Of a DNA stretch of 64,000 nt, positions 1-64,000 are shown one piece after another. Numbering within the stretch: the first letter of the stretch is position 1; the number at the start of each line of letters is the position of its first letter. The stretch lies in assembly GCF_009765755.1 (NCBI RefSeq), contig NZ_LMUV01000002.1, positions 395,693 through 459,692 on the forward strand, given 5' to 3'. This stretch comes from Rhodanobacter sp. L36 (GTDB lineage Bacteria; Pseudomonadota; Gammaproteobacteria; Xanthomonadales; Rhodanobacteraceae). Under the pieces are notes generated by a model, which saw only the letters and a list, made by a program, of their open reading frames with translations, was not told the origin of the DNA and did not search any database. Both the position numbers and the translations under genes were made by a program.

Positions 1-1
1 C

Positions 2-85
2 TTGACGCCATCTGAGTTCGTGTCTCGCGGCGCTTACGGCCAGTATTTTTCTCACCAGTCTCCAAACCTCAAGGCAGGCAGCTAA
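2..85 (+). CDS. C-terminal fragment of a cassette-encoded protein (5' end outside window)
   Basis: One frame is open from the window edge for 27 codons and stops at TAA 83-85, inside the first box of the attC at 80. Cassette 2 uses the same arrangement, with its stop inside the attC, which supports this being the end of a real cassette gene. The visible tail ends FSHQSPNLKAGS and gives no family clue. Most of the gene lies outside the window, so function cannot be judged. Confidence 0.5.
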   Translation: MTPSEFVSRGAYGQYFSHQSPNLKAGS

Positions 86-136
86 CATCTCGTTCAAGGC
101 GGACGGCTTCGCCGCCGCTTAACTCCAGCGTTAGGC
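80..136 (+). other. attC recombination site 1
   Basis: The site starts with AGCTAAC (R'' box) and ends with GTTAGGC (consensus R' box GTTRRRY). Between them lies an imperfect inverted repeat, AAGGCGG ... CCGCCGCTT, that would form the folded single-strand attC. It belongs to the cassette to its left; its R'' box predicts that this cassette begins TTAGCT. Length is 57 bp, identical to the other two sites. Confidence 0.9.
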
Positions 137-148
137 ACAAGATTGAAT

Positions 149-454
149 ATGGCTTCTAGAATGGAAATCGAACAAGTCATCGCCGAGCGAATCATGTTCT
201 TTGTACGGAGCACCGGCGAGCGAGAAGCGGCATCGTTGCGGGTTGGATTGCCCGTTAAGATCGAAGATGAGACTTGGTATTGTCCCTATGAGCTTCGCAC
301 GGACTCTAGAGTTAAGGCGTTCGGAATGCACGGCGTTGACGCACTACAAGCTCTAGATCTCACCATGAAGACATTGCGCGTTGAGGTTGATTACTGGGAG
401 AGACATCAGGACGGAAAGTTCCATTTCCTCGACGAAGAAGGAGCTGGCATCTAA
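149..454 (+). CDS. Cassette-borne small protein, DUF6968-like
   Basis: This 101-residue soluble protein is the only ORF of cassette 1. Its start lies 18 bases after the cassette boundary, which is normal for integron cassettes. ATG 149 is preferred; a TTG at 143 and a second ATG at 161 are in frame. The sequence has a central Trp-Tyr-Cys-Pro-Tyr-Glu stretch followed by a Gly-Val-Asp-Ala-Leu-Gln-Ala-Leu helix. I recognise this layout from DUF6968-type small proteins often found in cassettes; that assignment is from memory and the family function is unknown. There is no signal peptide or membrane segment. No promoter is evident inside the cassette, so expression probably depends on read-through from upstream. 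Confidence 0.8.
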   Translation: MASRMEIEQVIAERIMFFVRSTGEREAASLRVGLPVKIEDETWYCPYELRTDSRVKAFGMHGVDALQALDLTMKTLRVEVDYWERHQDGKFHFLDEEGAGI

Positions 455-473
455 TTCGGCCCATGTGCAGTAT

Positions 474-530
474 GCCTAACAACTCATTCGAGGCGGACAG
501 CTACGCCGCCGCTTAACTCCAGCGTTAGCC
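474..530 (+). other. attC recombination site 2
   Basis: The site begins GCCTAAC, a perfect RYYYAAC R'' box complementary to the TTAGGC that opens cassette 1. It ends GTTAGCC, with the crossover point after G524. The inner arms (GAGGCGG and CCGCCGCTT) pair as in the other sites. About eight of 57 positions differ from site 1 by hand alignment. Confidence 0.92.
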
Positions 531-533
531 CTC

Positions 534-839
534 ATGAGCGCCATAAGCCAAAGAACACGAGACATCATTTTTCGGGCCGGAGTCGCGCTGCTTATCTGTG
601 GTGGAGCGCTTGTTTTATGGGCTTACCAAGACTTCGATAAACTTCCAAACTATTTGCGGATTGCCTCACTTATTCCTGTTATGAGCTCATACGCAATGCT
701 TCAAGTCGACCAATACCATGACTGGGCTTCAGTTCAAGGAATCGATCGTGGTCACGCCATTGGCGCGCTTCTCGCGCCGCCACTACTTTTAGTAGGGTCT
801 CTGATATGGTTTTTTGCAGCGCCTGACGCGCATGGCTAA
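534..839 (+). CDS. Cassette-borne small integral membrane protein
   Basis: This 101-residue protein is the only ORF of cassette 2. Its ATG lies 9 bases into the cassette and its TAA (837-839) lies inside the R'' box of the following attC. Three hydrophobic segments are visible: roughly residues 13-30, 40-56 and 74-94. A charged Tyr-Gln-Asp-Phe-Asp-Lys stretch separates the first two, and a hydrophilic stretch around Asp-Gln-Tyr-His-Asp separates the last two. I do not recognise the family. Small multi-pass proteins of unknown function are common cassette cargo. Its codon use looks less GC-rich than the core genes to the right, consistent with foreign origin. Confidence 0.78.
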   Translation: MSAISQRTRDIIFRAGVALLICGGALVLWAYQDFDKLPNYLRIASLIPVMSSYAMLQVDQYHDWASVQGIDRGHAIGALLAPPLLLVGSLIWFFAAPDAHG

Positions 840-890
840 CAATGCGTTCAAGGCGGACGGCTTCGCCGCCGCTTGACTCAAGCGTCAGGC
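834..890 (+). other. attC recombination site 3, degenerate right end of the array
   Basis: The R'' box GGCTAAC is the exact complement of the TTAGCC opening cassette 2. The R' end reads GTCAGGC instead of GTTAGGC, so the invariant GTT crossover trinucleotide is broken. The inner inverted repeat is intact. No further attC and no convincing ORF follow in 891-1062, so this is taken as the array boundary next to ordinary chromosome. Confidence 0.85.
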
Positions 891-1062
891 GTCCGAATGG
901 GGAGCCTTCGAATGCCTGGTGTCGAAGCAATTTGCCCGAAGACAAAAACAGCGCGTTGGTGGATCGCTTTTCCGTCTCTATTGCTTTCGTCGTATATGTC
1001 TCGTTCCACACCTTGTATTTCGCTACGCGCAATCGCTGCGCGCATTGGCTTGAGCCGGCAGG

Positions 1063-3228
1063 TCATTTATCCGCTGCCGCGCCACCCGCACTCCGATTCG
1101 CCCGACGTACCGCTTCAACAAACCCAGCAAACGGAATGTCGGTGATGCCAACCAGACCGATGTGCGAATTTTCGCCGTCGAGTATGCGCCCCGTGACAGG
1201 TTGGTCGGAGTAGTTGAACCAGTGGGTGCCGACGATGTCGGGATCGTTGACGGCGGCGTTGACGTATCGCGCATAGGCCACGCCGCGCTGCTGTTCGTTT
1301 TCCACTGACACGACGCCATTGCCGAACGGACCGCGATCGTTCGAGCCGAAATGGAATTCGGTGATCATCACCGGTTTGTTCAAGGCGTGCATCGCCGCGG
1401 CATCGTAACCGTGCTGCGGGAGGTCTGCGTAGACGTTGAAGCTCACCACGTCGCAATACTTCGCGCAGGCGGCGATGGCTTCGGGCGTCTTCACTGCGAA
1501 GCGACCGCCGAGAAAAAGATGATGCGTGTCGTGCCGATGGATGGCGTCGGCCGCCACGCGGAAATAGGTTTCCGCATACTGGCTCAACCACGCGCTGTAG
1601 TCGGTGGCGATGGCGGGATGCGCCTCATTGGGGGCGGGTGCGGCGAAGTTGGTGGCGTTCAACGCATCCCATGACTTGAGCGCGATGCCCCACGCGGCCG
1701 CGAGTTTTTCCGGCGTCGCGTATTTGGCGCGCAGCGCGGCGATGAACGCCTGCTTGGCCGGGCTCTTCGCGTCGCCGCGCAGCGTGCCGACGGCAAGTCC
1801 CCAGTGTCCTTGCGGACCCTGGCCTGCCCACGCCAGTTCGTTGTCGACGAAGTAGCCGAGCAGCCATGGATCATCGCGAAATTCCGCGCTCGCTTTCGTC
1901 GCGGCCGCTTCGGCGGCGGGAGCAAAACCGGGATCGAAGGGATCGGGCATGCGACCCCAATAATCGTAGCCGCTGGAGACGCTGCCGAAATGGCCATTGA
2001 TGTTGAGCAGCCGCGTGTACGGCAGGCGATGTGCCTTGGCGAGCGCACTGTCGCTCCAGTTGCCGATGGTGTTGAAGCCCCAGTGTTGCAGACGATCGAG
2101 CGTGCGCTGGCGCCATGTCGCCAACCAGTTCTTGCCATCGACGCGATAGAGGTTGGCGCCGTAGAAATCGAACCAGCGGCCATGGTTGTAGCCCATGTTG
2201 CTGCTGGCGGCCCGGCCCGGTTGACGGCTGTCGCCAGTGCCGTAGAAGGACGTCCATTCGCCGCTGTCGGGCGGGAGATCGTTGAACATGAAGCCGCGAC
2301 CTTCGACGTACGTGCGGCTGTCGTCGGACACGATGGCGTTGACGCCGAGCGAGAAAAATGCGTGGCCCTCGGGGGTGACCAGGCGCCAGTGACCATCGAG
2401 TTTCTGTGTGTGGAACCAGCCGGTTTTCTGCAAGCCCTGGATATCCGTGTGCCCGCCGTACACGTCGAGTTCGCCCGGGTTCGAAGGCGCTGCCGCCAGC
2501 GCCATCTGCTCGCCGGCGTGAGCGGACTTCAACGCGGTATCCGATGCGATGCGCTCTGGCCAGTTGCCGTGGGTGTATTGACCGTATTGATCGACGATGC
2601 CGGTGTACGCCTCGCGCGTGATCGGATCGCCCTGCACTGCATCGATACGACCGAGCAGCAAAGTCTGCGCAGCCTGCGGCGCCGGCATGCCGAGGCGGAT
2701 CGCATGCACCGCGTGCAAATCCAGCGCGCCCTTCACCGTGGTGGCAAGCAACATCGATTGACCATGATCGTCGAACGGCGTCGTCGGTCCGACCTGCATG
2801 CCTTGCGTGCGTGATGATGTTGCGTGCAGTGGAACAACCACGGTTTGCGGCGGACCGGCAGGGACACCCACCGTCGCCTGCAACGCGTGCTGCGCATCGG
2901 CACCGTCTATCTCGATCGTCAACGTCACCGCCCACGGCATCGCGTTCTGCACGCGCAGATGCAGCTCGCCCTGTTTCGTCCAGTCCCATGCTGCGTTCGC
3001 GGGGGCGATAACGATCTGCGGATGCGCGCCGGGCTGGAATGCGTAACGTCCCTGGGCGATGCCGTCGGCAGTTTTCTCCACCACATCGCTGCGCTGCACC
3101 TGATCGAGTTCGACGTGAATCGCCGCGTCGGGTTTCGCGGAGAGATCGGTGACGCCGGGTGTCGTTGCGGCGCTGCAACCACAAAGGGCGATCAGGACAA
3201 GGCCAGACAAGTGCGCGCGATATTTCAT
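1063..3228 (-). CDS. Secreted clan GH-A glycosidase (agarase / GH42-GH50-like), lipoprotein
   Basis: The 721-residue product should hydrolyse beta-glycosidic bonds in a polysaccharide outside the cytoplasm. The ATG at 3228 is chosen over an upstream in-frame ATG because GGGGAG sits 8 bases before it and it gives a clean lipoprotein signal ending LCGC. Residues ~30-230 look like a beta-sandwich domain. The C-terminal two thirds begin with GWFHTQKLDGHWRLVTPEGH, typical of agarase-annotated proteins. FVDNELAW and MITEFHFGS look like the two catalytic Glu loops of a clan GH-A barrel. The APC permease gene lies 28 bases upstream on the same strand, suggesting co-transcription. The substrate is not determined; agarase is a family label only. 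Confidence 0.82.
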   Translation of the reverse strand: MKYRAHLSGLVLIALCGCSAATTPGVTDLSAKPDAAIHVELDQVQRSDVVEKTADGIAQGRYAFQPGAHPQIVIAPANAAWDWTKQGELHLRVQNAMPWAVTLTIEIDGADAQHALQATVGVPAGPPQTVVVPLHATSSRTQGMQVGPTTPFDDHGQSMLLATTVKGALDLHAVHAIRLGMPAPQAAQTLLLGRIDAVQGDPITREAYTGIVDQYGQYTHGNWPERIASDTALKSAHAGEQMALAAAPSNPGELDVYGGHTDIQGLQKTGWFHTQKLDGHWRLVTPEGHAFFSLGVNAIVSDDSRTYVEGRGFMFNDLPPDSGEWTSFYGTGDSRQPGRAASSNMGYNHGRWFDFYGANLYRVDGKNWLATWRQRTLDRLQHWGFNTIGNWSDSALAKAHRLPYTRLLNINGHFGSVSSGYDYWGRMPDPFDPGFAPAAEAAATKASAEFRDDPWLLGYFVDNELAWAGQGPQGHWGLAVGTLRGDAKSPAKQAFIAALRAKYATPEKLAAAWGIALKSWDALNATNFAAPAPNEAHPAIATDYSAWLSQYAETYFRVAADAIHRHDTHHLFLGGRFAVKTPEAIAACAKYCDVVSFNVYADLPQHGYDAAAMHALNKPVMITEFHFGSNDRGPFGNGVVSVENEQQRGVAYARYVNAAVNDPDIVGTHWFNYSDQPVTGRILDGENSHIGLVGITDIPFAGFVEAVRRANRSAGGAAADK

Positions 3229-3256
3229 GCAGAACTCCCCATTCATGCTGCGACTT

Positions 3257-4600
3257 TCATTGGATCGGCACGTTCGGATGACGACGCGTCCACGCGCGCC
3301 AGCCGTAGTACACCGGCAAGCCTATCGCGATGATCAACAGGCTCATGCCGGCGTCGCCGGGATCGTGGATGGCGCTGGCGACGATCACGCCGAACACCGT
3401 GATCACGAATACCAGCGGCAGCAAGGGATAGAACGGCACGCGATACGGCGCCGGCTGATCGATGAAATGCTTGCGATACCAGAACAGCGTGGCGATACCG
3501 AACACATGCCCCAGCCATTCGCCGACGGTGGTGTAGTTGAGCAACTGGTTGAACGTGCCCGATAACGTCAGCACCACCGCCCAGCCACCGAGGACGACGA
3601 GTGCGATCTGTGGTGCGCGCGTGCGTGTGTCGACGCGAGCCGTCGCGCGGAAGAACACGCCGTCCGCGCCCATCGTCTGCAATACGCGTGCGCCGCCGGC
3701 GATCGCGATGCTGCAATAACCGAAAGTGGAACATGCGATGCCGACCTCGATCACGGTGGCGCCATGCACGCCGAACAAACGCTGCATCAAATCCGCTGCG
3801 GGCGCGAGGCTCGCTGCAAGGCCGGCGTGACCGAGCCCGGCGAGATATGCAAAGTTGACCAGCAGATAGCACACCACCACGCCGGCCATGCCCATGCCCA
3901 GCGCCCGCGGCAAGGTGCGTTGCGGGTTGCGCACTTCGCCGGCCAAATCGTTGAGGTAATGAAAACCACCGTACGCGAACAGCACCGGCAGCAGCGCGCC
4001 GGCGAATGCCCATGACGACACCGGATGCGCCACCTCTGGAACGAGCGGAAGGCCGAGGTGCTCGTGCGCAACGATCAAGCCAGTGATCACCAGCAACGCA
4101 ATCGCCACCATCTTGAGCACAGTGAAGATGTTCTGCATCCACGCGCCGGCACGGATGCCGAACAGGTTGATGCCGACGATGAACACGATCGCGCCCACGG
4201 CCATCGGTGTTTCGTAGAGCCGGCTCATGCCCAGCGCCCGGCAGAAATACACCGCGAACTTGGTTGCCACCGCGGCCACGCTGCCGGGGTAGTTGATCAG
4301 CGCCATGGTCCAGCCGAACAGGAACGCCGGCAGCAAACCGAACGCTTCGCGCAGATACACATAGATGCCGCCCGCCTGCGGCCGCCGCGCGCCGAGTTCG
4401 GCGTAGCAAAGCACGCCGGCCAGCGTGAGCAATCCGCCGATCGCCCACAGCACCAGCACCTGCGTACCCGACGATGTGTTCTGGGCCACCGTGGCCGGCG
4501 TGATGAAGATGCCGGCCCCGATCACGCCGCCGATGACGATCATCGCGGCGTCCCAGGTATTCAGGCGACGGGCATAAGCATTGGCAGGTTCGGTCAGCAT
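3257..4600 (-). CDS. APC-superfamily amino acid permease
   Basis: This 447-residue protein has about twelve hydrophobic segments and the classic N-terminal APC signature GGVIGAGIFITP in the first helix. ARRPQAGGIYVYLREAFG follows, a well-conserved APC loop. Such carriers move amino acids or polyamines across the inner membrane by proton symport or exchange. The length matches the family. The glycosidase gene is 28 bases downstream, so the two are probably one operon, although an amino acid permease beside a glycosidase is an odd pairing. The ATG at 4600 is the first plausible start and lies back to back with the divergent gene at 4689. Substrate cannot be read from the sequence. Confidence 0.9.
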   Translation of the reverse strand: MLTEPANAYARRLNTWDAAMIVIGGVIGAGIFITPATVAQNTSSGTQVLVLWAIGGLLTLAGVLCYAELGARRPQAGGIYVYLREAFGLLPAFLFGWTMALINYPGSVAAVATKFAVYFCRALGMSRLYETPMAVGAIVFIVGINLFGIRAGAWMQNIFTVLKMVAIALLVITGLIVAHEHLGLPLVPEVAHPVSSWAFAGALLPVLFAYGGFHYLNDLAGEVRNPQRTLPRALGMGMAGVVVCYLLVNFAYLAGLGHAGLAASLAPAADLMQRLFGVHGATVIEVGIACSTFGYCSIAIAGGARVLQTMGADGVFFRATARVDTRTRAPQIALVVLGGWAVVLTLSGTFNQLLNYTTVGEWLGHVFGIATLFWYRKHFIDQPAPYRVPFYPLLPLVFVITVFGVIVASAIHDPGDAGMSLLIIAIGLPVYYGWRAWTRRHPNVPIQ

Positions 4601-4688
4601 GCCCGCTACCTTGCCATTGCCATGCCTTCACGGCCAGTCCCGCCTAGCGATTCTGGACAATCCCGCACACAGCCCTGACCATTCGCGC

Positions 4689-5660
4689 ATGTCTTCTCCT
4701 CTTGCGCCCGCTGTCGCGAACGATCCGCCGCGGCGATGGAAAATCCTGTCGTGGATTGCCTCACTGGTGGCGATCGGGATCGCGGTATGGGTGACGCATC
4801 GCTATATCAGGCACATCACGTGGCGCGACGTGGTGACGGCTTGGATGCAGTTGCCGGCGTCGCGCATCGGTGAATCGTTGCTCGCGATGGTGGTCAGTTT
4901 CGGCATGCTGGCGCTGTTCGATGTGCTGGCGGTGCGGGTGGTTGCGCGCGATCGCGTGTCGGCTCGGATGGCTGCGTTTGCCGGCGTGCTGACGCACGGC
5001 ATTTCGAACGCACTGGGTTTTCAGGCAGTGACCGGCAGCGCGGTGCGCTATCGCATCTATGCATCGAAAGGTTTGGCCGCAGCGGACGTCGCACGCATCG
5101 TGGGTCTGGCCGGTCTTGGTGTCGGGCTCGGGTTTGTCACGGTGGTTGCCGGCGCGCTGTGTTGGCAACCGGTGATCACGCAAGGTTGGGGTCGCTGGCC
5201 CGGTGGCGCGCTGCTGCTGCTGCTGATCGCGCTGCTGGTGTGGCTCGCTCGTCCGCGCACGCTTGTCCTGGGGCGCTGGACGCTGGCCTGGCCGAGCGCG
5301 GGCATGGCCGGCGCGCAGATGCTGATCGGCGGCGTGGAAATGCTGGCGGCGATGAGCGCGCTCTACGTGTTGCTGCCGGCGAGTGCGGCGCCACCGTTCG
5401 TGGATTTCCTGCCGATCTACGTGGGCGCGGTGGTCGCGGGCATCGTCAGTCATTCGCCCGGCGGGCTCGGTGTGTTCGAAACGATCATGCTGGCGTCGTT
5501 TCCGCCGGAAGCACGCGCCGATCTGCTCGCCGCGATGATGTGCTATCGACTGACCTACACCGCGCTGCCGTTTGTGCTGACCAGCGCTGCGTTCCTGGTT
5601 TTCGAAATTCTGCGACGTCGAAAAAAGCAATCCATTGCGATACGCATTGACGACGAGTGA
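4689..5660 (+). CDS. YbhN/UPF0104-type membrane protein (LPG synthase flippase-like domain)
   Basis: The 323-residue product has about eight transmembrane segments and resembles the membrane domain of MprF-type lysylphosphatidylglycerol synthases. It has no C-terminal aminoacyl-transfer domain, so it belongs with stand-alone YbhN/AglD-like proteins whose role is uncertain, possibly lipid translocation. Family-like features are the HGISNALGFQAVTGSAVRYR loop around residues 100-120 and SHSPGGLGVFETIML near 255-270. ATG 4689 is used because the 36 extra codons available upstream look non-coding and overlap the divergent promoter region. The C-terminus is a short basic tail. A hairpin-rich stretch follows before the next gene. 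Confidence 0.85.
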   Translation: MSSPLAPAVANDPPRRWKILSWIASLVAIGIAVWVTHRYIRHITWRDVVTAWMQLPASRIGESLLAMVVSFGMLALFDVLAVRVVARDRVSARMAAFAGVLTHGISNALGFQAVTGSAVRYRIYASKGLAAADVARIVGLAGLGVGLGFVTVVAGALCWQPVITQGWGRWPGGALLLLLIALLVWLARPRTLVLGRWTLAWPSAGMAGAQMLIGGVEMLAAMSALYVLLPASAAPPFVDFLPIYVGAVVAGIVSHSPGGLGVFETIMLASFPPEARADLLAAMMCYRLTYTALPFVLTSAAFLVFEILRRRKKQSIAIRIDDE

Positions 5661-5688
5661 AGAAATATCGGCGACCGCCGCAGCGGTT

Positions 5689-5946
5689 GCTTGAACGATG
5701 GCGAGGCCCGTCGCGCGCGCATGCTCGCGACTCATCGTTCGAAGAGAAAACCAGGACCTTCGGGCTAGTGACAACCATCCGCCGTGCTGGAACACTGTCA
5801 TCGGCAGTGCATCTGGCTGCCGATGACTGCGCAGCGATGTTCGCTGCGACACGCTGCCGAGGGGTGCTGCAGCGGACACCCGTCCGCCACGCTCGGCATG
5901 CGGCTCCATGGCAAGGGCGCCCTTTCCGATGATTGGAGGTGTCGTC
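5689..5946 (+). promoter_or_regulatory. Hairpin-rich leader upstream of the ATP-grasp/GGCT pair
   Basis: This 286-base gap (5661-5946) holds no credible ORF but several strong stem-loops. The arms 5691-5700 and 5733-5742 pair over 10 bp with one wobble, with an inner GCGAG/CTCGC extension. The arms 5797-5807 and 5817-5827 pair perfectly over 11 bp with a 9-base loop. The arms 5830-5837 and 5841-5848 pair perfectly over 8 bp with a 3-base loop. A 12-base palindrome AAGGGCGCCCTT lies at 5913-5924, just before the Shine-Dalgarno GGAGGT. I recognise no known riboswitch class. It could be a structured 5' leader, a small RNA or simply GC-rich sequence. Confidence 0.4.
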
Positions 5947-6870
5947 ATGTCTGCCCACGTTGCCGCTCGTCGGCTCGCCCTTGCCACATCCGCGGATTAC
6001 CCGTGCGTCCAGCCCGACGATGTCGGCCTTGTCGCATCGCTGGAACGCCTCGGCATCGAACCGATCGTCTGTGTCTGGAATGATCCCGACGTCGACTGGT
6101 CGAGCTTCGATGCCGTGCTCATCCGCACCGTCTGGGATTACTTCAAGCACTACGCGTTGTTCATGCGCTGGCTGGATCGGCTCGATGAACTCGGCGTGTC
6201 CACCATCAACGACAGTCGGCTGCTGCGCTGGAACGCCGACAAGCGCTACCTGTTCGAGCTTGCGCAGCACGGCGTCGCGACCATTCCTACGCAACTCGCC
6301 ACGGCACACCAACTGTCCGACGTGCTGGCAGCAATGGCCGGGCAGCAGGTCGTGATCAAGCCCACCATCAGCGGCGGCGCGTGGCACACGGTGCGCGGTG
6401 TTGCTGGCGAAGAAGACTTCGCTCGCTCAGTCGCCCCGTTGCCACTCGAACACGACTACCTCGTGCAGCCGTTCGTGCCGGAAGTCGTCAGCGACGGCGA
6501 ATGGTCGCTGCTGTATTTCGGCGGCGAATTCAGTCACGCCGTCATCAAGCGACCGGCGTCCGGTGACTACCGCGTGCAGACCGAGTACGGCGGAAGCGTG
6601 GAACCGATAGCGCCGAGCGCCGCCACGCTCGCTGCCGCCGAACGCGCACTGGCCGCGGTCGCCGAGATCGGCCATCGCGATCAAGTCTACGTGCGCGTCG
6701 ACGGCGTGATCTGCGCGGGCGAATTTCTGATCATGGAGCTGGAGCTGATCGAACCGTTCCTGCATTTCGGTGTGCGCCCACAAGCTGCAGAACGCCTTGC
6801 GACAGTGATTGTCGCGCAGCTGGACGGCTCCCGCGTGCGAGACATCGAATCGGCCCTCGGAGACTTCTGA
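5947..6870 (+). CDS. ATP-grasp ligase, glutathione-synthetase/DcsG-like
   Basis: The 307-residue protein belongs to the ATP-grasp superfamily, which joins a carboxylate to an amine or thiol through an acyl phosphate. The N-terminal domain has WNDPDVDWSSFDAVLIRTVW, typical of the subgroup that includes DcsG-like enzymes. VVIKPTISGGAWHTVR (about residues 137-152) is the ATP-binding Lys strand and flexible loop. The VRVDGV and LIMELELIEPFLHF region supplies metal-binding acidic residues. ATG 5947 is preferred over 5908 because GGAGGT lies just upstream. The stop TGA shares its last base with the ATG of the cyclotransferase gene, so the two are translationally coupled. Substrates are unknown; a gamma-glutamyl or peptide ligation role is inferred. 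Confidence 0.83.
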   Translation: MSAHVAARRLALATSADYPCVQPDDVGLVASLERLGIEPIVCVWNDPDVDWSSFDAVLIRTVWDYFKHYALFMRWLDRLDELGVSTINDSRLLRWNADKRYLFELAQHGVATIPTQLATAHQLSDVLAAMAGQQVVIKPTISGGAWHTVRGVAGEEDFARSVAPLPLEHDYLVQPFVPEVVSDGEWSLLYFGGEFSHAVIKRPASGDYRVQTEYGGSVEPIAPSAATLAAAERALAAVAEIGHRDQVYVRVDGVICAGEFLIMELELIEPFLHFGVRPQAAERLATVIVAQLDGSRVRDIESALGDF

Positions 6871-7238
6871 TGCTGGAATCATCGGCAACCGAAATCTGCC
6901 TGTTTTCCTACGGCACGCTGCAGAGCGAGTCCGTGCAACGCGTCACGTTCGGACGTCTGTTGCAGGGCGAGCCGGATGAGCTTCATGGCTACCAATGCAC
7001 GTTGCTTGAGATTCGCGACGCGCAAGTCATCGCCACCAGCGGTATCACGAACCACCCTGTCGTCCATCACACGGGCGACCCGACTCATGCAGTGAAAGGC
7101 GCTGCGTTGCGCATCACGCAAGACGAGCTGGCGCAAGCGGACGCGTACGAGGTCGACGACTATCGGCGCGTCGACGTCACGCTTGCCTCCGGTCGGCGTG
7201 CCTGGGTTTACGTACGGGCTGATAACGACGACGCGTAG
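6870..7238 (+). CDS. Gamma-glutamylcyclotransferase-like (AIG2/GGCT fold) protein
   Basis: The 122-residue protein has the GGCT-fold signature FSYGTLQSESVQ near the N-terminus, where the YGTL loop forms the substrate pocket. It continues with the AIG2-like core up to YRRVDVTLASGRRAWVYV. Family members convert gamma-glutamyl amino acids or gamma-glutamylamines to 5-oxoproline. The catalytic Glu expected mid-domain is probably within the EVDDYRR segment, which matches the usual E-x-x-x-Y-R pattern. The gene starts in the stop codon of the ATP-grasp gene (TGATG). This coupling suggests that one enzyme makes and the other cleaves related amide products. Confidence 0.85.
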   Translation: MLESSATEICLFSYGTLQSESVQRVTFGRLLQGEPDELHGYQCTLLEIRDAQVIATSGITNHPVVHHTGDPTHAVKGAALRITQDELAQADAYEVDDYRRVDVTLASGRRAWVYVRADNDDA

Positions 7239-7325
7239 CGAGGGATGCCTGTGCCCATTGCGCAACGCAGGCGGGCGCAGGCTCTAGAATCGAAGCTTCG
7301 TCATCTCAATCGCTTTGTGATTTCT

Positions 7326-8405
7326 GTGTCCCGCAAGATTCTCCACATCGACATGGATGCGTTTTACGCGTCGGTTGAGCAGCGTGACGATCCGTCGTTG
7401 CGCGGCAAGCCGGTGGCGGTGGCGTGGCGCGGTGCGCGATCGGTGGTGTGCGCGGCGAGCTACGAGGCGCGCGTGTTTGGCGTGCGTTCGGCGATGCCCG
7501 CCATACGCGCCGAGCGATTGTGCCCGCAACTGATTTTCGTGCCGCCGGATTTCGTGCGTTACAAGGCGGTGTCACGGCAGGTGCGCGAGATCTTCGAGCG
7601 GCATACCGATCTGATCGAGCCGTTGTCGCTGGACGAAGCGTATCTCGACGTCTCCGAAACCAAGACCGGCTTGCCTTCGGCCACCGCCACCGCCGAGGCG
7701 ATCCGCAACGCGATCCGCGAAGAGACCCATCTCACCGCATCGGCCGGCGTGGCGCCGAACAAATTTCTCGCGAAGATCGCCTCGGATTTCAACAAGCCCG
7801 ACGGCTTGTACGTGGTTCGTCCGCATCAGGTCGAAGCGTTTCTCACGCCGCTGCCTGTCGGCCGACTGCCGGGTGTCGGCAAGGTGATGGAAGCGAAGCT
7901 CGCGGTACTCGGCATCGCCACCGTGGGCGATCTGCGCGGTTTGCTGCTGGCCGAACTGGAACAGCGATTCGGACGCTGGGGTCGCCGGCTGCACGAGCTT
8001 TCGCACGGCATCGATGATCATGCGGTGCAATCCGAACGACTCACCCTGCAGGTATCAGCGGAGGACACGTTTGAAAGCGACCTGCTGCTGGAAGAACTCG
8101 AGCCGCATATCCGTCGACTGGCGGAAAAAGCCTGGGCCGGTCATCAGCGGGAGACCGGGAGAATCGCGCGCACGGTCGTGCTCAAACTGAAAACCTCGGA
8201 TTTCCACACGCTCACGCGCAGCTACACACCGTCGCAACGGCCGTCATCCGCAAACGATCTAGGCGACATCGCGTGCGCGTTGCGAGAGCGTGTCGAGCGA
8301 CCGGCCGACAGCCGCTATCGCCTCGTCGGCGTCGGCCTGTCGGGATTCGTTGATCAGGACAGCTATCGCGCCCAGAGCGACCTGTTCGACGCACCGGCGA
8401 AGTAA
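7326..8405 (+). CDS. dinB: DNA polymerase IV (Y-family translesion polymerase)
   Basis: The product performs error-prone synthesis past DNA lesions. From GTG 7326 it is 359 residues, the normal DinB length, and begins VSRKILHIDMDAFYASVEQ, the expected palm start with the first catalytic Asp. An ATG at 7245 would add 27 non-family residues and is rejected. SLDEAYLDVS carries the second catalytic Asp-Glu pair. ASAGVAPNKFLAKIASDFNKP and LPGVGKVMEAKL (helix-hairpin-helix) follow, then a little-finger domain. A beta-clamp-binding peptide is plausible at the C-terminal QSDLFD. It ends 28 bases before the convergent ABC permease gene. I could not recognise a LexA operator with confidence. Confidence 0.95.
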   Translation: MSRKILHIDMDAFYASVEQRDDPSLRGKPVAVAWRGARSVVCAASYEARVFGVRSAMPAIRAERLCPQLIFVPPDFVRYKAVSRQVREIFERHTDLIEPLSLDEAYLDVSETKTGLPSATATAEAIRNAIREETHLTASAGVAPNKFLAKIASDFNKPDGLYVVRPHQVEAFLTPLPVGRLPGVGKVMEAKLAVLGIATVGDLRGLLLAELEQRFGRWGRRLHELSHGIDDHAVQSERLTLQVSAEDTFESDLLLEELEPHIRRLAEKAWAGHQRETGRIARTVVLKLKTSDFHTLTRSYTPSQRPSSANDLGDIACALRERVERPADSRYRLVGVGLSGFVDQDSYRAQSDLFDAPAK

Positions 8406-8433
8406 GGCCACCGACGCCGCGCGATCATTGTGA

Positions 8434-9750
8434 TCAGGCGCGGATCCAGCGCAGCACTTCCTTCCACGACGGCTTCTTGCCGTACATCAGGATGCCGGTG
8501 CGGTAGATGCGTCCGGCCAGCCACACGCAGGCCAGCAACGTAGCCACCATCAGGCCCAGCGACAGCGCCAGTTCCATCGGTGGCACCGAGGTCATCGACC
8601 AGCGCACCGGCATCACGAACGGCGCGAAGAACGGGATGAACGACATGGTCCTGCCCAGGTCGCCGGTCGGATCCTTGATCAGGCTGAACACGGCAAAGAA
8701 GCCGATCATGATGACGATGGTGATGAACACCGCGTACTGCTGGGTCTCCTGGATCGTGTTGCACATCGCGCCGATCGCCGCATACAGCGCGCCGTAAAGC
8801 AGAAACCCGAGCATGAAATACAGCAGGAAAACCACCAGCAGATCCGGTGCCATCGTCGGTACCGGAAAGCCCTGCATCGCATCGCTGCTCATGCCGAACA
8901 GGCTGGCAAGATGCGCGCGCTGACTGCCCACGACGAACACCGAGCCGCCCCAGATCGCCATTTGCGCAAGGCCCGCCGAGCCAACGCCCAGCACCTTGCC
9001 GAGCAGCATCTGGAACGGCGTGAGCGACGAGGCCAGCACCTCCATGATGCGCGAGGTTTTCTCCTCGATCACCGAGGTCATCGTCTGCTGGCCGTAGATC
9101 AGGATCGACAGATAGAGGATGAAGCCCATGAAGTACGCCACGGCGAAGGACTCCTCACCACTTTGACCGGTGAGTTTGCCGTCGGACACCTTGGTGGTCT
9201 GCAGGTCGGCCGGAGCCATCGCATGCACCACCACGCCCGGATCGACGCCGGACTTGCCCAACCGCACGGTCGCCAGCACCTGCGACAGCGTGCGCTGGAT
9301 CTTCGACATCGATTGGGTGGCGCCCACGTCATCGCCGTAATAGGGGACCTTGCCGTCTTGAAGCGATTCGTCGGTGAGTACCAGCACACCGTTCCATGCA
9401 TCGGCATGACCGCGCCGGGAGAAACCGGTTTTGGCGATCAGCGAATCGCGCACGTCGGCCACCTGACCACCGGACGCCGGAAACACCTGCACGCTGTAGC
9501 GCGCCTGCGCGTCCGGCGCATCCGTGAGCTTCTCGCCGAGCAATGCCCGGCTCACCTTGGCGCCCAGGCCACCGGTGCTGCCATCCACGACCGCGATGCG
9601 GCTGGTGTGCTCAGAGCCGCTCATCATCAGCGCAGGCAACACCGTCATCAGCACGATGAACACGGGCAACATGATGGTGGAAATCAGAAAGGCCCGGGTG
9701 CGAACGCGTTCGACGAACTCGCGACGGACCACGGCAAGGATCTTGTTCAT
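8434..9750 (-). CDS. ABC-2 family exporter permease (NatB-like)
   Basis: The 438-residue product begins MNKILAVVRREFVERVRTRA followed by a first membrane helix. A long extracytoplasmic domain (about residues 45-190) comes next, then five to six C-terminal helices, the NatB/YhaP ABC-2 layout. In this family the permease pairs with one ATPase to export sodium, drugs or peptides. Its ATG overlaps the stop of the upstream ATPase gene (ATGA at 9747-9750), so the pair is translationally coupled. The open frame continues far upstream of 9750 but there it is only the shadow of the ATPase gene. The substrate is not evident. Confidence 0.88.
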   Translation of the reverse strand: MNKILAVVRREFVERVRTRAFLISTIMLPVFIVLMTVLPALMMSGSEHTSRIAVVDGSTGGLGAKVSRALLGEKLTDAPDAQARYSVQVFPASGGQVADVRDSLIAKTGFSRRGHADAWNGVLVLTDESLQDGKVPYYGDDVGATQSMSKIQRTLSQVLATVRLGKSGVDPGVVVHAMAPADLQTTKVSDGKLTGQSGEESFAVAYFMGFILYLSILIYGQQTMTSVIEEKTSRIMEVLASSLTPFQMLLGKVLGVGSAGLAQMAIWGGSVFVVGSQRAHLASLFGMSSDAMQGFPVPTMAPDLLVVFLLYFMLGFLLYGALYAAIGAMCNTIQETQQYAVFITIVIMIGFFAVFSLIKDPTGDLGRTMSFIPFFAPFVMPVRWSMTSVPPMELALSLGLMVATLLACVWLAGRIYRTGILMYGKKPSWKEVLRWIRA

Positions 9751-10703
9751 GCGGCGACTCCGGGATTCGCCACCGCCGTGGCGGCAGTGGCGCCCACCTT
9801 GGCGATGAAGATGGCATTCAACGACGGCTCCACGATCTCGAACCGGCGCAGTCCCACGCCCTCGCGCACCAGCAGTGCCAGCAGTTGCTCGGGGTCGGCG
9901 CCTTCGGCCATCTGCAGTTCCGCGGACGCGCCGTAGTCGTCCATGCTGGCAACGAGCGAACGGTCGGCGAGGATCTTCTCCGCGCGCTGCTTGTCGTGCG
10001 TGAAACCGAGCGCGACATGGCGGCCACCAAAGTCCGCCTTCACTTGCGCCACCGTGCCGCTCACCACTTTTTCGCCACGCGCGATGATCGCGATGCGATC
10101 GCACATGCGCTCGGCCTGCTCCATCACGTGGGTGGAAAACAGCACGGTGCGACCGGCCGCCGCCAGTTCCACCACGATGTCCTTCATGCCCTGCGCGTTG
10201 ACCGGATCGAGACCGGAAAACGGTTCATCGAGAATCACCAGCTCGGGGTCGTGCAGCAGCGCGCCGGCAAACTGCACCTTCTGTTGCATGCCCTTGGACA
10301 GGTCCTCGACTTTCTTCAACGCCCAATCGCTGAGACCGAGCCGTTCCAGCCAAGCGTGCGCGCGCTTGCGTGCATCCGACCGGCTGATGCCCTTGGTCTC
10401 GCCAAGAAAGATCAGGTGATCGAGCACTTTCATCTTCTTGTACAGCCCGCGCTCTTCTGGCAGATAGCCGATGCGCGCGGACAGCTTGCGGCTGCCTTCG
10501 CGCGAACCGAACAGCGAAATCGTGCCCTCGTCCGGTTCCAGGATGCCCATGATCAGACGGATCGTGGTGGACTTGCCCGCGCCGTTGGGGCCGAGCAATC
10601 CGAAGATGCCGCCGGGAGAAACCTCCAGCGAAAGACGGTTGACGGCGGTGTGCCCGGCAAAGCGCTTGATGACGGCGTCGACGCTGACGGTCGGTGATGA
10701 CAT
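9747..10703 (-). CDS. ABC transporter ATPase (NatA-like)
   Basis: This 318-residue ATPase drives the permease encoded immediately downstream. Walker A GPNGAGKST is at residues 38-46 and Walker B is ELVILDEPFSGLDPV. The H-loop is STHVMEQAE. The ABC signature reads LSKGMQQK rather than LSGGQ, which is common in NatA/YhaQ-type exporters. About 100 residues follow the ATPase core, as in NatA proteins. The gene overlaps the permease by four bases. The ATG at 10703 fits the family start; a 184-base gap separates it from the divergent end of the DUF3224 gene. Confidence 0.92.
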   Translation of the reverse strand: MSSPTVSVDAVIKRFAGHTAVNRLSLEVSPGGIFGLLGPNGAGKSTTIRLIMGILEPDEGTISLFGSREGSRKLSARIGYLPEERGLYKKMKVLDHLIFLGETKGISRSDARKRAHAWLERLGLSDWALKKVEDLSKGMQQKVQFAGALLHDPELVILDEPFSGLDPVNAQGMKDIVVELAAAGRTVLFSTHVMEQAERMCDRIAIIARGEKVVSGTVAQVKADFGGRHVALGFTHDKQRAEKILADRSLVASMDDYGASAELQMAEGADPEQLLALLVREGVGLRRFEIVEPSLNAIFIAKVGATAATAVANPGVAA

Positions 10704-10887
10704 GGCTTCCGTTCCCCCGGAAATCGGGCCGGCAGGCCCCTCGGCGAAACCGTAGCATGCGCACGCGGCGTCGCAAACATGACCGACGGCGGCGTCGATG
10801 CACTACCGCCGCATGTTGCTGCAGGCTCTGAAGTCGCGACTTCTCGGGCACTGCGTGTCCTGGCAAAGCGCGCAGCAGCGCGTGTGC

Positions 10888-11286
10888 TCAACCCGCGTCG
10901 GACAGCGTGTATTCCAGATCGTAGAAGTGCTTGCCATCGGCGATCGTGATCGTGAGCGTGCCGGCAAGACCTTCCAGCTCTTCCGTACCGGAATCGGGCA
11001 CCACGCTGATGCTCAGGCTTGGCGCGCCACGTGTCATCGTGCCGCTGTGCAAGAGATTGAACGCGCCGTGGCGACCACCCAGCGTGCCGCTGACTCGCTC
11101 CATCGCGACGTAACCGGCGGAGCCATCGACAGCCGTTCGCGTGGCGAGCATCTGGCCCAAGCCCTTGGCATCGAGATCGCCGTGATAGCGCTTGTCCAGC
11201 GCCATGTGGCCAATGCTCGCATCGCCCACGTTTTCTTCCGCATGTTGCGCGGTCATCTTCACTTCAAAGCTGCCATGAGCGTGCAT
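10888..11286 (-). CDS. DUF3224 family protein
   Basis: The 132-residue protein begins MHAHGSFEVKMTAQ. It contains GHMALDKRYHGDLDAKGLGQML and a C-terminal LTITIADGKHFYDLEYTL, the pattern of DUF3224, an AOC-barrel-like family of unknown function. ATG 11286 is chosen over an in-frame start 40 codons upstream because AGGAAA lies just before it and family members start here. There is no signal peptide, so it should be cytoplasmic. A TATATATA stretch about 50 bases upstream may be part of its promoter. It stands alone between the NatAB pair and the hydrolase gene. Confidence 0.82.
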   Translation of the reverse strand: MHAHGSFEVKMTAQHAEENVGDASIGHMALDKRYHGDLDAKGLGQMLATRTAVDGSAGYVAMERVSGTLGGRHGAFNLLHSGTMTRGAPSLSISVVPDSGTEELEGLAGTLTITIADGKHFYDLEYTLSDAG

Positions 11287-11380
11287 GTCGTTTTCCTGTG
11301 GCGTTGACGACGATCGGTCGCAGACGTCTATGCCGACACTATATATATCTGCGTACGACAGGTCTTCCACGCGCAGCTCG

Positions 11381-12598
11381 TCAGTGGCCTGACACCGTAC
11401 TCGCATGGGGCGGCGACACTTCCCTTTTTGCGGCGCGAAAGCTTATGGCCATGAAGTGTTTCGGCACACCGTTTTCCGCCGGTGTTTTCTTCAGAAAAGC
11501 GGCCGCCGCGTTATCGTGTTTCAGATACGCGTCCAGGAATTTCACGGTATAGCGCGCAACCCACGCATAGCTCGTATTGACGTCGTTCCTGTCGTAATCA
11601 GCCTGCTGGTTTTCCGCAAAGTGTTTGGCATCGTGCTTGCGTTCCGTCATGGCGCTGAACTCGGGGTGTGACATGCCCAGCATGTGCACGGTCAACAGAT
11701 CGCCGTGAATCCATTGGTTGAGAACGTTTGGCCCGATCTTGCCGTCGTCGTTGAAACCGTCCCAATCCTCGAGACTTAGATCACCGCGAGTGAAGAACAT
11801 CATCGGCAAGGTCATTCGATCGGGCTTTACATCGGCGACCCTCTGCACCAGTCCGGGGTAATAGCGGATGCTGCCTTCGAGATTCACCAGCGCGCCGATA
11901 CGGTGATCGCGCGCTGCGGCAAACAGACTCGACAATCCGCCCCAGCTCCACGCGGCCACGGCCACTTTCGAACTATCGGCATCAGGCAACTTTCCGGCGT
12001 CATCGATGAGGAAGGATATGTCGCGCGCTTCGGTGTTGATGCCTTCGAGGTCGTCCGTCATGTCGCGCGTCGATGCGCCCATCGACGCACTGGCCAAGAC
12101 CACATAGCCATGGCTGGCAAGGTATTCGCAGAGATCGGCGTTGTCCCACGACACCGACGAATCGCCCGGCGCATAGATGACGATGGGGAAGTGGCCGCGT
12201 ATCGCCTGCGCATTGCGTACGGCACGCAGCGAGGTATTCGACGAGGAGGCCAAGATCGAACGCCATCTGTTGGTGTGGTCCGGCACATCGAAATTGATCT
12301 CGGTATCGGCGAGTTGGGCATAGTCGCCCACCGTCATTGGCGCAGACGTGCTCGCAACGGAGGGATACCAAATCAAGGTCTGTAACGGACGCGCACCTTT
12401 CTTCGCCGGCGCCTTCACATCGTTTCCCGGTGACACAGGAAAACTGCGCGAGTGATCATATCGATCGACCACTTTGAGACCTACCTCGTACGGTCCCGAT
12501 TTTTCCAGAAACCGGAATGACGACGTCTGCGCGATCGCGCACGTCGAACTGAAGCATGTGAACGACAAGAGCAGAGCCAACAGCAATCTGGAATTCAA
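11381..12598 (-). CDS. Secreted alpha/beta hydrolase (PAF-acetylhydrolase/dienelactone-hydrolase-like)
   Basis: The product is 405 residues if translation starts at TTG 12598, which has AGGA eight bases upstream and yields a signal peptide LLLALLLSFTCFSSTCAIAQ. The open frame runs on upstream, but there it shadows the small membrane protein at 12682-13008. FPIVIYAPGDSSVSWDNADL resembles the oxyanion region of PAF-acetylhydrolase-like enzymes. VAVAAWSWGGLSS is the probable nucleophile elbow, with Ser in a W-S-W-G context instead of the usual G-x-S-x-G. HMLGMSHPEFS likely carries the catalytic His. It should hydrolyse an ester or amide in the periplasm; the substrate is unknown. Confidence 0.78.
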   Translation of the reverse strand: MNSRLLLALLLSFTCFSSTCAIAQTSSFRFLEKSGPYEVGLKVVDRYDHSRSFPVSPGNDVKAPAKKGARPLQTLIWYPSVASTSAPMTVGDYAQLADTEINFDVPDHTNRWRSILASSSNTSLRAVRNAQAIRGHFPIVIYAPGDSSVSWDNADLCEYLASHGYVVLASASMGASTRDMTDDLEGINTEARDISFLIDDAGKLPDADSSKVAVAAWSWGGLSSLFAAARDHRIGALVNLEGSIRYYPGLVQRVADVKPDRMTLPMMFFTRGDLSLEDWDGFNDDGKIGPNVLNQWIHGDLLTVHMLGMSHPEFSAMTERKHDAKHFAENQQADYDRNDVNTSYAWVARYTVKFLDAYLKHDNAAAAFLKKTPAENGVPKHFMAISFRAAKREVSPPHASTVSGH

Positions 12599-12681
12599 AG
12601 TAACGTTCCTGCCAACGAGGTGTTCGAACTCTCGGGCATAGCGCCACGCTCGACAAGTCGATGCGCGGCTTGCGTTATCAC

Positions 12682-13008
12682 TCAGCCGAAACGGCGAGCA
12701 ATCGCGTAGAAGGCCAGGTTGCCCAGGCCGGTGACACCGGCCAGCACGGCGATCATGCCGGCATTGAGTTCGGTCCAGCCGGTCCACTGGATGATGCCGA
12801 AGCCGATGGCCAGCGCAACCAGCACGATGCCCCAGCGCAAGGACGACTGATTTCGGCGTTGATCTTCCGCCAGCAGCAGCGCGCTGACCTGCTCCGGCGT
12901 GGTGCCGCTGTTGAGCATGCGCCGCCGCATCAGTGCATCCACCACGATCTTGATCGCGTAGACGATGCATGCGAACAGGAAGATGGGTACCAGAATGCCT
13001 TTTTCCAT
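12682..13008 (-). CDS. Small membrane protein, DUF6249-like
   Basis: This 108-residue protein has an N-terminal membrane helix (about residues 5-24), a polar segment around LNSGTTPEQVSALLLAEDQR and two C-terminal hydrophobic segments. The arrangement resembles DUF6249 proteins, which are often encoded beside ECF sigma factors. Here it lies divergent from the sigma factor at 13131, separated by 122 bases. It might be a target or regulator of that sigma factor, but only position suggests this. Confidence 0.75.
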   Translation of the reverse strand: MEKGILVPIFLFACIVYAIKIVVDALMRRRMLNSGTTPEQVSALLLAEDQRRNQSSLRWGIVLVALAIGFGIIQWTGWTELNAGMIAVLAGVTGLGNLAFYAIARRFG

Positions 13009-13130
13009 GGATCGATTCCTCGCGGTGTTTCATCGGGACGGATAGTCGTCAAGGCTGTAGATACCGATCGCACCTGGACGGTTGCAAACACACTTGCAAC
13101 CGGATGGCACCTGCGCGTATCCCTTGCAGC

Positions 13131-13712
13131 ATGGATGACATCCGCAGCAGCCCCGACCGCGAACTGGTCGACGCCGTGCTGGCCAATCGGCCGGGCGCGT
13201 TCGAGCGGCTGGTGCGCGAATATCAGGGTCTGTGCTGGCACATCATCCAGCGCATGGTGCGTCATCCGGAAGACGCGCGCGATCTTTGCCAGGAAACTTT
13301 TCTGCGCGTGCATCAATGCCTGCATCAATATCGCTACGAGAGCGCGCTGAAATCCTGGATCGGTCGCATCGCGTACACCATCGCGCTGCGCCACCTGCAG
13401 CACAAACGCATTCCGTTGATGGAGTCGGCCGATGGCGACATGGACGAGGCGTTGATCGAAACCATCGGCGACGGATTCGATCTCGAAACCGCGTGTGCCG
13501 ATGAGGAAGCCGTGCGCCATCTGCATGCGGCCATCGAATCGCTGCCGCCGGTGCAGCGCACGTTGCTGACTTTGTATTATCTCGAGGAAATGCCGATTCC
13601 CGAGATCAGTCGCGTCACCGGGCTGGCCGGCGGCACCATCAAGAGCCACTTGTTTCGCTCACGGTTGCGCTTGCGTGGCGCACTCGAAACCGGAACCGGA
13701 GTTGCAGCATGA
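13131..13712 (+). CDS. ECF-type RNA polymerase sigma factor
   Basis: The 193-residue protein is a two-domain group IV sigma factor. Region 2 spans AFERLVREYQGLCWHIIQRM to CQETFLRVHQ (about residues 22-62) and contacts core polymerase and the -10 element. Region 4 spans LPPVQRTLLTLYYLEEM and ISRVTGLAGGTIKSHLFRSR (about 135-180) and binds the -35 element. ATG 13131 gives the normal family start; earlier in-frame ATGs would add unrelated sequence. Its stop overlaps the next ATG (ATGA at 13709-13712), so it is coupled to a membrane protein that is probably its anti-sigma partner. Confidence 0.92.
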   Translation: MDDIRSSPDRELVDAVLANRPGAFERLVREYQGLCWHIIQRMVRHPEDARDLCQETFLRVHQCLHQYRYESALKSWIGRIAYTIALRHLQHKRIPLMESADGDMDEALIETIGDGFDLETACADEEAVRHLHAAIESLPPVQRTLLTLYYLEEMPIPEISRVTGLAGGTIKSHLFRSRLRLRGALETGTGVAA

Positions 13713-14176
13713 TCCACGACATGAACGACGAACCCGTGCAGCCTTTCGACGACGCCGCGCGAGAACGCGAGTGGCTGGCGCAGGAAACCGCGATGCGGCG
13801 CGAGCGACTGCATCTCGATCCGCACCACGACGATGCGCGCACGCAACGCTATCGCATGCTCGCGCGCGCGCTGCGACAGGCACCGGAGGAAAATCTGCCG
13901 CCGGATTTCGCGCGACAACTTGCGGTGCAGGTCGGGCCGGTTCGACGGGCGTCATCCGATGCGCGCATTGAGCTCGCTCTCATCGTCCTGCCGGGCATCG
14001 CGTTGGTCGTCGGTTTGATCGTGGTGACGATGCTTTATGGAAGCAACTGGCTGAGCCCGATGTTTGCTCTGTCGCAACCGATCGTTGCTTCGTGGCATCT
14101 GCTGCTCCCGTTCGTGGCGTGCATCGTTTTTACCGGATTGCTGGCGCGCGTTCGGCCGTCCGCAAGAAAACACTGA
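13709..14176 (+). CDS. Membrane protein, probable anti-sigma partner
   Basis: This 155-residue protein has a charged, cytoplasm-facing N-terminal half and two C-terminal membrane helices (about residues 90-112 and 125-146). It overlaps the sigma gene by four bases. That position and topology fit an anti-sigma factor that would hold the sigma factor at the membrane. I see no HxxxCxxC zinc anti-sigma motif, so it is not of the ZAS type. The role is inferred from context only. Confidence 0.72.
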   Translation: MIHDMNDEPVQPFDDAAREREWLAQETAMRRERLHLDPHHDDARTQRYRMLARALRQAPEENLPPDFARQLAVQVGPVRRASSDARIELALIVLPGIALVVGLIVVTMLYGSNWLSPMFALSQPIVASWHLLLPFVACIVFTGLLARVRPSARKH

Positions 14177-14244
14177 TCGTCCGCTGCCGCGCGAATGCGG
14201 ATCGAGTACGCTCCGCGTTCGTGGCTCTCGCAGCGGGGTGATCC

Positions 14245-14928
14245 ATGCATTTCGAAGTACCCAAACGTCCACTGGCGAACTTCAGGGATTTCGCCAAGGA
14301 CTACCTGATGATCGTGCTCAGCATCCTTACCGCGCTTGGTCTGGAGGCGTGGATCACGCGTGTGCAACACACATCCGCGGCAGCTACGGCCAGCCAGCAG
14401 ATCGAAGCGGAATTGCGTGCGAATCTCGTCGACCTGCAACATGCGCGTGAGACCAACGCGACGAAACTCAAGCCGCTTCAGCAGTTCAACGAGATGATCA
14501 GCGAGGACATCCGCGCCGGCTTGCCGAACGCCACGATCAACCAGCATATCCAGGCAATGAAAAAACAGTTCATGTTGAGCATGAGCTGGCCGACATTCAA
14601 CACGCAGGCCTGGGATGTGGCGATCGCCAACCAGTCGGCCACGTGGATGAAGGCGGATGACCTGCGCCATTATTCATCGGCCTACGCCGCGCAACGCGAT
14701 GCGTCGAACTGGATGTCACACGACAGCACCGTGGCACTCAATGCACCGCGCGAAGTCGCGCTGCAGACCGAGCTCGAACTCGACGTGCCGGTAGACCCGG
14801 TGGAGTTCGACAGCATGCTGCGACAGATGATTTCGACGATGAACGAAACCCAATCGCAGCTTTCGCAGGCGCAGGCAGTGATCGAGGGCGCGCTGTCGAA
14901 AACGCCTCGCGCCGACGGCGCTTCCTAG
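14245..14928 (+). CDS. Uncharacterised membrane-anchored protein
   Basis: The 227-residue protein has one N-terminal hydrophobic segment, around YLMIVLSILTALGLEAWI, after a short polar start. A long, mostly helical soluble region follows, with Glu/Gln/Ala-rich stretches that could form coiled coils. It resembles the many unnamed proteins with an N-terminal anchor and a long helical periplasmic domain in Xanthomonadales; I do not recognise a named family. Its stop TAG shares the tetranucleotide CTAG (14925-14928) with the stop of the convergent DapB-like gene. Confidence 0.75.
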   Translation: MHFEVPKRPLANFRDFAKDYLMIVLSILTALGLEAWITRVQHTSAAATASQQIEAELRANLVDLQHARETNATKLKPLQQFNEMISEDIRAGLPNATINQHIQAMKKQFMLSMSWPTFNTQAWDVAIANQSATWMKADDLRHYSSAYAAQRDASNWMSHDSTVALNAPREVALQTELELDVPVDPVEFDSMLRQMISTMNETQSQLSQAQAVIEGALSKTPRADGAS

Positions 14929-15725
14929 AGATCGAGCACCGCGTCCAGTCCGCGATGCACGCCGATCAGGCCGGACACCTTGCGTATCGCCAGCAACGCA
15001 CCATCGACATAAGGCTTTGCGCTGCCGCCTGCGCTATGGCGCAGCGTGAGCGTCTGGTCCGGCATGCCGAAGATGACTTCGGCGCCGAGCACGAAACCCG
15101 GCAAGCGCACCGCGTGCACTTGCGTACCGTGCACGCTGCCGCCACGCGTTTCGCGTACGCCGACGATGCTGTCAATCGCGACATCGAGTTGCGGTGCACG
15201 CACCTTGCCCAATCGCCCGGCGAGTTCATTGACGGTGCCGCTGGGCGCATCGGGTTTGCCTTGGTACGCGTAGTCGATGATTTCCCAGTGCGGAATGTAT
15301 TTCGCCGCCATCTCGGCGAATTTCTGCAGCAGCACCATGGTCAAAGCGAAGTTGCCGCAGGCAAGCACGCCACGCTGGCGCTCGCGCGCGAACGCGTCGA
15401 TCTGCGCGTAATCACCGTCGCTCAAGCCCGACGTGCCGACCACGACATGCGCACCGCGCTCCAGCGCAGCGAGGATGTTTGCCTTGGCGCTCTCAGGTTT
15501 CGTGTATTCGACGAACACGTCGCAGCCTTGCGCCAACGCTTCGGACGCGCTGGCGAAAATCATTGCGCGCAGGCGCGACTCACCGAGTACGTCACCGAGA
15601 TGCTGTCCGGCGTGCTTGCGCGCTACCGCGGCGACGAGTGAAAGATCATCGGCCGCGGCGATGCCACGCGAGAGTTCGGATCCGGCCCAGCCGGTGGCGC
15701 CGGCAACGCAAACGTTCAATGACAT
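14925..15725 (-). CDS. DapB-family dihydrodipicolinate reductase homologue with altered active site
   Basis: The 266-residue length matches DapB, which reduces 4-hydroxy-tetrahydrodipicolinate in lysine and diaminopimelate synthesis. The N-terminal Rossmann motif is VAGATGWAG. GTSGLS and the KPDAPSGT segment are recognisable. In E. coli DapB the active site is a His-His-Arg-His-Lys run before DAPSGT; here the aligned residues are AYQGK at 153-157. Lys157 is kept but both histidines, including the proton donor, are missing. The protein may still work as a variant reductase or may have another substrate. Its position among unrelated genes, away from dapA or carAB, gives no support for lysine synthesis. 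Confidence 0.8.
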   Translation of the reverse strand: MSLNVCVAGATGWAGSELSRGIAAADDLSLVAAVARKHAGQHLGDVLGESRLRAMIFASASEALAQGCDVFVEYTKPESAKANILAALERGAHVVVGTSGLSDGDYAQIDAFARERQRGVLACGNFALTMVLLQKFAEMAAKYIPHWEIIDYAYQGKPDAPSGTVNELAGRLGKVRAPQLDVAIDSIVGVRETRGGSVHGTQVHAVRLPGFVLGAEVIFGMPDQTLTLRHSAGGSAKPYVDGALLAIRKVSGLIGVHRGLDAVLDL

Positions 15726-15806
15726 GGCGACTCCGTGTTTCGCAAGGAAGATGGAGAGTAGTCTCGACCCGGCAAGATGTCGCGGACCTCATCCATGGAA
15801 TCGAAC

Positions 15807-16400
15807 ATGACCAGCGAAACCCAGCCGTTGTCGATCGCCGTATTGCTCGGCTCGGTGCGCCACGACCGTCTCGGCATTCGCGCAGCGCGCATGGTGATGC
15901 GTGCACTCGAAGCGCGCGGCCACGAGGCCGTGCTGGTCGATCCGATGGAAGTGCAACTGCCGCTGCTTGATCGCATGTACAAGGAATACGCGACGGGAAC
16001 CGCGCCGACTGTGCTGGAGAAACTCGCCACGCTGTATCGCCGCGTCGATGGCTTTCTCATCGTCAGCGGCGAATACAACCATGGCATTCCGCCCGCGATG
16101 AAAAATCTGCTCGATCATTTTCTCGAGGAATATTTCTGGCGTCCGTCCGGCATCGTCTGCTACTCCGCCGGCCAGTACGGCGGCGTGCGCGCTGCGATGG
16201 CGTTGCGTGCAACCCTGGCGGAACTGGGCATGTCGGCGATCCCCAGCGAGTGTGCGATCCCGCGCATCGGCAAGGCGCTCGACGAAGATGGCGTAGCGCT
16301 GGACGACCACATCACGCGCGTGCTCGATCGCTTCCTCGACGAATTCTTCTGGCATGCGCGTGCGTTGCGACGCGAGCGACTGAGCGGCACGCCGTACTGA
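15807..16400 (+). CDS. NADPH-dependent FMN reductase family protein
   Basis: This 197-residue flavodoxin-fold protein begins with IAVLLGSVRHDRLGIRAARM, the phosphate-binding loop of the FMN_red family. FLIVSGEYNHGIPPAMKNLLDH is the hallmark flavin and dimer segment. Family members reduce FMN, quinones or azo compounds with NAD(P)H. ATG 15807 is used; ATG 15795 or 15777 would add a few residues, and Shine-Dalgarno signals are weak for all of them. It reads away from the DapB-like gene, with a short divergent spacer. The physiological substrate is unknown. Confidence 0.9.
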   Translation: MTSETQPLSIAVLLGSVRHDRLGIRAARMVMRALEARGHEAVLVDPMEVQLPLLDRMYKEYATGTAPTVLEKLATLYRRVDGFLIVSGEYNHGIPPAMKNLLDHFLEEYFWRPSGIVCYSAGQYGGVRAAMALRATLAELGMSAIPSECAIPRIGKALDEDGVALDDHITRVLDRFLDEFFWHARALRRERLSGTPY

Positions 16401-16444
16401 TACGGCGTTCGCATCGATCGTTGCATTGTGCCGCACGCTTCACT

Positions 16445-17179
16445 TCAGGGCTCGGTGACCACCGGCTTGTGATACATCACGGATAGCACGCACGCATAGG
16501 CTTTGACCGGAGGCATTCCCATGGATGCGCGACGCGCGTCGAGGGAAGCGATGTCTTCGACTGGCTGCATCCGCATTTCCGGGTGCGCATTGTCGGATCG
16601 ATACTGGGTGCCATAGCGTTGCGGCTTGTCTCTGGCTCGCAAGGTACGATCGGTCAGCAGGCCTAGATCCTGCCCGCTGATCAAGCCTCGCTTATGCAGC
16701 GCGGCCAGCTGCGGCAGCACCCGAGACTGGAATGCCGGATCACGATCCGCATGCTGCACCAGCAGGAATGCAGCCTCCACGCCATCCACACCGACTTGCG
16801 CGGGGCCGGGAAATCCCTGTCGAAGAATGATCGGCTTGAATTTTTTCAGATTGGCCGCGTCGACCGCCTGCAGGTTCTTGATTGCATCCTGACTTGCCGG
16901 ACCCGTGGTCATGCCGACTTTTATCCAGGCGTCCCGAACCGATTGGTCAGCCTTGACCATCCGCAGCAACTGCGCACGAAGTTTCGGCTTCGTCGGCGGT
17001 CTTGTCTTCAGGCGCTGCAGCTCGACCTTGTTCGAAAATTCCGGATGCGCGCTTTGCCAGGCCATGAATTCCGGACAGCGCTTTGCAAGTTGCGCGTCGT
17101 CCGCATCCGATGCACCGAGCGGTGACACGGACACGCAACAAAGAAACAGAATTGCCAGCAATGCTCTCGATTTTTCCAT
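16445..17179 (-). CDS. Exported DUF6624-like protein
   Basis: The 244-residue product starts with a signal peptide (MEKSRALLAILFLCCVSVSP). Its C-terminal half has RQGFPGPAQVGVDGVEAAFL, LVQHADRDPAFQ and QRYGTQYR, which together match what I remember of DUF6624. Function is unknown. AGGGAC lies eight bases before the ATG. The gene starts 21 bases after the stop of ggt on the same strand, so the two are probably co-transcribed. Confidence 0.78.
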   Translation of the reverse strand: MEKSRALLAILFLCCVSVSPLGASDADDAQLAKRCPEFMAWQSAHPEFSNKVELQRLKTRPPTKPKLRAQLLRMVKADQSVRDAWIKVGMTTGPASQDAIKNLQAVDAANLKKFKPIILRQGFPGPAQVGVDGVEAAFLLVQHADRDPAFQSRVLPQLAALHKRGLISGQDLGLLTDRTLRARDKPQRYGTQYRSDNAHPEMRMQPVEDIASLDARRASMGMPPVKAYACVLSVMYHKPVVTEP

Positions 17180-17200
17180 GTCGCAATGTCCCTGCGTTGA

Positions 17201-18979
17201 TCAATACCCGACGACTTCGCCGTCCTTGCGCATTTCGGTGGCACCCCAGTACACGTGTTGGGCGGCGTCGAACATGATCGCTTCGTAGCCACCGAAGTTG
17301 CCGGTGCCCGGCACGATCTTGTAGCCGCGTTTCGCCAACTCGGCCTTCACCGCGGGATCGAAACCGGATTCCATTTCCACCGTGCCGATGCCCTGCGATT
17401 TTTCGCCGGTGGGTTCGGCGTTGCCGTAGTGGCGCCAGCGCGCGGCGTCGCCGGCGTCCTGTACGTTCATGCCGTAGTCGATCATGTTGGTCAGCACCTG
17501 GATGTGCCCCTGCGGCTGCATGTCGCCGCCCATCAGGCCGAACGACATCCACGGCTGGCCGTCTTTCATCACGAAGCCGGGGATGATGGTGTGGAACGGA
17601 CGCTTGCCGGCGGCGTACACATTGGCGGCGCCATCCTTGAGCGAATAGAGCTCGCCACGATCCTGGAACATGAAGCCCAGGTGGTCGGCGACCAGGCCCG
17701 AGCCCATGCCGCGATAGTTGGACTGGATGATCGAGACCATCATGCCGTCCTTGTCGGCGGTGGTGAAATAGGTGGTATCGCCGTTGAAGAGTTGCGGATC
17801 GCCGGGGCCGAGATCGGGATTGGCGCGATCGGTGTGGATCAGTTTGCGCCGCTGGTCCGCATACGCGTCGGAGAGCAAGCCTTTCATCGGCACGTCGACG
17901 AAGCGCGGATCGGCGTAGAACTTGGCCAGGTCCTCATACGCCAGGCGTTTGGCCTCGAGCATGACGGTCAGCGCATCGGCACTGCCCACGCCCATCTTCT
18001 TCAGGTCAAAGCCTTTCAACAGCTGCAGCATTTCGAGCGCGGCGAAGCCCTGCCCGTTCGGCGGCAATTCGTAGATGTCGTAGCCGTGATAGTTCACCGA
18101 TTGCGGCGTGACCCACTCGCCGTGATAACCGGCGAAATCCTCGTAGCGCAGATCGCCGCCGATGCGCCTGAAATACGCGTCGATGGTGTGGGCGATCGCG
18201 CCTTTGTAGAACGCGTCGCGACCGCCTTGCGCCACCGCCTTGAGCGTGCGCGCGAGATCGGGATTGCGGAACACATCGCCTTCGGCCGGCGCGTGGCCGT
18301 TGATGAGATAGGTGGCGCGCGCGTTGGCGCTTTCCTCGATCAGGCCGTGCAGGCGATCGAACGCTTTCATGTTGCCCTGCCAGTAGTCGGCCACCAGTTG
18401 CGTGACGGGGAAGCCGTTGTTCGCATAGCTGATCGTCGGCGCCAGATCATCCGCCAGCGAAAGTTTCCCGAAGCGATCGTGCAGCGCGCCCCACGCGTCG
18501 ACGGTGCCGGGGACGGTGATCGGCAATGAGCCGACGGCGGGAATGTGATCCTGTGGTTTGCGTCGGGCCTTGATGTACGCAGCGTTGACTTCCGCTTTCA
18601 TCTTGGCAAGATCGCGACCCTTGGCCGACGGGCCGGAGCCGTTGTAACCGTAGAGCTTGTGCGTTTTCGGATCCCACACGATCACGAAGCAATCGCCGCC
18701 GACGCCGTTCAACACCGGCTCCATCAACCCGAGCGTGGCGTTCGCGGCGATGGCCGCGTCCACCGCGCTGCCGCCTTTCTTGAGGATGTCGATGGCCACC
18801 TGCGAAGCCAGCGGCTGTTCGGTCGCCGCCATGCCGTGTTGCGCGAGCACCGGCGAACGCGATGCCCAGGTGTGGCCGGAGTAGCGATCGCCGCGACCGA
18901 TCTCGGATTGGGCATTCGCCGTTGCCCCCAACGAGGTCAGCAAGAACGTTGCAACAGCAAGCCTGGTTCTTATCTTCAT
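17201..18979 (-). CDS. ggt: Gamma-glutamyltransferase (glutathione hydrolase)
   Basis: The 592-residue periplasmic enzyme cleaves or transfers the gamma-glutamyl group of glutathione. ATG 18979 gives the signal peptide MKIRTRLAVATFLLTSLGATANA. The N-terminal nucleophile family pattern is clear: GGSAVDAAIAANATLGLMEP in the large subunit, then autoprocessing at Thr in GDTTYFTTADKDG, releasing a small subunit of about 190 residues. YRGMGSG and GLMGGDMQPQGHIQVL complete the small-subunit pocket. The 42 codons available upstream of this start are not family-like. The DUF6624-like gene lies 21 bases downstream. Confidence 0.94.
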   Translation of the reverse strand: MKIRTRLAVATFLLTSLGATANAQSEIGRGDRYSGHTWASRSPVLAQHGMAATEQPLASQVAIDILKKGGSAVDAAIAANATLGLMEPVLNGVGGDCFVIVWDPKTHKLYGYNGSGPSAKGRDLAKMKAEVNAAYIKARRKPQDHIPAVGSLPITVPGTVDAWGALHDRFGKLSLADDLAPTISYANNGFPVTQLVADYWQGNMKAFDRLHGLIEESANARATYLINGHAPAEGDVFRNPDLARTLKAVAQGGRDAFYKGAIAHTIDAYFRRIGGDLRYEDFAGYHGEWVTPQSVNYHGYDIYELPPNGQGFAALEMLQLLKGFDLKKMGVGSADALTVMLEAKRLAYEDLAKFYADPRFVDVPMKGLLSDAYADQRRKLIHTDRANPDLGPGDPQLFNGDTTYFTTADKDGMMVSIIQSNYRGMGSGLVADHLGFMFQDRGELYSLKDGAANVYAAGKRPFHTIIPGFVMKDGQPWMSFGLMGGDMQPQGHIQVLTNMIDYGMNVQDAGDAARWRHYGNAEPTGEKSQGIGTVEMESGFDPAVKAELAKRGYKIVPGTGNFGGYEAIMFDAAQHVYWGATEMRKDGEVVGY

Positions 18980-19087
18980 CGGGATTCCCCTGGTCGACAG
19001 CGTGGCAACGCCGATGCAGCTCATCGGAGCAGGCGTCCGCTGCGACCTTCCCGGTTCGTCCCTGAGCTGCACACAAAAGCGCCGATC

Positions 19088-19120
19088 AAAAACAACATCG
19101 GCCACGCGAGGTGGCCGATG
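19088..19120 (-). terminator. Intrinsic terminator after lpdA
   Basis: CATCGGCCAC (19096-19105) and GTGGCCGATG (19111-19120) form a perfect 10-bp stem with a 5-base loop. On the minus strand the hairpin is followed by TTGTTTTTG. It begins 4 bases after the lpdA stop codon. Confidence 0.85.
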
Positions 19121-19123
19121 GGA

Positions 19124-20899
19124 TTATTTTTTCTTTGGCATGTACAGGTCGGTGATGGTGCCTTCGTACACTTCCGCCGCCATGCCGATCGATTCGCTGA
19201 GCGTGGGATGCGGGTGAATGGTGAGGCCGATGTCCGCCGCCTCGCTGCCCATCTCGATCGCCAGCGCGAGTTCGGAAATCAGATCGCCCGCGTGCACGCC
19301 GACGATGCCGCCACCGACGATGCGATGCGTCTCTTCGTCGAAGATCAGCTTGGTGAAGCCTTCGGTGCGATCGATGCCGATCGCGCGACCGCTCGCCGCC
19401 CACGGGAATTTGCCCACGCCGATTTTCAGGCCTTTCTCCTTCGCCTCGCGCTCGGTCACACCGACCCAGGCGATTTCCGGATCGGTGTACGCCACCGAAG
19501 GAATCACCCGCGCGTCGAAATGGCTCTTGTGGCCGGCGACCACTTCGGCCGCGACCTTCGCCTCGTGCGTGGCCTTGTGCGCCAGCATCGGTTGGCCGAC
19601 CAGGTCACCGATGGCGAAGATGTGCGGCACATTGGTGCGCATCTGCGTATCGACGTTGATGAAGCCGCGATCGGTCACCGCGACGCCGGCCTTGTCCGCG
19701 CCGATCTTGCCACCGTTGGGCGAGCGGCCGACCGACACCAGCACGCGATCGAACAGCGTGGTCTCGGGAATGCTGTCACCTTCGTAGCGAACCTCGATGC
19801 CTTTCTTGGTGGTCTTGGCATCCACCACCTTGGTCTTGAGGTGAATGCCCTTGAGTCGCCTGCCGAGGCGCTGCGACAGCGGTTTGATCAGGTCGGCATC
19901 CGCGCCGGGAATCAGCTGGTCCATGAATTCGACCACGGTCACTTCGCTGCCCAGCGCGGCATACACCGTCGCCATTTCCAGGCCGATGATGCCGCCGCCG
20001 ACGACCAGCAATTTGTTCGGCACGTCCTTGAGTTCCAGGGCGCCGGTGGAATCGACGATGCGCTCGTCGTCCCACGGGAACGAGGGCAGTTTCACCGACT
20101 GCGAACCGGCGGCGATGATCGCGTTGTCGAAACGGATCAGCTTCACGCCGTCCTTGGTCTGGACTTCCATTTCGTTCGGCGACACGAACGCGCCGACGCC
20201 TTCGACAGTGCGCACCTTGCGTTGTTTGGCCATGCCGGCGAGGCCACCGGTGAGCTGGTTGACCACCTTGGTCTTGAAGCTGCGCAACTTGTCGATGTCG
20301 ATCTTCGGCGCGCCGAAGGTGACGCCGTGCGCGGCCATCGAGGCGGCTTCGTCGATCACGGCGGCGGCGTGCAACAGCGCCTTCGACGGAATGCAGCCGA
20401 CGTTGAGGCAGACGCCGCCGAGGCTGGTGTAACGCTCGACCAGCACGGTATCGACGCCGAGGTCGGCAGCGCGGAACGCCGCCGTGTAGCCGCCGGGACC
20501 GGAGCCGAGCACGACCAGCCTGCACTCGATATCCGCCTTGCGGCCGGAGGTGCCGGCGGCTTTCGGCGCGGGGGCCGCAGGGGCCGCTGGCGCCGGTGCA
20601 GGCGCAGCAGCTTTCGGTGCCTCGGCTTTGGCGGCGGGCGCAGGCGCTGCGGCTTCCTCGCTGGTTTCGAGAATCGCGATCAGTGTGCCTTCGGACACTT
20701 CGTCGCCGACCTTGAGCTTGAGCTCCTTGATCACGCCGGCAGCGCTGGATGGAATCTCCATCGTCGCCTTGTCCGACTCGAGCGTGATCAGGCTTTGTTC
20801 CTTCGCCACGGTGTCGCCGGCTTTCACCAGCACTTCGATGACGGGCACGCTGTCGTGGCCGCCGATGTCGGGAACCTTGATTTCGATGGTGCTGGCCAT
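19124..20899 (-). CDS. lpdA: Dihydrolipoyl dehydrogenase (E3) with N-terminal lipoyl domain
   Basis: The 591-residue flavoprotein reoxidises dihydrolipoamide on the pyruvate dehydrogenase E2 subunit with NAD+. Residues 1-80 are a lipoyl domain with the modified Lys44 in LESDKATME. An Ala/Pro linker (about 85-118) follows. The FAD-binding [16 protein letters not shown] and the redox disulfide GGVCLNVGC lie at the start of the E3 core, and the C-terminal interface has the catalytic HPHPTLSE. An E3 with its own lipoyl domain is known in some proteobacteria. aceF lies 118 bases upstream on the same strand, and a strong terminator follows the stop. Confidence 0.96.
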
Positions 20900-21017
20900 G
20901 GGGAGTCCTTTGATGGGTCGGCTCGCGGCACGCGCGGCGCCTGGAATTCAGTGGCGAGGATCGGTGGGCACCGAGGCCTCGCTGCAGCCCTCTTCCCGAA
21001 GGAAGAGGTGTGAAACG

Positions 21018-22703
21018 TCAGAGCAGCAACCGGCGGATATCGCCCAGCTGCGTGGCGAGGAACGCGGCGAAGCGTGCCGCCAGCGCGCCATCGATCACGC
21101 GATGGTCGTACGACAGCGACAGCGGCAGCATCAGGCGCGGCGCGAATTCCTTGCCGTTCCATACCGGCTTCATCGCCGCCTTGGAGACGCCGAGGATGGC
21201 CACTTCCGGCGCGTTGACGATCGGCGTGAAGCCGGTGCCGCCGATACCGCCGAGCGAGCTGATCGAGAAACAGCCGCCGGACATTTCCGCCGGACCGAGC
21301 TTCTTGTCGCGCGCCTTCTTGGAGATTTCGCCGAGTTCACGCGCGAGGTCCAGCAGGCCTTTCTTGTCGCAGTCGCGCAGCACCGGCACCACCAGGCCAT
21401 CGGGTGTGTCGACCGCGATGCCGATGTGGAAATATTTCTTCAGGATCAATTTTTCGCCCGACTCGTCGAGCGAGGCGTTGAACTGCGGGAACGCCTTCAG
21501 CGCAGCGACGACGGCCTTGATCTGGAACACCAGCGGTGTGACTTTCAGATCCTTGTTCTCTTCGCCGAGTTTCTTGCGGAAGGCTTCGAGCTCGGTGATG
21601 TCGGCCTCGTCGTTCTGCGTGACGTGCGGGATCATCGCCCAGTTGCGCGCGAGGTTGGCCCCGGAAATCTTCTGGATGCGCGAGAGCGGCTTCTCTTCGA
21701 TGTCGCCGAACTTGGCGAAATCCACTTTCGGCCATGGCAACAGGTTGAGCCCGCCGAGCGAAGCCGACGCGCCGCCGCCGACCGGTCGCGCACCGGAAGC
21801 AAGCGCGTGTTTCACGTACGCGCTGATGTCCTCGCGCTGGATGCGGCCGCCACGACCGCTGCCTTTCACCTGCGCGACATCGACGCCGAGTTCGCGCGCG
21901 AACGCACGAATCGCCGGACTCGCGTAAGGCGCATCGCCGGGCATCACCAGTCGTGCATCGACGGGCGGACGCGCCTGCGGCAACGCATCGCCTTCGGGCA
22001 CATTGCCGGGAAGCACGGCGCGGCCACCGATCGGCGCGGGCTTTTCCGACACCGCCGCCGCAGCGGGCGCTGGTGCTGATGCGGGCGCGGGAGCCGGTGC
22101 AGCGGCAACACCGTCGCTGGTTTCGATCAGCGCGATCACCGCGCCTTCGGAGAGTTCATCGCCAATCTTCACCTTGATCTCTTTCACCACGCCGCCGAAG
22201 GGCGCGGGCACTTCCATGGTCGCCTTGTCCGACTCCAGCGTGATCAGGCTCTGATCTTTCGCCACGGTGTCGCCGACCTTGACCAGAATCTCGATGACCG
22301 GCACGTCGCTGCTGCCGATGTCCGGCACGTGCGCTTCCTTGATGACCACGCCGCCGCTGGCCGCAGGCGCCGACTTCGCCGGCTCGCTGGCCTCGGCCGC
22401 AACGGGCGCGGGCGCCGGCGCGGGAGCAGCCTTTTCTGCGGCGGGTGCGGGTGCCGCGGCAGCGCCATCGGCGTCGATCAGCGCGATCACCGCGCCCTCG
22501 GACACCGTGTCGCCCACCTTCAATTTCAGTTCCTTCACCGTGCCGGCGAACGGCGCGGGCACTTCCATCGTCGCCTTGTCCGATTCGAGCGTGATCAGGC
22601 TCTGCTCTTTTTCGACTCGGTCACCGACCTTGACCAGAATTTCGATGACGGGCACATCGTCGTGGCCGATGTCGGGGACGCGGGCTTCTTTCAGATCGGC
22701 CAT
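21018..22703 (-). CDS. aceF: Pyruvate dehydrogenase E2, dihydrolipoyllysine acetyltransferase
   Basis: The 561-residue core subunit of the pyruvate dehydrogenase complex transfers acetyl groups from lipoyl arms to CoA. It has two lipoyl domains, one at residues 1-75 with Lys43 in LESDKATME and one at about 120-195, joined by Ala/Pro linkers. A peripheral-subunit-binding domain follows ([15 protein letters not shown] ... [11 protein letters not shown]). The catalytic domain ends with [15 protein letters not shown], where the DHRVIDG motif holds the active His and Asp. lpdA is downstream; aceE is not here but at 48.3-51.0 kb. Confidence 0.96.
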
Positions 22704-23071
22704 GTTGGCTCCAGATGGCGGCGGCGTACCGCTCGGGGATGGCGGTCGCGGACAAGGCCTTCATCATAGCGAACGGGCGCCCGCTCCGGCACTAATACGT
22801 TTTCATTGCTGGCCGTTTCGATGCGCATGAGCCGCTTCCTGATCGTCATTCCGGCAAGGGCCGTCATCGGGCCGCAGCTCACGCGTGCTTCGACCTTCAT
22901 CGGATGACGGCCGTCCATCGCGCGTCATCCGATGGAGCGGTGCAAGAACTGGCTTGCGTCAATGCGTCCATGCGCTAGCGTATGCATGACCTTGAGCGCA
23001 CGCGAATCGCGTGGCCCTCCCCTAATCTGAGCCATCAACGCAACGCCGCACGCGCGGCACAGGGACGAATC
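22704..23071 (+). other. Intergenic region between divergent aceF and ABC ATPase genes
   Basis: This 368-base gap contains no credible gene. It should hold the promoters of aceF (leftward) and the ABC ATPase (rightward), but I cannot identify convincing -35/-10 boxes by eye. AGGGACG at 23061-23067 is the Shine-Dalgarno of the ATPase gene. No tRNA or repeat was seen. Confidence 0.6.
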
Positions 23072-23956
23072 ATGCTGACGATCCACGATCTGTCGAAAAC
23101 CTACGCCAATGGTGTGCGGGCGCTGCGCGGTGTGTCGCTGGACATCCCCAATGGCATGTTCGGCCTGCTCGGGCCGAATGGCGCAGGCAAGTCGTCGCTG
23201 ATGCGCACGATCGCGACGCTGCAGGATCCGGACGAAGGCACGATCAAACTCGGCGAGATGGATCTGCTGGCCGACAAGCAGGCCACGCGTCGGCTGCTCG
23301 GTTATCTGCCACAGGAATTCGGCGTGTATCCGAAGGTGTCGGCCGAGGCGATGCTCAATCACTTTGCCGTGCTCAAGGGCGTCACGGTGACGAGCGAACG
23401 ACGCGAATTGGTCGAAGCGCTGCTGCGCCAGGTAAACCTGTGGGACGTGCGCAAGCGCAAGCTCGGCACGTTTTCCGGCGGCATGCGCCAGCGCTTCGGC
23501 ATCGCGCAGGCGCTGATCGGCGACCCGCGGCTGGTGATCGTGGATGAGCCCACCGCTGGCCTCGATCCGGAAGAGCGCAATCGCTTCCTCAACCTGCTCG
23601 CGGAAATCGGCGAGCGCGTGGTGGTGATCCTCTCCACGCACATCGTCGAGGACGTTACCGATCTGTGCCCGCGCATGGCGATCATCGGCCAGGGGCAAGT
23701 GCTGCTGAGCGGCGAACCGCTGGAGGCGATCCGCAGCCTCGACGGCCGCGTGTGGCGACGCACGATCGACAAGATGCAATTGGACGGCTATCGCGCGCGC
23801 ATGAACATTCTTTCCACCCGCCTTTCCGGCGGCCGCACCTTGCTGCATGTTTTGTCAGACACGAAGCCGGAGGAAGGTTTCGAATCAGTCGCACCCGATC
23901 TGGAAGACGTCTATTTCGGCCGCCTGCGCATGCAGGCCACGACAAAGGCCGCCTGA
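23072..23956 (+). CDS. ABC transporter ATPase, partner of the permease/M1 fusion
   Basis: This 294-residue ATPase has Walker A GPNGAGKS at residues 34-41, signature FSGGMRQRFGIAQAL, Walker B LVIVDEPTAGLD and H-loop STHIVEDV. ATG 23072 is preferred over 22982 because of AGGGACG just upstream. After the ATPase core, about 80 residues lead to APDLEDVYFGRL, as in multidrug-type ABC-2 ATPases. The next gene, 54 bases downstream, encodes ABC-2 permease segments fused to a metallopeptidase, so the two very likely form one transporter. Direction and substrate of transport are unknown. Confidence 0.93.
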   Translation: MLTIHDLSKTYANGVRALRGVSLDIPNGMFGLLGPNGAGKSSLMRTIATLQDPDEGTIKLGEMDLLADKQATRRLLGYLPQEFGVYPKVSAEAMLNHFAVLKGVTVTSERRELVEALLRQVNLWDVRKRKLGTFSGGMRQRFGIAQALIGDPRLVIVDEPTAGLDPEERNRFLNLLAEIGERVVVILSTHIVEDVTDLCPRMAIIGQGQVLLSGEPLEAIRSLDGRVWRRTIDKMQLDGYRARMNILSTRLSGGRTLLHVLSDTKPEEGFESVAPDLEDVYFGRLRMQATTKAA

Positions 23957-24010
23957 TCAAACAGGCATCTCGCCGAGCGCCTTCGACCGGCCGTCTTCAA
24001 CAGGGTGGAC

Positions 24011-27000
24011 ATGATGTTTTTTGAAATATTCCGATTTGAATTACGCCAGCAGTGGAAGGCGCCGCTGTTCTGGATTGCCATTCTGCTGTTTGGCTCGCTG
24101 GCCTTTGCGCTCACTAGCACTGATGCCGTGATTTTGGGCGGCTCGTCAGGCAATGTTTTGCGCAATGCGCCGTTCGTGATTGCTCGGCTGCTTGCCTCGT
24201 TCTGCATCTTCGGCATCATCCTGATACCGGTGTTCATCTGTGGCGCCGCACTGCGTGATTTCGAACAGCGCACGGCCGAACTGTATTTCGCCACCCCGGT
24301 CACCAAAGGTGCGTATCTGTGGGGACGTTTTGCGGCAGGCTATGTTGCCGTGCTGCTGATCGCGCTGGTTTGGGCACTTGGCATCGCGCTGGGAGGATCG
24401 ATGCCCTGGATCGATCCGGCACGGCTTGGCTCCGCAAGCGTGCAAGGCTATCTGTGGGGCTTCGGCGTGTTCGTCGTTCCGGGCATGCTGTTTCTTTCTG
24501 CGTTGTTGTTCTTGCTGGCGGTCACGACTCGCTCGCTACTGGCCGCATACGTCGGTGTCATCGCCTTCGTTGTGCTCTTCACAGTGGCTGGAGCGCTGAC
24601 GCGTGATGTAAACAACCTGACGCTGGCCGCGATCATCGATCCGTTTGGTGGACGCACTGCAGGGGTGGTCACCCGCTATTGGACGGCTAGCCAGAGCAAT
24701 CAGCAGCTGCCGTCCCTGAGCGGATTATTGCTTTTCAATCGCCTGCTCTGGATTGGATTGGCGCTGGTCATGTTAGGCGCCTCGTTCGCGTTGTTTCGTG
24801 CCAACCGCGAAGGCCTTCAGTTGAACCGGCGAAAGGCTCACCGCGCCGATCCACCGCAACTTCATCAGGCGAATCAGTCCACGGCGAAATCAATCAAAGT
24901 GCATCTGGGTGATGATCTTCGCGCGCATCTTTTACAACTCCGCACCTTGATTGCCTTCGATACCGGTACGGTATTGCGCGGTGCGCCGTTTCTGATCATG
25001 TTGGGATTGGGCTTGCTCAACCTTTTCGTATTGCTCGCCACATCGGGACAGATATACGGCACAGCGACCTACCCAGTCAGCCATCAGATGCTGGAGCTGA
25101 TCCGCGGCGGCTTTCAGTGGGTGCTCTACATCATTCTTGCGTTTTACGCTGGCGAACTGGTCTGGCGTGAGCGGAGCCTCCGCTCGGCGGAAGTGAGCGA
25201 CGCGTTCCCACTACCGAACTGGGTACTGCTGACCGCCAAACTGCTGACGCTCATTGCCGTCATCGCGGTGTTCCTGATGGTCGGCGCGCTTGTCGGCATT
25301 GGCTGGCAGCTCAGCCACGGCTACACGCATATCGAGCCGGGCCTGTATATCGGATCGTTGGCATTGGATGCGATTCCGTTCGTTTTGCTCGCCGTCCTTG
25401 CACTGTTTCTGCAGGTCATGTCGAACAACAAGTTTCTTGGTTATCTGCTGACTATCGTATGGCTGGTGCTGAGCATCATCGGTTTCGGCCTGATGCACTG
25501 GGAACAGAATCTCTACAACTACGGCAATGCACCCGATGCGCCGTATTCGGACATGAATGGCTTCGGCCATTTCCTGAAAGCCACCTTGTGGTTCGACTTC
25601 TACTGGGCCAGCTGCGCGGCGGTGCTGCTGGTGCTGGCCGCATTGTTCTGGGTGCGTGGCACCGGACAGTCATGGCGTGAGCGTCTGCGTGAAGCGAAAG
25701 CACGCATGCACGCTCCGGCGAAGATCGCCCTGACGCTCGGCCTGATCGCTTTCATCGGCAGCGGCGTGTGGATCTACTACAACACCAACGTGCTCAACCA
25801 TTTCGAGAACAGCACGGCGAAGACCATCAAGCGTGCGGACTACGAAAAGAAATACGCGAAGTACAAGGACCTCCCGCAACCACGCATCACCGCGGTGCAG
25901 GCCAATGTGGACATCGATCCGTACCGGCGCACGCTCGAGATTCGCGGCCACTACACGCTGACCAACAAGCACGCGGAACCGATCAGCGAGCTGCATGTGA
26001 ACTTCGTCGATGACTTCACGGTGAAGTCGCTCGACTTCCCCGCGCACGACACCGTGAGCGAGGACAAGCGCCTCGGCTACACCATCTATCGCCTGAAGAC
26101 GCCGCTGGCGCCCGGCGCCTCGATGAGCTTCGATTTCGATCTGTCGTACGCCCCGAAGGGATTCACCAACAGTCCGGAAGGAAACTTCCTGGCCGGCAAT
26201 GGCACCTTCTTCAACAGCTCCGTGATGCCGCAGTTCGGCTATCAGGCCGACGCGCAGATCACCGATCGCAACGATCGGCGGAAATATGGACTGAAGGGCG
26301 AGGCAGTGCGCATGCCCAAGCTTGGCGACGAAGCAGCGCGCGCCAACACGTACATCAGCAACGACGCGGACTGGATCAGCTTCGACACCACGGTCTCCAC
26401 CGCCGCCGACCAGATCGCGATTGCGCCGGGCTATCTGCAGAAGGAATGGACGGCCAACGGCCGGCATTATTTCCACTACACGATGGACCAGCCGATGCTG
26501 CCGTTCTTCTCGTATGTTTCGGCGCGTTACGCCGTGAAGCACGAGCTGTGGAAGGGCGTGGATATTTCGGTGTATTACAACCCGGCGCACGTGTGGAACG
26601 TGGACCGGATGATCGAGGGCGCAAAGGACGCGCTGGACTACGACGACGCCAACTACACGCCTTACCAGTTCCACCAGTTGCGCATCCTGGAATTTCCAAA
26701 CTACGCGAGCTTCGCGCAGTCGTTCGCGAACACGATTCCGTTTTCCGAATCGATCGGCTTCATCGCCGACCTGCGCGATCCGACGAAGGTGGATTACGTC
26801 TATTACGTTACCGCGCACGAGGTGGCGCATCAGTGGTGGGCGCACCGCGTGATCGGTGCCAACATGCAGGGCTCAACCATGCTCAGCGAATCGCTGGCGC
26901 AGTACTCGGCGCTGATGGTGATGAAGCAGAAGTACGGCGCGACGCAGATGCGCAAGTTCCTCAAGTATGAGCTGGACAATTACCTGACGGGACGCGCGAC

Positions 27001-27601
27001 CGAGAACCTTGCCGAGGAGCCGCTGGCGAAAGTAGAAAACCAGCAGTACATCCACTACAACAAGGGTTCGGTGATCTTCTACGCACTGCAGGATTACATC
27101 GGTGAACACACGCTCGACGCGGTGCTGAAACAGTTCCTTCTCGACAAGGGTTTCCAGCAGCCGCCGTATACGACATCGCAGGAATTCATGGAAGCGCTCG
27201 CAAAAGGCACCGATCCGAAGTGGAAAGGTCTGCTGGATGATTTCTTCTGGCGGATTACCCTGTTCGACAACCGCATCACCGAGGCGACCGCGAAGAAATT
27301 GCCGAACGGCAAATACGAAGTGACGATGAAGGTGCACGTCGGCAAGATCCATGTCGACGGCACCGGCAAGGAAACCGAAGCTGTTCCGGACATCCCGATC
27401 GAGGTCGGCGTGTTCGCCGCACCTGCAAGTATCGGCAAGGATGGCGCCCCGCTGTATCTCGAAAAGCGGTTGCTGCCGAAAGGTGACAGCACGATCACGG
27501 TGACGGTCGATGGCAAACCATTTGATGCAGGCATCGATCCGTACAACGAACTGATCGACCGCGTCTCCAGCGACAATCGTAAAGCGGTCACCTGGCCATG
27601 A
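24011..27601 (+). CDS. ABC-2 permease fused to an M1-family metallopeptidase
   Basis: The 1196-residue protein has two parts. Residues 1-590 hold about twelve membrane helices in two ABC-2-like halves, separated by a polar stretch around residues 270-320. Residues ~600-1196 form an extracytoplasmic M1 (gluzincin) peptidase with zinc motif HEVAH at 936-940 and a third ligand Glu960 in LSESLAQY. The spacing from the second His to this Glu is 19 residues, one more than in classic M1 enzymes. I find no GxMEN exopeptidase motif; the equivalent region reads FANTIPFSESIGFI. ATG 24011 follows AGGG; a GTG at 24005 is possible. It lies just after its ATPase. Such permease/M1 proteins are annotated in other genomes, but their role is not known to me. 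Confidence 0.9.
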   Translation: MMFFEIFRFELRQQWKAPLFWIAILLFGSLAFALTSTDAVILGGSSGNVLRNAPFVIARLLASFCIFGIILIPVFICGAALRDFEQRTAELYFATPVTKGAYLWGRFAAGYVAVLLIALVWALGIALGGSMPWIDPARLGSASVQGYLWGFGVFVVPGMLFLSALLFLLAVTTRSLLAAYVGVIAFVVLFTVAGALTRDVNNLTLAAIIDPFGGRTAGVVTRYWTASQSNQQLPSLSGLLLFNRLLWIGLALVMLGASFALFRANREGLQLNRRKAHRADPPQLHQANQSTAKSIKVHLGDDLRAHLLQLRTLIAFDTGTVLRGAPFLIMLGLGLLNLFVLLATSGQIYGTATYPVSHQMLELIRGGFQWVLYIILAFYAGELVWRERSLRSAEVSDAFPLPNWVLLTAKLLTLIAVIAVFLMVGALVGIGWQLSHGYTHIEPGLYIGSLALDAIPFVLLAVLALFLQVMSNNKFLGYLLTIVWLVLSIIGFGLMHWEQNLYNYGNAPDAPYSDMNGFGHFLKATLWFDFYWASCAAVLLVLAALFWVRGTGQSWRERLREAKARMHAPAKIALTLGLIAFIGSGVWIYYNTNVLNHFENSTAKTIKRADYEKKYAKYKDLPQPRITAVQANVDIDPYRRTLEIRGHYTLTNKHAEPISELHVNFVDDFTVKSLDFPAHDTVSEDKRLGYTIYRLKTPLAPGASMSFDFDLSYAPKGFTNSPEGNFLAGNGTFFNSSVMPQFGYQADAQITDRNDRRKYGLKGEAVRMPKLGDEAARANTYISNDADWISFDTTVSTAADQIAIAPGYLQKEWTANGRHYFHYTMDQPMLPFFSYVSARYAVKHELWKGVDISVYYNPAHVWNVDRMIEGAKDALDYDDANYTPYQFHQLRILEFPNYASFAQSFANTIPFSESIGFIADLRDPTKVDYVYYVTAHEVAHQWWAHRVIGANMQGSTMLSESLAQYSALMVMKQKYGATQMRKFLKYELDNYLTGRATENLAEEPLAKVENQQYIHYNKGSVIFYALQDYIGEHTLDAVLKQFLLDKGFQQPPYTTSQEFMEALAKGTDPKWKGLLDDFFWRITLFDNRITEATAKKLPNGKYEVTMKVHVGKIHVDGTGKETEAVPDIPIEVGVFAAPASIGKDGAPLYLEKRLLPKGDSTITVTVDGKPFDAGIDPYNELIDRVSSDNRKAVTWP

Positions 27602-27616
27602 CGGGTGTGCGCAGAT

Positions 27617-27650
27617 AAAAAAACGCGGCCCGCAAACTGCCGGTCGCGTT
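27617..27650 (-). terminator. Intrinsic terminator after the first DUF2884 gene
   Basis: AACGCGGCC (27622-27630) and GGTCGCGTT (27642-27650) pair over 9 bp with one G-T wobble. On the minus strand the stem is followed by a run of seven T (27617-27623). It serves the gene ending at 27679 and may also stop rightward transcription from the permease/M1 gene. Confidence 0.78.
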
Positions 27651-27678
27651 GATCGTTACGCAGTCGCTGGATGGCTCT

Positions 27679-28485
27679 TCAGTGCTGGGCCACTTGGTTG
27701 TCGCCGTCGTCATGCTTTGCATCGTGATGTTCGCGCGTCAGCAGTTGCAGTCGCGATCCGTCAGCCAGGCGAAAATCGAATTGCTGCTGCAACGACTCCA
27801 GCTCGGTCATGCGCGGACATAGAAGTTTCGCGCGCGCTTCGAGTTTGCCGGAGCGATCCTTCATTTCCTTGTCGATCGACGCATCGAGCGAATTGGCGCG
27901 CGCTTCAAGCTCACTACTTTTGCCGGTGATCAGCGATGCCAGCACACCCGAACTGACCGAGGTCGCGAGTTCGTCGGCGGCGCTTTCGACCTGCGTTTCG
28001 ATGGCCTGCTCGAAACCGCGTTCGTTCCAGTGATCGCCACTGATGCCGGCGTCGAGCTTGACCATTGCTTCGCGATGCGTCTGGTTGAGGCGCCTGACCA
28101 GCGCGTCGCGTTCGCTCGCATCGCCGCCGAGCGTCGCGGCCACGGTGGTGAGCGAATCGAAGGCGATACCCATCGCCTCCTGCGCCACGCCGGCCATCTC
28201 CGGTAGCAGCGTGCGCACGTTTTCCTCGTAGCTGCGCAGCCGCTCGGCGTCCACGCTGGAAACGTTCAGTGCGTGACCATCAACTTGTAGCCGTCCGTCG
28301 TGCATGAAGACATTCGCTGGCCGGCCATCGGCTCGAGTGAACGCGATACCGTGAGATGTGGCCTGCACGTCGTAGTTGGTGTCGAAGCCGCAGTGATCGC
28401 TGTCGACGTGAATGCCGTCGGCGGATGCGCTGGCGCTCAATGCAAGGCCGATGGCGAGAACCAGTACTGTGATGCGGTTGCGCAT
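27679..28485 (-). CDS. Periplasmic DUF2884 (YggN-like) protein, copy 1
   Basis: The 268-residue product has a signal peptide ending ALSASASA, then DHCGFDTNYDV and long helical segments. A late Cys in AKLLCPRM probably pairs with the early Cys. This matches DUF2884/YggN proteins, periplasmic and of unknown function. The C-terminus is His/Asp-rich (REHHDAKHDDGDNQ). A second family member lies at 30394-31149. A DUF2845 gene is upstream on the same strand, separated by a 139-base gap holding a 13-bp inverted repeat. Confidence 0.82.
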   Translation of the reverse strand: MRNRITVLVLAIGLALSASASADGIHVDSDHCGFDTNYDVQATSHGIAFTRADGRPANVFMHDGRLQVDGHALNVSSVDAERLRSYEENVRTLLPEMAGVAQEAMGIAFDSLTTVAATLGGDASERDALVRRLNQTHREAMVKLDAGISGDHWNERGFEQAIETQVESAADELATSVSSGVLASLITGKSSELEARANSLDASIDKEMKDRSGKLEARAKLLCPRMTELESLQQQFDFRLADGSRLQLLTREHHDAKHDDGDNQVAQH

Positions 28486-28567
28486 GATGTACCCCTGAGT
28501 CCGGACGAAACGTCCACAACCGCTGAGATGCGGTCCCTGCTCCCAAGGTTTAACCCATCGCGCGAAT

Positions 28568-28617
28568 GCAGCATGGGCCAGTGGTCATGTCCCGCCATTG
28601 GTCATGGCCCATGCTGC
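28568..28617. repeat. 13-bp perfect inverted repeat between two exported-protein genes
   Basis: GCAGCATGGGCCA (28568-28580) and TGGCCCATGCTGC (28605-28617) are exact complements with a 24-base loop. The loop contains two related GGTCATG-like words. There is no T-run, so it is not a standard terminator. It lies 8 bases beyond the stop of the DUF2845 gene and 82 bases upstream of the DUF2884 start, where it could act as a stabilising 3' hairpin or an operator. Confidence 0.7.
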
Positions 28618-28624
28618 GCATCGC

Positions 28625-28942
28625 TCAGAGTCGGCGATCTTCGATGTCTGTCACACGGCCGTCGACGATGGTGACCACGGTGGAATGACCATCGCGCCGG
28701 TAGCGCCATTGCTCGCCGGCTTGCCCGTTGTTGTCTGCGGTGCGACTGCGACGACTGTGCCCGCTGCGGCTGGAACGGGAACTGTGCTGATGGGATTTGG
28801 ACGATGGCCTGCCCAGCAATTCGCTTACGCGTTCGGCGCTGTCACCGGCGCTCAGTACGTGACTCCCAACGCGCAACGTGCTCGATGCCTGCGCGGCGGC
28901 TGTAGCGAAAACGAATAATCCAGCGATGAATGCGATGCGCAT
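28625..28942 (-). CDS. Exported DUF2845 protein
   Basis: The 105-residue product has a signal peptide MRIAFIAGLFVFATAAAQA. STLRVGSHVLSAGDSAERV and LLGRPS follow, the usual DUF2845 start, and it ends EQWRYRRDGHSTVVTIVDGR. A Ser/His/Arg-rich insert lies around residues 48-66. ATG 28942 is chosen over an in-frame start 57 codons earlier because AAGGAG precedes it and it yields the signal peptide. Function is unknown; the fold resembles SmpA/BamE-like small envelope proteins. Confidence 0.8.
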   Translation of the reverse strand: MRIAFIAGLFVFATAAAQASSTLRVGSHVLSAGDSAERVSELLGRPSSKSHQHSSRSSRSGHSRRSRTADNNGQAGEQWRYRRDGHSTVVTIVDGRVTDIEDRRL

Positions 28943-29252
28943 GACGTGCTCCTTGTCAGTGATTTTTCGAGAGATCGCTTTATAAGGTCTTCGGGTTTTG
29001 TCGAAGGCCCGGTCGTCAAGCGATACGGTCTCGGATGACCGTTGCTGAATCGTGCCAGCGCGGGCAATCAAATACGCCACCAGGTTTGGCATCAGTCGTC
29101 CGCGTTGAGGCAACGGATTTCCTGATCATCCCTGTGATGGTGTCGGCGCACACCGTTGCACACGCGGGATTCAAGCGCTGAAATATTTACATCGCCTGCG
29201 CCGAATCGAAGGGATCGGACGACATAATACGATCGTCCAGCACACGCACAGC
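28943..29252. other. Intergenic region without recognisable gene
   Basis: These 310 bases lie between the DUF2845 gene and the DUF924 gene, both on the minus strand. I find no credible ORF, RNA gene or repeat. The part next to 28942 carries the Shine-Dalgarno AAGGAG and presumably the promoter of the DUF2845 gene. Confidence 0.55.
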
Positions 29253-29828
29253 TCAGAAGCTGGAGCCTGGCTTCGCCAGATAGTCCGCTTCTTCGCCGGT
29301 GTTCGGACGGCCAAGTGCGGCATTGCGATGCGGAAAACGACCGAAGCGTTGGATCACGTCTCGATGCTTTTTCGCGTAAGCAAGGAATTCGTCCAGGCGG
29401 TGACGCAGGTCGAGCGGCACGCTTTTTCGCAATGCCTCGAACAACTCGACCGAACGTTGCTGCAGGGAAAAATTCTCGGCATGTTCCAGCGCCATGTAGG
29501 CGAAAACTCGCTGCAAGGCTGGCAGCGCTTGGTCGTTACCCTTGGCAATACCCGACAAGGCAAGGCGTTGCGCCTTGACATCCTGCGCCCAGGCGCGCGC
29601 GTCGTTTCGATACAGGTTGCGACTGAATTGATCGAGCAGGATCAGCAGCGCGAGCCAGGACTCGGGTGTTGACGCCCAATCATCGAGCCTACCATCGGCA
29701 GCTTCCTTCGCAAGATCGCCGAAACGTCGTTGAATCTCGTGATCGAATGCGGCGTCCGCCACATACCAGCGCGCCTCGTTCTCCTTCGCGAACCAGAACG
29801 ACAGCACGTCGGATGCAGTCGGCGACAT
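29253..29828 (-). CDS. DUF924 family protein
   Basis: The 191-residue helical cytoplasmic protein shows the DUF924 landmarks. These are VLSFWFAKENEARWYVADAA near the N-terminus, LLILLDQFSRNLYRNDARAW in the middle and RFGRFPHRNAALGRPNTGEE at the end. The family is TPR-like and its function is unknown. Start is uncertain: ATG 29828 is used, but a TTG at 29840 overlaps the stop of the upstream gene (TTGA) and would add four residues. The arrangement suggests co-translation with the upstream helical-bundle gene. Confidence 0.88.
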   Translation of the reverse strand: MSPTASDVLSFWFAKENEARWYVADAAFDHEIQRRFGDLAKEAADGRLDDWASTPESWLALLILLDQFSRNLYRNDARAWAQDVKAQRLALSGIAKGNDQALPALQRVFAYMALEHAENFSLQQRSVELFEALRKSVPLDLRHRLDEFLAYAKKHRDVIQRFGRFPHRNAALGRPNTGEEADYLAKPGSSF

Positions 29829-29836
29829 GGGCTTGT

Positions 29837-30277
29837 TCAAGACCTCGCGGTGCCGCCAAGGTTGTGCATGTCCAGATGGATGTTGCGCAAGCGTGGCAAC
29901 TGCCGGCGCAAGGTCAGCGCTGAATCGGCCGGCGCAGCGGCAATGGCGTCTTCAAACGCATGTAACAAACTGCTCTCGTGATACGCCAGCGCCTGCACCC
30001 AAGCGTTGTCGCGCTTCGTCGCGACGCGCGTCAGCAAATCCGAGACCTGCTGTTTTACGAGCCCGAGGCTCGTACCGCGTAGTCGAGGTTTGCCGCCCGC
30101 AGCGACAACTTGCGCCTGCATGTCGGCCACGAGCGAATCGAGCGTCTGGACATTTTCTCCCAGCACCATTCGCAATCCCGGCTCGCATGCGGCAGCGGCG
30201 TGCCGGTAGAGGTTGCGCAGATCGATGCTTCGACGTATCAGATCGTTGCAGATGGATTTTGGTGCGCGTGGCGGCAT
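29837..30277 (-). CDS. DUF2383/PA2169-like four-helix bundle protein
   Basis: The 146-residue all-helical protein has LIRRSIDLRNLYRHAAAACE and a later HESSLLHAFEDAI helix. This pattern fits the ferritin-like PA2169/DUF2383 bundle proteins, often linked to stress. I base this on pattern memory and give it moderate weight. ATG 30277 has GGAGG eight bases upstream, so it is preferred over 30298. Its stop overlaps the possible TTG start of the DUF924 gene. Confidence 0.72.
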   Translation of the reverse strand: MPPRAPKSICNDLIRRSIDLRNLYRHAAAACEPGLRMVLGENVQTLDSLVADMQAQVVAAGGKPRLRGTSLGLVKQQVSDLLTRVATKRDNAWVQALAYHESSLLHAFEDAIAAAPADSALTLRRQLPRLRNIHLDMHNLGGTARS

Positions 30278-30393
30278 GGCTGGCCTCCTGGCAATCAAGC
30301 GAACCGGTGGTCATCGTCGTCCTTGCCGACTTAGCAGAACATAAACCCGTGGCGATACATGACTGGATTGCCGATAGCGCCGCGCAACCGCTT

Positions 30394-31149
30394 TCAGGGA
30401 TCGACTTGCAGCAGATTCAACGGCTGCCCGTTGCTGCCTCGAACATCCTGCTGCAGATCGGCAAGCTGCCGGATCGATGGGCACAGCGCTTCGATCTGCG
30501 GTCGCAGCGCCTGCATGCGTCGCTGCAGGTGCGGCTCGAGTTGTGACGCGAGGGTGCCGGCGCGATCGCGCAAATCCGATGCCGCCTGCATGTCGCCGCT
30601 CAACGCAGCATTCACTGCTTGCTGGCCCATGTCGCCGGCAATCAGTGGCACGAGATCGGCCGCGATCTGGTTGGCATACTGATCGGTGGCATCGCCTTGC
30701 CAGTCGTGCGTGCTCTGGCTGGTCGCGATGCGCTGCTTGATCTCGACCGCGTGCGCATTCAGGCGACGCTCGAATTCGGCGCGCGTTTCATCGCTCATGC
30801 CAACGCTGCTCGCTTCGGCGCGCATCGCCTGCACGGCCATGTCCACACCGTTCTGTGCGACGTGTCGAGCGCGCGGCGCCAGTGCGCGAAGTTCGCGTTC
30901 GAACAACGCGAGGCGATCCTGGTCTTCCGCACTCAGGCGAACATTCGCGCCGTCGGTGCGCAACGTGCCGTGCTGAATCTCTACGTGGAACGGCGCAGGC
31001 ATCGCGCGATCGAACAACAAACTATCCGGCCGCAACGTCACGTCGTAGCTGCTGCTGGCGTGGCAGGTTCCGGCCAGGTCCTGCGCGTGTGCGCAAGGCA
31101 ACGCGAGCAACGTCGACAGTGCAACGAAGTGAAACAACCGATGACGCAT
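30394..31149 (-). CDS. Periplasmic DUF2884 (YggN-like) protein, copy 2
   Basis: The 251-residue product has a signal peptide (FHFVALSTLLALPCAHA) and an early Cys in GTCHASSSYDV. It has a long helical middle and a late Cys in IEALCPSIRQLADLQQD. This is the same plan as the DUF2884 protein at 27679-28485, but sequence identity is clearly low, so it is an old paralogue. ATG 31149 gives the signal peptide. Function is unknown. Confidence 0.8.
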   Translation of the reverse strand: MRHRLFHFVALSTLLALPCAHAQDLAGTCHASSSYDVTLRPDSLLFDRAMPAPFHVEIQHGTLRTDGANVRLSAEDQDRLALFERELRALAPRARHVAQNGVDMAVQAMRAEASSVGMSDETRAEFERRLNAHAVEIKQRIATSQSTHDWQGDATDQYANQIAADLVPLIAGDMGQQAVNAALSGDMQAASDLRDRAGTLASQLEPHLQRRMQALRPQIEALCPSIRQLADLQQDVRGSNGQPLNLLQVDP

Positions 31150-31272
31150 GGCGTGGATTCCGGAATCAGGTCGCACAGCGATACCTGCAAGCGCGCCAAC
31201 CGGTGCTGAATGTCCTCGTTCCGCACGCCCCGGTTAGGTGCAGCTTTTCGCCGATTGATATCGAATGACGCT

Positions 31273-32136
31273 TTATGCGCCGTTCAATGGCGTGACCAGA
31301 CGCAAAGCACGATCGGGCTGATACAAGCCATCTTCGGGTTGCGCATCAATATTGCTGGAAATCATGCCATCAGGATCGGGCCACATGACCGGTTCGATCG
31401 GACCGGGAACGTAGGTATCCCATTCGCCGTAGTCGGAATGCTTTGGCGCGCCCATGACGTTTAAATTGAAATTAATCGGCACCCGCGCGAGCCAGTACTT
31501 GTCGCCGGCATGCTTGCCATGCGTCGGCGTGTTGAAGGTCCAGTTGCGCGCGGAGCGAAGCGCCGCGTCGGCAAGCGTTCGGCGCCAGCGGTTCATTTCC
31601 CCTGCACCACCTATCGCTCGCAGGTTGACCTGCTGCGTTACGGCATCGGACACCAAACCATCTCGTCCTACGCGCAGCAGCAAATAGACGACTCCGGATA
31701 CATGATCTCTTTGGGCCATCTGCGGATACACGATCGGAGTGCGTCTCTTCATGCTGATGGCTTCACCAGCAGCGCCGGGCCCCGCCTCCTGACCAAATTG
31801 TGCGCCGGCGATTCGAACCGAGATGTGGTCCTTGTCGATGCGACGGGCAACGATGCGCAGGCTCATGTCGGCTTTCGCTGCCACCGGCTTGCCATCAAGC
31901 AGAATCGGCTCGAAGCGCCATACATGCGCACCCTTGTCGATCAGATCGGCGACGAACGATGGAAGCTTGTCGCGATGATCGAGTGTGTAACTTTGCGTAG
32001 TGCCGTTGGGTGCCAGTACGATCGAGCCAGTGACCAGCATGCTCGATTGCAACTGCTTGTCTGCCGATTCGTTCTCAGCGGCAAGTGCCGCCACTGACCA
32101 GGCCAGACACAAACTAACGATCAGCCAGCGCTTCAT
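31273..32136 (-). CDS. Exported protein with TonB C-terminal-like domain
   Basis: The 287-residue product begins with a signal peptide, MKRWLIVSLCLAWSVAALA. The segment from PIVYPQMAQRDHVSGVVYLL to LRSARNWTFNTP resembles a TonB C-terminal domain, with the typical pattern of P-x-YP, G-x-V and W-x-F. Unlike true TonB it has no uncleaved membrane anchor or Pro-rich linker and no exbB/exbD neighbours. Similar energy-transducer-annotated proteins are frequent in Xanthomonadales. Its job is not known. Confidence 0.72.
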   Translation of the reverse strand: MKRWLIVSLCLAWSVAALAAENESADKQLQSSMLVTGSIVLAPNGTTQSYTLDHRDKLPSFVADLIDKGAHVWRFEPILLDGKPVAAKADMSLRIVARRIDKDHISVRIAGAQFGQEAGPGAAGEAISMKRRTPIVYPQMAQRDHVSGVVYLLLRVGRDGLVSDAVTQQVNLRAIGGAGEMNRWRRTLADAALRSARNWTFNTPTHGKHAGDKYWLARVPINFNLNVMGAPKHSDYGEWDTYVPGPIEPVMWPDPDGMISSNIDAQPEDGLYQPDRALRLVTPLNGA

Positions 32137-32194
32137 CCCTGCACCTCGTTGTGGACTACGTTCCCCATTCTACGTCTGCACGCGCGCCAAGTTG

Positions 32195-32665
32195 TCAGCG
32201 TCTGGCCTTGAACTGTGCACGCACGGCCGGCCGCCCCAATTGCCAGGCCAGCCACAACAGAAGGGGTATCGCGACGATTTTCAGCCCCAGTCCCACTTCC
32301 CACGTCCGCTGTGCGCGATCGACCAGCCAGACGGCCAGTTCGCTGAACTGCGGTTCCGTGAGGGCTTGCTGTCGGGCCAGTGCGAATCCATGCCACTGAC
32401 TAAACATCAGCACAGCTGTCGCCAATGACCAGATCGCCAGCAGCACCGCCAGGATTTGCAGGCTCGGTCTCGCCCAGGCCAGTCGCAGGATGGCACCGCC
32501 GCTGATCAGCATGACCACGACTGCGCCGACCAGATACACGCGTTCACCATGCTGGAAATATTGCAGGCATGCGAGTGCGGCGAGCAGGAAGAGGATCCAA
32601 GGACCGACGCTCCATAAAGCGAAACGACGTGTCGGCGATGTCTGTGTTCGCATGATCGTGGGCAT
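32195..32665 (-). CDS. Uncharacterised four-helix membrane protein
   Basis: The 156-residue protein has about four hydrophobic segments: residues ~17-36, 42-60, 67-88 and 120-142. I do not recognise a family. ATG 32665 is used because AAGG lies about seven bases before it; a further ATG at 32653 is possible. It lies 58 bases upstream of the TonB-like gene on the same strand and may share its transcript. Confidence 0.65.
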   Translation of the reverse strand: MPTIMRTQTSPTRRFALWSVGPWILFLLAALACLQYFQHGERVYLVGAVVVMLISGGAILRLAWARPSLQILAVLLAIWSLATAVLMFSQWHGFALARQQALTEPQFSELAVWLVDRAQRTWEVGLGLKIVAIPLLLWLAWQLGRPAVRAQFKARR

Positions 32666-32779
32666 CACCGAGCCTTCATCGGATCGACCGGCGAGTGCGA
32701 CGCCGGCGGGAAAGAAAAGTGGCGCATCGGTTTTCCAACATCGAAAGAGGATTTGAACCGGCGAAGTTTACGCGTACGC

Positions 32780-32811
32780 AAAAAACGAAGGACGCCATAG
32801 GGCGCCCTTCG
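32780..32811 (-). terminator. Intrinsic terminator after the exported protein gene
   Basis: CGAAGGACGCC and GGCGCCCTTCG (32786-32811) form an 11-bp stem with one mismatch and a 4-base loop. On the minus strand a run of six T follows (32780-32785). It lies 30 bases after the stop of the gene at 32842. Confidence 0.82.
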
Positions 32812-32841
32812 CGTGTGCATGCAAGTGATGTCAGGCGGACA

Positions 32842-33300
32842 TCAGCGTGGGCTGATGGTGAACTTGCCCGCCGACACACCGAGGTTGATGCCTTCGCCGG
32901 TGCCAGCCAGAGCCAGCGACACAGTGCCCTTGCTCAGCACTTGCGCGTTCGAGCTCTTGACCACGCCTGCCTCGGCGCCAGCCTGCGCATAGTCGCCGTA
33001 GACCTCACGCAGACCGTGCACGTTGCTGATCTCGCCCTTGCCGTCATTGATGCGGTACTTGCCGGCCGTGATGCCGCCACCGACCACCGTGATCTTGACC
33101 CGGCCCATTTGGCCGTTGTCGCAGCGAATGGTGCCGCTGCCTTCGGCATGCTTGTAGATAAGCGACCAGCCAGCGAGGTTGAAGCGCATGTGACACTTCA
33201 CTGCGGCGTCCTTGGCTTGCGCGGTGGACACCGGCAATACGGTCGTTGCGGTTGCACACGCAAGTACCAGAGCCGCCATTCCAAGAGTGCGTTTGATCAT
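32842..33300 (-). CDS. Exported protein of unknown function
   Basis: The 152-residue product starts with a signal peptide ending VLPVSTAQA. The mature part is rich in Gly and beta-prone residues, with two Cys (KCHMRFNLAGW and TIRCDNGQMG). It ends with KGTVSLALAGTGEGINLGVS. I have seen similar unnamed exported proteins in Xanthomonadaceae but know no function. GGGAG lies eight bases before ATG 33300, and a terminator follows the gene, so it looks like a single-gene unit. Confidence 0.75.
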   Translation of the reverse strand: MIKRTLGMAALVLACATATTVLPVSTAQAKDAAVKCHMRFNLAGWSLIYKHAEGSGTIRCDNGQMGRVKITVVGGGITAGKYRINDGKGEISNVHGLREVYGDYAQAGAEAGVVKSSNAQVLSKGTVSLALAGTGEGINLGVSAGKFTISPR

Positions 33301-33532
33301 GTTGATTTCTCCCTGTTCAGTTGGATGCTGCGGATCACCAGGCGCCTTGTGAGGCGCGGTCCGAAAGCTCGTTCAGAATGGGCACGATGGCGTGAGGAAG
33401 ATGTGCACAAGCGGCGTCAGATACGCCATCCGTTCAGCCAGAAGTTTGCAAACCGGCGAGGTCGTCAGCTGCCTTTACCTGCGTCTCACGGATCGCTGGC
33501 AACACTGCCTCCACATTCATTTGGAGCCGACC

Positions 33533-33874
33533 ATGACGCATCGAACGATCTGCAACGCTGCCTTCGCCGTGCTGTTGCTGGCATCCGGAACGAGCGCGAT
33601 CCATGCGCAGAACTACCACCACGTTCGTCAGGTATGCCACGACGTGCGCGTGCAGGATCGACCGCGGGACAATCATCGCATCGCAGGCACCGCCATCGGC
33701 GCCGTGGCTGGCGGATTGCTGGGTCATCAGGTCGGCGGCGGCAAAGGCAAGACGCTGGCGACCGTGGGCGGCGCCGTTGCCGGTGGCTACGTTGGCAACC
33801 GCGTGCAGAAAAACAACCAGGACAACCATGCCGGCTATCACATCGAACGCCGTTGCCATGACGTGCACCGCTGA
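33533..33874 (+). CDS. Glycine-zipper 2TM-domain exported protein
   Basis: The 113-residue product has a signal peptide (FAVLLLASGTSAIHA), then GTAIGAVAGGLLGHQVGGGK and a second VGGAVAGGYVGNRV, forming a glycine-zipper membrane hairpin. This is typical of SlyB/17-kDa-antigen-like outer-membrane proteins. Paired Cys residues occur in VCHDVRV and again near the end in RRCHDVH. There is no lipobox. ATG 33533 follows GGAG by eight bases; the longer open frame upstream is rejected. Role: probable envelope integrity protein, inferred from family. Confidence 0.82.
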   Translation: MTHRTICNAAFAVLLLASGTSAIHAQNYHHVRQVCHDVRVQDRPRDNHRIAGTAIGAVAGGLLGHQVGGGKGKTLATVGGAVAGGYVGNRVQKNNQDNHAGYHIERRCHDVHR

Positions 33875-33943
33875 ACGCATTCGTAGCAATTGCCGGATCG
33901 ACTGGCAGCATAATCGCCGCACCGCGTGCAGCAGGATTCGACG

Positions 33944-34360
33944 ATGATCAAGTATTCGCTGGTGGGGTATGACGGATCGGAATCTTCCCGACGTGCGTTT
34001 CAGTTTGCCGTCGATCTCGCACGTTGCGGTGGCGGTCGGGTACGCGTGGTGTCGGTGCTGCAAGTGACCGAAGGCGGTGCCGATGCCGTGGCGCTGATGA
34101 TGACCGACAACGGCGCCAACCGATCCCGCGAACTGCTCGACGAACTCCGCGCCATGGTGCCCGACGCTGATGCGCTGGTGGATATCGAGCTCACTCACGG
34201 AAGCCCGGGCGACGTGTTGCTGGCGCAAGTACAGCAGCACAACATCGATCACGTGGCGATCGGCCATACCGAACGCGGCGCACTCGCGCGCTGGCTGGTG
34301 GGTTCCGTTTCCAGTGATGTACTGGCGCGTTCGCACGTGCCGGTGACGGTGGTGCGCTGA
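33944..34360 (+). CDS. Universal stress protein (UspA family)
   Basis: The 138-residue protein has the Usp fold: YSLVGYDGSESSRRAFQFAV at the start and IDHVAIGHTERGALARWLVG toward the end. The G-(2x)-G-(9x)-S/T-type nucleotide loop lies around GHTERGALARWLVGSVSSDV, close to the ATP-binding Usp pattern. It ends SHVPVTVV as expected. Usp proteins help cells survive stress. ATG 33944 follows AGGA by about ten bases. Confidence 0.9.
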   Translation: MIKYSLVGYDGSESSRRAFQFAVDLARCGGGRVRVVSVLQVTEGGADAVALMMTDNGANRSRELLDELRAMVPDADALVDIELTHGSPGDVLLAQVQQHNIDHVAIGHTERGALARWLVGSVSSDVLARSHVPVTVVR

Positions 34361-34399
34361 GTCGCGCGCACCACCGCCTTTACGTCAGGCGCAACTGAA

Positions 34400-35455
34400 T
34401 CAGGCGGCCTTGTTCAACGACGCCATGTCGATCACGAAGCGATACTTGACGTCGCTTTTCAGCATCCGCTCGTAAGCTTCGTTGATGTCCTTGATGTCGA
34501 TTTTCTCGATGTCGGACACGATGCCGTGCTCGGCGCAGAAATCGAGCATCTCCTGCGTCTCGGCAATGCCGCCGATCAGCGAGCCGGCCAGCGATTTGCG
34601 ACCGAAGATCAGCGAGCCGGCCGGAATCGTCGGCGGTACATCGGGCACACCGACCAGCACCATAGTGCCGTCACGCTTGATCATCTGCAGGAACGCATTC
34701 ACGTCATGCGGCGCGGACACCGTATCGAGGATGAAATCGAACGTGCCCGCATGCGCCTGCATCTGTGCCTCGTCGTTGGAGAGCACGACTTCATCCGCGC
34801 CCAGACGCAACGCATCGGCGCGCTTGGATTCGGACGTGGTGAACTGCACTACCGTCGCACCAAAAGCATGCGCCAGCTTCAGCGCCATGTGACCGAGCCC
34901 GCCCAGGCCAACCACGCCAACCTTGCTGCCCTTGCCCACTTTCCAGTGCTTGAGCGGCGAATACGTCGTGATGCCCGCGCACAGCAGCGGTGCCACGGCG
35001 GCGAGGTCGAGCTTGTCGGAAATGCTCAGCACGAAAGCCTCGTCCACCACGATCTGGCTCGAATAGCCGCCCTGCGTCGGCGTGTCGTCGTGGCGGTCCT
35101 TGCCGGCATAAGTAAACGTGGCGCCCTTCATGCAGAACTGTTCAAGATCGTCCTTGCAATTGGCACATTCGCGGCAGGAATCGACCATGCAACCCACGCC
35201 CGCAAGATCGCCGGCCTTGAACTTCTTCACGTCTTTGCCGACCCGCGTGACACGACCGACGATCTCGTGGCCCGGCACGATCGGATAGCTCCCCTTGCCC
35301 CATTCGTCGCGAACGGTGTGCAGGTCGGAATGGCACACGCCACAGAAAAGAATTTCGATGACCACGTCCTTGTCGCGCGGCTCGCGGCGTTCGAAACGGT
35401 ACGGTGCCAGCGGCGCGCGGGCAGCGGCGGCGGCATAGCTCAGGGTGGGAATCAT
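34400..35455 (-). CDS. Zinc-dependent NADP alcohol dehydrogenase (YahK/CAD-type)
   Basis: The 351-residue medium-chain dehydrogenase reduces aldehydes or oxidises alcohols. FCGVCHSDLHT and PGHEIVG carry the catalytic zinc ligands. Four Cys in CRECANCKDDLEQFC bind the structural zinc. GLGGLGHMALKLAHAFGA is the dinucleotide loop, and FTTSESKR after it suggests NADPH preference, as in YahK and cinnamyl alcohol dehydrogenases. ATG 35455 has GGAG seven bases upstream; the 21 codons ahead of it are rejected. It is divergent from the ferritin-like gene. Confidence 0.93.
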   Translation of the reverse strand: MIPTLSYAAAAARAPLAPYRFERREPRDKDVVIEILFCGVCHSDLHTVRDEWGKGSYPIVPGHEIVGRVTRVGKDVKKFKAGDLAGVGCMVDSCRECANCKDDLEQFCMKGATFTYAGKDRHDDTPTQGGYSSQIVVDEAFVLSISDKLDLAAVAPLLCAGITTYSPLKHWKVGKGSKVGVVGLGGLGHMALKLAHAFGATVVQFTTSESKRADALRLGADEVVLSNDEAQMQAHAGTFDFILDTVSAPHDVNAFLQMIKRDGTMVLVGVPDVPPTIPAGSLIFGRKSLAGSLIGGIAETQEMLDFCAEHGIVSDIEKIDIKDINEAYERMLKSDVKYRFVIDMASLNKAA

Positions 35456-35587
35456 GCGGAGCTCCAGGCGAAGGTGAAGAAAGATGCGCGACGCGGTCGC
35501 GACGGTGGTGACAACCACTCATCCTAGGTGGGCCGGTGTTAATCCAATGCGAGGCCGAGGCTTTATGCTGTCGGTCATCCATTTGTC

Positions 35588-36454
35588 ATGTCACGACAAA
35601 ACCATTGTTCGCATCAGCACGGGAAGCCCACGTTGAGCTACGCCGATTCACTGCCCTGGACGCTCGAGAGCCTCGACTTCACGCGCATCGACCTCGCACG
35701 CATCCGGCATAACGAGGATCTGTTTTTTCTCTTGTGCAGCTCGTCGTTCGTCGAGAGCGGCTCGGATCTGTACACGCAGAACCTTGTCGATCACTTCGCC
35801 GGCGACCAGGAGTTGCAGACCTGGCTCAGCCAGCACTGGGAACACGAGGAATTGCAGCACGGTCGCGCGCTGTCCACTTATGTGCGCACGGTATGGCCGG
35901 AGTTCGACTGGGAGGCCGGCTTCAAAGCCTTCTGGACCGAATACGGCGCCGTGTGCACGGCCGAGCAACTCGAATCATGCCGCGGGCTGGAACTGGCCGC
36001 GCGTTGCGTGGTGGAAACCGGCACTGCGAGCCTGTATCGCGCGTTGAACGACATCACCGACGAGCCGGTGCTGAAGCAGCTCACCAACCACATCAAGAGC
36101 GACGAAGTCCGCCACTTCAAGCACTTCTACCAGCACTACCGGCTGTATCGCGAACGCGAGGGCTTCGGCCGCTACCGCGTGTTCCGCGCGATCCTGCGAC
36201 GGGTCAACGAGATCAAGAGCGAGGACAGCGACATCGCGCTGCGCCACGTGTTCAATCAGTGCTATCCGCATCAGGTTGGCGACGAGAAAGCCTTCCGGCG
36301 CATCAGCGATCGCGCGCAGGGGTTGTTGCGTCGACACATTCCCGCCGAGATGACGGTGAAGATGCTGCTGAAGCCGCTGGACCTGCCGGCAAAACTGCAG
36401 AACGCGCTGGAAAAGCCGCTGGCACGCATCACCGAGCGGCTGTTGCTTCGCTGA
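35588..36454 (+). CDS. Ferritin-like diiron protein
   Basis: The 288-residue protein is mostly helical and carries a carboxylate-bridged diiron pattern. The ligands appear to be Glu in SSSFVESGSDLY, HWEHEELQHGR (ExxH), Glu in ARCVVETGTAS and KSDEVRHFKHF (DExxH). This resembles the ferritin-like proteins distantly related to acyl-ACP desaturases; the substrate is unknown. The start at ATG 35588 adds a His/Cys-containing N-terminus (HCSHQH) that may not be real, and a TTG at 35633 is an alternative. The C-terminal third is basic and helical. Confidence 0.8.
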   Translation: MSRQNHCSHQHGKPTLSYADSLPWTLESLDFTRIDLARIRHNEDLFFLLCSSSFVESGSDLYTQNLVDHFAGDQELQTWLSQHWEHEELQHGRALSTYVRTVWPEFDWEAGFKAFWTEYGAVCTAEQLESCRGLELAARCVVETGTASLYRALNDITDEPVLKQLTNHIKSDEVRHFKHFYQHYRLYREREGFGRYRVFRAILRRVNEIKSEDSDIALRHVFNQCYPHQVGDEKAFRRISDRAQGLLRRHIPAEMTVKMLLKPLDLPAKLQNALEKPLARITERLLLR

Positions 36455-36493
36455 TCGCACGGCGTCGCGTTGGGCCCGACGCGAATGCGGTAA

Positions 36494-36964
36494 CTACTGC
36501 GCTGCTGGACTCTTCGCCGCTTCGCGCTGCTCCGCATTGATCTTGCGCTGCGCCTGTTGCTCGAGCTTCAGTCGCGACACATCGACGGGACGGATCGCGG
36601 TGATCGTGCACGGGTAGTTGCCGCGGTCTGGGCGTCCCGTCAGCACTTTGTCGAATCCGACCGACACCTGGTTGAGCTGCGAGGTCAGTCCGATCGCATT
36701 GGCGAAATCCAGGTTCGGACAGCCGCCACCGAGATCGAGCAGCCATGCTTCGTTTGGCCTTGTATAGACGGCCAATTGCCCGTTGCCCAGCGGCTCCCAC
36801 GAGTAGAGGGTGTTGAAAAAACGGAAGCTGCGCACAGAGGGGCCCGCTGCCTTGGCATAGGCGGCCTGACGCTGGGCTTCACGTTGTGCGACCGGAATAT
36901 CGGAACATCCAGCCAGCATGACCGCGAGCAGCGCACAGCACGGCATCAGTGATTTCATCGACAT
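36494..36964 (-). CDS. DUF6491-like lipoprotein
   Basis: The 156-residue product has a lipoprotein signal ending MLAGC. The mature part contains SWEPLGNGQLAVYT, AWLLDLGGGCPNL and CTITAIRPVDVSRLK, the recurring pattern of DUF6491. An AAQ-rich C-terminal tail follows. AGGAG lies eight bases before ATG 36964. Function is unknown. A second lipoprotein gene lies 112 bases upstream on the same strand. Confidence 0.82.
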   Translation of the reverse strand: MSMKSLMPCCALLAVMLAGCSDIPVAQREAQRQAAYAKAAGPSVRSFRFFNTLYSWEPLGNGQLAVYTRPNEAWLLDLGGGCPNLDFANAIGLTSQLNQVSVGFDKVLTGRPDRGNYPCTITAIRPVDVSRLKLEQQAQRKINAEQREAAKSPAAQ

Positions 36965-37076
36965 GGTGTTCTCTCCTGCATAAGACATCTTCGGTAACAC
37001 GTCAGCGACATCCGATGTCCCACGCCCTCCCTCCAAACAGAACACTGAAACCTGCGTCGACCCGCTCGGTTTCCAA

Positions 37077-37823
37077 CTATTTCTTCTTGCCCTTGCCTGC
37101 GTTGCCCTTGCCCTTGCCGACCGGCGCCCACTTGGCCGGATCGAAGCCGCCCACTTCGTAAACCAACGTTTCCTTCTTTTCGCCGTTGACCAGGGTGACG
37201 TCCATGCTGATCTTTTTTGCATGCTTGAGCATCGCGATGAAGGCGCTGTCGTCGCGCATCATCAAGGCCGGCTCGCCGGTCGGCGGCGCGAACACCTTGA
37301 TGTGCGTCGGCTTGCCGTCGACGGTGGCGGCGATTGCGCAACCGCTGCCGCGACAGACGAACTTGCCATTGCCATAAAGAAACGCACTTTGTCCCCAGCT
37401 CGTGTGGCGACGCAAAACCAGTTGCACGCGATCGCTGCCCGGCGCGTAGATGGTGGCAGTGGATTGTGTGCCGCCCGCCATCGGCGACACCTGGTAGATC
37501 CACATCGCGGCGAGCCGGTTCTTTTCGCTGTTTTCGGTATAACGCTTTTCGATGTCCGGCAATGTCTGCTGCACTTCCTTCGCGGCCGCGCTGGTCGGGT
37601 AATGACTGACGATGTCCTTTCCAAGTGACACGGCCATCTCGTCGTTATGGATGCGCAGCAGTTGTCGATAGGTATCTAGGTCGCGCGTCGCGTCGGCGTC
37701 GCTGACTTTCACCTGCTGCTGTGCCGCGGTGGGCGCAGGCGCACTGCCTTGCTGCGAACAACCGACGAGCGCGAGCACGCCGATCAGGGCGAAAACGACG
37801 GGGTGACGGCGGACGTTGTTCAT
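37077..37823 (-). CDS. Putative lipoprotein with lysine-rich tail
   Basis: The 248-residue product has a lipoprotein signal VVFALIGVLALVGC and then a Gln/Ala/Pro-rich linker. A helical region around residues 40-95 and a beta-rich region with RGSGCAIAATVDGK follow. The C-terminus is strongly basic: KGKGNAGKGKKK. I do not recognise a family. Start is ATG 37823 or ATG 37832; the former puts the basic residues immediately before the hydrophobic core. The LytTR gene is upstream on the same strand, 70 bases away. Confidence 0.72.
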   Translation of the reverse strand: MNNVRRHPVVFALIGVLALVGCSQQGSAPAPTAAQQQVKVSDADATRDLDTYRQLLRIHNDEMAVSLGKDIVSHYPTSAAAKEVQQTLPDIEKRYTENSEKNRLAAMWIYQVSPMAGGTQSTATIYAPGSDRVQLVLRRHTSWGQSAFLYGNGKFVCRGSGCAIAATVDGKPTHIKVFAPPTGEPALMMRDDSAFIAMLKHAKKISMDVTLVNGEKKETLVYEVGGFDPAKWAPVGKGKGNAGKGKKK

Positions 37824-37893
37824 CGGCGACATATCCGGAGGAAACGGAGAGCTAGCTTGGAACGAGCCACGCCCGCAGCGCAAGTCGCGCTGG

Positions 37894-38754
37894 TCAATCC
37901 GGCGCGCCAAACCTTTCGCGCAACGCCGCGCGATAACGACGACTGCAGGCGATGCTGGCGCCATCGCGCAACGTGAGGCGGGCGTCGCCGCTGTCCATCG
38001 GTTCGATCTCGGCGAGATAGTCGAGGTTGACGAAATAGCTGCGATGCACGCGCACGAAGCGCGCCGGATCGAGTCGTTCCTCGATCCCCGCCATCGTCGC
38101 GCGCAACGGGTAATCGCGACCACGCACATGCAGGTTCACGTAATTGCCGGACGCCTGCAGCCATTCGATGTCGCTGGCGTTGATCAGGAATTCGCGACCG
38201 AGCTTGCGCACCAGGAAACGCTCCGGTCGCTCGATCGGCTCCACCGCGGGACCTTCGTCCGGTTCGCCAAGCAGACGCGCCTCGCCCTGCCAGCGCATCA
38301 GCCACAGGCGATACAGCGCCACCGTGGCGATCACCCCGAAATAGGTGCGCACGTCCTTGAGATATTCGTAGCCGAAGTTGAACCACCACGCGCCGAAGTC
38401 GTAGCGAAGACCGGCTGCTGCATACGCCAATTCGCGCAAACCAATCATGCCGACGACATGGGCAAGGCTTACGACAACGCTGGCCAGCAAATGGGTCGGC
38501 AGATTTCGACGCCAGTCGCGCAGCGGCCAGCGATCCATCGCCGCGATGATCACCGGCACCAGCAAGAGCATCGTCACCGCACTGCTGATTTCCCACGACC
38601 ACGGCATCCATGCCGCGATACCTGGATGATCGACGCGCGAAGTCAGACTGTTGAAAATCGTGTTGACGGCATAGAGAACGATCCAGAAGCCGACCTCGAT
38701 CGGCCGGCGCCAGCGCTGAAAGTTCCGGTAGTCGAACGTCACGTGATTCGTCAT
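37894..38754 (-). CDS. Membrane-bound LytTR transcription regulator
   Basis: The 286-residue protein has four membrane helices in residues ~20-155. A LytTR DNA-binding domain follows from about residue 180: FLVRKLGREFLINASDIEWL, SGNYVNLHVRGRDYPLRATM and FVRVHRSYFVNLDYLAEIEP. LytTR proteins bind repeated upstream sites; this type joins the sensor membrane part directly to the DNA-binding domain. It is divergent from an acyltransferase gene 151 bases away, an arrangement that suggests it controls that gene. The signal is unknown. Confidence 0.9.
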   Translation of the reverse strand: MTNHVTFDYRNFQRWRRPIEVGFWIVLYAVNTIFNSLTSRVDHPGIAAWMPWSWEISSAVTMLLLVPVIIAAMDRWPLRDWRRNLPTHLLASVVVSLAHVVGMIGLRELAYAAAGLRYDFGAWWFNFGYEYLKDVRTYFGVIATVALYRLWLMRWQGEARLLGEPDEGPAVEPIERPERFLVRKLGREFLINASDIEWLQASGNYVNLHVRGRDYPLRATMAGIEERLDPARFVRVHRSYFVNLDYLAEIEPMDSGDARLTLRDGASIACSRRYRAALRERFGAPD

Positions 38755-38905
38755 GCGGCGATTCTACGGGCATCGCTGCAGATTGCTCCGGGCTTCGTCC
38801 CGGCTGCCCACCGTTCGTCACTATCACCCACCCATCAGTCACTTGACGCAGGAGGGCGTGACGAAAGCGCACCAGCATGACGGCACTTTCTCCGGAGCTT
38901 CCAGC

Positions 38906-40102
38906 ATGACTCGCCGCCATGATATCGACGCGCTACGCGTACTCGCCTTTGGCCTGCTGATTCTCTATCACGCCGGCATGCTCTACGTGGCACCTGTGGC
39001 TGATTGGCAAGGCCTACCATTGCATAGCCACTACCTCGCGACGTGGTTGCAGTACCCGATGCTGTTCGTGAATCGCTGGCGGATGGAACTGCTTTTCCTG
39101 ATCTCCGGCCTGGCAGTGCATTTCATGCGCGGCAGGATCGGGCTGGCCGGGCTGGCGTGGAAGCGCACGCTGCGCCTGTTGCTGCCGTTGGTGTTCGGCA
39201 TGCTGGTGGTGATCCCGATCCAGTCTTATGTGGCTGGGCTGACCGACCACATGATCGCGCCGGGCTTCGGAAGGTTCCTGCTGCACTACTGGACACATGG
39301 CTACAGGGACTACGGATTGACCTGGGCGCATTTGTGGTACCTGCCCTATCTGTGGCTTTTCACGATGCTGCTGTTGCCGTTGTTGCCGCTGCTGGAATCA
39401 CGCCTCGGCCAGCGCCTGCGCGCGGGTTGCGTGCGGTTGCGCGGCACGAGCCTGCTCGTGCATCCGGTGCTGCCGCTGTTCGCGTATGGCGTGCTGATGT
39501 CGTGGCGTTATCCGGAAACGCATGCGCTGGTCGGCGACTGGTATGCGCTGGCGCTGTACGCAACGATGTTTTTGTACGGCTATCTGGTGGGTACCGACAG
39601 CGGCGTGTGGGCAGAACTGTCGCGTCTGCGACACGCCACCCTGCCGCTGGCGCTGGCTTGTTTCGCGGGGTATCTGTGCCTCGATCGGTTCGGGGGCCAG
39701 TTTTTTCATGCGCGCGCGGCCTTGATCGTCGTCAAGCTGCTCACGGTCTGGCTGCACTACAGCTACACATGGATCGCGATCACGGCAATCCTCGGCTGGG
39801 GACACGCACTGCTCGATCGTCCGTTCCGCTGGCTGCCGTATGCGTGCGACGCGGTGTACCCGTGGTACGTACTGCACCAGAGCCTGTTGTTGTTCTTCGC
39901 CTGGCAATGGCTACCGCTGGGCTTGGGGCCGATTGCCGAGCCCACACTTATCCTGCTGGGCACCATTGGCGGCTGCGCGGTGCTGCACGAATTCGTGATC
40001 CGCCGCACGCGCTGGCTGCGACCAATGTTTGGATTGAATGCGTTGCCTTCACGGTCCATTGCGGGAACAACTCCGCAACAGTTGGTCGACGATCTCGCGT
40101 GA
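38906..40102 (+). CDS. Acyltransferase-3 family integral membrane protein
   Basis: The 398-residue protein has about ten membrane helices and begins RRHDIDALRVLAFGLLILYH, the start of acyltransferase-3 proteins. WRMELLFLISGLAVHF and WAHLWYLPYLWLF are further family segments, and YPWYVLHQSLLLFFAWQWL closes the domain. Such enzymes move acyl groups onto sugars or glucans at the inner membrane. ATG 38906 follows GGAG; the open frame upstream of it is not family-like. It ends two bases before the convergent DUF3247 gene. Confidence 0.88.
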   Translation: MTRRHDIDALRVLAFGLLILYHAGMLYVAPVADWQGLPLHSHYLATWLQYPMLFVNRWRMELLFLISGLAVHFMRGRIGLAGLAWKRTLRLLLPLVFGMLVVIPIQSYVAGLTDHMIAPGFGRFLLHYWTHGYRDYGLTWAHLWYLPYLWLFTMLLLPLLPLLESRLGQRLRAGCVRLRGTSLLVHPVLPLFAYGVLMSWRYPETHALVGDWYALALYATMFLYGYLVGTDSGVWAELSRLRHATLPLALACFAGYLCLDRFGGQFFHARAALIVVKLLTVWLHYSYTWIAITAILGWGHALLDRPFRWLPYACDAVYPWYVLHQSLLLFFAWQWLPLGLGPIAEPTLILLGTIGGCAVLHEFVIRRTRWLRPMFGLNALPSRSIAGTTPQQLVDDLA

Positions 40103-40104
40103 CT

Positions 40105-40407
40105 TCAGTTCTCGCCGGCCATCGCCGAATCGAGATGTTCGACGCGCGCAATTTCGTCGAGCCATATCTTGTAGCGCCATTCCGGAACGTCGGGGCGCTC
40201 CAGCTGCACTTCGGCATTGATGCCCTCGCGCTCGTCGGGATCTCGAAAGAGCTGCACGTTGGGGCGCGTGCAAACGATGCCATCCCAACTGCTCCCATCT
40301 TTCATCAGCAACACCACATGCCCGTTGGCGGGCAGTTCCTCGATCAGCGACTTGATCTGACGGATGCTTGTCTGATCGGTATAGACGTGTTCTGCGAGAC
40401 GACCCAT
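40105..40407 (-). CDS. DUF3247 family protein
   Basis: The 100-residue protein begins MGRLAEHVYTDQTSIRQIKS. It contains LPANGHVVLLMKDGSSWDGIV and ends PEWRYKIWLDEIARVEHLDS. This is the DUF3247 pattern, largely restricted to Xanthomonadales, with an Sm-like feel to the beta-strands. GGAG lies about nine bases before ATG 40407. Function is unknown. It ends two bases from the stop of the acyltransferase gene. Confidence 0.82.
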   Translation of the reverse strand: MGRLAEHVYTDQTSIRQIKSLIEELPANGHVVLLMKDGSSWDGIVCTRPNVQLFRDPDEREGINAEVQLERPDVPEWRYKIWLDEIARVEHLDSAMAGEN

Positions 40408-40555
40408 GAACTTGCACTCCGATGTGCGTTGGACTTGACCGTATCGGCGCATCCGGCAAGAGCGCGTCAATTTTCGCCGTCTCGCAGCTGAACGTCCCGT
40501 GGCCTTTGCCTCACGTGCCGGTCACGGGATAATGGCTGCCTTCGAAGGACGCCTC

Positions 40556-41821
40556 ATGCCCCCGTCTCCTGCGCAGCCAGCGGATTCGCTGCTGCAACAT
40601 CGCGCTTTTGTCGCTTTCTGGTTTGCCCGGATCGCATCGAGTTTCGGTTTCCAGATGCTCTCCGTCGCGGTTGGCTGGCAGATCTACGCCATCACCGGTC
40701 GCGCATTCGACCTCGGCCTCATCGGCCTGGTGCAGTTCGTGCCATCGGTCGTGCTGGCGCTGCCGGCCGGTCATGTCGCTGACCAGTTCGAACGCCGGCG
40801 CATCGTGTTGATCGGCCAGATCGTGGAGTGGGTGGCGATCGCACTACTGGCCGCGATGAGCCTTGCGCATGGCATCCATGAAATCGGCATCCTGCTGCTG
40901 GTGTTCGTGCTCGGCGTGGCGAAGGCGTTCGAATTTCCCGCGCTGCAATCGATGCTGCCGTCGCTGGTACCTGCGAACATCCTGTCGCGCGCGATGGCGG
41001 TGAACAGTTCGGCCGGGCAGGCGGCGATGATCATGGGTCCTGCGCTCGGCGGGTTCCTTTATGTCGCGGGACCCGGCGTCGTGTATTCGGTCGCGGCGGT
41101 GCTTTATCTGGTGTCGATCGTGCTGCTGATGCGGCTGCGCTATACGCGGCCGGTGATACGCCGCGAGCCGGCCACGCTGAAAACCGTATTCGCCGGCGTG
41201 CATTTCATCCGCCGTCGGCCCGATGTGCTCGGCGTCATCTCGCTGGATCTTTTCGCCGTGCTTCTCGGCGGCGCTACGGCGTTGTTGCCGGTGTTCGCCA
41301 AGGACATTCTGCATACCGGACCGTGGGGACTGGGCCTGCTGCGCGCTGCGCCTGCGGTCGGAGCGCTGCTGATGTCGCTGTGGCTGGCGCGCAACAATCT
41401 GCAGAAACACGTGGGGCCGATCATGTTTGCCGCGGTGGCGGGTTTCGGTGTGGCCACGCTGGTATTCGCGGTCTCGACCACGCTGTGGCTTTCGCTGATT
41501 GCGTTGTTCGCGCTCGGCGCTTTCGACATGGTCAGCATGGTGATCCGCGGCGCACTGGTGCAGCTGGATACGCCGGATGACATGCGCGGCCGGGTCAGCG
41601 CGGTCAATGCGATCTTCATCAACACCTCCAACCAGCTCGGCGAATTCGAGTCGGGCATGCTGGCCGCGTGGATGGGCGCGGTGAACGCCACCGTGCTCGG
41701 CGGCGTCGGCACGTTGATCGTGGTGGGTCTGTGGATGGCGATGTTCCCCAGCCTGCGGCGTCGGCAGCGGCTGCAGATGGAGCCGGCGGAGTCCGCCGAG
41801 CCAGCCAGCGATTCGCTTTGA
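40556..41821 (+). CDS. MFS exporter (EntS/MFS_3-type)
   Basis: The 421-residue protein has about twelve membrane helices. FWFARIASSFGFQMLSVAVG opens the domain, and the conserved loop AGHVADQFERRR between helices 2 and 3 is the MFS motif A. The overall plan matches the MFS_3/EntS group, which exports siderophores or drugs. ATG 40556 has AAGGA eight bases upstream, so the in-frame starts at 40499 and 40532 are not used. The C-terminal tail is Glu/Pro/Ser-rich. The substrate is not evident. Confidence 0.88.
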   Translation: MPPSPAQPADSLLQHRAFVAFWFARIASSFGFQMLSVAVGWQIYAITGRAFDLGLIGLVQFVPSVVLALPAGHVADQFERRRIVLIGQIVEWVAIALLAAMSLAHGIHEIGILLLVFVLGVAKAFEFPALQSMLPSLVPANILSRAMAVNSSAGQAAMIMGPALGGFLYVAGPGVVYSVAAVLYLVSIVLLMRLRYTRPVIRREPATLKTVFAGVHFIRRRPDVLGVISLDLFAVLLGGATALLPVFAKDILHTGPWGLGLLRAAPAVGALLMSLWLARNNLQKHVGPIMFAAVAGFGVATLVFAVSTTLWLSLIALFALGAFDMVSMVIRGALVQLDTPDDMRGRVSAVNAIFINTSNQLGEFESGMLAAWMGAVNATVLGGVGTLIVVGLWMAMFPSLRRRQRLQMEPAESAEPASDSL

Positions 41822-41907
41822 TGCGACGGCCGGCTGGACGGCCGAACCATTTGGGCATTCGTACGCGGCAGTAGTCGCGCATCGGCACCGCTCGCTAGTA
41901 TGCGTGG

Positions 41908-43542
41908 ATGAGCATTCCCCTTCGCATCCTTCGCCATGCCGGTGCCGCGACAATCGTCGCCGCGCTTTCCATCACTCCGTTATTCGCCGCCGGTACCGTC
42001 GATGGCCCACACATCACGGTAAGTTTCGCGTCCGCCGCGCACGCGCAGCCGATCACCGGACGCGTCTACGTGGCGATCAGCCGCGGCAACGACAAGACAC
42101 CGATCGAGCAGACCGACATCACCGGCGTACCGTTGTTCGGCCACGACGTGACGGCATTGAAACCGGGACAAGCGGCCGCCCTCGACGCCAGCGATTTCGG
42201 CGCACCGCTGGCCAGCCTGCGTGACTTGCCCGCCGGCGATTACTGGATGCAGCCCTTCGTCAATGTCTACACGCAGTTCAAGCGTTCGGACGGCCATACG
42301 TTGTGGATGCACATGGACCAGTGGGAAGGCCAGGACTGGAAACATTCACCCGGCAATCTCTATGGCAAACCCGTGAAGGTGCATTTCGATCCGACGTCCG
42401 GCACGCCGATCGCGCTCGTTGCCGATCAGGCCATCGCACCGATCGCGTTCCCGAAAGATAGCGATTACGTCAAACGCTTCCGTATCAAGAGCCACAAGCT
42501 CAGTGCGTTCTGGGGACATCCGATCTACCTCGGCGCCACCGTGCTGCTGCCGAAGGATTACGACAAACATCCCGACGTGCGCTATCCGGTGATCTACGAG
42601 CAAGGTCACTTCTCGACCGACGCGCCCGGCGGGTTCGATCTTGCGAAGTCGAAGTTTCGCGATTACTGGCTGGCCGACGGCACACCGCGCTACATCATGG
42701 TCACGCTGCAGCATCCCTCGCCTTATTACGACGACTCCTACGCGGTGAATTCCGTCAACGAAGGCCCGTTCGATGATGCGATCCAGCAGGAATTGCTGCC
42801 GCAGGTGGAGACGCGCTTTCGCGTCGAACGCGCGGCATGGGCGCGCATCCTCACTGGCGGTTCCACCGGCGGCTGGATCGCGGTGGCGCAGCAGGTATTC
42901 CATCCACAGTTTTACGGTGGCAGCTTCGCCTCGTGCCCCGACTCGCTGGACTTCCGTCACCACCAGGTGGTGGACATCTATGACGATGCCAATGCGTACT
43001 GGCTCGACAAGGGTTGGGTGAAAGTGGAGCGCTCGGACACGCGCCAGCCCGACGGCAACATCGAGGCGATGATGAAGGACGAGAACTGGTACGAGCTGGC
43101 GGTGGGCGACCACTCGCGTTCGGGCGGCCAGTGGGATATCTGGGAAGCCGCGTTCGGACCGATCGGTTCGGACGGCTATCCGCAACGCCTCTGGGACAAG
43201 CACAGCGGCGTAATCGATCACTCCGTGGCCGCCTACTGGAAACAGCACTTCGACCTGCGCAACATCGTGCAGACGCAGTGGCCGACGCTGGGCCCGCAAC
43301 TCGCCGACAAACTGCACATCTATGTTGGTGATGCCGATACGTACAACCTCAACATGGGCGTGCGCGAAATGGATGCCTTCCTGAAAAGCGCGCGCAACCC
43401 GAGCTTCGGCGGCAGCGTGACCTATCAGCCGATGGCACCGCATTGCTGGGGACTGGGCGGCAAGGACCTGTTCGACACGATCACCACGTACATCGATGGC
43501 CATGCACCCGCGGGCGCCGACTTGAAAAGCTGGCGTTACTGA
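41908..43542 (+). CDS. Secreted esterase D-type alpha/beta hydrolase
   Basis: The 544-residue product has a signal peptide (AATIVAALSITPLFAAG). The C-terminal two thirds form an esterase-type hydrolase. YPVIYEQGHFSTDAPGG is an oxyanion region, and ILTGGSTGGWIAVAQQVF has the nucleophile Ser in a G-G-S-T-G-G elbow. YVGDADTYN probably gives the Asp and MAPHCWGL the His. The N-terminal ~180 residues look like a separate beta-rich domain. It should act on an ester outside the cytoplasm, substrate unknown. The deiminase-family gene begins 11 bases after its stop. Confidence 0.83.
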   Translation: MSIPLRILRHAGAATIVAALSITPLFAAGTVDGPHITVSFASAAHAQPITGRVYVAISRGNDKTPIEQTDITGVPLFGHDVTALKPGQAAALDASDFGAPLASLRDLPAGDYWMQPFVNVYTQFKRSDGHTLWMHMDQWEGQDWKHSPGNLYGKPVKVHFDPTSGTPIALVADQAIAPIAFPKDSDYVKRFRIKSHKLSAFWGHPIYLGATVLLPKDYDKHPDVRYPVIYEQGHFSTDAPGGFDLAKSKFRDYWLADGTPRYIMVTLQHPSPYYDDSYAVNSVNEGPFDDAIQQELLPQVETRFRVERAAWARILTGGSTGGWIAVAQQVFHPQFYGGSFASCPDSLDFRHHQVVDIYDDANAYWLDKGWVKVERSDTRQPDGNIEAMMKDENWYELAVGDHSRSGGQWDIWEAAFGPIGSDGYPQRLWDKHSGVIDHSVAAYWKQHFDLRNIVQTQWPTLGPQLADKLHIYVGDADTYNLNMGVREMDAFLKSARNPSFGGSVTYQPMAPHCWGLGGKDLFDTITTYIDGHAPAGADLKSWRY

Positions 43543-43553
43543 GCGCGACATCC

Positions 43554-44471
43554 GTGATCACCACCTCGCCCGCCGAGTTTCTCAAAGCTTTTGCCGCACT
43601 CGAAACGAGGCCCGATGTTGCCACCACCGCACGCGCGGCGTTCCTGATTGCGCCGGCCGATTTTTCGCTGGCAGAGGAATCGGCGCGCGACAACCGCTAC
43701 ATGGATATGGATCGATCGGTCGATCCGTTGAAGGCGCTCGCGCAACATGCGGAACTGGCACAGGCATTGCGCGCGGATTGTCCGGTGATTGTTTTTCCTG
43801 GCGATCCCTCGACACCGGATGCGATTTTTCCCAATAACGTGTTCGCCACCGCGCCGGGGCGGCTGATCGTCGGTCGCATGCGTCATCCCGTGCGCCAGCG
43901 CGAGGCGCAGCGAGAGGACATTCGCGCGTTCTTCGGCGACCTGCTCGGTTACACGGAAACAGATCTCTCCACTCGCGACGATCTGGTCGCCGAACTCACC
44001 GGATCGCTGATCATCGATCATCGCCGCGGCGTGGGCTTCTGCGGATTGAGCGAACGCTGCGACATGGCTGGCGCACGCGCGATATTCGAGGCCTTTGGCC
44101 TGCGGCTGATGTTCTGTTTCGAACTGACCGCGTCGGAATATCACACCAACGTGGTGCTCGCGATCCTGGCCGGCCGCGCAGCGATCATCGCGGCGGACGG
44201 TTTTCGCGATCCGTCGGTGCCGCTGGCGATCGCCACGGCTTACGCCGAACGCGTGATCCATCTTTCGCCAGCGCAGAAGCAGGCCTTCGCGGGCAACGCG
44301 ATCACGCTTGGCGAACATCGCGTGTGGATGAGCGCGGTGGCTGCGGCATCGCTCACCGGCGGGCAGCGCGCACTACTGGCGCTTGAAGGTTTCGAGATCG
44401 GTTCGGTCGTGCTGGATGAAATCGAGAAGGCCGGCGGCAGTTTGCGTTGTTGCGTGGCGGAAATTTTCTGA
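43554..44471 (+). CDS. Amidinotransferase/deiminase-family hydrolase (arginine-deiminase-related)
   Basis: The 305-residue product starts at GTG 43554, 11 bases after the esterase stop; no better start exists. TPDAIFPNNVFATAPGR holds the conserved Asp and the substrate loop of the guanidino-modifying superfamily. ELTASEYHTNVVLAILAGR carries the catalytic His, and the C-terminal GGSLRCCVAEIF provides the nucleophilic Cys. The protein resembles CtlX and dimethylarginine-hydrolase-like enzymes. The reaction is probably hydrolysis of a guanidino or ureido compound; the exact substrate is not clear. Confidence 0.83.
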   Translation: MITTSPAEFLKAFAALETRPDVATTARAAFLIAPADFSLAEESARDNRYMDMDRSVDPLKALAQHAELAQALRADCPVIVFPGDPSTPDAIFPNNVFATAPGRLIVGRMRHPVRQREAQREDIRAFFGDLLGYTETDLSTRDDLVAELTGSLIIDHRRGVGFCGLSERCDMAGARAIFEAFGLRLMFCFELTASEYHTNVVLAILAGRAAIIAADGFRDPSVPLAIATAYAERVIHLSPAQKQAFAGNAITLGEHRVWMSAVAAASLTGGQRALLALEGFEIGSVVLDEIEKAGGSLRCCVAEIF

Positions 44472-44558
44472 TTCATTGCGCGACGCATGCGGCATCGCAT
44501 TGCGCGTTACACGTTACGTCGGCACTCTCGAAAATCCGCACACTTCGGCCGTCTCTCC

Positions 44559-46391
44559 ATGGCATCTCCTGTCGTTCGATTCGCCATCTCCATCGTGATC
44601 GCCACGGCGGCCTCGACGACTTCGGCGCAGCTCGCGACTGTCGGTCGAACGTTCGCCAATCCGATCGACATCGACTACCGCTACAACTACGAGCAGATGA
44701 ACGAAGGCGTGTCATATCGCACCGGCGCGGATCCGGCAATCGTGCGTTTCGGTGACGCGTACTTTCTTTTCCAGACGCTGGCCGATGGCTACTGGCGCTC
44801 GACCGATCTGGTGCACTGGCATTTCGTCAAACCCGATCGCTGGCCGTTCGACGGACCGGTGGCACCGGCAACATTGGTGGCCGACGGCAAACTGTTTTTG
44901 ATGCAGGCGGCGATGGAACCGAAGCCGCTGCTTTATTCCGTTGATCCCGCGCATGGCCACTGGAATTTCTGGACACGCCTGCTGCCGCCGGTGCCGCACG
45001 CGGTGTGGAGCGGGCACGAGAGCGAGATGAAAGCGGGCGACCTGCCTCCCGGACCTTGGGACCCGGGCCTGTTCCGTGACAACGACGGCAAGACGTATCT
45101 CTACTGGGGCTCGTCGAATGTTTTTCCGTTGTACGGCGCGCAGATCGACCTGAAGCTGCGCAGCGATGAGGGCGAAGCCAAACGACTCGCGTTCGTCAGC
45201 AAGCCTGAAGCACTGCTCAGCCTGCATCCATCCGAACATGGCTGGGAACGCTTCGGGCTCGATCACACCGACGAGTCGATTGCGCCGTTTGTCGAAGGCG
45301 CCTGGATGAATCGTCACGGCGATCGCTACTACCTGCAATATGCCGCACCCGGCACCGAGTTCAACGTGTACGCGACTGGCGTTTACGTCGGTACGAGTCC
45401 GCTTGGTCCTTTCACCTACGCACCGTACAACCCGGTCGGATACAAGCCGGGCGGTTTCGCCACCGGCGCGGGCCACGGCTCGACATTCGAAGACGCACAT
45501 GGAAATTTCTGGAACACCGGGACGATGTGGGTCGGGCAGAACTGGCGTTTCGAGCGACGCATCGACCTGTTTCCCGCCGGCTTCCACGACGACGGCCAGA
45601 TGTGGGTGGACACGCGCTTCGGTGATTTTCCGCAGCGCATGCCGGATCGTCCGCTGCGCAATGGCGAGAGCACGTTCACCGGCTGGATGCTGTTGTCGTA
45701 TCGCAAGCAAGCGACGGCATCCTCGTCGATGGACGGCCATACCGCGATGGAAACCACCGACGAAAACCCGCGCACGTTCTGGGCCACGCGCAACGTTGCC
45801 GGCGAAATGCTCACGATCGATCTCGGCGGTGCGCGCACCGTGCGCGCCGTGCAGGTGAACTATGCGGATTTCAAATCCGCTCGTTACGGCGATGCGCCCG
45901 ACATCGTGGCGCAGTTCAAGCTGCTCGGTTCACTCGACGGCCGACGCTGGAACGTACTGGCCGATCTCTCGCACGAAACGCGCGACCGCCCGAACGCCTA
46001 TATCGAACTCGCGCAACCCGCGAACATTCGCTACGTGCGATACGTGCACGGCCATGTCGGTGCGCACACGCTGGCGATTTCCGACCTGCGCGTGTTCGGC
46101 AACGCCGATGGCCCTGCGCCTGCCGCGCCGGTGCTGGTTTCCGCAAAACGCCTGCCGGACACGCGCGATGCGCGGATCGCGTGGAAGCCCGTGCGCGGCG
46201 CCGTTGGATACAACGTGCGCTGGGGTCTTGCGCGCGACCGGCTGCACTTCACCTACCAGCGCTTTGCCGATCAGCCGACGACACTCGAACTGCGCTCGTT
46301 GAACAAGGGTGTGAGCTATGTCGTTGCGATCGAGGCGTTCGACGAACGCGGCGTCTCCGCACTTTCGCAGACGATGACGCTCGATCCCTGA
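44559..46391 (+). CDS. Secreted GH43-type glycosidase with F5/8C-like and FN3-like domains
   Basis: The 610-residue product has a signal peptide ending ATAASTTSAQ. A five-bladed GH43-like propeller spans about residues 30-400: GADPAIVRFGDAYFLFQ holds the base Asp, PWDPGLFRDNDGKTYLYW the second Asp and FVEGAWMNRHGDRYYLQYA the acid Glu. A discoidin/F5-8C-like domain follows (AMETTDENPRTFWATRN ... IRYVRYVHGHV). It ends in a fibronectin-III-like domain (ARIAWKPVRGAVGYNVRWGL). Such enzymes cleave arabinan, xylan or galactan side chains. ATG 44559 is chosen because it gives a signal peptide; an ATG at 44487 would precede it with a basic stretch. Confidence 0.85.
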   Translation: MASPVVRFAISIVIATAASTTSAQLATVGRTFANPIDIDYRYNYEQMNEGVSYRTGADPAIVRFGDAYFLFQTLADGYWRSTDLVHWHFVKPDRWPFDGPVAPATLVADGKLFLMQAAMEPKPLLYSVDPAHGHWNFWTRLLPPVPHAVWSGHESEMKAGDLPPGPWDPGLFRDNDGKTYLYWGSSNVFPLYGAQIDLKLRSDEGEAKRLAFVSKPEALLSLHPSEHGWERFGLDHTDESIAPFVEGAWMNRHGDRYYLQYAAPGTEFNVYATGVYVGTSPLGPFTYAPYNPVGYKPGGFATGAGHGSTFEDAHGNFWNTGTMWVGQNWRFERRIDLFPAGFHDDGQMWVDTRFGDFPQRMPDRPLRNGESTFTGWMLLSYRKQATASSSMDGHTAMETTDENPRTFWATRNVAGEMLTIDLGGARTVRAVQVNYADFKSARYGDAPDIVAQFKLLGSLDGRRWNVLADLSHETRDRPNAYIELAQPANIRYVRYVHGHVGAHTLAISDLRVFGNADGPAPAAPVLVSAKRLPDTRDARIAWKPVRGAVGYNVRWGLARDRLHFTYQRFADQPTTLELRSLNKGVSYVVAIEAFDERGVSALSQTMTLDP

Positions 46392-46464
46392 CGCCGTCGC
46401 ATGGCGACGTTGCCATGCGCGAGTCTGCTGCGCCATGCTCGGCCATTCACGATGGAGAAGCGCG

Positions 46465-47079
46465 ATGTCCTTGCCACCACCGATGCCGGTCAAGCGTTCG
46501 ACTTTCGTCACCGTGACCGCCTGGATTTTCATCGGCCTGTCCGGCTTCATGGCGCTGATCGGCATCCTGCAGAACATCATGCTGCAGATGCTGTTTGTGC
46601 CGGCGATGCATCAGCAGCCAGCACCCGACATTCCTCCCGGCATGCCTCCGCAAATGCTCTGGATGTTCGGTCACTTCGAATGGTTTTTCCGATTCTTTCT
46701 GCTGCTGGCGCTCACGCATTTGGTAGCAGCCATCACGCTGTTGCTGCGCAGGAACTGGGGCCGGATGCTGTTCATCGGCGTGCTGGTGTTCGACTGCGTC
46801 TACCAGCTGGCTTCCGTCGCGCTGCAATGGTGGATGATCAATCCGATGATGCAGATGATGCAGGCGCAGATGCAGGACGCGCCTCAGGCGCAGTCGGCGG
46901 ATTTCGCGCAGAGCATGCAGATCATGGACGGCATGATGTCGGTGATGCGCATCTTCAGCCTGGTGATATCGCTGGGTTTCATCGCACTCTTTGCCTGGAT
47001 CATCCGGCGACTGCACAGCGCCGCGATCCGTCGCGAATTTCAGCCACCGCTCGCCACGCCAACAGGAAGCCTGCCGTGA
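46465..47079 (+). CDS. Membrane protein, Met/Gln-rich middle
   Basis: The 204-residue protein has four hydrophobic segments: about residues 15-40, 72-92, 98-122 and 158-180. A Met/Gln-rich stretch (MMQMMQAQMQDAPQAQ) lies between the third and fourth. I recognise no family. GGAGAAG lies just before ATG 46465. Its stop overlaps the GTG start of the glutathione transferase gene (GTGA at 47076-47079), so the two are translationally coupled. Confidence 0.75.
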   Translation: MSLPPPMPVKRSTFVTVTAWIFIGLSGFMALIGILQNIMLQMLFVPAMHQQPAPDIPPGMPPQMLWMFGHFEWFFRFFLLLALTHLVAAITLLLRRNWGRMLFIGVLVFDCVYQLASVALQWWMINPMMQMMQAQMQDAPQAQSADFAQSMQIMDGMMSVMRIFSLVISLGFIALFAWIIRRLHSAAIRREFQPPLATPTGSLP

Positions 47080-47744
47080 TCGTCGTCCATCACCTCAACA
47101 ACTCGCGCTCGCAGCGCATCCTATGGCTGCTCGAGGAACTCGGTGTGCCTTACGAGCTCAGATGCTACCAGCGCGATCCGAAGACGATGCTGGCGCCGCT
47201 GGCATTGCGCGCGGTTCATCCGCTGGGCAAGTCGCCGGTGATCACCGAAGGCGACCTCACCCTGGCGGAATCCGGTGCGATCATCGAATACCTTGCCGAT
47301 CATCATGGCGACGGCCAGCTGCTGGCGAAAGCGGGAACGGCCGAGCGACTGCGCCAGACCTACTGGCTGCACTACGCCGAAGGGTCGGCGATGCCGCCAC
47401 TGCTGCTGAAGCTGGTGTTCAAGCGCGTGGAAAGTGCGCCGGTGCCGTTCTTCGTCAAGCCGGTGGCCAAGGGCATTGCGCACAAGGTGCAGAACGATTT
47501 CGTCGATCCGCAGCTGAAACTGCATCTGGATTATCTGGAAGGCCAGCTCGGCGCCAGTGAGTGGTTTGCCGGTGACGCCTTCAGCGTGGCGGATATCCAG
47601 CTGAGTTTTCCGCTGGAAGCCTTCGCCGCGCGTGGCGGCCTCGATGAACATTACCCACGGCTGTCGTCGTTCCTGCAGCGCATTCACGCGCGTCCCGCTT
47701 ATGAACGGGCGTTGCAGCAAGGCGGCGAATACAAACTGGGCTGA
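47076..47744 (+). CDS. Glutathione S-transferase family protein
   Basis: The 222-residue protein begins VHHLNNSRSQRILWLLEELG, the thioredoxin-fold N-terminal domain with Asn-Ser-Arg-Ser in the active-site loop. GKSPVITEGDLTLAESGAII is the glutathione-binding cis-Pro and Glu-Ser motif. A helical C-terminal domain follows with FSVADIQLSFPL. GTG 47076 is used: AGGA lies about nine bases upstream and it overlaps the stop of the previous gene. GSTs detoxify electrophiles or peroxides. Confidence 0.92.
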   Translation: MIVVHHLNNSRSQRILWLLEELGVPYELRCYQRDPKTMLAPLALRAVHPLGKSPVITEGDLTLAESGAIIEYLADHHGDGQLLAKAGTAERLRQTYWLHYAEGSAMPPLLLKLVFKRVESAPVPFFVKPVAKGIAHKVQNDFVDPQLKLHLDYLEGQLGASEWFAGDAFSVADIQLSFPLEAFAARGGLDEHYPRLSSFLQRIHARPAYERALQQGGEYKLG

Positions 47745-47842
47745 CTCGTTCGCTGAACGAACGATAGCCCGCAATGCGCGTGTTTACGTGTCGCTCACGG
47801 CCGCACTGGAAGACTGCCAGCCTGACGACAAGGAGAACTACC

Positions 47843-48175
47843 ATGCGCAACCGTGATATCGAGCGACAGATCCGCGACGCTGGCGACCGCGCCGGTGAAC
47901 AGGTTCGCCACTATGCGGGAGACGCTGCCGGTCGCGCGCAGAACCTGTATGACCGTGGCCGCAAATGGAGCGACCGCTTCAGCAACCGCGGTAACCAATA
48001 TGGCCGCCGTCTTTCCAATGCCGCCGAGGATTTCGCGGACGAAGCGAACTACCACTACCGTCGGCTGCGTCGCCAGGTGAGTCGTCATCCAGCGGCCACC
48101 GTCGCCATCGTCGCCGGAACCATTGGTGCGTTTTTCCTGCTGCGTCAGATATTTCGCAGCGGCGACGACGATTGA
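47843..48175 (+). CDS. ElaB/DUF883-like tail-anchored protein
   Basis: The 110-residue protein has a long charged helical region (about residues 1-80), rich in Arg, Asp and Ala with repeated Gly-Arg and Asn. A single C-terminal membrane helix, HPAATVAIVAGTIGAFFLL, precedes an acidic tail SGDDD. This is the plan of ElaB/YqjD/DUF883 proteins, which anchor ribosomes at the membrane in stationary phase in E. coli. AGGAG precedes ATG 47843. A strong terminator follows. Confidence 0.82.
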   Translation: MRNRDIERQIRDAGDRAGEQVRHYAGDAAGRAQNLYDRGRKWSDRFSNRGNQYGRRLSNAAEDFADEANYHYRRLRRQVSRHPAATVAIVAGTIGAFFLLRQIFRSGDDD

Positions 48176-48216
48176 TTGGGTCGATCGCGACAGACCGTTT
48201 CAGCCGGCTACGCAAG

Positions 48217-48254
48217 CCAAACAAAAACCCGCCGAACGGCGGGCTTTTGTTTGG
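48217..48254. terminator. Bidirectional terminator between convergent genes
   Basis: CCAAACAAAA ... CCCGCC GAAC GGCGGG ... TTTTGTTTGG is nearly symmetric: a 6-bp GC core flanked by A-rich and T-rich arms. It can end both the rightward DUF883-like transcript and the leftward aceE transcript. Confidence 0.9.
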
Positions 48255-48283
48255 ACGTCCATACGTCGAGTCGCTGAAAGGCA

Positions 48284-50977
48284 TTACACCGTTTGCGGGT
48301 TCGGCTTGTCCTGATCGAGCTTGTATTCCTTGATCGCGCGGCTAACATCCTTGGCGCTCAACTTGCCTTCCTTCGCCAGCGCAGCGACGGCGGCATGCGC
48401 GATCCAGCGACGATCCACTTCGAAGAACTCGCGCAAATGCGCGCGCGTGTCCGAACGGCCGAAGCCGTCGGTGCCGAGCACGGTGTAGCGCATCGTGTCC
48501 GGCATGAACGCGCGAACCTGATCGGCGAATTCGCGCACGTAATCGGTCGCGGCGATGGCCGGACCCTGGCGATCGTTCAACAGACCGGTGATGTACGGCA
48601 CGCGCTGTTCGGCTTCCGGATGCAGGCGGTTCCAGCGCTCCGCATCGAAACCGTCACGACGCACTTCGATGAAGCTCGGCACCGACCAGATATCCGACTT
48701 GACGCCAAAATCCTTCTCCAGCAATTCGGCTGCCGCGATCACTTCGCGAAGAATCGTGCCGGAGCCGAGCAATTGCACGCGCGCTTCGCCCTTCTTCGCC
48801 TTGCCGCCGTCCTTGAACAGGTACATGCCCTTGATGATGCCTTCCTCGCAGCCCGCCGGCATGTCCGGATGGCTGTAGTTTTCGTTCATCACGGTGAGGT
48901 AGTAGTAGATGTCTTCCTGCTCCTGCATCATCCGGCGCGTGCCGTCCTGCAGGATCACCGCGACCTCGTACGAGAAGGTCGGGTCGAACGACTTCACGTT
49001 GGGAATCGCACCGGACATCAGGTGCGAGTGGCCGTCTTCGTGCTGCAGGCCTTCGCCGTTGAGCGTGGTGCGACCGGCGGTGCCGCCGATCAGGAAGCCG
49101 CGCGAACGCATGTCGCCGGCAGCCCAGCACAGATCGCCGATGCGCTGGAAACCGAACATCGAGTAGTAGATGAAGAACGGCAGCATCGCGTAGTTGCTGT
49201 TCGAGTAACTGCTGGCCGCGGCCATCCACGACGCCATGCCGCCGGCTTCGCTGATGCCTTGCTGCAGCACCTGGCCCTTCTGGTCTTCGCGGTAGTAAAG
49301 CAGCTGATCGGAATCCTGCGGCTTGTACTTCTGGCCGAACGGGGCGTAGATACCGATCTGGCGGAACATGCCTTCCATGCCGAAGGTGCGCGCCTCGTCG
49401 GCGACGATCGGCACGACGCGCTGGCCGAGCGACTTGTCGCGCAGCAGCAGGTTCATGCCGCGCACCAATGCCATCGTGGTGGAGATCTCGCGTTCGCCGG
49501 TGCCTTTGGTGATCTGCTCGAACGCGGAAAGATCAGGCGCCTTGAGCTGCTCCTCGGCCTTGCGCCGACGCTGCGGCAGCGCGCCGCCAAGCGCCTTGCG
49601 GCGTTCCAGCATGTACTGCACTTCCGCCGAGTCCTTGCCGGGATGGAAGTACGGCACGTCCTTGAGCTTGTCGTCGGAAATCGGAATCTGGAAACGATCG
49701 CGGAAATGCTTCACCGCCTCTTCGTCCAGCTTCTTCTGCTGATGGGTCGGATTCTGCGACTCGCCAGCCGCACCCATGCCATAACCCTTGACCGTCTTGG
49801 CTAGGATCACCGTGGGCATGCCCTTGGTGTTGGAGGCCGCGTGGTACGCCGCGTACACCTTGTGCGGATCGTGGCCGCCGCGGTTGAGGCGCCAGATGTC
49901 ATCGTCGCTGAGGTTGGCGACCATCTCGCGCGTCTCCGGATACTTGCCGAAGAAATGCTCGCGCGTATACGCGCCGCCAAACGCCTTGCATGCCTGGTAT
50001 TCGCCGTCGACGGTTTCCATCATCAGCTTGCGCAGCACACCCTTGGTGTCGCGCGCGAGGAGCGGATCCCAGTAGCTGCCCCAGACCAGCTTGATCGCAT
50101 TCCAGCCGGCGCCGCGGAACACGCCTTCGAGTTCCTGGATGATCTTGCCGTTGCCGCGCACCGGGCCATCGAGGCGCTGCAGGTTGCAGTTGACCACGAA
50201 GATCAGATTGTCCAGCCCTTCGCGACCGGCCAGCGAGATCGCACCGAGCGACTCCGGCTCGTCCGTTTCGCCGTCACCGAGGAAACACCAGACCTTGCGA
50301 TCGCTCTTGGGAATCAGCCCGCGATGTTCGAGGTATTTGAAGAACTGCGCCTGATAGATCGCCTGGATCGGGCCCAGGCCCATCGATACCGTCGGCACCT
50401 GCCAGTAGTCCGGCATCAGCCACGGATGCGGATACGAGGAAAGCCCCCGCCCTTTGCCTTCCACTTCCATGCGGAACAGATCCATCTGCTCTTCGCCGAT
50501 GCGGCCTTCGAGGAACGAACGCGCATACACGCCCGGACTCGAATGCCCCTGATGGAACACCAGGTCACCCGGATGGTCGGCGCTGGGCGCACGCCAGAAA
50601 TGATTGAAGCCCACGTCGTACAGCGTGGCCGACGAGGCGAAACTGGCAATGTGTCCACCCAGCTCGCCCGGCTTGCGGTTGGCGCGCACCACCATCGCCA
50701 TCGCGTTCCAGCGGATCAGCGTGCGGATGCGCCATTCCATCGCGCCGTCACCGGGCATCTTCGCCTCGTTGGCGGAGGCGATAGTGTTCACATATTCGGT
50801 GGTCGGATCGAACGGCAGGTAGCCGCCCGAACGACGGGTGGAATCGACCATCCGCTCAAGCAGGAAATGCGCGCGCTCGGTGCCGTCGTGGCTGATGACC
50901 GCATCAAGCGAATCCATCCATTCCCGGGTTTCGGTGGGGTCGATGTCCTGGTTGAGGATGTCGTCGAGCTGGTCCAT
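48284..50977 (-). CDS. aceE: Pyruvate dehydrogenase E1 component (homodimeric)
   Basis: The 897-residue thiamine-diphosphate enzyme decarboxylates pyruvate and transfers acetyl groups to E2. The length matches E. coli AceE. The ThDP motif starts FLGDGETDEPES and ends near VNCNLQRLDGPVRGN. GGHIASFASSATLYDVGFNH and the EDGHSHL region are diagnostic. ATG 50977 has GGAG six bases upstream and gives the family N-terminus MDQLDDILNQDIDPTETREW; the 47 codons further upstream are rejected. It is monocistronic here, some 26 kb from aceF-lpdA, and shares a bidirectional terminator with the DUF883-like gene. Confidence 0.97.
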   Translation of the reverse strand: MDQLDDILNQDIDPTETREWMDSLDAVISHDGTERAHFLLERMVDSTRRSGGYLPFDPTTEYVNTIASANEAKMPGDGAMEWRIRTLIRWNAMAMVVRANRKPGELGGHIASFASSATLYDVGFNHFWRAPSADHPGDLVFHQGHSSPGVYARSFLEGRIGEEQMDLFRMEVEGKGRGLSSYPHPWLMPDYWQVPTVSMGLGPIQAIYQAQFFKYLEHRGLIPKSDRKVWCFLGDGETDEPESLGAISLAGREGLDNLIFVVNCNLQRLDGPVRGNGKIIQELEGVFRGAGWNAIKLVWGSYWDPLLARDTKGVLRKLMMETVDGEYQACKAFGGAYTREHFFGKYPETREMVANLSDDDIWRLNRGGHDPHKVYAAYHAASNTKGMPTVILAKTVKGYGMGAAGESQNPTHQQKKLDEEAVKHFRDRFQIPISDDKLKDVPYFHPGKDSAEVQYMLERRKALGGALPQRRRKAEEQLKAPDLSAFEQITKGTGEREISTTMALVRGMNLLLRDKSLGQRVVPIVADEARTFGMEGMFRQIGIYAPFGQKYKPQDSDQLLYYREDQKGQVLQQGISEAGGMASWMAAASSYSNSNYAMLPFFIYYSMFGFQRIGDLCWAAGDMRSRGFLIGGTAGRTTLNGEGLQHEDGHSHLMSGAIPNVKSFDPTFSYEVAVILQDGTRRMMQEQEDIYYYLTVMNENYSHPDMPAGCEEGIIKGMYLFKDGGKAKKGEARVQLLGSGTILREVIAAAELLEKDFGVKSDIWSVPSFIEVRRDGFDAERWNRLHPEAEQRVPYITGLLNDRQGPAIAATDYVREFADQVRAFMPDTMRYTVLGTDGFGRSDTRAHLREFFEVDRRWIAHAAVAALAKEGKLSAKDVSRAIKEYKLDQDKPNPQTV

Positions 50978-51243
50978 GAACTTCTCCGCGTCGCCGGGCG
51001 GCGCATGCCTGTGTGGGGATTCACGTCGCCGGGGATGCGACGGAAGCGGCGGCACCATGGGCGCGAACACCGGCATCGGGCAGGCAGGAGTGTCTGTCTG
51101 CGGGAGGCCGGACGTCACCGGAATGGCGAGCCATCCCCGATTCTAGCCGGCCGCCGTGAAGCCGCCAATCAAAAAACGGCCATGCGCCTGCGCATCGACG
51201 TCCGGTTCACCGGCCCGCTGTCACGCGGGCGCACCATTCCGGG

Positions 51244-53541
51244 TCAGCCGCTGCGGCGTTCGCTCTGCGCCGCGCGGATCTGCGCATCGACCACCGCAAC
51301 GGCCGTCATGTTGACCACGCGGCGCACCGTCGAGGCCGGCGTGAGGATGTGCGCCGGTTTGTCCAGACCCATCAGGATCGGCCCGATCGCCACGCCGTCG
51401 GTCATCACCCGCACCATGTTGTAGGTGATGTTGGCGGCGTCCAGGTTGGGCATGACGAACAGGTTGGCGCGACCGCTGAGCGTGGTGTTTGGAAATGTGC
51501 GCAGGCGCAATGCCTCGTCCCAGGCAGTGTCCGCCTGCATTTCGCCATCCATGTCCAGCTTCGGCATGCGCGCCTTGAGGATCTGCCACACCTTGCGCAT
51601 CTTGCCCGCGCTCGGATTGTCGTGGCTGCCATAGTTGGAGTGCGACAGCAATGCCACCTTCGGCTCGATGCCGAACAGCTTGAGCCGATACGTCGCCTGC
51701 AACGTAGCTTCGGCAATCTGCTCGGCGGTCGGGTCGACCTGCACGTGCGTGTCGAGGAAAAACCATGCGCCCTTGTCGTTGATCACGCCGGTCATCGCCG
51801 ACGTGCACTGCACGCCGGGATCGAGATCGAACACGCTGCGCAGATAGCCAAGCTTCTTGTGGAAGCGTCCGACCAGGCCGCAGATCAGCGCATCGGCTTC
51901 GCCGCGTTCGACCATCAGCGCAGCGATCAATGTGGAGCGCGAACGCAGCAGGTTTTTCGCAGCGGCGGGCGACACACCGCGACGTTCGGTGAGCGCGTGA
52001 TATTGCTGCCAGTACTCGTTGAAACGCGGGTCGTTGTCGATGTTGGTTATTTCGAAATCGACGCCTTCGCGCATGCGCAGGCCGAGCCGATCGATACGCG
52101 TCTGGATCACATCCGGACGGCCAATCAGAATCGGGTAAGCCAGCTTTTCGTCAATCACCGTCTGCACCGCGCGCAGTACAACCTCTTCTTCCGCCTCGCC
52201 ATACACCACGCGTTTGCGATCGGCGCGCGCGCGCTCGTACACCGGCTTCATCAGCAGGCTGGTGCGATAGATGAATTGCGAGAGCCGCTCGCGATACGCA
52301 TCCATGTCGGCCAGCGGACGCTGCGCCACGCCGGAATCCATCGCCGCCTGCGCCACTGCCGACGACAGCATCACCAGCAGGCGTGGGTCGAACGGACGCG
52401 GGATCAGATACTCGGGGCCGAACGTCGGCACTTCGCCCGCATAGGCGCTGGCGAGATCGCCCGCCTCCATCCGCGCAAGGTCGGCGATGGCATGCACGCA
52501 GGCGAGCTTCATCGCCTCGTTGATCACCGTGGCACCGACATCGAGCGCACCGCGGAACAGATACGGGAAACACAGCGCGTTGTTGACCTGGTTCGGATAA
52601 TCCGAGCGACCCGTCGCCATGATGCAGTCCGGGCACACGGCCTTGGCATCTTCCGGGGTAATTTCCGGGCGCGGATTGGCCAGCGCAAAAATGATCGGCT
52701 GCGCCGCCATCGTCGCGACCATCTCCGGCTTGAGAATGCCGCCAGCGGAAAGGCCGAGGAAAATATCTGCGCCATCGACGATCTCGGCCAGCGTGCGCTT
52801 GTCGGTTTCGCGCGCGTAGCGCTGCTTGTCCGGATCGAGATCAGTGCGGCCGGTATGCAGCACGCCATCACGATCGAACGCAAGAATGTTTTCCGGCCTG
52901 AGCCCCAGCGCCACCAGCATGTTGACGCAGGAAATGCCCGCCGCGCCCATGCCGGTCGTCGCCAGACGCACGTCCGCAATCTTCTTTCCGGTGACTTCCA
53001 GCGCGTTGAGCACGGCAGCGCCGACGATGATCGCGGTGCCGTGCTGGTCGTCGTGGAATACCGGAATCTTCATCCGCTCGCGCAGCTTGCGCTCCACGAT
53101 GAAACATTCCGGCGCCTTGATGTCTTCCAGGTTGATGCCGCCGAAAGTCGGCTCCAGCGAGGCGATGATGTCGACCAGCTTGTCCGGGTCTCGCTCGTCG
53201 ATTTCGATGTCGAACACGTCGATGCCGGCGAATTTCTGGAACAGCACGCCTTTGCCTTCCATCACCGGTTTGCCCGCGAGCGGACCGATGTCACCGAGCC
53301 CGAGCACCGCGGTGCCGTTGGTGATCACCGCGACTAGGTTGCCGCGTGCGGTGAGCTCGCTGGCAGCGTTGGGATCTTCGACGATCGCCTCGCAGGCATA
53401 CGCCACGCCGGGCGAGTACGCGAGCGCGAGATCGCGCTGAGTCACCATCGGCTTGGTCGCGCTGACCCTGATTTTTCCGGGACGAGGATGGCGGTGGTAG
53501 TCGAGCGCCGCCTGCTTGAGTTCCTCGGGAAGGTTTGACAT
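51244..53541 (-). CDS. maeB: NADP-dependent malic enzyme with phosphotransacetylase-like domain
   Basis: The 765-residue enzyme converts malate to pyruvate and CO2 with NADP+. The N-terminal malic domain has [20 protein letters not shown] and [20 protein letters not shown] (metal and substrate). [20 protein letters not shown] is the dinucleotide fold. From about residue 430 to the end it has a phosphotransacetylase-like domain that is probably regulatory in this family, with [20 protein letters not shown] 53541 is the family start; the preceding open frame is not conserved-looking. It lies 266 bases upstream of the aceE start on the same strand but is probably an independent unit. Confidence 0.95.
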
Positions 53542-53633
53542 GGATGGGATGGCCAGATCGCAAACAGGGAAGCGCGATGGTATCACCGGCATCCACGCCG
53601 GCCGCTGACCGGGAAAGCCGCCGCGGCGGCCGT

Positions 53634-54917
53634 CTACAAACCCAGCGACAACTCTTCGCCCTGCACGCGCTGCATGTGGATACCGTTGACGAAGACGGAG
53701 AACGCCAGCTTGCCCGCGAGCCCGTGCACATGCTGCATCCACGGTGGCAGCCAGCGCGGCGGCAGGATCGCGCCGGATTCGAAATACGGCTGCAGCGCGA
53801 TCACGTCGTGCAGCGCGAGCTTGCCGGCGAACAGATGTCGCAGCAGATCCATGCGGCGCTCCTTCATCGCCCAGCGAAAGAACGTGTGCACGGTGAGCAG
53901 GCCGGCCAGATAGACGTTGTCCTTGGCGAACGCCGCGCCGCCGCCGAGCGGCACGCCACGAAACACGCGTTGCGCCGAATGGAAACTGTCCGCGGCGTTC
54001 TGCCCGCAGGCGCTGAAGTATTTGTAGACCTCGACGAAGTCCGCGCCATTGAGCGCCATGTCGATCGCCAGGATGCGCAGGCTGATGCGTTTGAGCCGCG
54101 TGATGTCGATCGCGCCGGACATCAGCTCTGCGAAAACGGCCAGACCTTCCTGCGTGGCAGTAACTCGCGGCGAGGTACGCGCGAGCGATGTCAGCAAGGT
54201 CTGTCGGCGACCGTTCAACGCGGTGAGCGAGTGCACGAACGCCTCGTGCGCGAGCAACTGGTGACGATCGTATTCACTGAACGTGGTGCCACCGCGCAGA
54301 CGAATGCGCGTGGCACCGGCGGCCGCTTTCGCGGTGAGTTCGGGATCCACTTCCACGCTGATCACGCCGTCGCCGAAAAACGCGTCGAGGGTTTGCGCCA
54401 GATCCGCGCGCAAGACATCGGCGGGAATGTTCACGCTGCTATCGTCGGCCAATAAATCGGCACCCAGTTCGTCGGAGAGTTCGACGAAATAGCGCGCAGC
54501 ATCCAGGTTGCTGTGGCGGCTGCCGGGAATCGAATCACCGGGTCGTCCATACAGCGCGATCGACGGCGCGGTCACACCCGCGGTGCCAACAGCTTCGAGC
54601 ATTTCCGCAGCGATGCGCCACGACTCGGCCGTGCGTCGCAAGTAGTCACCAAGTGGATCGATGTCATTCGGATCGCTGCCGCCCGCCGCGGCTTCGATCG
54701 CCGCCAGTTCGGTGCGCGCGGCGGACAGATCAGGCCGCGCGTAAGTCACTTCCGGCAAGGCGAACTGGCTCTTGCTGTAGGACTCGATCATGCGGCTTTC
54801 GAGCGAGGCCGGCCAAGCGACGCTCGCGAGAATGTGGATACCTCGAACTGCCGCCAACAGACGCTGATCAAGTGACGCGTAGCGCTGAAGCTCCGGCGCG
54901 ATGGCCTCGATGTTCAT
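53634..54917 (-). CDS. DUF1704 metallopeptidase-like protein (QEGLA motif)
   Basis: The 427-residue protein has the hallmark TQEGLAVFAE and, about 35 residues before it, LLAHEAFVHSLT. The latter is the HExxxH zinc motif of the DUF1704/MATCAP-like gluzincin family. Bacterial members are called flavohemoglobin-expression-modulating QEGLA proteins. The substrate is unknown. The ATG overlaps the stop of the upstream membrane protein gene by four bases (ATGA at 54914-54917), so they form a coupled pair. There is no signal peptide. Confidence 0.88.
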   Translation of the reverse strand: MNIEAIAPELQRYASLDQRLLAAVRGIHILASVAWPASLESRMIESYSKSQFALPEVTYARPDLSAARTELAAIEAAAGGSDPNDIDPLGDYLRRTAESWRIAAEMLEAVGTAGVTAPSIALYGRPGDSIPGSRHSNLDAARYFVELSDELGADLLADDSSVNIPADVLRADLAQTLDAFFGDGVISVEVDPELTAKAAAGATRIRLRGGTTFSEYDRHQLLAHEAFVHSLTALNGRRQTLLTSLARTSPRVTATQEGLAVFAELMSGAIDITRLKRISLRILAIDMALNGADFVEVYKYFSACGQNAADSFHSAQRVFRGVPLGGGAAFAKDNVYLAGLLTVHTFFRWAMKERRMDLLRHLFAGKLALHDVIALQPYFESGAILPPRWLPPWMQHVHGLAGKLAFSVFVNGIHMQRVQGEELSLGL

Positions 54918-55402
54918 CGCCGCGTGCCGCGAAGCGCATCGACGCGCTCGATGAGTTCGGCTGCGATCGGATCGGGCTGGAATACGCTCATGAAACCGCG
55001 CGGGCTGGCAGGTATGAAACTGAAGCTGCGCCCGTAACGCGTATCGGTGCGCAACATCACGGTAATGCGGCGCGGGTTGCTCATGGTGGTGGCGTTGATG
55101 TTCATTACATCGGTGAGCGACACGCGGCGTTGTTCACCGCGATTCTTCACGACCAGCATGTCGCCATCGAGCCACACCTCATCGACGAGGTCGGCGATCA
55201 GCTTGCGAAAAATGAAGTAGCCCACAGCGCCCATGAGTAGCGGCATCGCCAGCATCGGCAACATCTGCTGCGGATCGACCGGCACGCGTGCGTGTTGCGT
55301 TCCCCAGAAAGCGATGGCGAAAAAAATCAGCAGAAAACCGAACCACAAAAACGGAAATACCCGCTTGTAGAAAAATGTAGACAACGAGGACAGCCGACGC
55401 AT
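54914..55402 (-). CDS. Membrane protein with PH-like cytoplasmic domain
   Basis: The 162-residue protein has two N-terminal membrane helices (about residues 14-33 and 46-66). A soluble beta-rich domain follows with EVWLDGDMLVVKNRGEQRRV, resembling bacterial PH-like folds. It is translationally coupled to the DUF1704 gene (4-base overlap). No named family is recognised. Its function may be linked to that peptidase, but only the coupling supports this. Confidence 0.75.
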   Translation of the reverse strand: MRRLSSLSTFFYKRVFPFLWFGFLLIFFAIAFWGTQHARVPVDPQQMLPMLAMPLLMGAVGYFIFRKLIADLVDEVWLDGDMLVVKNRGEQRRVSLTDVMNINATTMSNPRRITVMLRTDTRYGRSFSFIPASPRGFMSVFQPDPIAAELIERVDALRGTRR

Positions 55403-55482
55403 GTCTGCGCTCCGCAGCGACGATATCGGGATACTAGATGTTTTGCGCCGTATCGTCCGTACCGCCGAAGAAGCGGCAAGGC

Positions 55483-56541
55483 TCAGTCGCGTTCGCGCTG
55501 TCCGCGATGACCATGCGGCCGTTCGATCGGCCGGCCGCCGCGCTGCCTGCGCAGTCGCGCTTCCAGTGTGGCCGCCTGCTCCTCACGCTCGTCGTGCAGC
55601 TTGAGATAATTGCGCCAGCGGCCCGGCGTGAGCTCGCCGGTATCCAGCGCCACCTGCACGGCGCAACCGGGTTCGCTGCCATGGCCGCAATCGGCGAAAC
55701 GACATTGCTCGGCGAGCAGTTCGATGTCGGCGAAGAGATCGAGATTTTCCTCGCCGGTGAGTTTGAGTTCGCGCATGCCCGGCGTGTCGATCAGGCAACC
55801 GCCGCTGGGCAATTGCAGCAGCGCGCGATGCGTCGTGGTGTGGCGGCCGCGACTGTCGTGGCTGCGCACTTCGGCGGTCGCCATGCGCGCGGTGCCGAGC
55901 AGCGTGTTGGTCAGCGTCGACTTGCCGGCACCGGACGAACCCACCAGCACCGCGCTGTCGCCCGGCTGCAGATACTGCGCGAGCAAGGCAACGCTCGCCG
56001 GGTCTTTGCTGTTGAGCGGATGGATCGGCGTGCCGTTCGGCAGCCGCTCGCGCAGCGCGGCGATCTGTTCTTCCGTGTCGTCGCGCGTGTCGAGTTTGCC
56101 GAGCAACACGACCGGCTGCGCGCCGGAATCCTCGGTGAGCGAGAGATAGCGTTCGATGCGCGCGGGATTGAAATCGCCGTCGAGGCCGGTGAGCACCAGC
56201 ACGTAGTCGATGTTGGTGGCGATCAGTTGCCTTTCGTAACGTTCGCCCGCGGCAGCGCGAGAAAGCACGCTGCGCCTCGGCGCCACGGTGACGATGTGCG
56301 GCGGCGTACCGCTTTCCACTTCGACGAAATCGCCGACGACCGGCCGCTCCGCCGGATCGATGCCGCGTTTGAGAAAGCGTCCATCCGGCTGCGCGCCGAA
56401 CAGGGTTTCGCCATCGTGCAATTCGTAACCGGCGCGATGCTGCGCGACGACGCGTGCCAGGCGCAAGCCGGCTGCGGGAAGTTGATCACCACGCCAGCCG
56501 ATGCGTCGCAGACGTTCGATCGTTACGGCGGCGTCACTCAT
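55483..56541 (-). CDS. rsgA: RsgA-family circularly permuted GTPase
   Basis: The 352-residue protein belongs to the YjeQ/RsgA family that helps mature the 30S ribosomal subunit. The permuted motif order is visible: LLGKLDTRDD (G4 position, residues ~147-154), LVGSSGAGKST (G1/P-loop, 199-209), T-T-T-H in the switch region and LIDTPGM (G3). The C-terminal zinc finger is CRFADCGHGSEPGC. An OB-like domain precedes the GTPase. The G4 motif reads GKLD rather than NKxD, which hints at a divergent paralogue. ATG 56541 is used; the 31 codons upstream are not family-like. Confidence 0.88.
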   Translation of the reverse strand: MSDAAVTIERLRRIGWRGDQLPAAGLRLARVVAQHRAGYELHDGETLFGAQPDGRFLKRGIDPAERPVVGDFVEVESGTPPHIVTVAPRRSVLSRAAAGERYERQLIATNIDYVLVLTGLDGDFNPARIERYLSLTEDSGAQPVVLLGKLDTRDDTEEQIAALRERLPNGTPIHPLNSKDPASVALLAQYLQPGDSAVLVGSSGAGKSTLTNTLLGTARMATAEVRSHDSRGRHTTTHRALLQLPSGGCLIDTPGMRELKLTGEENLDLFADIELLAEQCRFADCGHGSEPGCAVQVALDTGELTPGRWRNYLKLHDEREEQAATLEARLRRQRGGRPIERPHGHRGQRERD

Positions 56542-56683
56542 GAGGTCGGTCTGGCTGCATGGTTTGTGGATTATGCCCTGCCCTTGCATTGCCCGCGGAT
56601 GAACCGCGCATCGGCTCGCGCTGCAGTGCGTCACGCTGCTAGCATCGGCGGGCCGGCGACGTTGCCGGCGGGGACATCAAAGG

Positions 56684-57940
56684 ATGCCGGCGTTGGTTTC
56701 GATCATTCCCAGTGCGCACCTGGCGGAAGTGCGCTATGAAATCCGCGGCGCGCTGACCCGGCGCGCGCGTGAACTGGAGGCCGCCGGCCTCGACATCATC
56801 AAGCTGAATATCGGCAACCCCGGTCGCTACGGTTTCGAAGCGCCCGCACATCTGCGCAACGCCATCGCCGGCCACTTGCGCGACAGCGAAGCCTATGGCC
56901 ACGAACAAGGCCTGGAAGTGGCGCGCGAGGCCATCGCCGCGCAACAGCGCGCGCGTGGCGCGCGTGGCGTCGAGCCCGAGCGCATCTTCATCGGCAATGG
57001 CGTCAGCGAACTAATCGACCTGTCGCTGCGCGCACTGCTGCATCCGGGTGACGAAGTGCTGCTGCCTAGCCCGGATTACCCGCTGTGGAGCGCCGCGACC
57101 ATTCTCAACGGCGGACAGCCGCGCTATTACCGCTGCCTGGCGGAAAACGGCCACCTGCCCGATCCGGATGAAGTCGAATCCCTGATCACCCCGCGCACGC
57201 GCGCGCTGGTGTTGATCAATCCGAACAATCCGACCGGAGCGGTGTATCCCCGCACGCTGCTTGAGCGACTCGTGGCGATCGCGGTGCGTCATCGCCTGCT
57301 GCTGCTGTGCGACGAAATCTACGACGAGATTCTTTACGACGACGCCACGTTCCAGCCGCTGGCTGAAGTCGCCGGCGAATTGCCGTGCCTGAGTTTCGGC
57401 GGACTGAGCAAGGTGCATCGCGCCTGCGGTTATCGCGTGGGCTGGATGAGCTTGTCCGGCAATCCGGTGCGCAGCGCGTCTTATCGCGATGCAATGCAAT
57501 TGCTTGCCGCGCTTCGCCTGTGCGCCAACGTGACCGCGCAATGGGCAGTGATTCCGGCGCTGCAGGACGCGCCCACGATCGGTACGTTGACCGCGCCCGG
57601 CGGACGTCTGCACGAAGCCCGCCGTGCCGTGCTACAAGGCGTTGCCGCAAGCCGTTATCTGGATCTGGTGACGCCGGACGGCGCGCTCTACGCGTTCCCG
57701 CAAGTGCGCGCCGATCATTTCCCGGCGTTCGACGACGAGGCGTTTGCACTACGCCTGCTCGAACAGGAATCCGTGCTGATCGTGCCCGGCAGTAGTTTCA
57801 ACGTGCCCGGCAGCCATCATTTCCGACTCACCTTGTTGCCGGCGCCCGCGCAATTGAGCGAAGTGTTCGCGCGCATCGAACGCGTGCTGGCGCAGATGGC
57901 GTCCGAGCAACCGCAGCGATCCGCCGCAGCCGTGGCCTGA
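56684..57940 (+). CDS. PLP-dependent aminotransferase, AlaA-like
   Basis: The 418-residue fold-type I aminotransferase has YEIRGALTRRARELEAAGLD near the start, typical of the AlaA glutamate-pyruvate transaminase group. INPNNPTGAVYP and CDEIYDEILYDD are PLP-contacting segments. GLSKVHRACGYRVGWM carries the Schiff-base Lys. It probably exchanges amino groups between alanine and glutamate. The SGNH hydrolase gene starts 5 bases after its stop, so both are likely in one transcript. Confidence 0.9.
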   Translation: MPALVSIIPSAHLAEVRYEIRGALTRRARELEAAGLDIIKLNIGNPGRYGFEAPAHLRNAIAGHLRDSEAYGHEQGLEVAREAIAAQQRARGARGVEPERIFIGNGVSELIDLSLRALLHPGDEVLLPSPDYPLWSAATILNGGQPRYYRCLAENGHLPDPDEVESLITPRTRALVLINPNNPTGAVYPRTLLERLVAIAVRHRLLLLCDEIYDEILYDDATFQPLAEVAGELPCLSFGGLSKVHRACGYRVGWMSLSGNPVRSASYRDAMQLLAALRLCANVTAQWAVIPALQDAPTIGTLTAPGGRLHEARRAVLQGVAASRYLDLVTPDGALYAFPQVRADHFPAFDDEAFALRLLEQESVLIVPGSSFNVPGSHHFRLTLLPAPAQLSEVFARIERVLAQMASEQPQRSAAAVA

Positions 57941-57945
57941 GACGA

Positions 57946-58563
57946 ATGCCCGCGACTGCGCCTCTGCATTACCTCGCGCTGGGCGATTCGTACACCATCG
58001 GCGAATCGGTTCCCGCGCAAGGGCGCTGGCCCGCGCAACTGGTCGCGCGATTGCGACGTGCCGGCGTTGTCATCGACGATCCGCGCATCGTCGCCGTGAC
58101 CGGCTGGACCACCGACGAACTCTCGCAGGGCATGGATGCGGCTCAGCTGTCGACAACCTTCGATCTGGTCACGCTGCAGATCGGCGTGAACAATCAATAC
58201 CGTCGCCGTCCGGCTGGTGAATACCGTTTGCAGTTCTCCGGCCTGCTTGCGCGCGCCATCGGACTCGCGGGCCATCAAGCCGCGCGCGTGGTGGTGGTTT
58301 CGATTCCGGACTGGGGCGTCACGCGGTTCGCGCGCGAGCAAGGCCGCGACGCGGCACAAGTTGCCCGCGAGCTGGATATCTTCAACGCGATCGCGCGCGA
58401 CGAAACAACACGTGCCGGTGCACGATTCGTCGACATCACGCGCGCGTCGCGACTCCACCCTGAATTTGTCGCCGACGATGGCCTGCACCCGGACGCCCGG
58501 CAATATGCGTTGTGGGTCAATGCGATTGAACCGGTCGTGCGAATGGCGCTGCGTTCGCGCTGA
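57946..58563 (+). CDS. SGNH/GDSL hydrolase
   Basis: The 205-residue protein has all four SGNH blocks: YLALGDSYTIGESVP (Ser), TGWTTDEL (Gly), QIGVNNQYRR (Asn) and DDGLHPDARQYALW (Asp/His). Enzymes of this fold cleave esters or thioesters. There is no signal peptide, so it should act in the cytoplasm, unlike many GDSL esterases. It directly follows the aminotransferase gene. Confidence 0.9.
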   Translation: MPATAPLHYLALGDSYTIGESVPAQGRWPAQLVARLRRAGVVIDDPRIVAVTGWTTDELSQGMDAAQLSTTFDLVTLQIGVNNQYRRRPAGEYRLQFSGLLARAIGLAGHQAARVVVVSIPDWGVTRFAREQGRDAAQVARELDIFNAIARDETTRAGARFVDITRASRLHPEFVADDGLHPDARQYALWVNAIEPVVRMALRSR

Positions 58564-58657
58564 GGTTTCCGCGCAACCGTGCTGCAACCTTTCCGCCATC
58601 GCGCGGTGACGTTGGCGGCCGACACTGGCGCCCCGGGCAACCACCGGGGAACGCGCC

Positions 58658-59515
58658 ATGAAGAACTTCCATTGCCGCAGCGCCTTCATCTCCGACGTGC
58701 ATCTGGGCACGCCTGACTGCAAGGCCGGTTATCTGCTGGATTTCCTGCGCAAGCTTCGCTGCGAAAAGCTCTACCTGGTCGGCGACATCATCGACATGGA
58801 AGCGCTGACGCGTCGCCACTGGTGGCATCCCGAACACAGCGCGGTGATCGCCGAGGTGCTCGACCTCGCGCGTCGCGGTGTCGAGGTCGTCTATATTCCC
58901 GGCAATCACGACGCGCCGTTGCGCGGCTTGCATGGCCAATGTTTCGGCGGCGTGCGGATCGAGCTGGACACCGTGCACATCGGCGCCGATGGCCGGCGTT
59001 ATCGCGTCAGCCACGGCGACGAGTTCGACCCGGAACACATTGGCCGTGGCTGGATGCTGCATGTCGGCGAAGCGATGCATCGCTTCATTTGCTGGGGCAA
59101 TCGACGCCTGCATGCCGTGCGTCGAAAGCTCGAACTGCCGTATCTGCCGCTGTCGATCATCGTCAAATCGCACATCGGCAAAGCGCTGGCTTATATCCGC
59201 GCCTACGAGCAGCGCGTCGCCGACGACGCGCGCGAACGCGGCTTCGACGGGCATATCTGCGGACACATTCATTTTGGCCACGTGCGCGAGCTGGCCGGCG
59301 TGCTGTACCTCAACGATGGCGACTGGGTGGAACATTGCACCGCCCTGATCGAGGATCACACCGGCGCCATGGAACTGATCCACTGGAGCGAACAGGCCAC
59401 GGCGCTGGGCCGCGCCAGTCGCGAACTGGTTCTGCCTTCACCCTGTGCCGCACTGGCGCTGGCGCCGCTGGGGTTTCGCCGACGTGAACTGCGCGAACTG
59501 GATCGCGCCGCCTGA
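58658..59515 (+). CDS. UDP-2,3-diacylglucosamine diphosphatase-like metallophosphoesterase
   Basis: The 285-residue protein has the calcineurin-like motif series: ISDVHLGTPD, VGDIIDMEAL, PGNHDAPLRG, SHGDEFDPEHIG and CGHIHFGHVR. It matches the LpxH-related COG2908 subgroup that removes UMP or phosphate groups, but it is longer than E. coli LpxH (240). It may be a paralogue of the true lipid A enzyme. It stands 94 bases after the SGNH gene. Confidence 0.87.
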   Translation: MKNFHCRSAFISDVHLGTPDCKAGYLLDFLRKLRCEKLYLVGDIIDMEALTRRHWWHPEHSAVIAEVLDLARRGVEVVYIPGNHDAPLRGLHGQCFGGVRIELDTVHIGADGRRYRVSHGDEFDPEHIGRGWMLHVGEAMHRFICWGNRRLHAVRRKLELPYLPLSIIVKSHIGKALAYIRAYEQRVADDARERGFDGHICGHIHFGHVRELAGVLYLNDGDWVEHCTALIEDHTGAMELIHWSEQATALGRASRELVLPSPCAALALAPLGFRRRELRELDRAA

Positions 59516-59593
59516 CCCGCCGCTACCTTGAAGCCCGGGCCGGATCGCCGCATATCGGGCGGCGTATCATTGCGTTCTTTACCGGAGCCTTCC

Positions 59594-60517
59594 ATGTCCC
59601 TCGACACTGCCACCCGCGAACGAATCGAATCCCTGCTCAAGGACCACCGCGTGGTGCTGTTCATGAAGGGCGATCGCCAGCAGCCGATGTGCGGTTTCTC
59701 CGCCGCGGCGACCAACATGCTCAACGAGTTGCTACCGAGCTATCACACGGTCAACGTGCTGGAAGATCCGGAAATCCGCGAAGGCATCAAGGCTTTCGGT
59801 GAATGGCCCACGATCCCGCAACTCTATGTGGAAGGCGAGCTGGTCGGCGGCGCCGACATCATCCGCCAGCTCTACACCAGCGGCGAACTGCACACCTTGT
59901 TCGGCGCCGCCCTGCCCGATCGCACGCCTCCCGAGATCACCATCACCGACGCCGCGGCCGAAGCCATCCGTCAAGGCACCGGCAACGTACAGGGCGTCGC
60001 ACTGCATCTGGAAATCGGCCCCGACCACAGCGCCGGCTTCCAGCTGGCGCCCGCCGGCGAGCACGACATCGTCGCGCACGCCAACGGTCTCGAAGTGCAT
60101 TTCGACCCCGCCAGCGCGCAGCGCGCGAAAGGCATCGTGATCGACTGGGTTTCCACCGTGCAGGGCGAGGGCCTCAGCCTGAAGTTTCCCGGCGCGCAGG
60201 AAATCAAGTCGATCACCGTGCAGCAGCTCAAGACGTTGTTGGAAACCAATAGCGTCACGCTGATCGACGTTCGCCCCGCACAAAGCCGCGCGCAAGCCGC
60301 GCCGCTACCGCAGGCGCGCGTACTCGAAGACGAAGGCTACGAAAGCCTGGCCGCCCTTCCCAAAGACACCGCCATCGCTTTCATCTGCCACCACGGCATC
60401 TCCAGCCGCGCCATGGCCGAGCGATTCGCCGCGCACGGATTCAGCAATCTTCACAATGTGGACGGCGGGATGGATGCCTGGGCCGCTGAGATTGATTCGA
60501 GCGTGCCTCGGTACTGA
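59594..60517 (+). CDS. Monothiol CGFS glutaredoxin fused to HesB-like and rhodanese domains
   Basis: The 307-residue protein has three parts. Residues 1-105 are a Grx4/GrxD-type glutaredoxin with CGFS at 33-36, a [2Fe-2S] carrier. Residues ~112-195 resemble an IscA/HesB domain (ITITDAAAEAIRQGTGN ... KGIVIDWVSTVQGEGLSLKF), but the three cluster-binding Cys are absent. Residues ~200-307 form a rhodanese domain with active Cys265 in FICHHGISS. ATG 59594 follows GGAG by seven bases. It probably acts in iron-sulfur or sulfur transfer. The fusion seems to be characteristic of Xanthomonadales, as far as I know. Confidence 0.9.
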   Translation: MSLDTATRERIESLLKDHRVVLFMKGDRQQPMCGFSAAATNMLNELLPSYHTVNVLEDPEIREGIKAFGEWPTIPQLYVEGELVGGADIIRQLYTSGELHTLFGAALPDRTPPEITITDAAAEAIRQGTGNVQGVALHLEIGPDHSAGFQLAPAGEHDIVAHANGLEVHFDPASAQRAKGIVIDWVSTVQGEGLSLKFPGAQEIKSITVQQLKTLLETNSVTLIDVRPAQSRAQAAPLPQARVLEDEGYESLAALPKDTAIAFICHHGISSRAMAERFAAHGFSNLHNVDGGMDAWAAEIDSSVPRY

Positions 60518-60606
60518 TCAAGCTCAGACGCGTCAGGTAACACGACCGCCGACCTGAGAAAGCATCAAGGGCAGGCTGCCATTGCGCGTTCGATGAAGGA
60601 AGTCAC

Positions 60607-62175
60607 ATGCCACCACATCCGACCTCCACCGACATCGGTCAGTTGATGGCAGAAGCCGGAAAAGCGCTTGGTGAAAGCAGGCTGGATGACGCCGAGCGCA
60701 CGCTGATGCACGTGCTGACTGCCCATCCCGCGTTGGCTAACGCGCAATACCTGTACGGCATCACCTGCCTGATGCGCGGCCGGCCTGCCAAGGCTGTCGG
60801 CTGGCTGCACAAGGCCGTCGCACAGCATCCTTCCGACGCCAACATGCAGAGCTATCTGGGTTGCGCGTTGCACGATGCAGGCGCGTTCGACGAAGCGTTG
60901 ATCCATTTGCGCAAAGCGTGCGAACTGGCACCACGGCAAGCCAAGCTCGCCTACAACCTCGGCAAGGCACTGAAGGAACAGGGCCTACTGAGCGATGCCG
61001 ACGAGGCCTTTCGGCAAACGCTGTCACTGGATCAGCAACACGTGCTTGCGCGCATCGGCGTGGCTGATGTCGCCACCATGCAGGGAGATGTTCCGCGTGC
61101 CGTGGCCGAGTACCGTCATGTGCTGCGGCAACAGCCCGAGCGCGCCGAAGCGTGGCACGGTCTGGCCAATCTCAAGACCGAATCGCTGGGACCAGCCGAC
61201 ACCGAGCTGATCCGTCGCGCCCTGCGTCAACCCAATTTGCCACCTGACACGCGGGTGTTGCTCGGTTTCAGTCTGTTCCACGCGCTGGAAGATCAACAAA
61301 ATTACGCCCTTGCTTTTGAAGCGTTGCGCCAGGCAAACGCGGACAAGAGACAGCAAGTGGATTGGAATGCTGCTGCCGAGCGAGCGCAGATCGACCGGAT
61401 CATCGAGGCCTTCAGCGTTCCGCCGCCTGCGTCGATAGATGCCTCCCTTGGCCACGAAGTGATTTTCATCGCAAGCATGCCGCGCTCGGGTTCCACGCTG
61501 GTCGAGCACATCCTCGCAACACATCGAGGCGTTGAAGGCGCCAACGAGATTCCTGATCTACCCCAGGTCATCGAAGACGAGTCGCGCCGCCGCGGCCAAC
61601 CCTTCCCGCAATGGGTCAGAGCCGCCACCGCCGATGACTGGCATCGGCTGGGTCAGGATTACCTGGCTCGCACGGCACGCTGGCGCGAGCAACGCCCGCG
61701 CTTCACCGACAAGAATGTCACCAACTGGCCGCTGCTGGGTGCGGCGCGGCGCATGCTGCCGGGCGCCAAGATCGTCCACTGTCATCGCGACCCAGTGGAA
61801 ACCTGCTTTTCCTGCTATCGCCAACTGTTCCGACAGGGCGTGCACTACAGCTACGACCTGGATGAGTTAGTCGAGTACTACCGCGACTACCAACGCCTCA
61901 GCGCGTTCTGGCTGGCACGGCATCCGCAAGACATACTGGATTTGCCATACGAAACTCTGGTGCGGGAACCGGAAGCACAGATCCGTCGCATGCTCGCCTT
62001 CTGCGACCTTTCTTTCGACCCGGCCTGCTTGACACCTCACCGGACGAATCGTGAGGTGCTCAGTACTGCGAGCGCGGCTCAGGTACGTAAGCCGATTCGC
62101 ACAAATACAGCGCATAGCGCGCTGTATCTGCCTTGGCTGCAGTCGTTGCGGGAGCGGCTGTCGAGACAGATATAA
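60607..62175 (+). CDS. TPR-repeat sulfotransferase
   Basis: The 522-residue protein has TPR helices in residues ~1-200. A sulfotransferase domain follows from about 285. FIASMPRSGSTLVEHILATH is the 5'-phosphosulfate (PAPS) loop, and IVHCHRDPVETCFSCYRQLF the 3'-phosphate-binding segment. Such proteins transfer sulfate from PAPS to a hydroxyl or Tyr of a protein or glycan. No sulfation gene neighbours are in the window. The acceptor is unknown. There is no signal peptide. Confidence 0.9.
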   Translation: MPPHPTSTDIGQLMAEAGKALGESRLDDAERTLMHVLTAHPALANAQYLYGITCLMRGRPAKAVGWLHKAVAQHPSDANMQSYLGCALHDAGAFDEALIHLRKACELAPRQAKLAYNLGKALKEQGLLSDADEAFRQTLSLDQQHVLARIGVADVATMQGDVPRAVAEYRHVLRQQPERAEAWHGLANLKTESLGPADTELIRRALRQPNLPPDTRVLLGFSLFHALEDQQNYALAFEALRQANADKRQQVDWNAAAERAQIDRIIEAFSVPPPASIDASLGHEVIFIASMPRSGSTLVEHILATHRGVEGANEIPDLPQVIEDESRRRGQPFPQWVRAATADDWHRLGQDYLARTARWREQRPRFTDKNVTNWPLLGAARRMLPGAKIVHCHRDPVETCFSCYRQLFRQGVHYSYDLDELVEYYRDYQRLSAFWLARHPQDILDLPYETLVREPEAQIRRMLAFCDLSFDPACLTPHRTNREVLSTASAAQVRKPIRTNTAHSALYLPWLQSLRERLSRQI

Positions 62176-62271
62176 AGGCAGGCGAGACGTACGTACGACG
62201 TCCGACACGTGGGTGGTCCGTCCTTTTCGCGCAGCTACAAAGGCGTGTGCTTTGACAGCCCCACGTAATAT

Positions 62272-62304
62272 AAAAAATAAGGCCGCCGGTTGCCCGGCGG
62301 CCTT
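62272..62304 (-). terminator. Intrinsic terminator after the TonB-dependent receptor gene
   Basis: AAGGCCGCCGG (62279-62289) and CCGGCGGCCTT (62294-62304) form a perfect 11-bp stem with a 4-base loop. On the minus strand TTATTTTTT follows. It is 61 bases beyond the receptor stop and may also limit the convergent sulfotransferase transcript. Confidence 0.92.
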
Positions 62305-62365
62305 AGTTCCGCATCTCGTTCCCGCAAGCCGCCATTCGCGACGGCCTGCGGTTGGAGGGTGAGGA

Positions 62366-64000
62366 TCAGAAGTCGTACTTGGCGTTGAATACCACGTAAC
62401 GCGGCGCTTCGGTCGACTGGGCAGTGTGGTAAACGGGGTTGTAAATGAAGGTACCCGTATTGCCACCACCTGCGCCACCACCGTTACCGATGGCGTACTG
62501 GGTGTAGTACAGCGTCGCTTTCTGCTCGTTGAGCACGTTAAGCGCTTCAACCTGCAAAGTGAGGTGCTTGTTCGCCCAGTCCGGCACGTAAGTCAAGCTC
62601 AGGTTGAGCTGGTGGAGCCACGGCGTACGGCCGCTGGTACCACCCGGTGACCCTACGCCACCAGAACCCACACCGGTGGGCGAAATGGAGCTAGGTACAC
62701 CACCGCAATAATGCTGGTAGGGGCCGTTGTACGCATCCGCAATGATCGTATCACCGAAGCCGCTCAAGCATTGGTTCGGCGCACCGGACTGCATGATAAG
62801 GGTGCCGCCAACCAGCCACTCCGGCGTAATGGCGTAGGAGCCAAACGCTTTGATGGTGTGGCGATGGTCGTTGGCCTGATCACCGTTGGCGTACTGCATG
62901 AGATCCGGAAAATCCCACTGTGCCGTGGTCGAGCCGGAGAAGCCGCCATTTGTCTGGTTGGTGATCTGTCCAATCGCGGTGTCGGTCGGACCTTCGGTGG
63001 TGCCGTACGACTTGGAGAACAGATAGTCGATCTTGCCGAACCACTTGCCGTCCCAGCTATGTTCCAGATAGGTATCCAAGGAGTAGTACTTGCGCGACGG
63101 CTGCGGGAACGGGATGAATGGTTGACCCTGCGTGTAAACGCCTTCACCTGTATTCGGATTCCATACCGCGACACCATCGGGCTGCGGGATGTAGTTGGTC
63201 TTGCCAGGATTGACCAGACCCGCAATGACGTTGCCTTCGTAGGCGACGTCGGTGTCGTCCACGAGATTGCCGGCTTTCTCCCAAGTAGCCTGAGATCCGA
63301 GCACCAAACCGGTATCGCCAAGCATCTTCTGGAAGCCAAATACGTATTCGTCTTGGTACTGCGGCTTGAGATTGGTCGAGGCATAGTCCTTGATATTGCC
63401 GGGGACGCCATTCTCACCATCCGACGAAAAGTATCCGGTGGGCGTCCCCGGCGCCTGGTTGCTGATGGGAAGCGCGGTCAGACCTGTCGGAACGCCATTA
63501 GCATTGATGCCTGTATAGGTATAGACAATTTGGCCGTTGATCGAGCCGAATGCCGAGTTGCGCGCGGCCAGACCGGCCGGCAAGGCTAGATAATAACGCC
63601 CCGCGTTACCGAAGACCTTAAAAGTGCTATCGCCGAACACATCCCAGCTGAAACCAAGTCGCGGCGCCCATTGCGGGCTGGTTTCCCTAACGTAGGCTAC
63701 GCCCTGGGGGCCGGTGTTTTCGAACTGATCGTTGCGCAGGCCAAGGTCAAGCAACAGGTTGGGCGTAACCTGCCACTTGTCTTCCACATACTGTGCTTTC
63801 TGGCGAGCCGCAATCGTGACGTTCTGCTGTACCAGCGCTTCGGTGACGTAATTGCCGTAGCCAGGAGTGCCTAGGAAAGGCGCATTGGAGAACTCGGACG
63901 GAATGCCCAGGACGTAGTTGTAGGCGCCGCCACCAAGGATCGAGGTACCATCGTCATCGTCGCGGTACTGAACGTTGTCGATACCGAACTTGACGTCATG
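62366..64000 (-). CDS. TonB-dependent receptor, Oar-like (5' end outside window)
   Basis: The frame is open from the window edge to TGA... at 62366 with no stop; I translated the last 213 bases by hand to check this. It gives about 544 residues of the C-terminal beta-barrel of an outer-membrane receptor. Repeated aromatic beta-strands (KWQVTPNLLLDLGLRNDQF, WAPRLGFSWDVFG) end in APRYVVFNAKYDF with the C-terminal Phe for BAM assembly. A Gly-rich loop lies near the end. The pattern matches Oar/carboxypeptidase-regulatory-domain TonB receptors of Xanthomonadales. The plug domain and start lie beyond 64000. Confidence 0.9.
   Translation of the reverse strand, partial: HDVKFGIDNVQYRDDDDGTSILGGGAYNYVLGIPSEFSNAPFLGTPGYGNYVTEALVQQNVTIAARQKAQYVEDKWQVTPNLLLDLGLRNDQFENTGPQGVAYVRETSPQWAPRLGFSWDVFGDSTFKVFGNAGRYYLALPAGLAARNSAFGSINGQIVYTYTGINANGVPTGLTALPISNQAPGTPTGYFSSDGENGVPGNIKDYASTNLKPQYQDEYVFGFQKMLGDTGLVLGSQATWEKAGNLVDDTDVAYEGNVIAGLVNPGKTNYIPQPDGVAVWNPNTGEGVYTQGQPFIPFPQPSRKYYSLDTYLEHSWDGKWFGKIDYLFSKSYGTTEGPTDTAIGQITNQTNGGFSGSTTAQWDFPDLMQYANGDQANDHRHTIKAFGSYAITPEWLVGGTLIMQSGAPNQCLSGFGDTIIADAYNGPYQHYCGGVPSSISPTGVGSGGVGSPGGTSGRTPWLHQLNLSLTYVPDWANKHLTLQVEALNVLNEQKATLYYTQYAIGNGGGAGGGNTGTFIYNPVYHTAQSTEAPRYVVFNAKYDF

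Follow-up and report, generated by a model that had tools for sequence, protein, structure and literature searches.

Clusters of attC sites that stand apart from any integrase gene are known as CALINs, and the available part of one review lists three routes by which they originate (PMC8618304). Where such integrase-less cassette clusters come from, and whether they are dead relics, looks unsettled. The accessible text on the Shewanella prophage M16-3 describes a CALIN that has its own attI (PMC9892861). In Xanthomonas, according to the portion of the source at hand, intI has been lost and CALINs occupy seven distinct loci that are conserved across species (PMC12444791). IntegronFinder is described, in the available sections of its publication, as detecting attI only for class 1 integrons (PMC9024848), so an integrase-less attI platform outside that class, such as the one reported here, would be invisible to it. 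In the open-access collection that we searched, no account came up of attI platforms that lack an integrase and are inherited throughout a genus, and no paper combining integron, Dyella and attC.

The window, as we call the whole stretch of DNA analysed (64,000 nucleotides), corresponds to C8:395693-459692, where C8 is a 1.18-Mb contig of the 3.98-Mb genome of Rhodanobacter sp. L36, assembled in 12 contigs. Xanthomonas belongs to the same order. The first 890 bases of the window are the distal end of an integron cassette array, far beyond what chance would produce (Table 1). We built a covariance model, R1, from 40 attC sites in other arrays of the same genome, with every site of the window array excluded; 40 of 41 candidate sites were used, and candidates were limited to 54-60 bp and to places outside the window array. 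In the 40-site alignment, 91.5% of the cells pair, and three of five measures lay above all 500 shuffles, the remaining two being reached by 89 and 21 of the 500. Searched over the whole 64-kb window up to E 10, R1 returned exactly three sites and none besides. A first-pass annotation, made from the sequence alone, had proposed three 57-bp attC sites at this end, and all three were recovered by the covariance model built without them (E 3e-19 to 2e-16). The two whole cassettes that it had delimited were confirmed, as was the exact box pairing within each of them. Its estimate of about 86-88% identity between sites is right for two pairs (49/57 and 50/57; 86 and 88%) and too high for the third (46/57; 81%).

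Table 1. Features of the cassette array and its flanks (positions 1 to 3246 are those of the window)
Feature	Position	Strand	Remarks
Left flank gene, Y-family-polymerase-like	C8:392178-393683		Brackets the array together with the GH42 gene
attI core, 17 bp	C8:393938-393954		Left of the window; pattern match
Cassette, 3′ part	1..130	+	Frame ends ...TPSEFVSRGAYGQYFSHQSPNLKAGS*, then attC; 5′ part across the scaffold gap left of the window
attC site 1	80..136	+	R1 80.2 bits, E 3.4e-19
Whole cassette, 394 bp	131..524	+	Start TTAGGC pairs 7/7 with its own R″ GCCTAAC
Cassette gene, 103 aa, DUF6968	143..454	+	PF22302 54.1 bits, cut-off 27
attC site 2	474..530	+	R1 69.8 bits, E 2.4e-16
Whole cassette, 360 bp, last of array	525..884	+	Start TTAGCC pairs 7/7 with R″ GGCTAAC
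Cassette gene, 101 aa	534..839	+	Pfam: no match up to E 1
attC site 3, right end of array	834..890	+	R1 69.9 bits, E 2.2e-16; R′ box GTCAGGC
Right flank gene, glycoside hydrolase 42-like	1063..3246	-	PF02449 27.0 bits, cut-off 21

Across the genome, the box pairs 7/7 with its own cassette start in 27 of 42 cassettes, one of which spans a scaffold gap, and with the physically adjacent box in 5 of 40. Rfam, searched with window positions 1-1200, yielded nothing above chance level (two matches, E 6.4 and 8.2), and DNA folding of the single window attC sites was not significant (z -1.3, -0.2 and -1.4). Taken by themselves, these 890 bases are ordinary; the notable part is the platform system behind them.

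To the left, the array extends to a total of six attC sites (C8:394341-396582), three of them outside the window (at C8:394341, 394889 and 395407). A 10-N gap (C8:395683-395692) directly before the window start joins the window to the attI side. It falls within a cassette, between sequences that both occur elsewhere. The last 72 bp of the left piece recur unchanged at the start of contig C8, and on the right, window positions 2-136 match, at 97.8% identity, the 3′ end of a cassette that closes at about C8:394945. The 98 bp that open contig C9, in turn, are found unaltered in the first cassette after the window-array attI. What looks like one cassette spanning the gap is a chimera of the scaffold, and the cassette count is a lower bound. 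We considered a biological mosaic cassette at about C8:395461-395828 and rejected it because the 10-N gap lies inside. Scaffold gaps and contig ends of this assembly fall in cassettes, some of them repeated (the gap just described, the starts of C8 and C9, C4:661575-661689 and C6:15576-15585), and an array may connect C9 and C8 as adjacent contigs.

The window is assigned to this attI because of the scaffold and because of synteny in relatives. The left flank gene, which by resemblance we take to encode a Y-family polymerase, and the GH42 gene lie close together in 17 relatives, with the matched ends 15-24 bp apart in three. Only two of the 17 show an attI-like site between the two genes, one of these being decayed. 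In G021 the attI core stands there with one cassette-like gene; in G009 the attI is the decayed one, and the gene beside it is different. R1 found no site at E <= 0.1 between the polymerase and GH42 genes of the 17 relatives, and a search of this interval for decayed attC in 10 of them, with filters off, gave none that was convincing (best E 0.67).

The left end of the array is assembled without Ns from the polymerase gene into the fourth cassette. The first cassette starts at about C8:393951 and is directly preceded by the attI sequence in the order ...CATATGCCCCGATGTGGGGTCTAATAAGC^GTTAGCC. Our sequence model of leader plus attI, R2, scored this site at 67.3 bits, the site itself being among the 63 sequences of the model. 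On the opposite strand, an intI stub of about 13 codons reads MSYARESGEINRM and starts 149 nt before the core. In complete integrons of relatives, intI starts with MSYGPGSAGINRM, MSYDPGNARINRM and similar sequences at 147-150 nt from the core (24 of 25 intI-bearing sites). Since leader, attI and an intI-like stub at the right distance are all present, the locus appears to have kept its platform, together with the first intI codons, and to have lost the rest of intI. The first-pass annotation had expected an integrase left of the window. Extension in that direction yielded the three further attC sites and the attI-type site, and at the place of the integrase only the stub.

As in a complete integron, attI is proximal to the array; intI beside it is reduced to the stub. 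With six attC sites and no neighbouring intI, the array falls under the definition of a CALIN (at least two attC sites), and we classify it, on its sequence, as a CALIN at an integrase-less attI platform. The same type of attI was also found at the C9 integron beside intI, and at two arrays that lack intI, one at C8:41 kb and one where contig C9 starts; the attI of the C4 and C6 integrons is of a different type. All three integrase-less arrays of this genome with an assembled left end begin at an attI-type site with a leader.

Genome-wide, R1 found 53 attC sites at E <= 0.1; C4 and C6 bear arrays, as do three places on C8 and two on C9. Three genes encode IntI above the TIGR02249 cut-off (C9 51018-51962, C4 659287-660225 and C6 19967-20902), and no such gene was found on the 1.18 Mb of C8. 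Their frames lack internal stops and contain HTLRH, LLGH and IYTHV, with an ambiguous start codon in the C6 gene. The C4 and C6 proteins are 69% identical to each other and 48-50% identical to that of C9, which defines two lineages. The nearest named relatives found for the C4 IntI were from Dyella sp. S184 (88%) and Dyella silvatica (67%), and the C6 intI region shares 89% DNA identity with Dyella silvatica. By these matches the genome would belong, probably, in Dyella or near it. This one genome thus holds three IntI genes, two lineages and two attI types, yet one attC type; a relative, G016, has four IntI matches.

R1 also matched in 22 of 24 congeneric relatives, with best E values down to 1e-19. 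Outside the genus it matched in 11 of 16 genomes, where the best scores were weaker (best E 3.0e-12) and some genomes had many sites. The array is chromosomal, on a 1.18-Mb contig, and its attC is host-specific in that R1 is stronger in congeners; both are features of a sedentary integron. The earlier proposal of a sedentary chromosomal integron therefore holds for the chromosomal-type tail, for the additional attC sites to the left and for a single attC type throughout the genome and in those 22 congeners, and it does not hold for the array itself, which has no integrase.

Cassettes are common to several arrays of the genome (C4/C8, 96% identity over 446 bp; C4/C6, 97-99%). Consecutive cassettes, C4:661323-661805 and C8:41547-42005, are common to an intI-bearing array and an orphan-platform array, the 446-bp match belonging to the first. 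At four attC sites (C4:661750-661830, C4:663574-663650, C6:8574-8640 and C6:9659-9707) the R′ box is replaced or closely trailed by a repeat like GAGTGTCCGCTTTCGACCC, which might be a small element with attC as its insertion target. The C6 integron array also contains a 558-aa frame (C6:11356-13032) for a putative large serine recombinase.

We then took the platform to the level of the genus. The pattern GGTCTAMTWAGCGTTAG, which favours well-kept cores, was searched with at most one mismatch in 45 congeneric genomes, and the 17-bp attI core occurred 72 times in 30 of them, against a single occurrence for the reversed-pattern control. A related attI pattern matched in 25 of 60 genomes, all of this genus, and in 0 of 24 genomes of other genera. 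Among the 72 cores, 25 have an intI match over 200 aa, 4 have short remnants and 43, in 22 genomes, are orphans, meaning that no intI was found in the 0.8-3.5 kb examined upstream of the core. Where at least 1 kb of downstream sequence was available, attC was present there in 32 of 34 orphans and in 21 of 21 intI-bearing sites. R2 gave 120 matches in 40 of the 45 genomes; it was built from 63 of 68 leaders of pattern-found sites, so those match by construction. An intI-like start (M-S/R-Y) is kept at 144-149 nt in 21 of 42 orphan sites examined, a count made without a shuffled control.

Not all orphans are artefacts of contig edges, since the single-contig genomes G025, G027 and G030 also carry them. 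In at least two genomes, G002 and G025, orphans are present and the only IntI at E <= 1e-60 is truncated; not every orphan need therefore be served today. For these two, and for G062, which has two orphans and stood outside the IntI search, supply in trans is hypothetical. In G032, 71 kb separate two integrase-less platforms (L170 and L171, at about 3.010 and 3.081 Mb of its contig C1) that share 96.4% identity across 253 bp, from -236 to +16. Their flanks are unrelated, with no similarity in the 3 kb beyond, and the near-identity of the pair in such different surroundings indicates that the platform seems to have been copied.

An audit of left ends covered the 16 arrays of at least two R1 sites in G001, G003 and G022, which have one IntI each at E <= 1e-60; five single attC sites were left out. 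Pattern or model placed an attI in 9 of the 16 arrays, three of these beside intI. A third leader family (family C, ...GGATTAGACTGCAATTTGAAATCTACTTAGCGTTAG) was found at the intI-bearing integron of G001 and, in G001 and G022 together, at seven arrays without integrase, three of them known from the pattern search, and the audit also showed one decayed site of the family-A type. The family-C calls were made with the places of the arrays known, and the mutual similarity of the leaders weighs more than the core-only matches (E 0.0075 to 6.3). In total, an attI-like site opens 14 of the 16 arrays; among those that lack intI, it opens 11 of 13. At the remaining two, both in G003, no such left end was found.

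Orphans share their upstream genes across species in eight clusters of 2-6 members (one member being a short remnant), and two further upstream-gene clusters mix copies with and without intI. One locus, with upstream protein identity of 50-79%, carries intI in three genomes (L019, L164 and L192) and only an orphan platform in three others (L158, L168 and L152). In the three clusters compared, the second with all but one of its members, the flank-leader junctions align between species except at the remnant L191. Downstream, no cluster has cassette sequence of at least 120 bp in common, some members offering little sequence on that side; the sole longer match is, by its place, the GH42 gene. For 11 cross-species pairs the comparison covered 500 nt or more. 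Flank identity in these is 84-97%, and in all 11 no downstream match exceeds 73 bp, the size of an attC. These pairs share members and hence are not independent; they come from 14 pairs compared, of which two had less than 20 nt downstream and one lay within a single genome.

G008 and G001 give the clearest case. Their flanks agree at 1139 of 1173 positions and their leader plus attI at 214 of 217, and the 926 nt compared downstream contain only an attC-sized match, the cassettes being unrelated. In both, the intI stub breaks off in the same way, at a stop after MSYTGKIGM, and both have IntI elsewhere in the genome. Near-identical leaders together with the same stub stop imply that intI was most likely lost before the two split. 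Orthologous platforms carry different cassettes. We infer that the replacement was done in trans by IntI, and cassette turnover could also date from before independent losses of intI.

Outside the searched core, a CTTG box is nearly invariant in the alignment of 63 leaders, and it may be part of a working Pc promoter. A sigma-70 consensus scan of the leader (L017:8600-9100) gave no promoter match. An inverted repeat in the leader is conserved, with covariation not above that of shuffles; this set comprised 18 family-A leaders without intI, one near-identical leader copy having been removed before the covariation test, and seven family-A sites lacked the anchor (five orphans, one remnant and one with intI).

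Our model suggests that a complete integron would once have lain between the polymerase and GH42 genes, that intI would have been deleted save for about its first 13 codons, and that the leader of about 200 bp and the attI would have been retained. Cassettes at orphan platforms would then be inserted and removed in trans by IntI from other loci, which here would be the three IntI genes, of two lineages, on C9, C4 and C6. The resident integrases could supply cassettes because every array of the genome has the same type of attC. We consider it likely, judging from the sequence comparisons, that intI was deleted, that the attI platform survived and that cassettes still enter it in trans. Alternatively, the array might be a leftover of intI loss that nothing has entered since, with cassette differences going back to capture before separate losses of intI. 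The intI stubs and remnants of several lengths are consistent with such decay, as are the 2 of 34 orphans without attC, the G021 copy without recognisable attC and the genomes in which orphans coexist with truncated IntI only. However, the leaders of G008 and G001 differ at 3 of 217 positions and end in the same stub stop, and their cassettes are nonetheless unrelated; moreover, the attC sites of the window array score 53-80 bits with R1, inside the range of the intI-borne C9 array (26-85 bits). We therefore regard a frozen array as unlikely.

Homologous recombination between similar arrays, rather than IntI, might also move cassettes into orphan platforms, and the cassettes common to the C4, C8 and C6 arrays would fit this, as would the 98-bp identity between the cassette start at the end of C9 and the first cassette after the attI of the window array. 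Nevertheless, the compared pairs keep no homologous tract beyond attC length downstream of attI, and recombination would often carry flanks or several cassettes along, so that this route seems more doubtful still. Off-target founding, in which a cassette circle inserts at a random attG and more cassettes follow, is named among the CALIN routes in the available text of PMC8618304, and attG work is cited in the accessible part of PMC12444791. The two audited integrase-less arrays (of 13) without an attI-like site could have arisen in this way, whereas the three such arrays of the window genome with an assembled left end all start at an attI-type site with a leader, and for the present array we hold this origin to be highly improbable. 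The same low probability attaches to an ordinary complete sedentary integron whose integrase was missed by the assembly, as the first-pass annotation would have it: a scaffold gap is indeed present in the array, but it lies inside cassettes, and the expected place of intI is assembled and contains the stub only.

Returning to deletion of intI with continued entry in trans, we tentatively extend it, at somewhat less than even confidence, to a distributed integron, in which a few integrase genes would serve a larger set of long-inherited, integrase-free attI platforms filled in trans, and in which the platform (about 200-250 bp) may be copied as a satellite module. Most of the integrase-less arrays examined start at an attI-like site, and an intI-like start survives at roughly half of the orphan sites. 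These features make it directly testable whether cassettes are captured in trans at several sites; if they are, the capacity of a genome to carry cassettes would not be limited to the neighbourhood of intI.

Like other CALINs, the window array has at least two attC sites and no intI nearby. It differs in the attI, leader and intI stub at its left end and in belonging to platforms that recur at the same loci across species with other cassettes, features that do not appear in the available parts of the CALIN literature examined (PMC12444791, PMC9024848 and PMC8618304). The Shewanella M16-3 element, as far as its accessible description goes, is one phage case (PMC9892861), whereas here there are many platforms in one genus, with intI stubs, at loci that several species have in common and with cassettes that differ. 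For the Xanthomonas CALINs, the accessible text makes no mention of an attI, unlike the platforms described here, and in pv. citri it reports that all CALINs carry the same two cassettes (PMC12444791), while the cassettes at our platforms differ between species. With sedentary chromosomal integrons, finally, the present system shares its chromosomal location and its single attC type; it departs from them in an array without an intI of its own, within a genome where several platforms occur together with IntI genes of two lineages, three in all.
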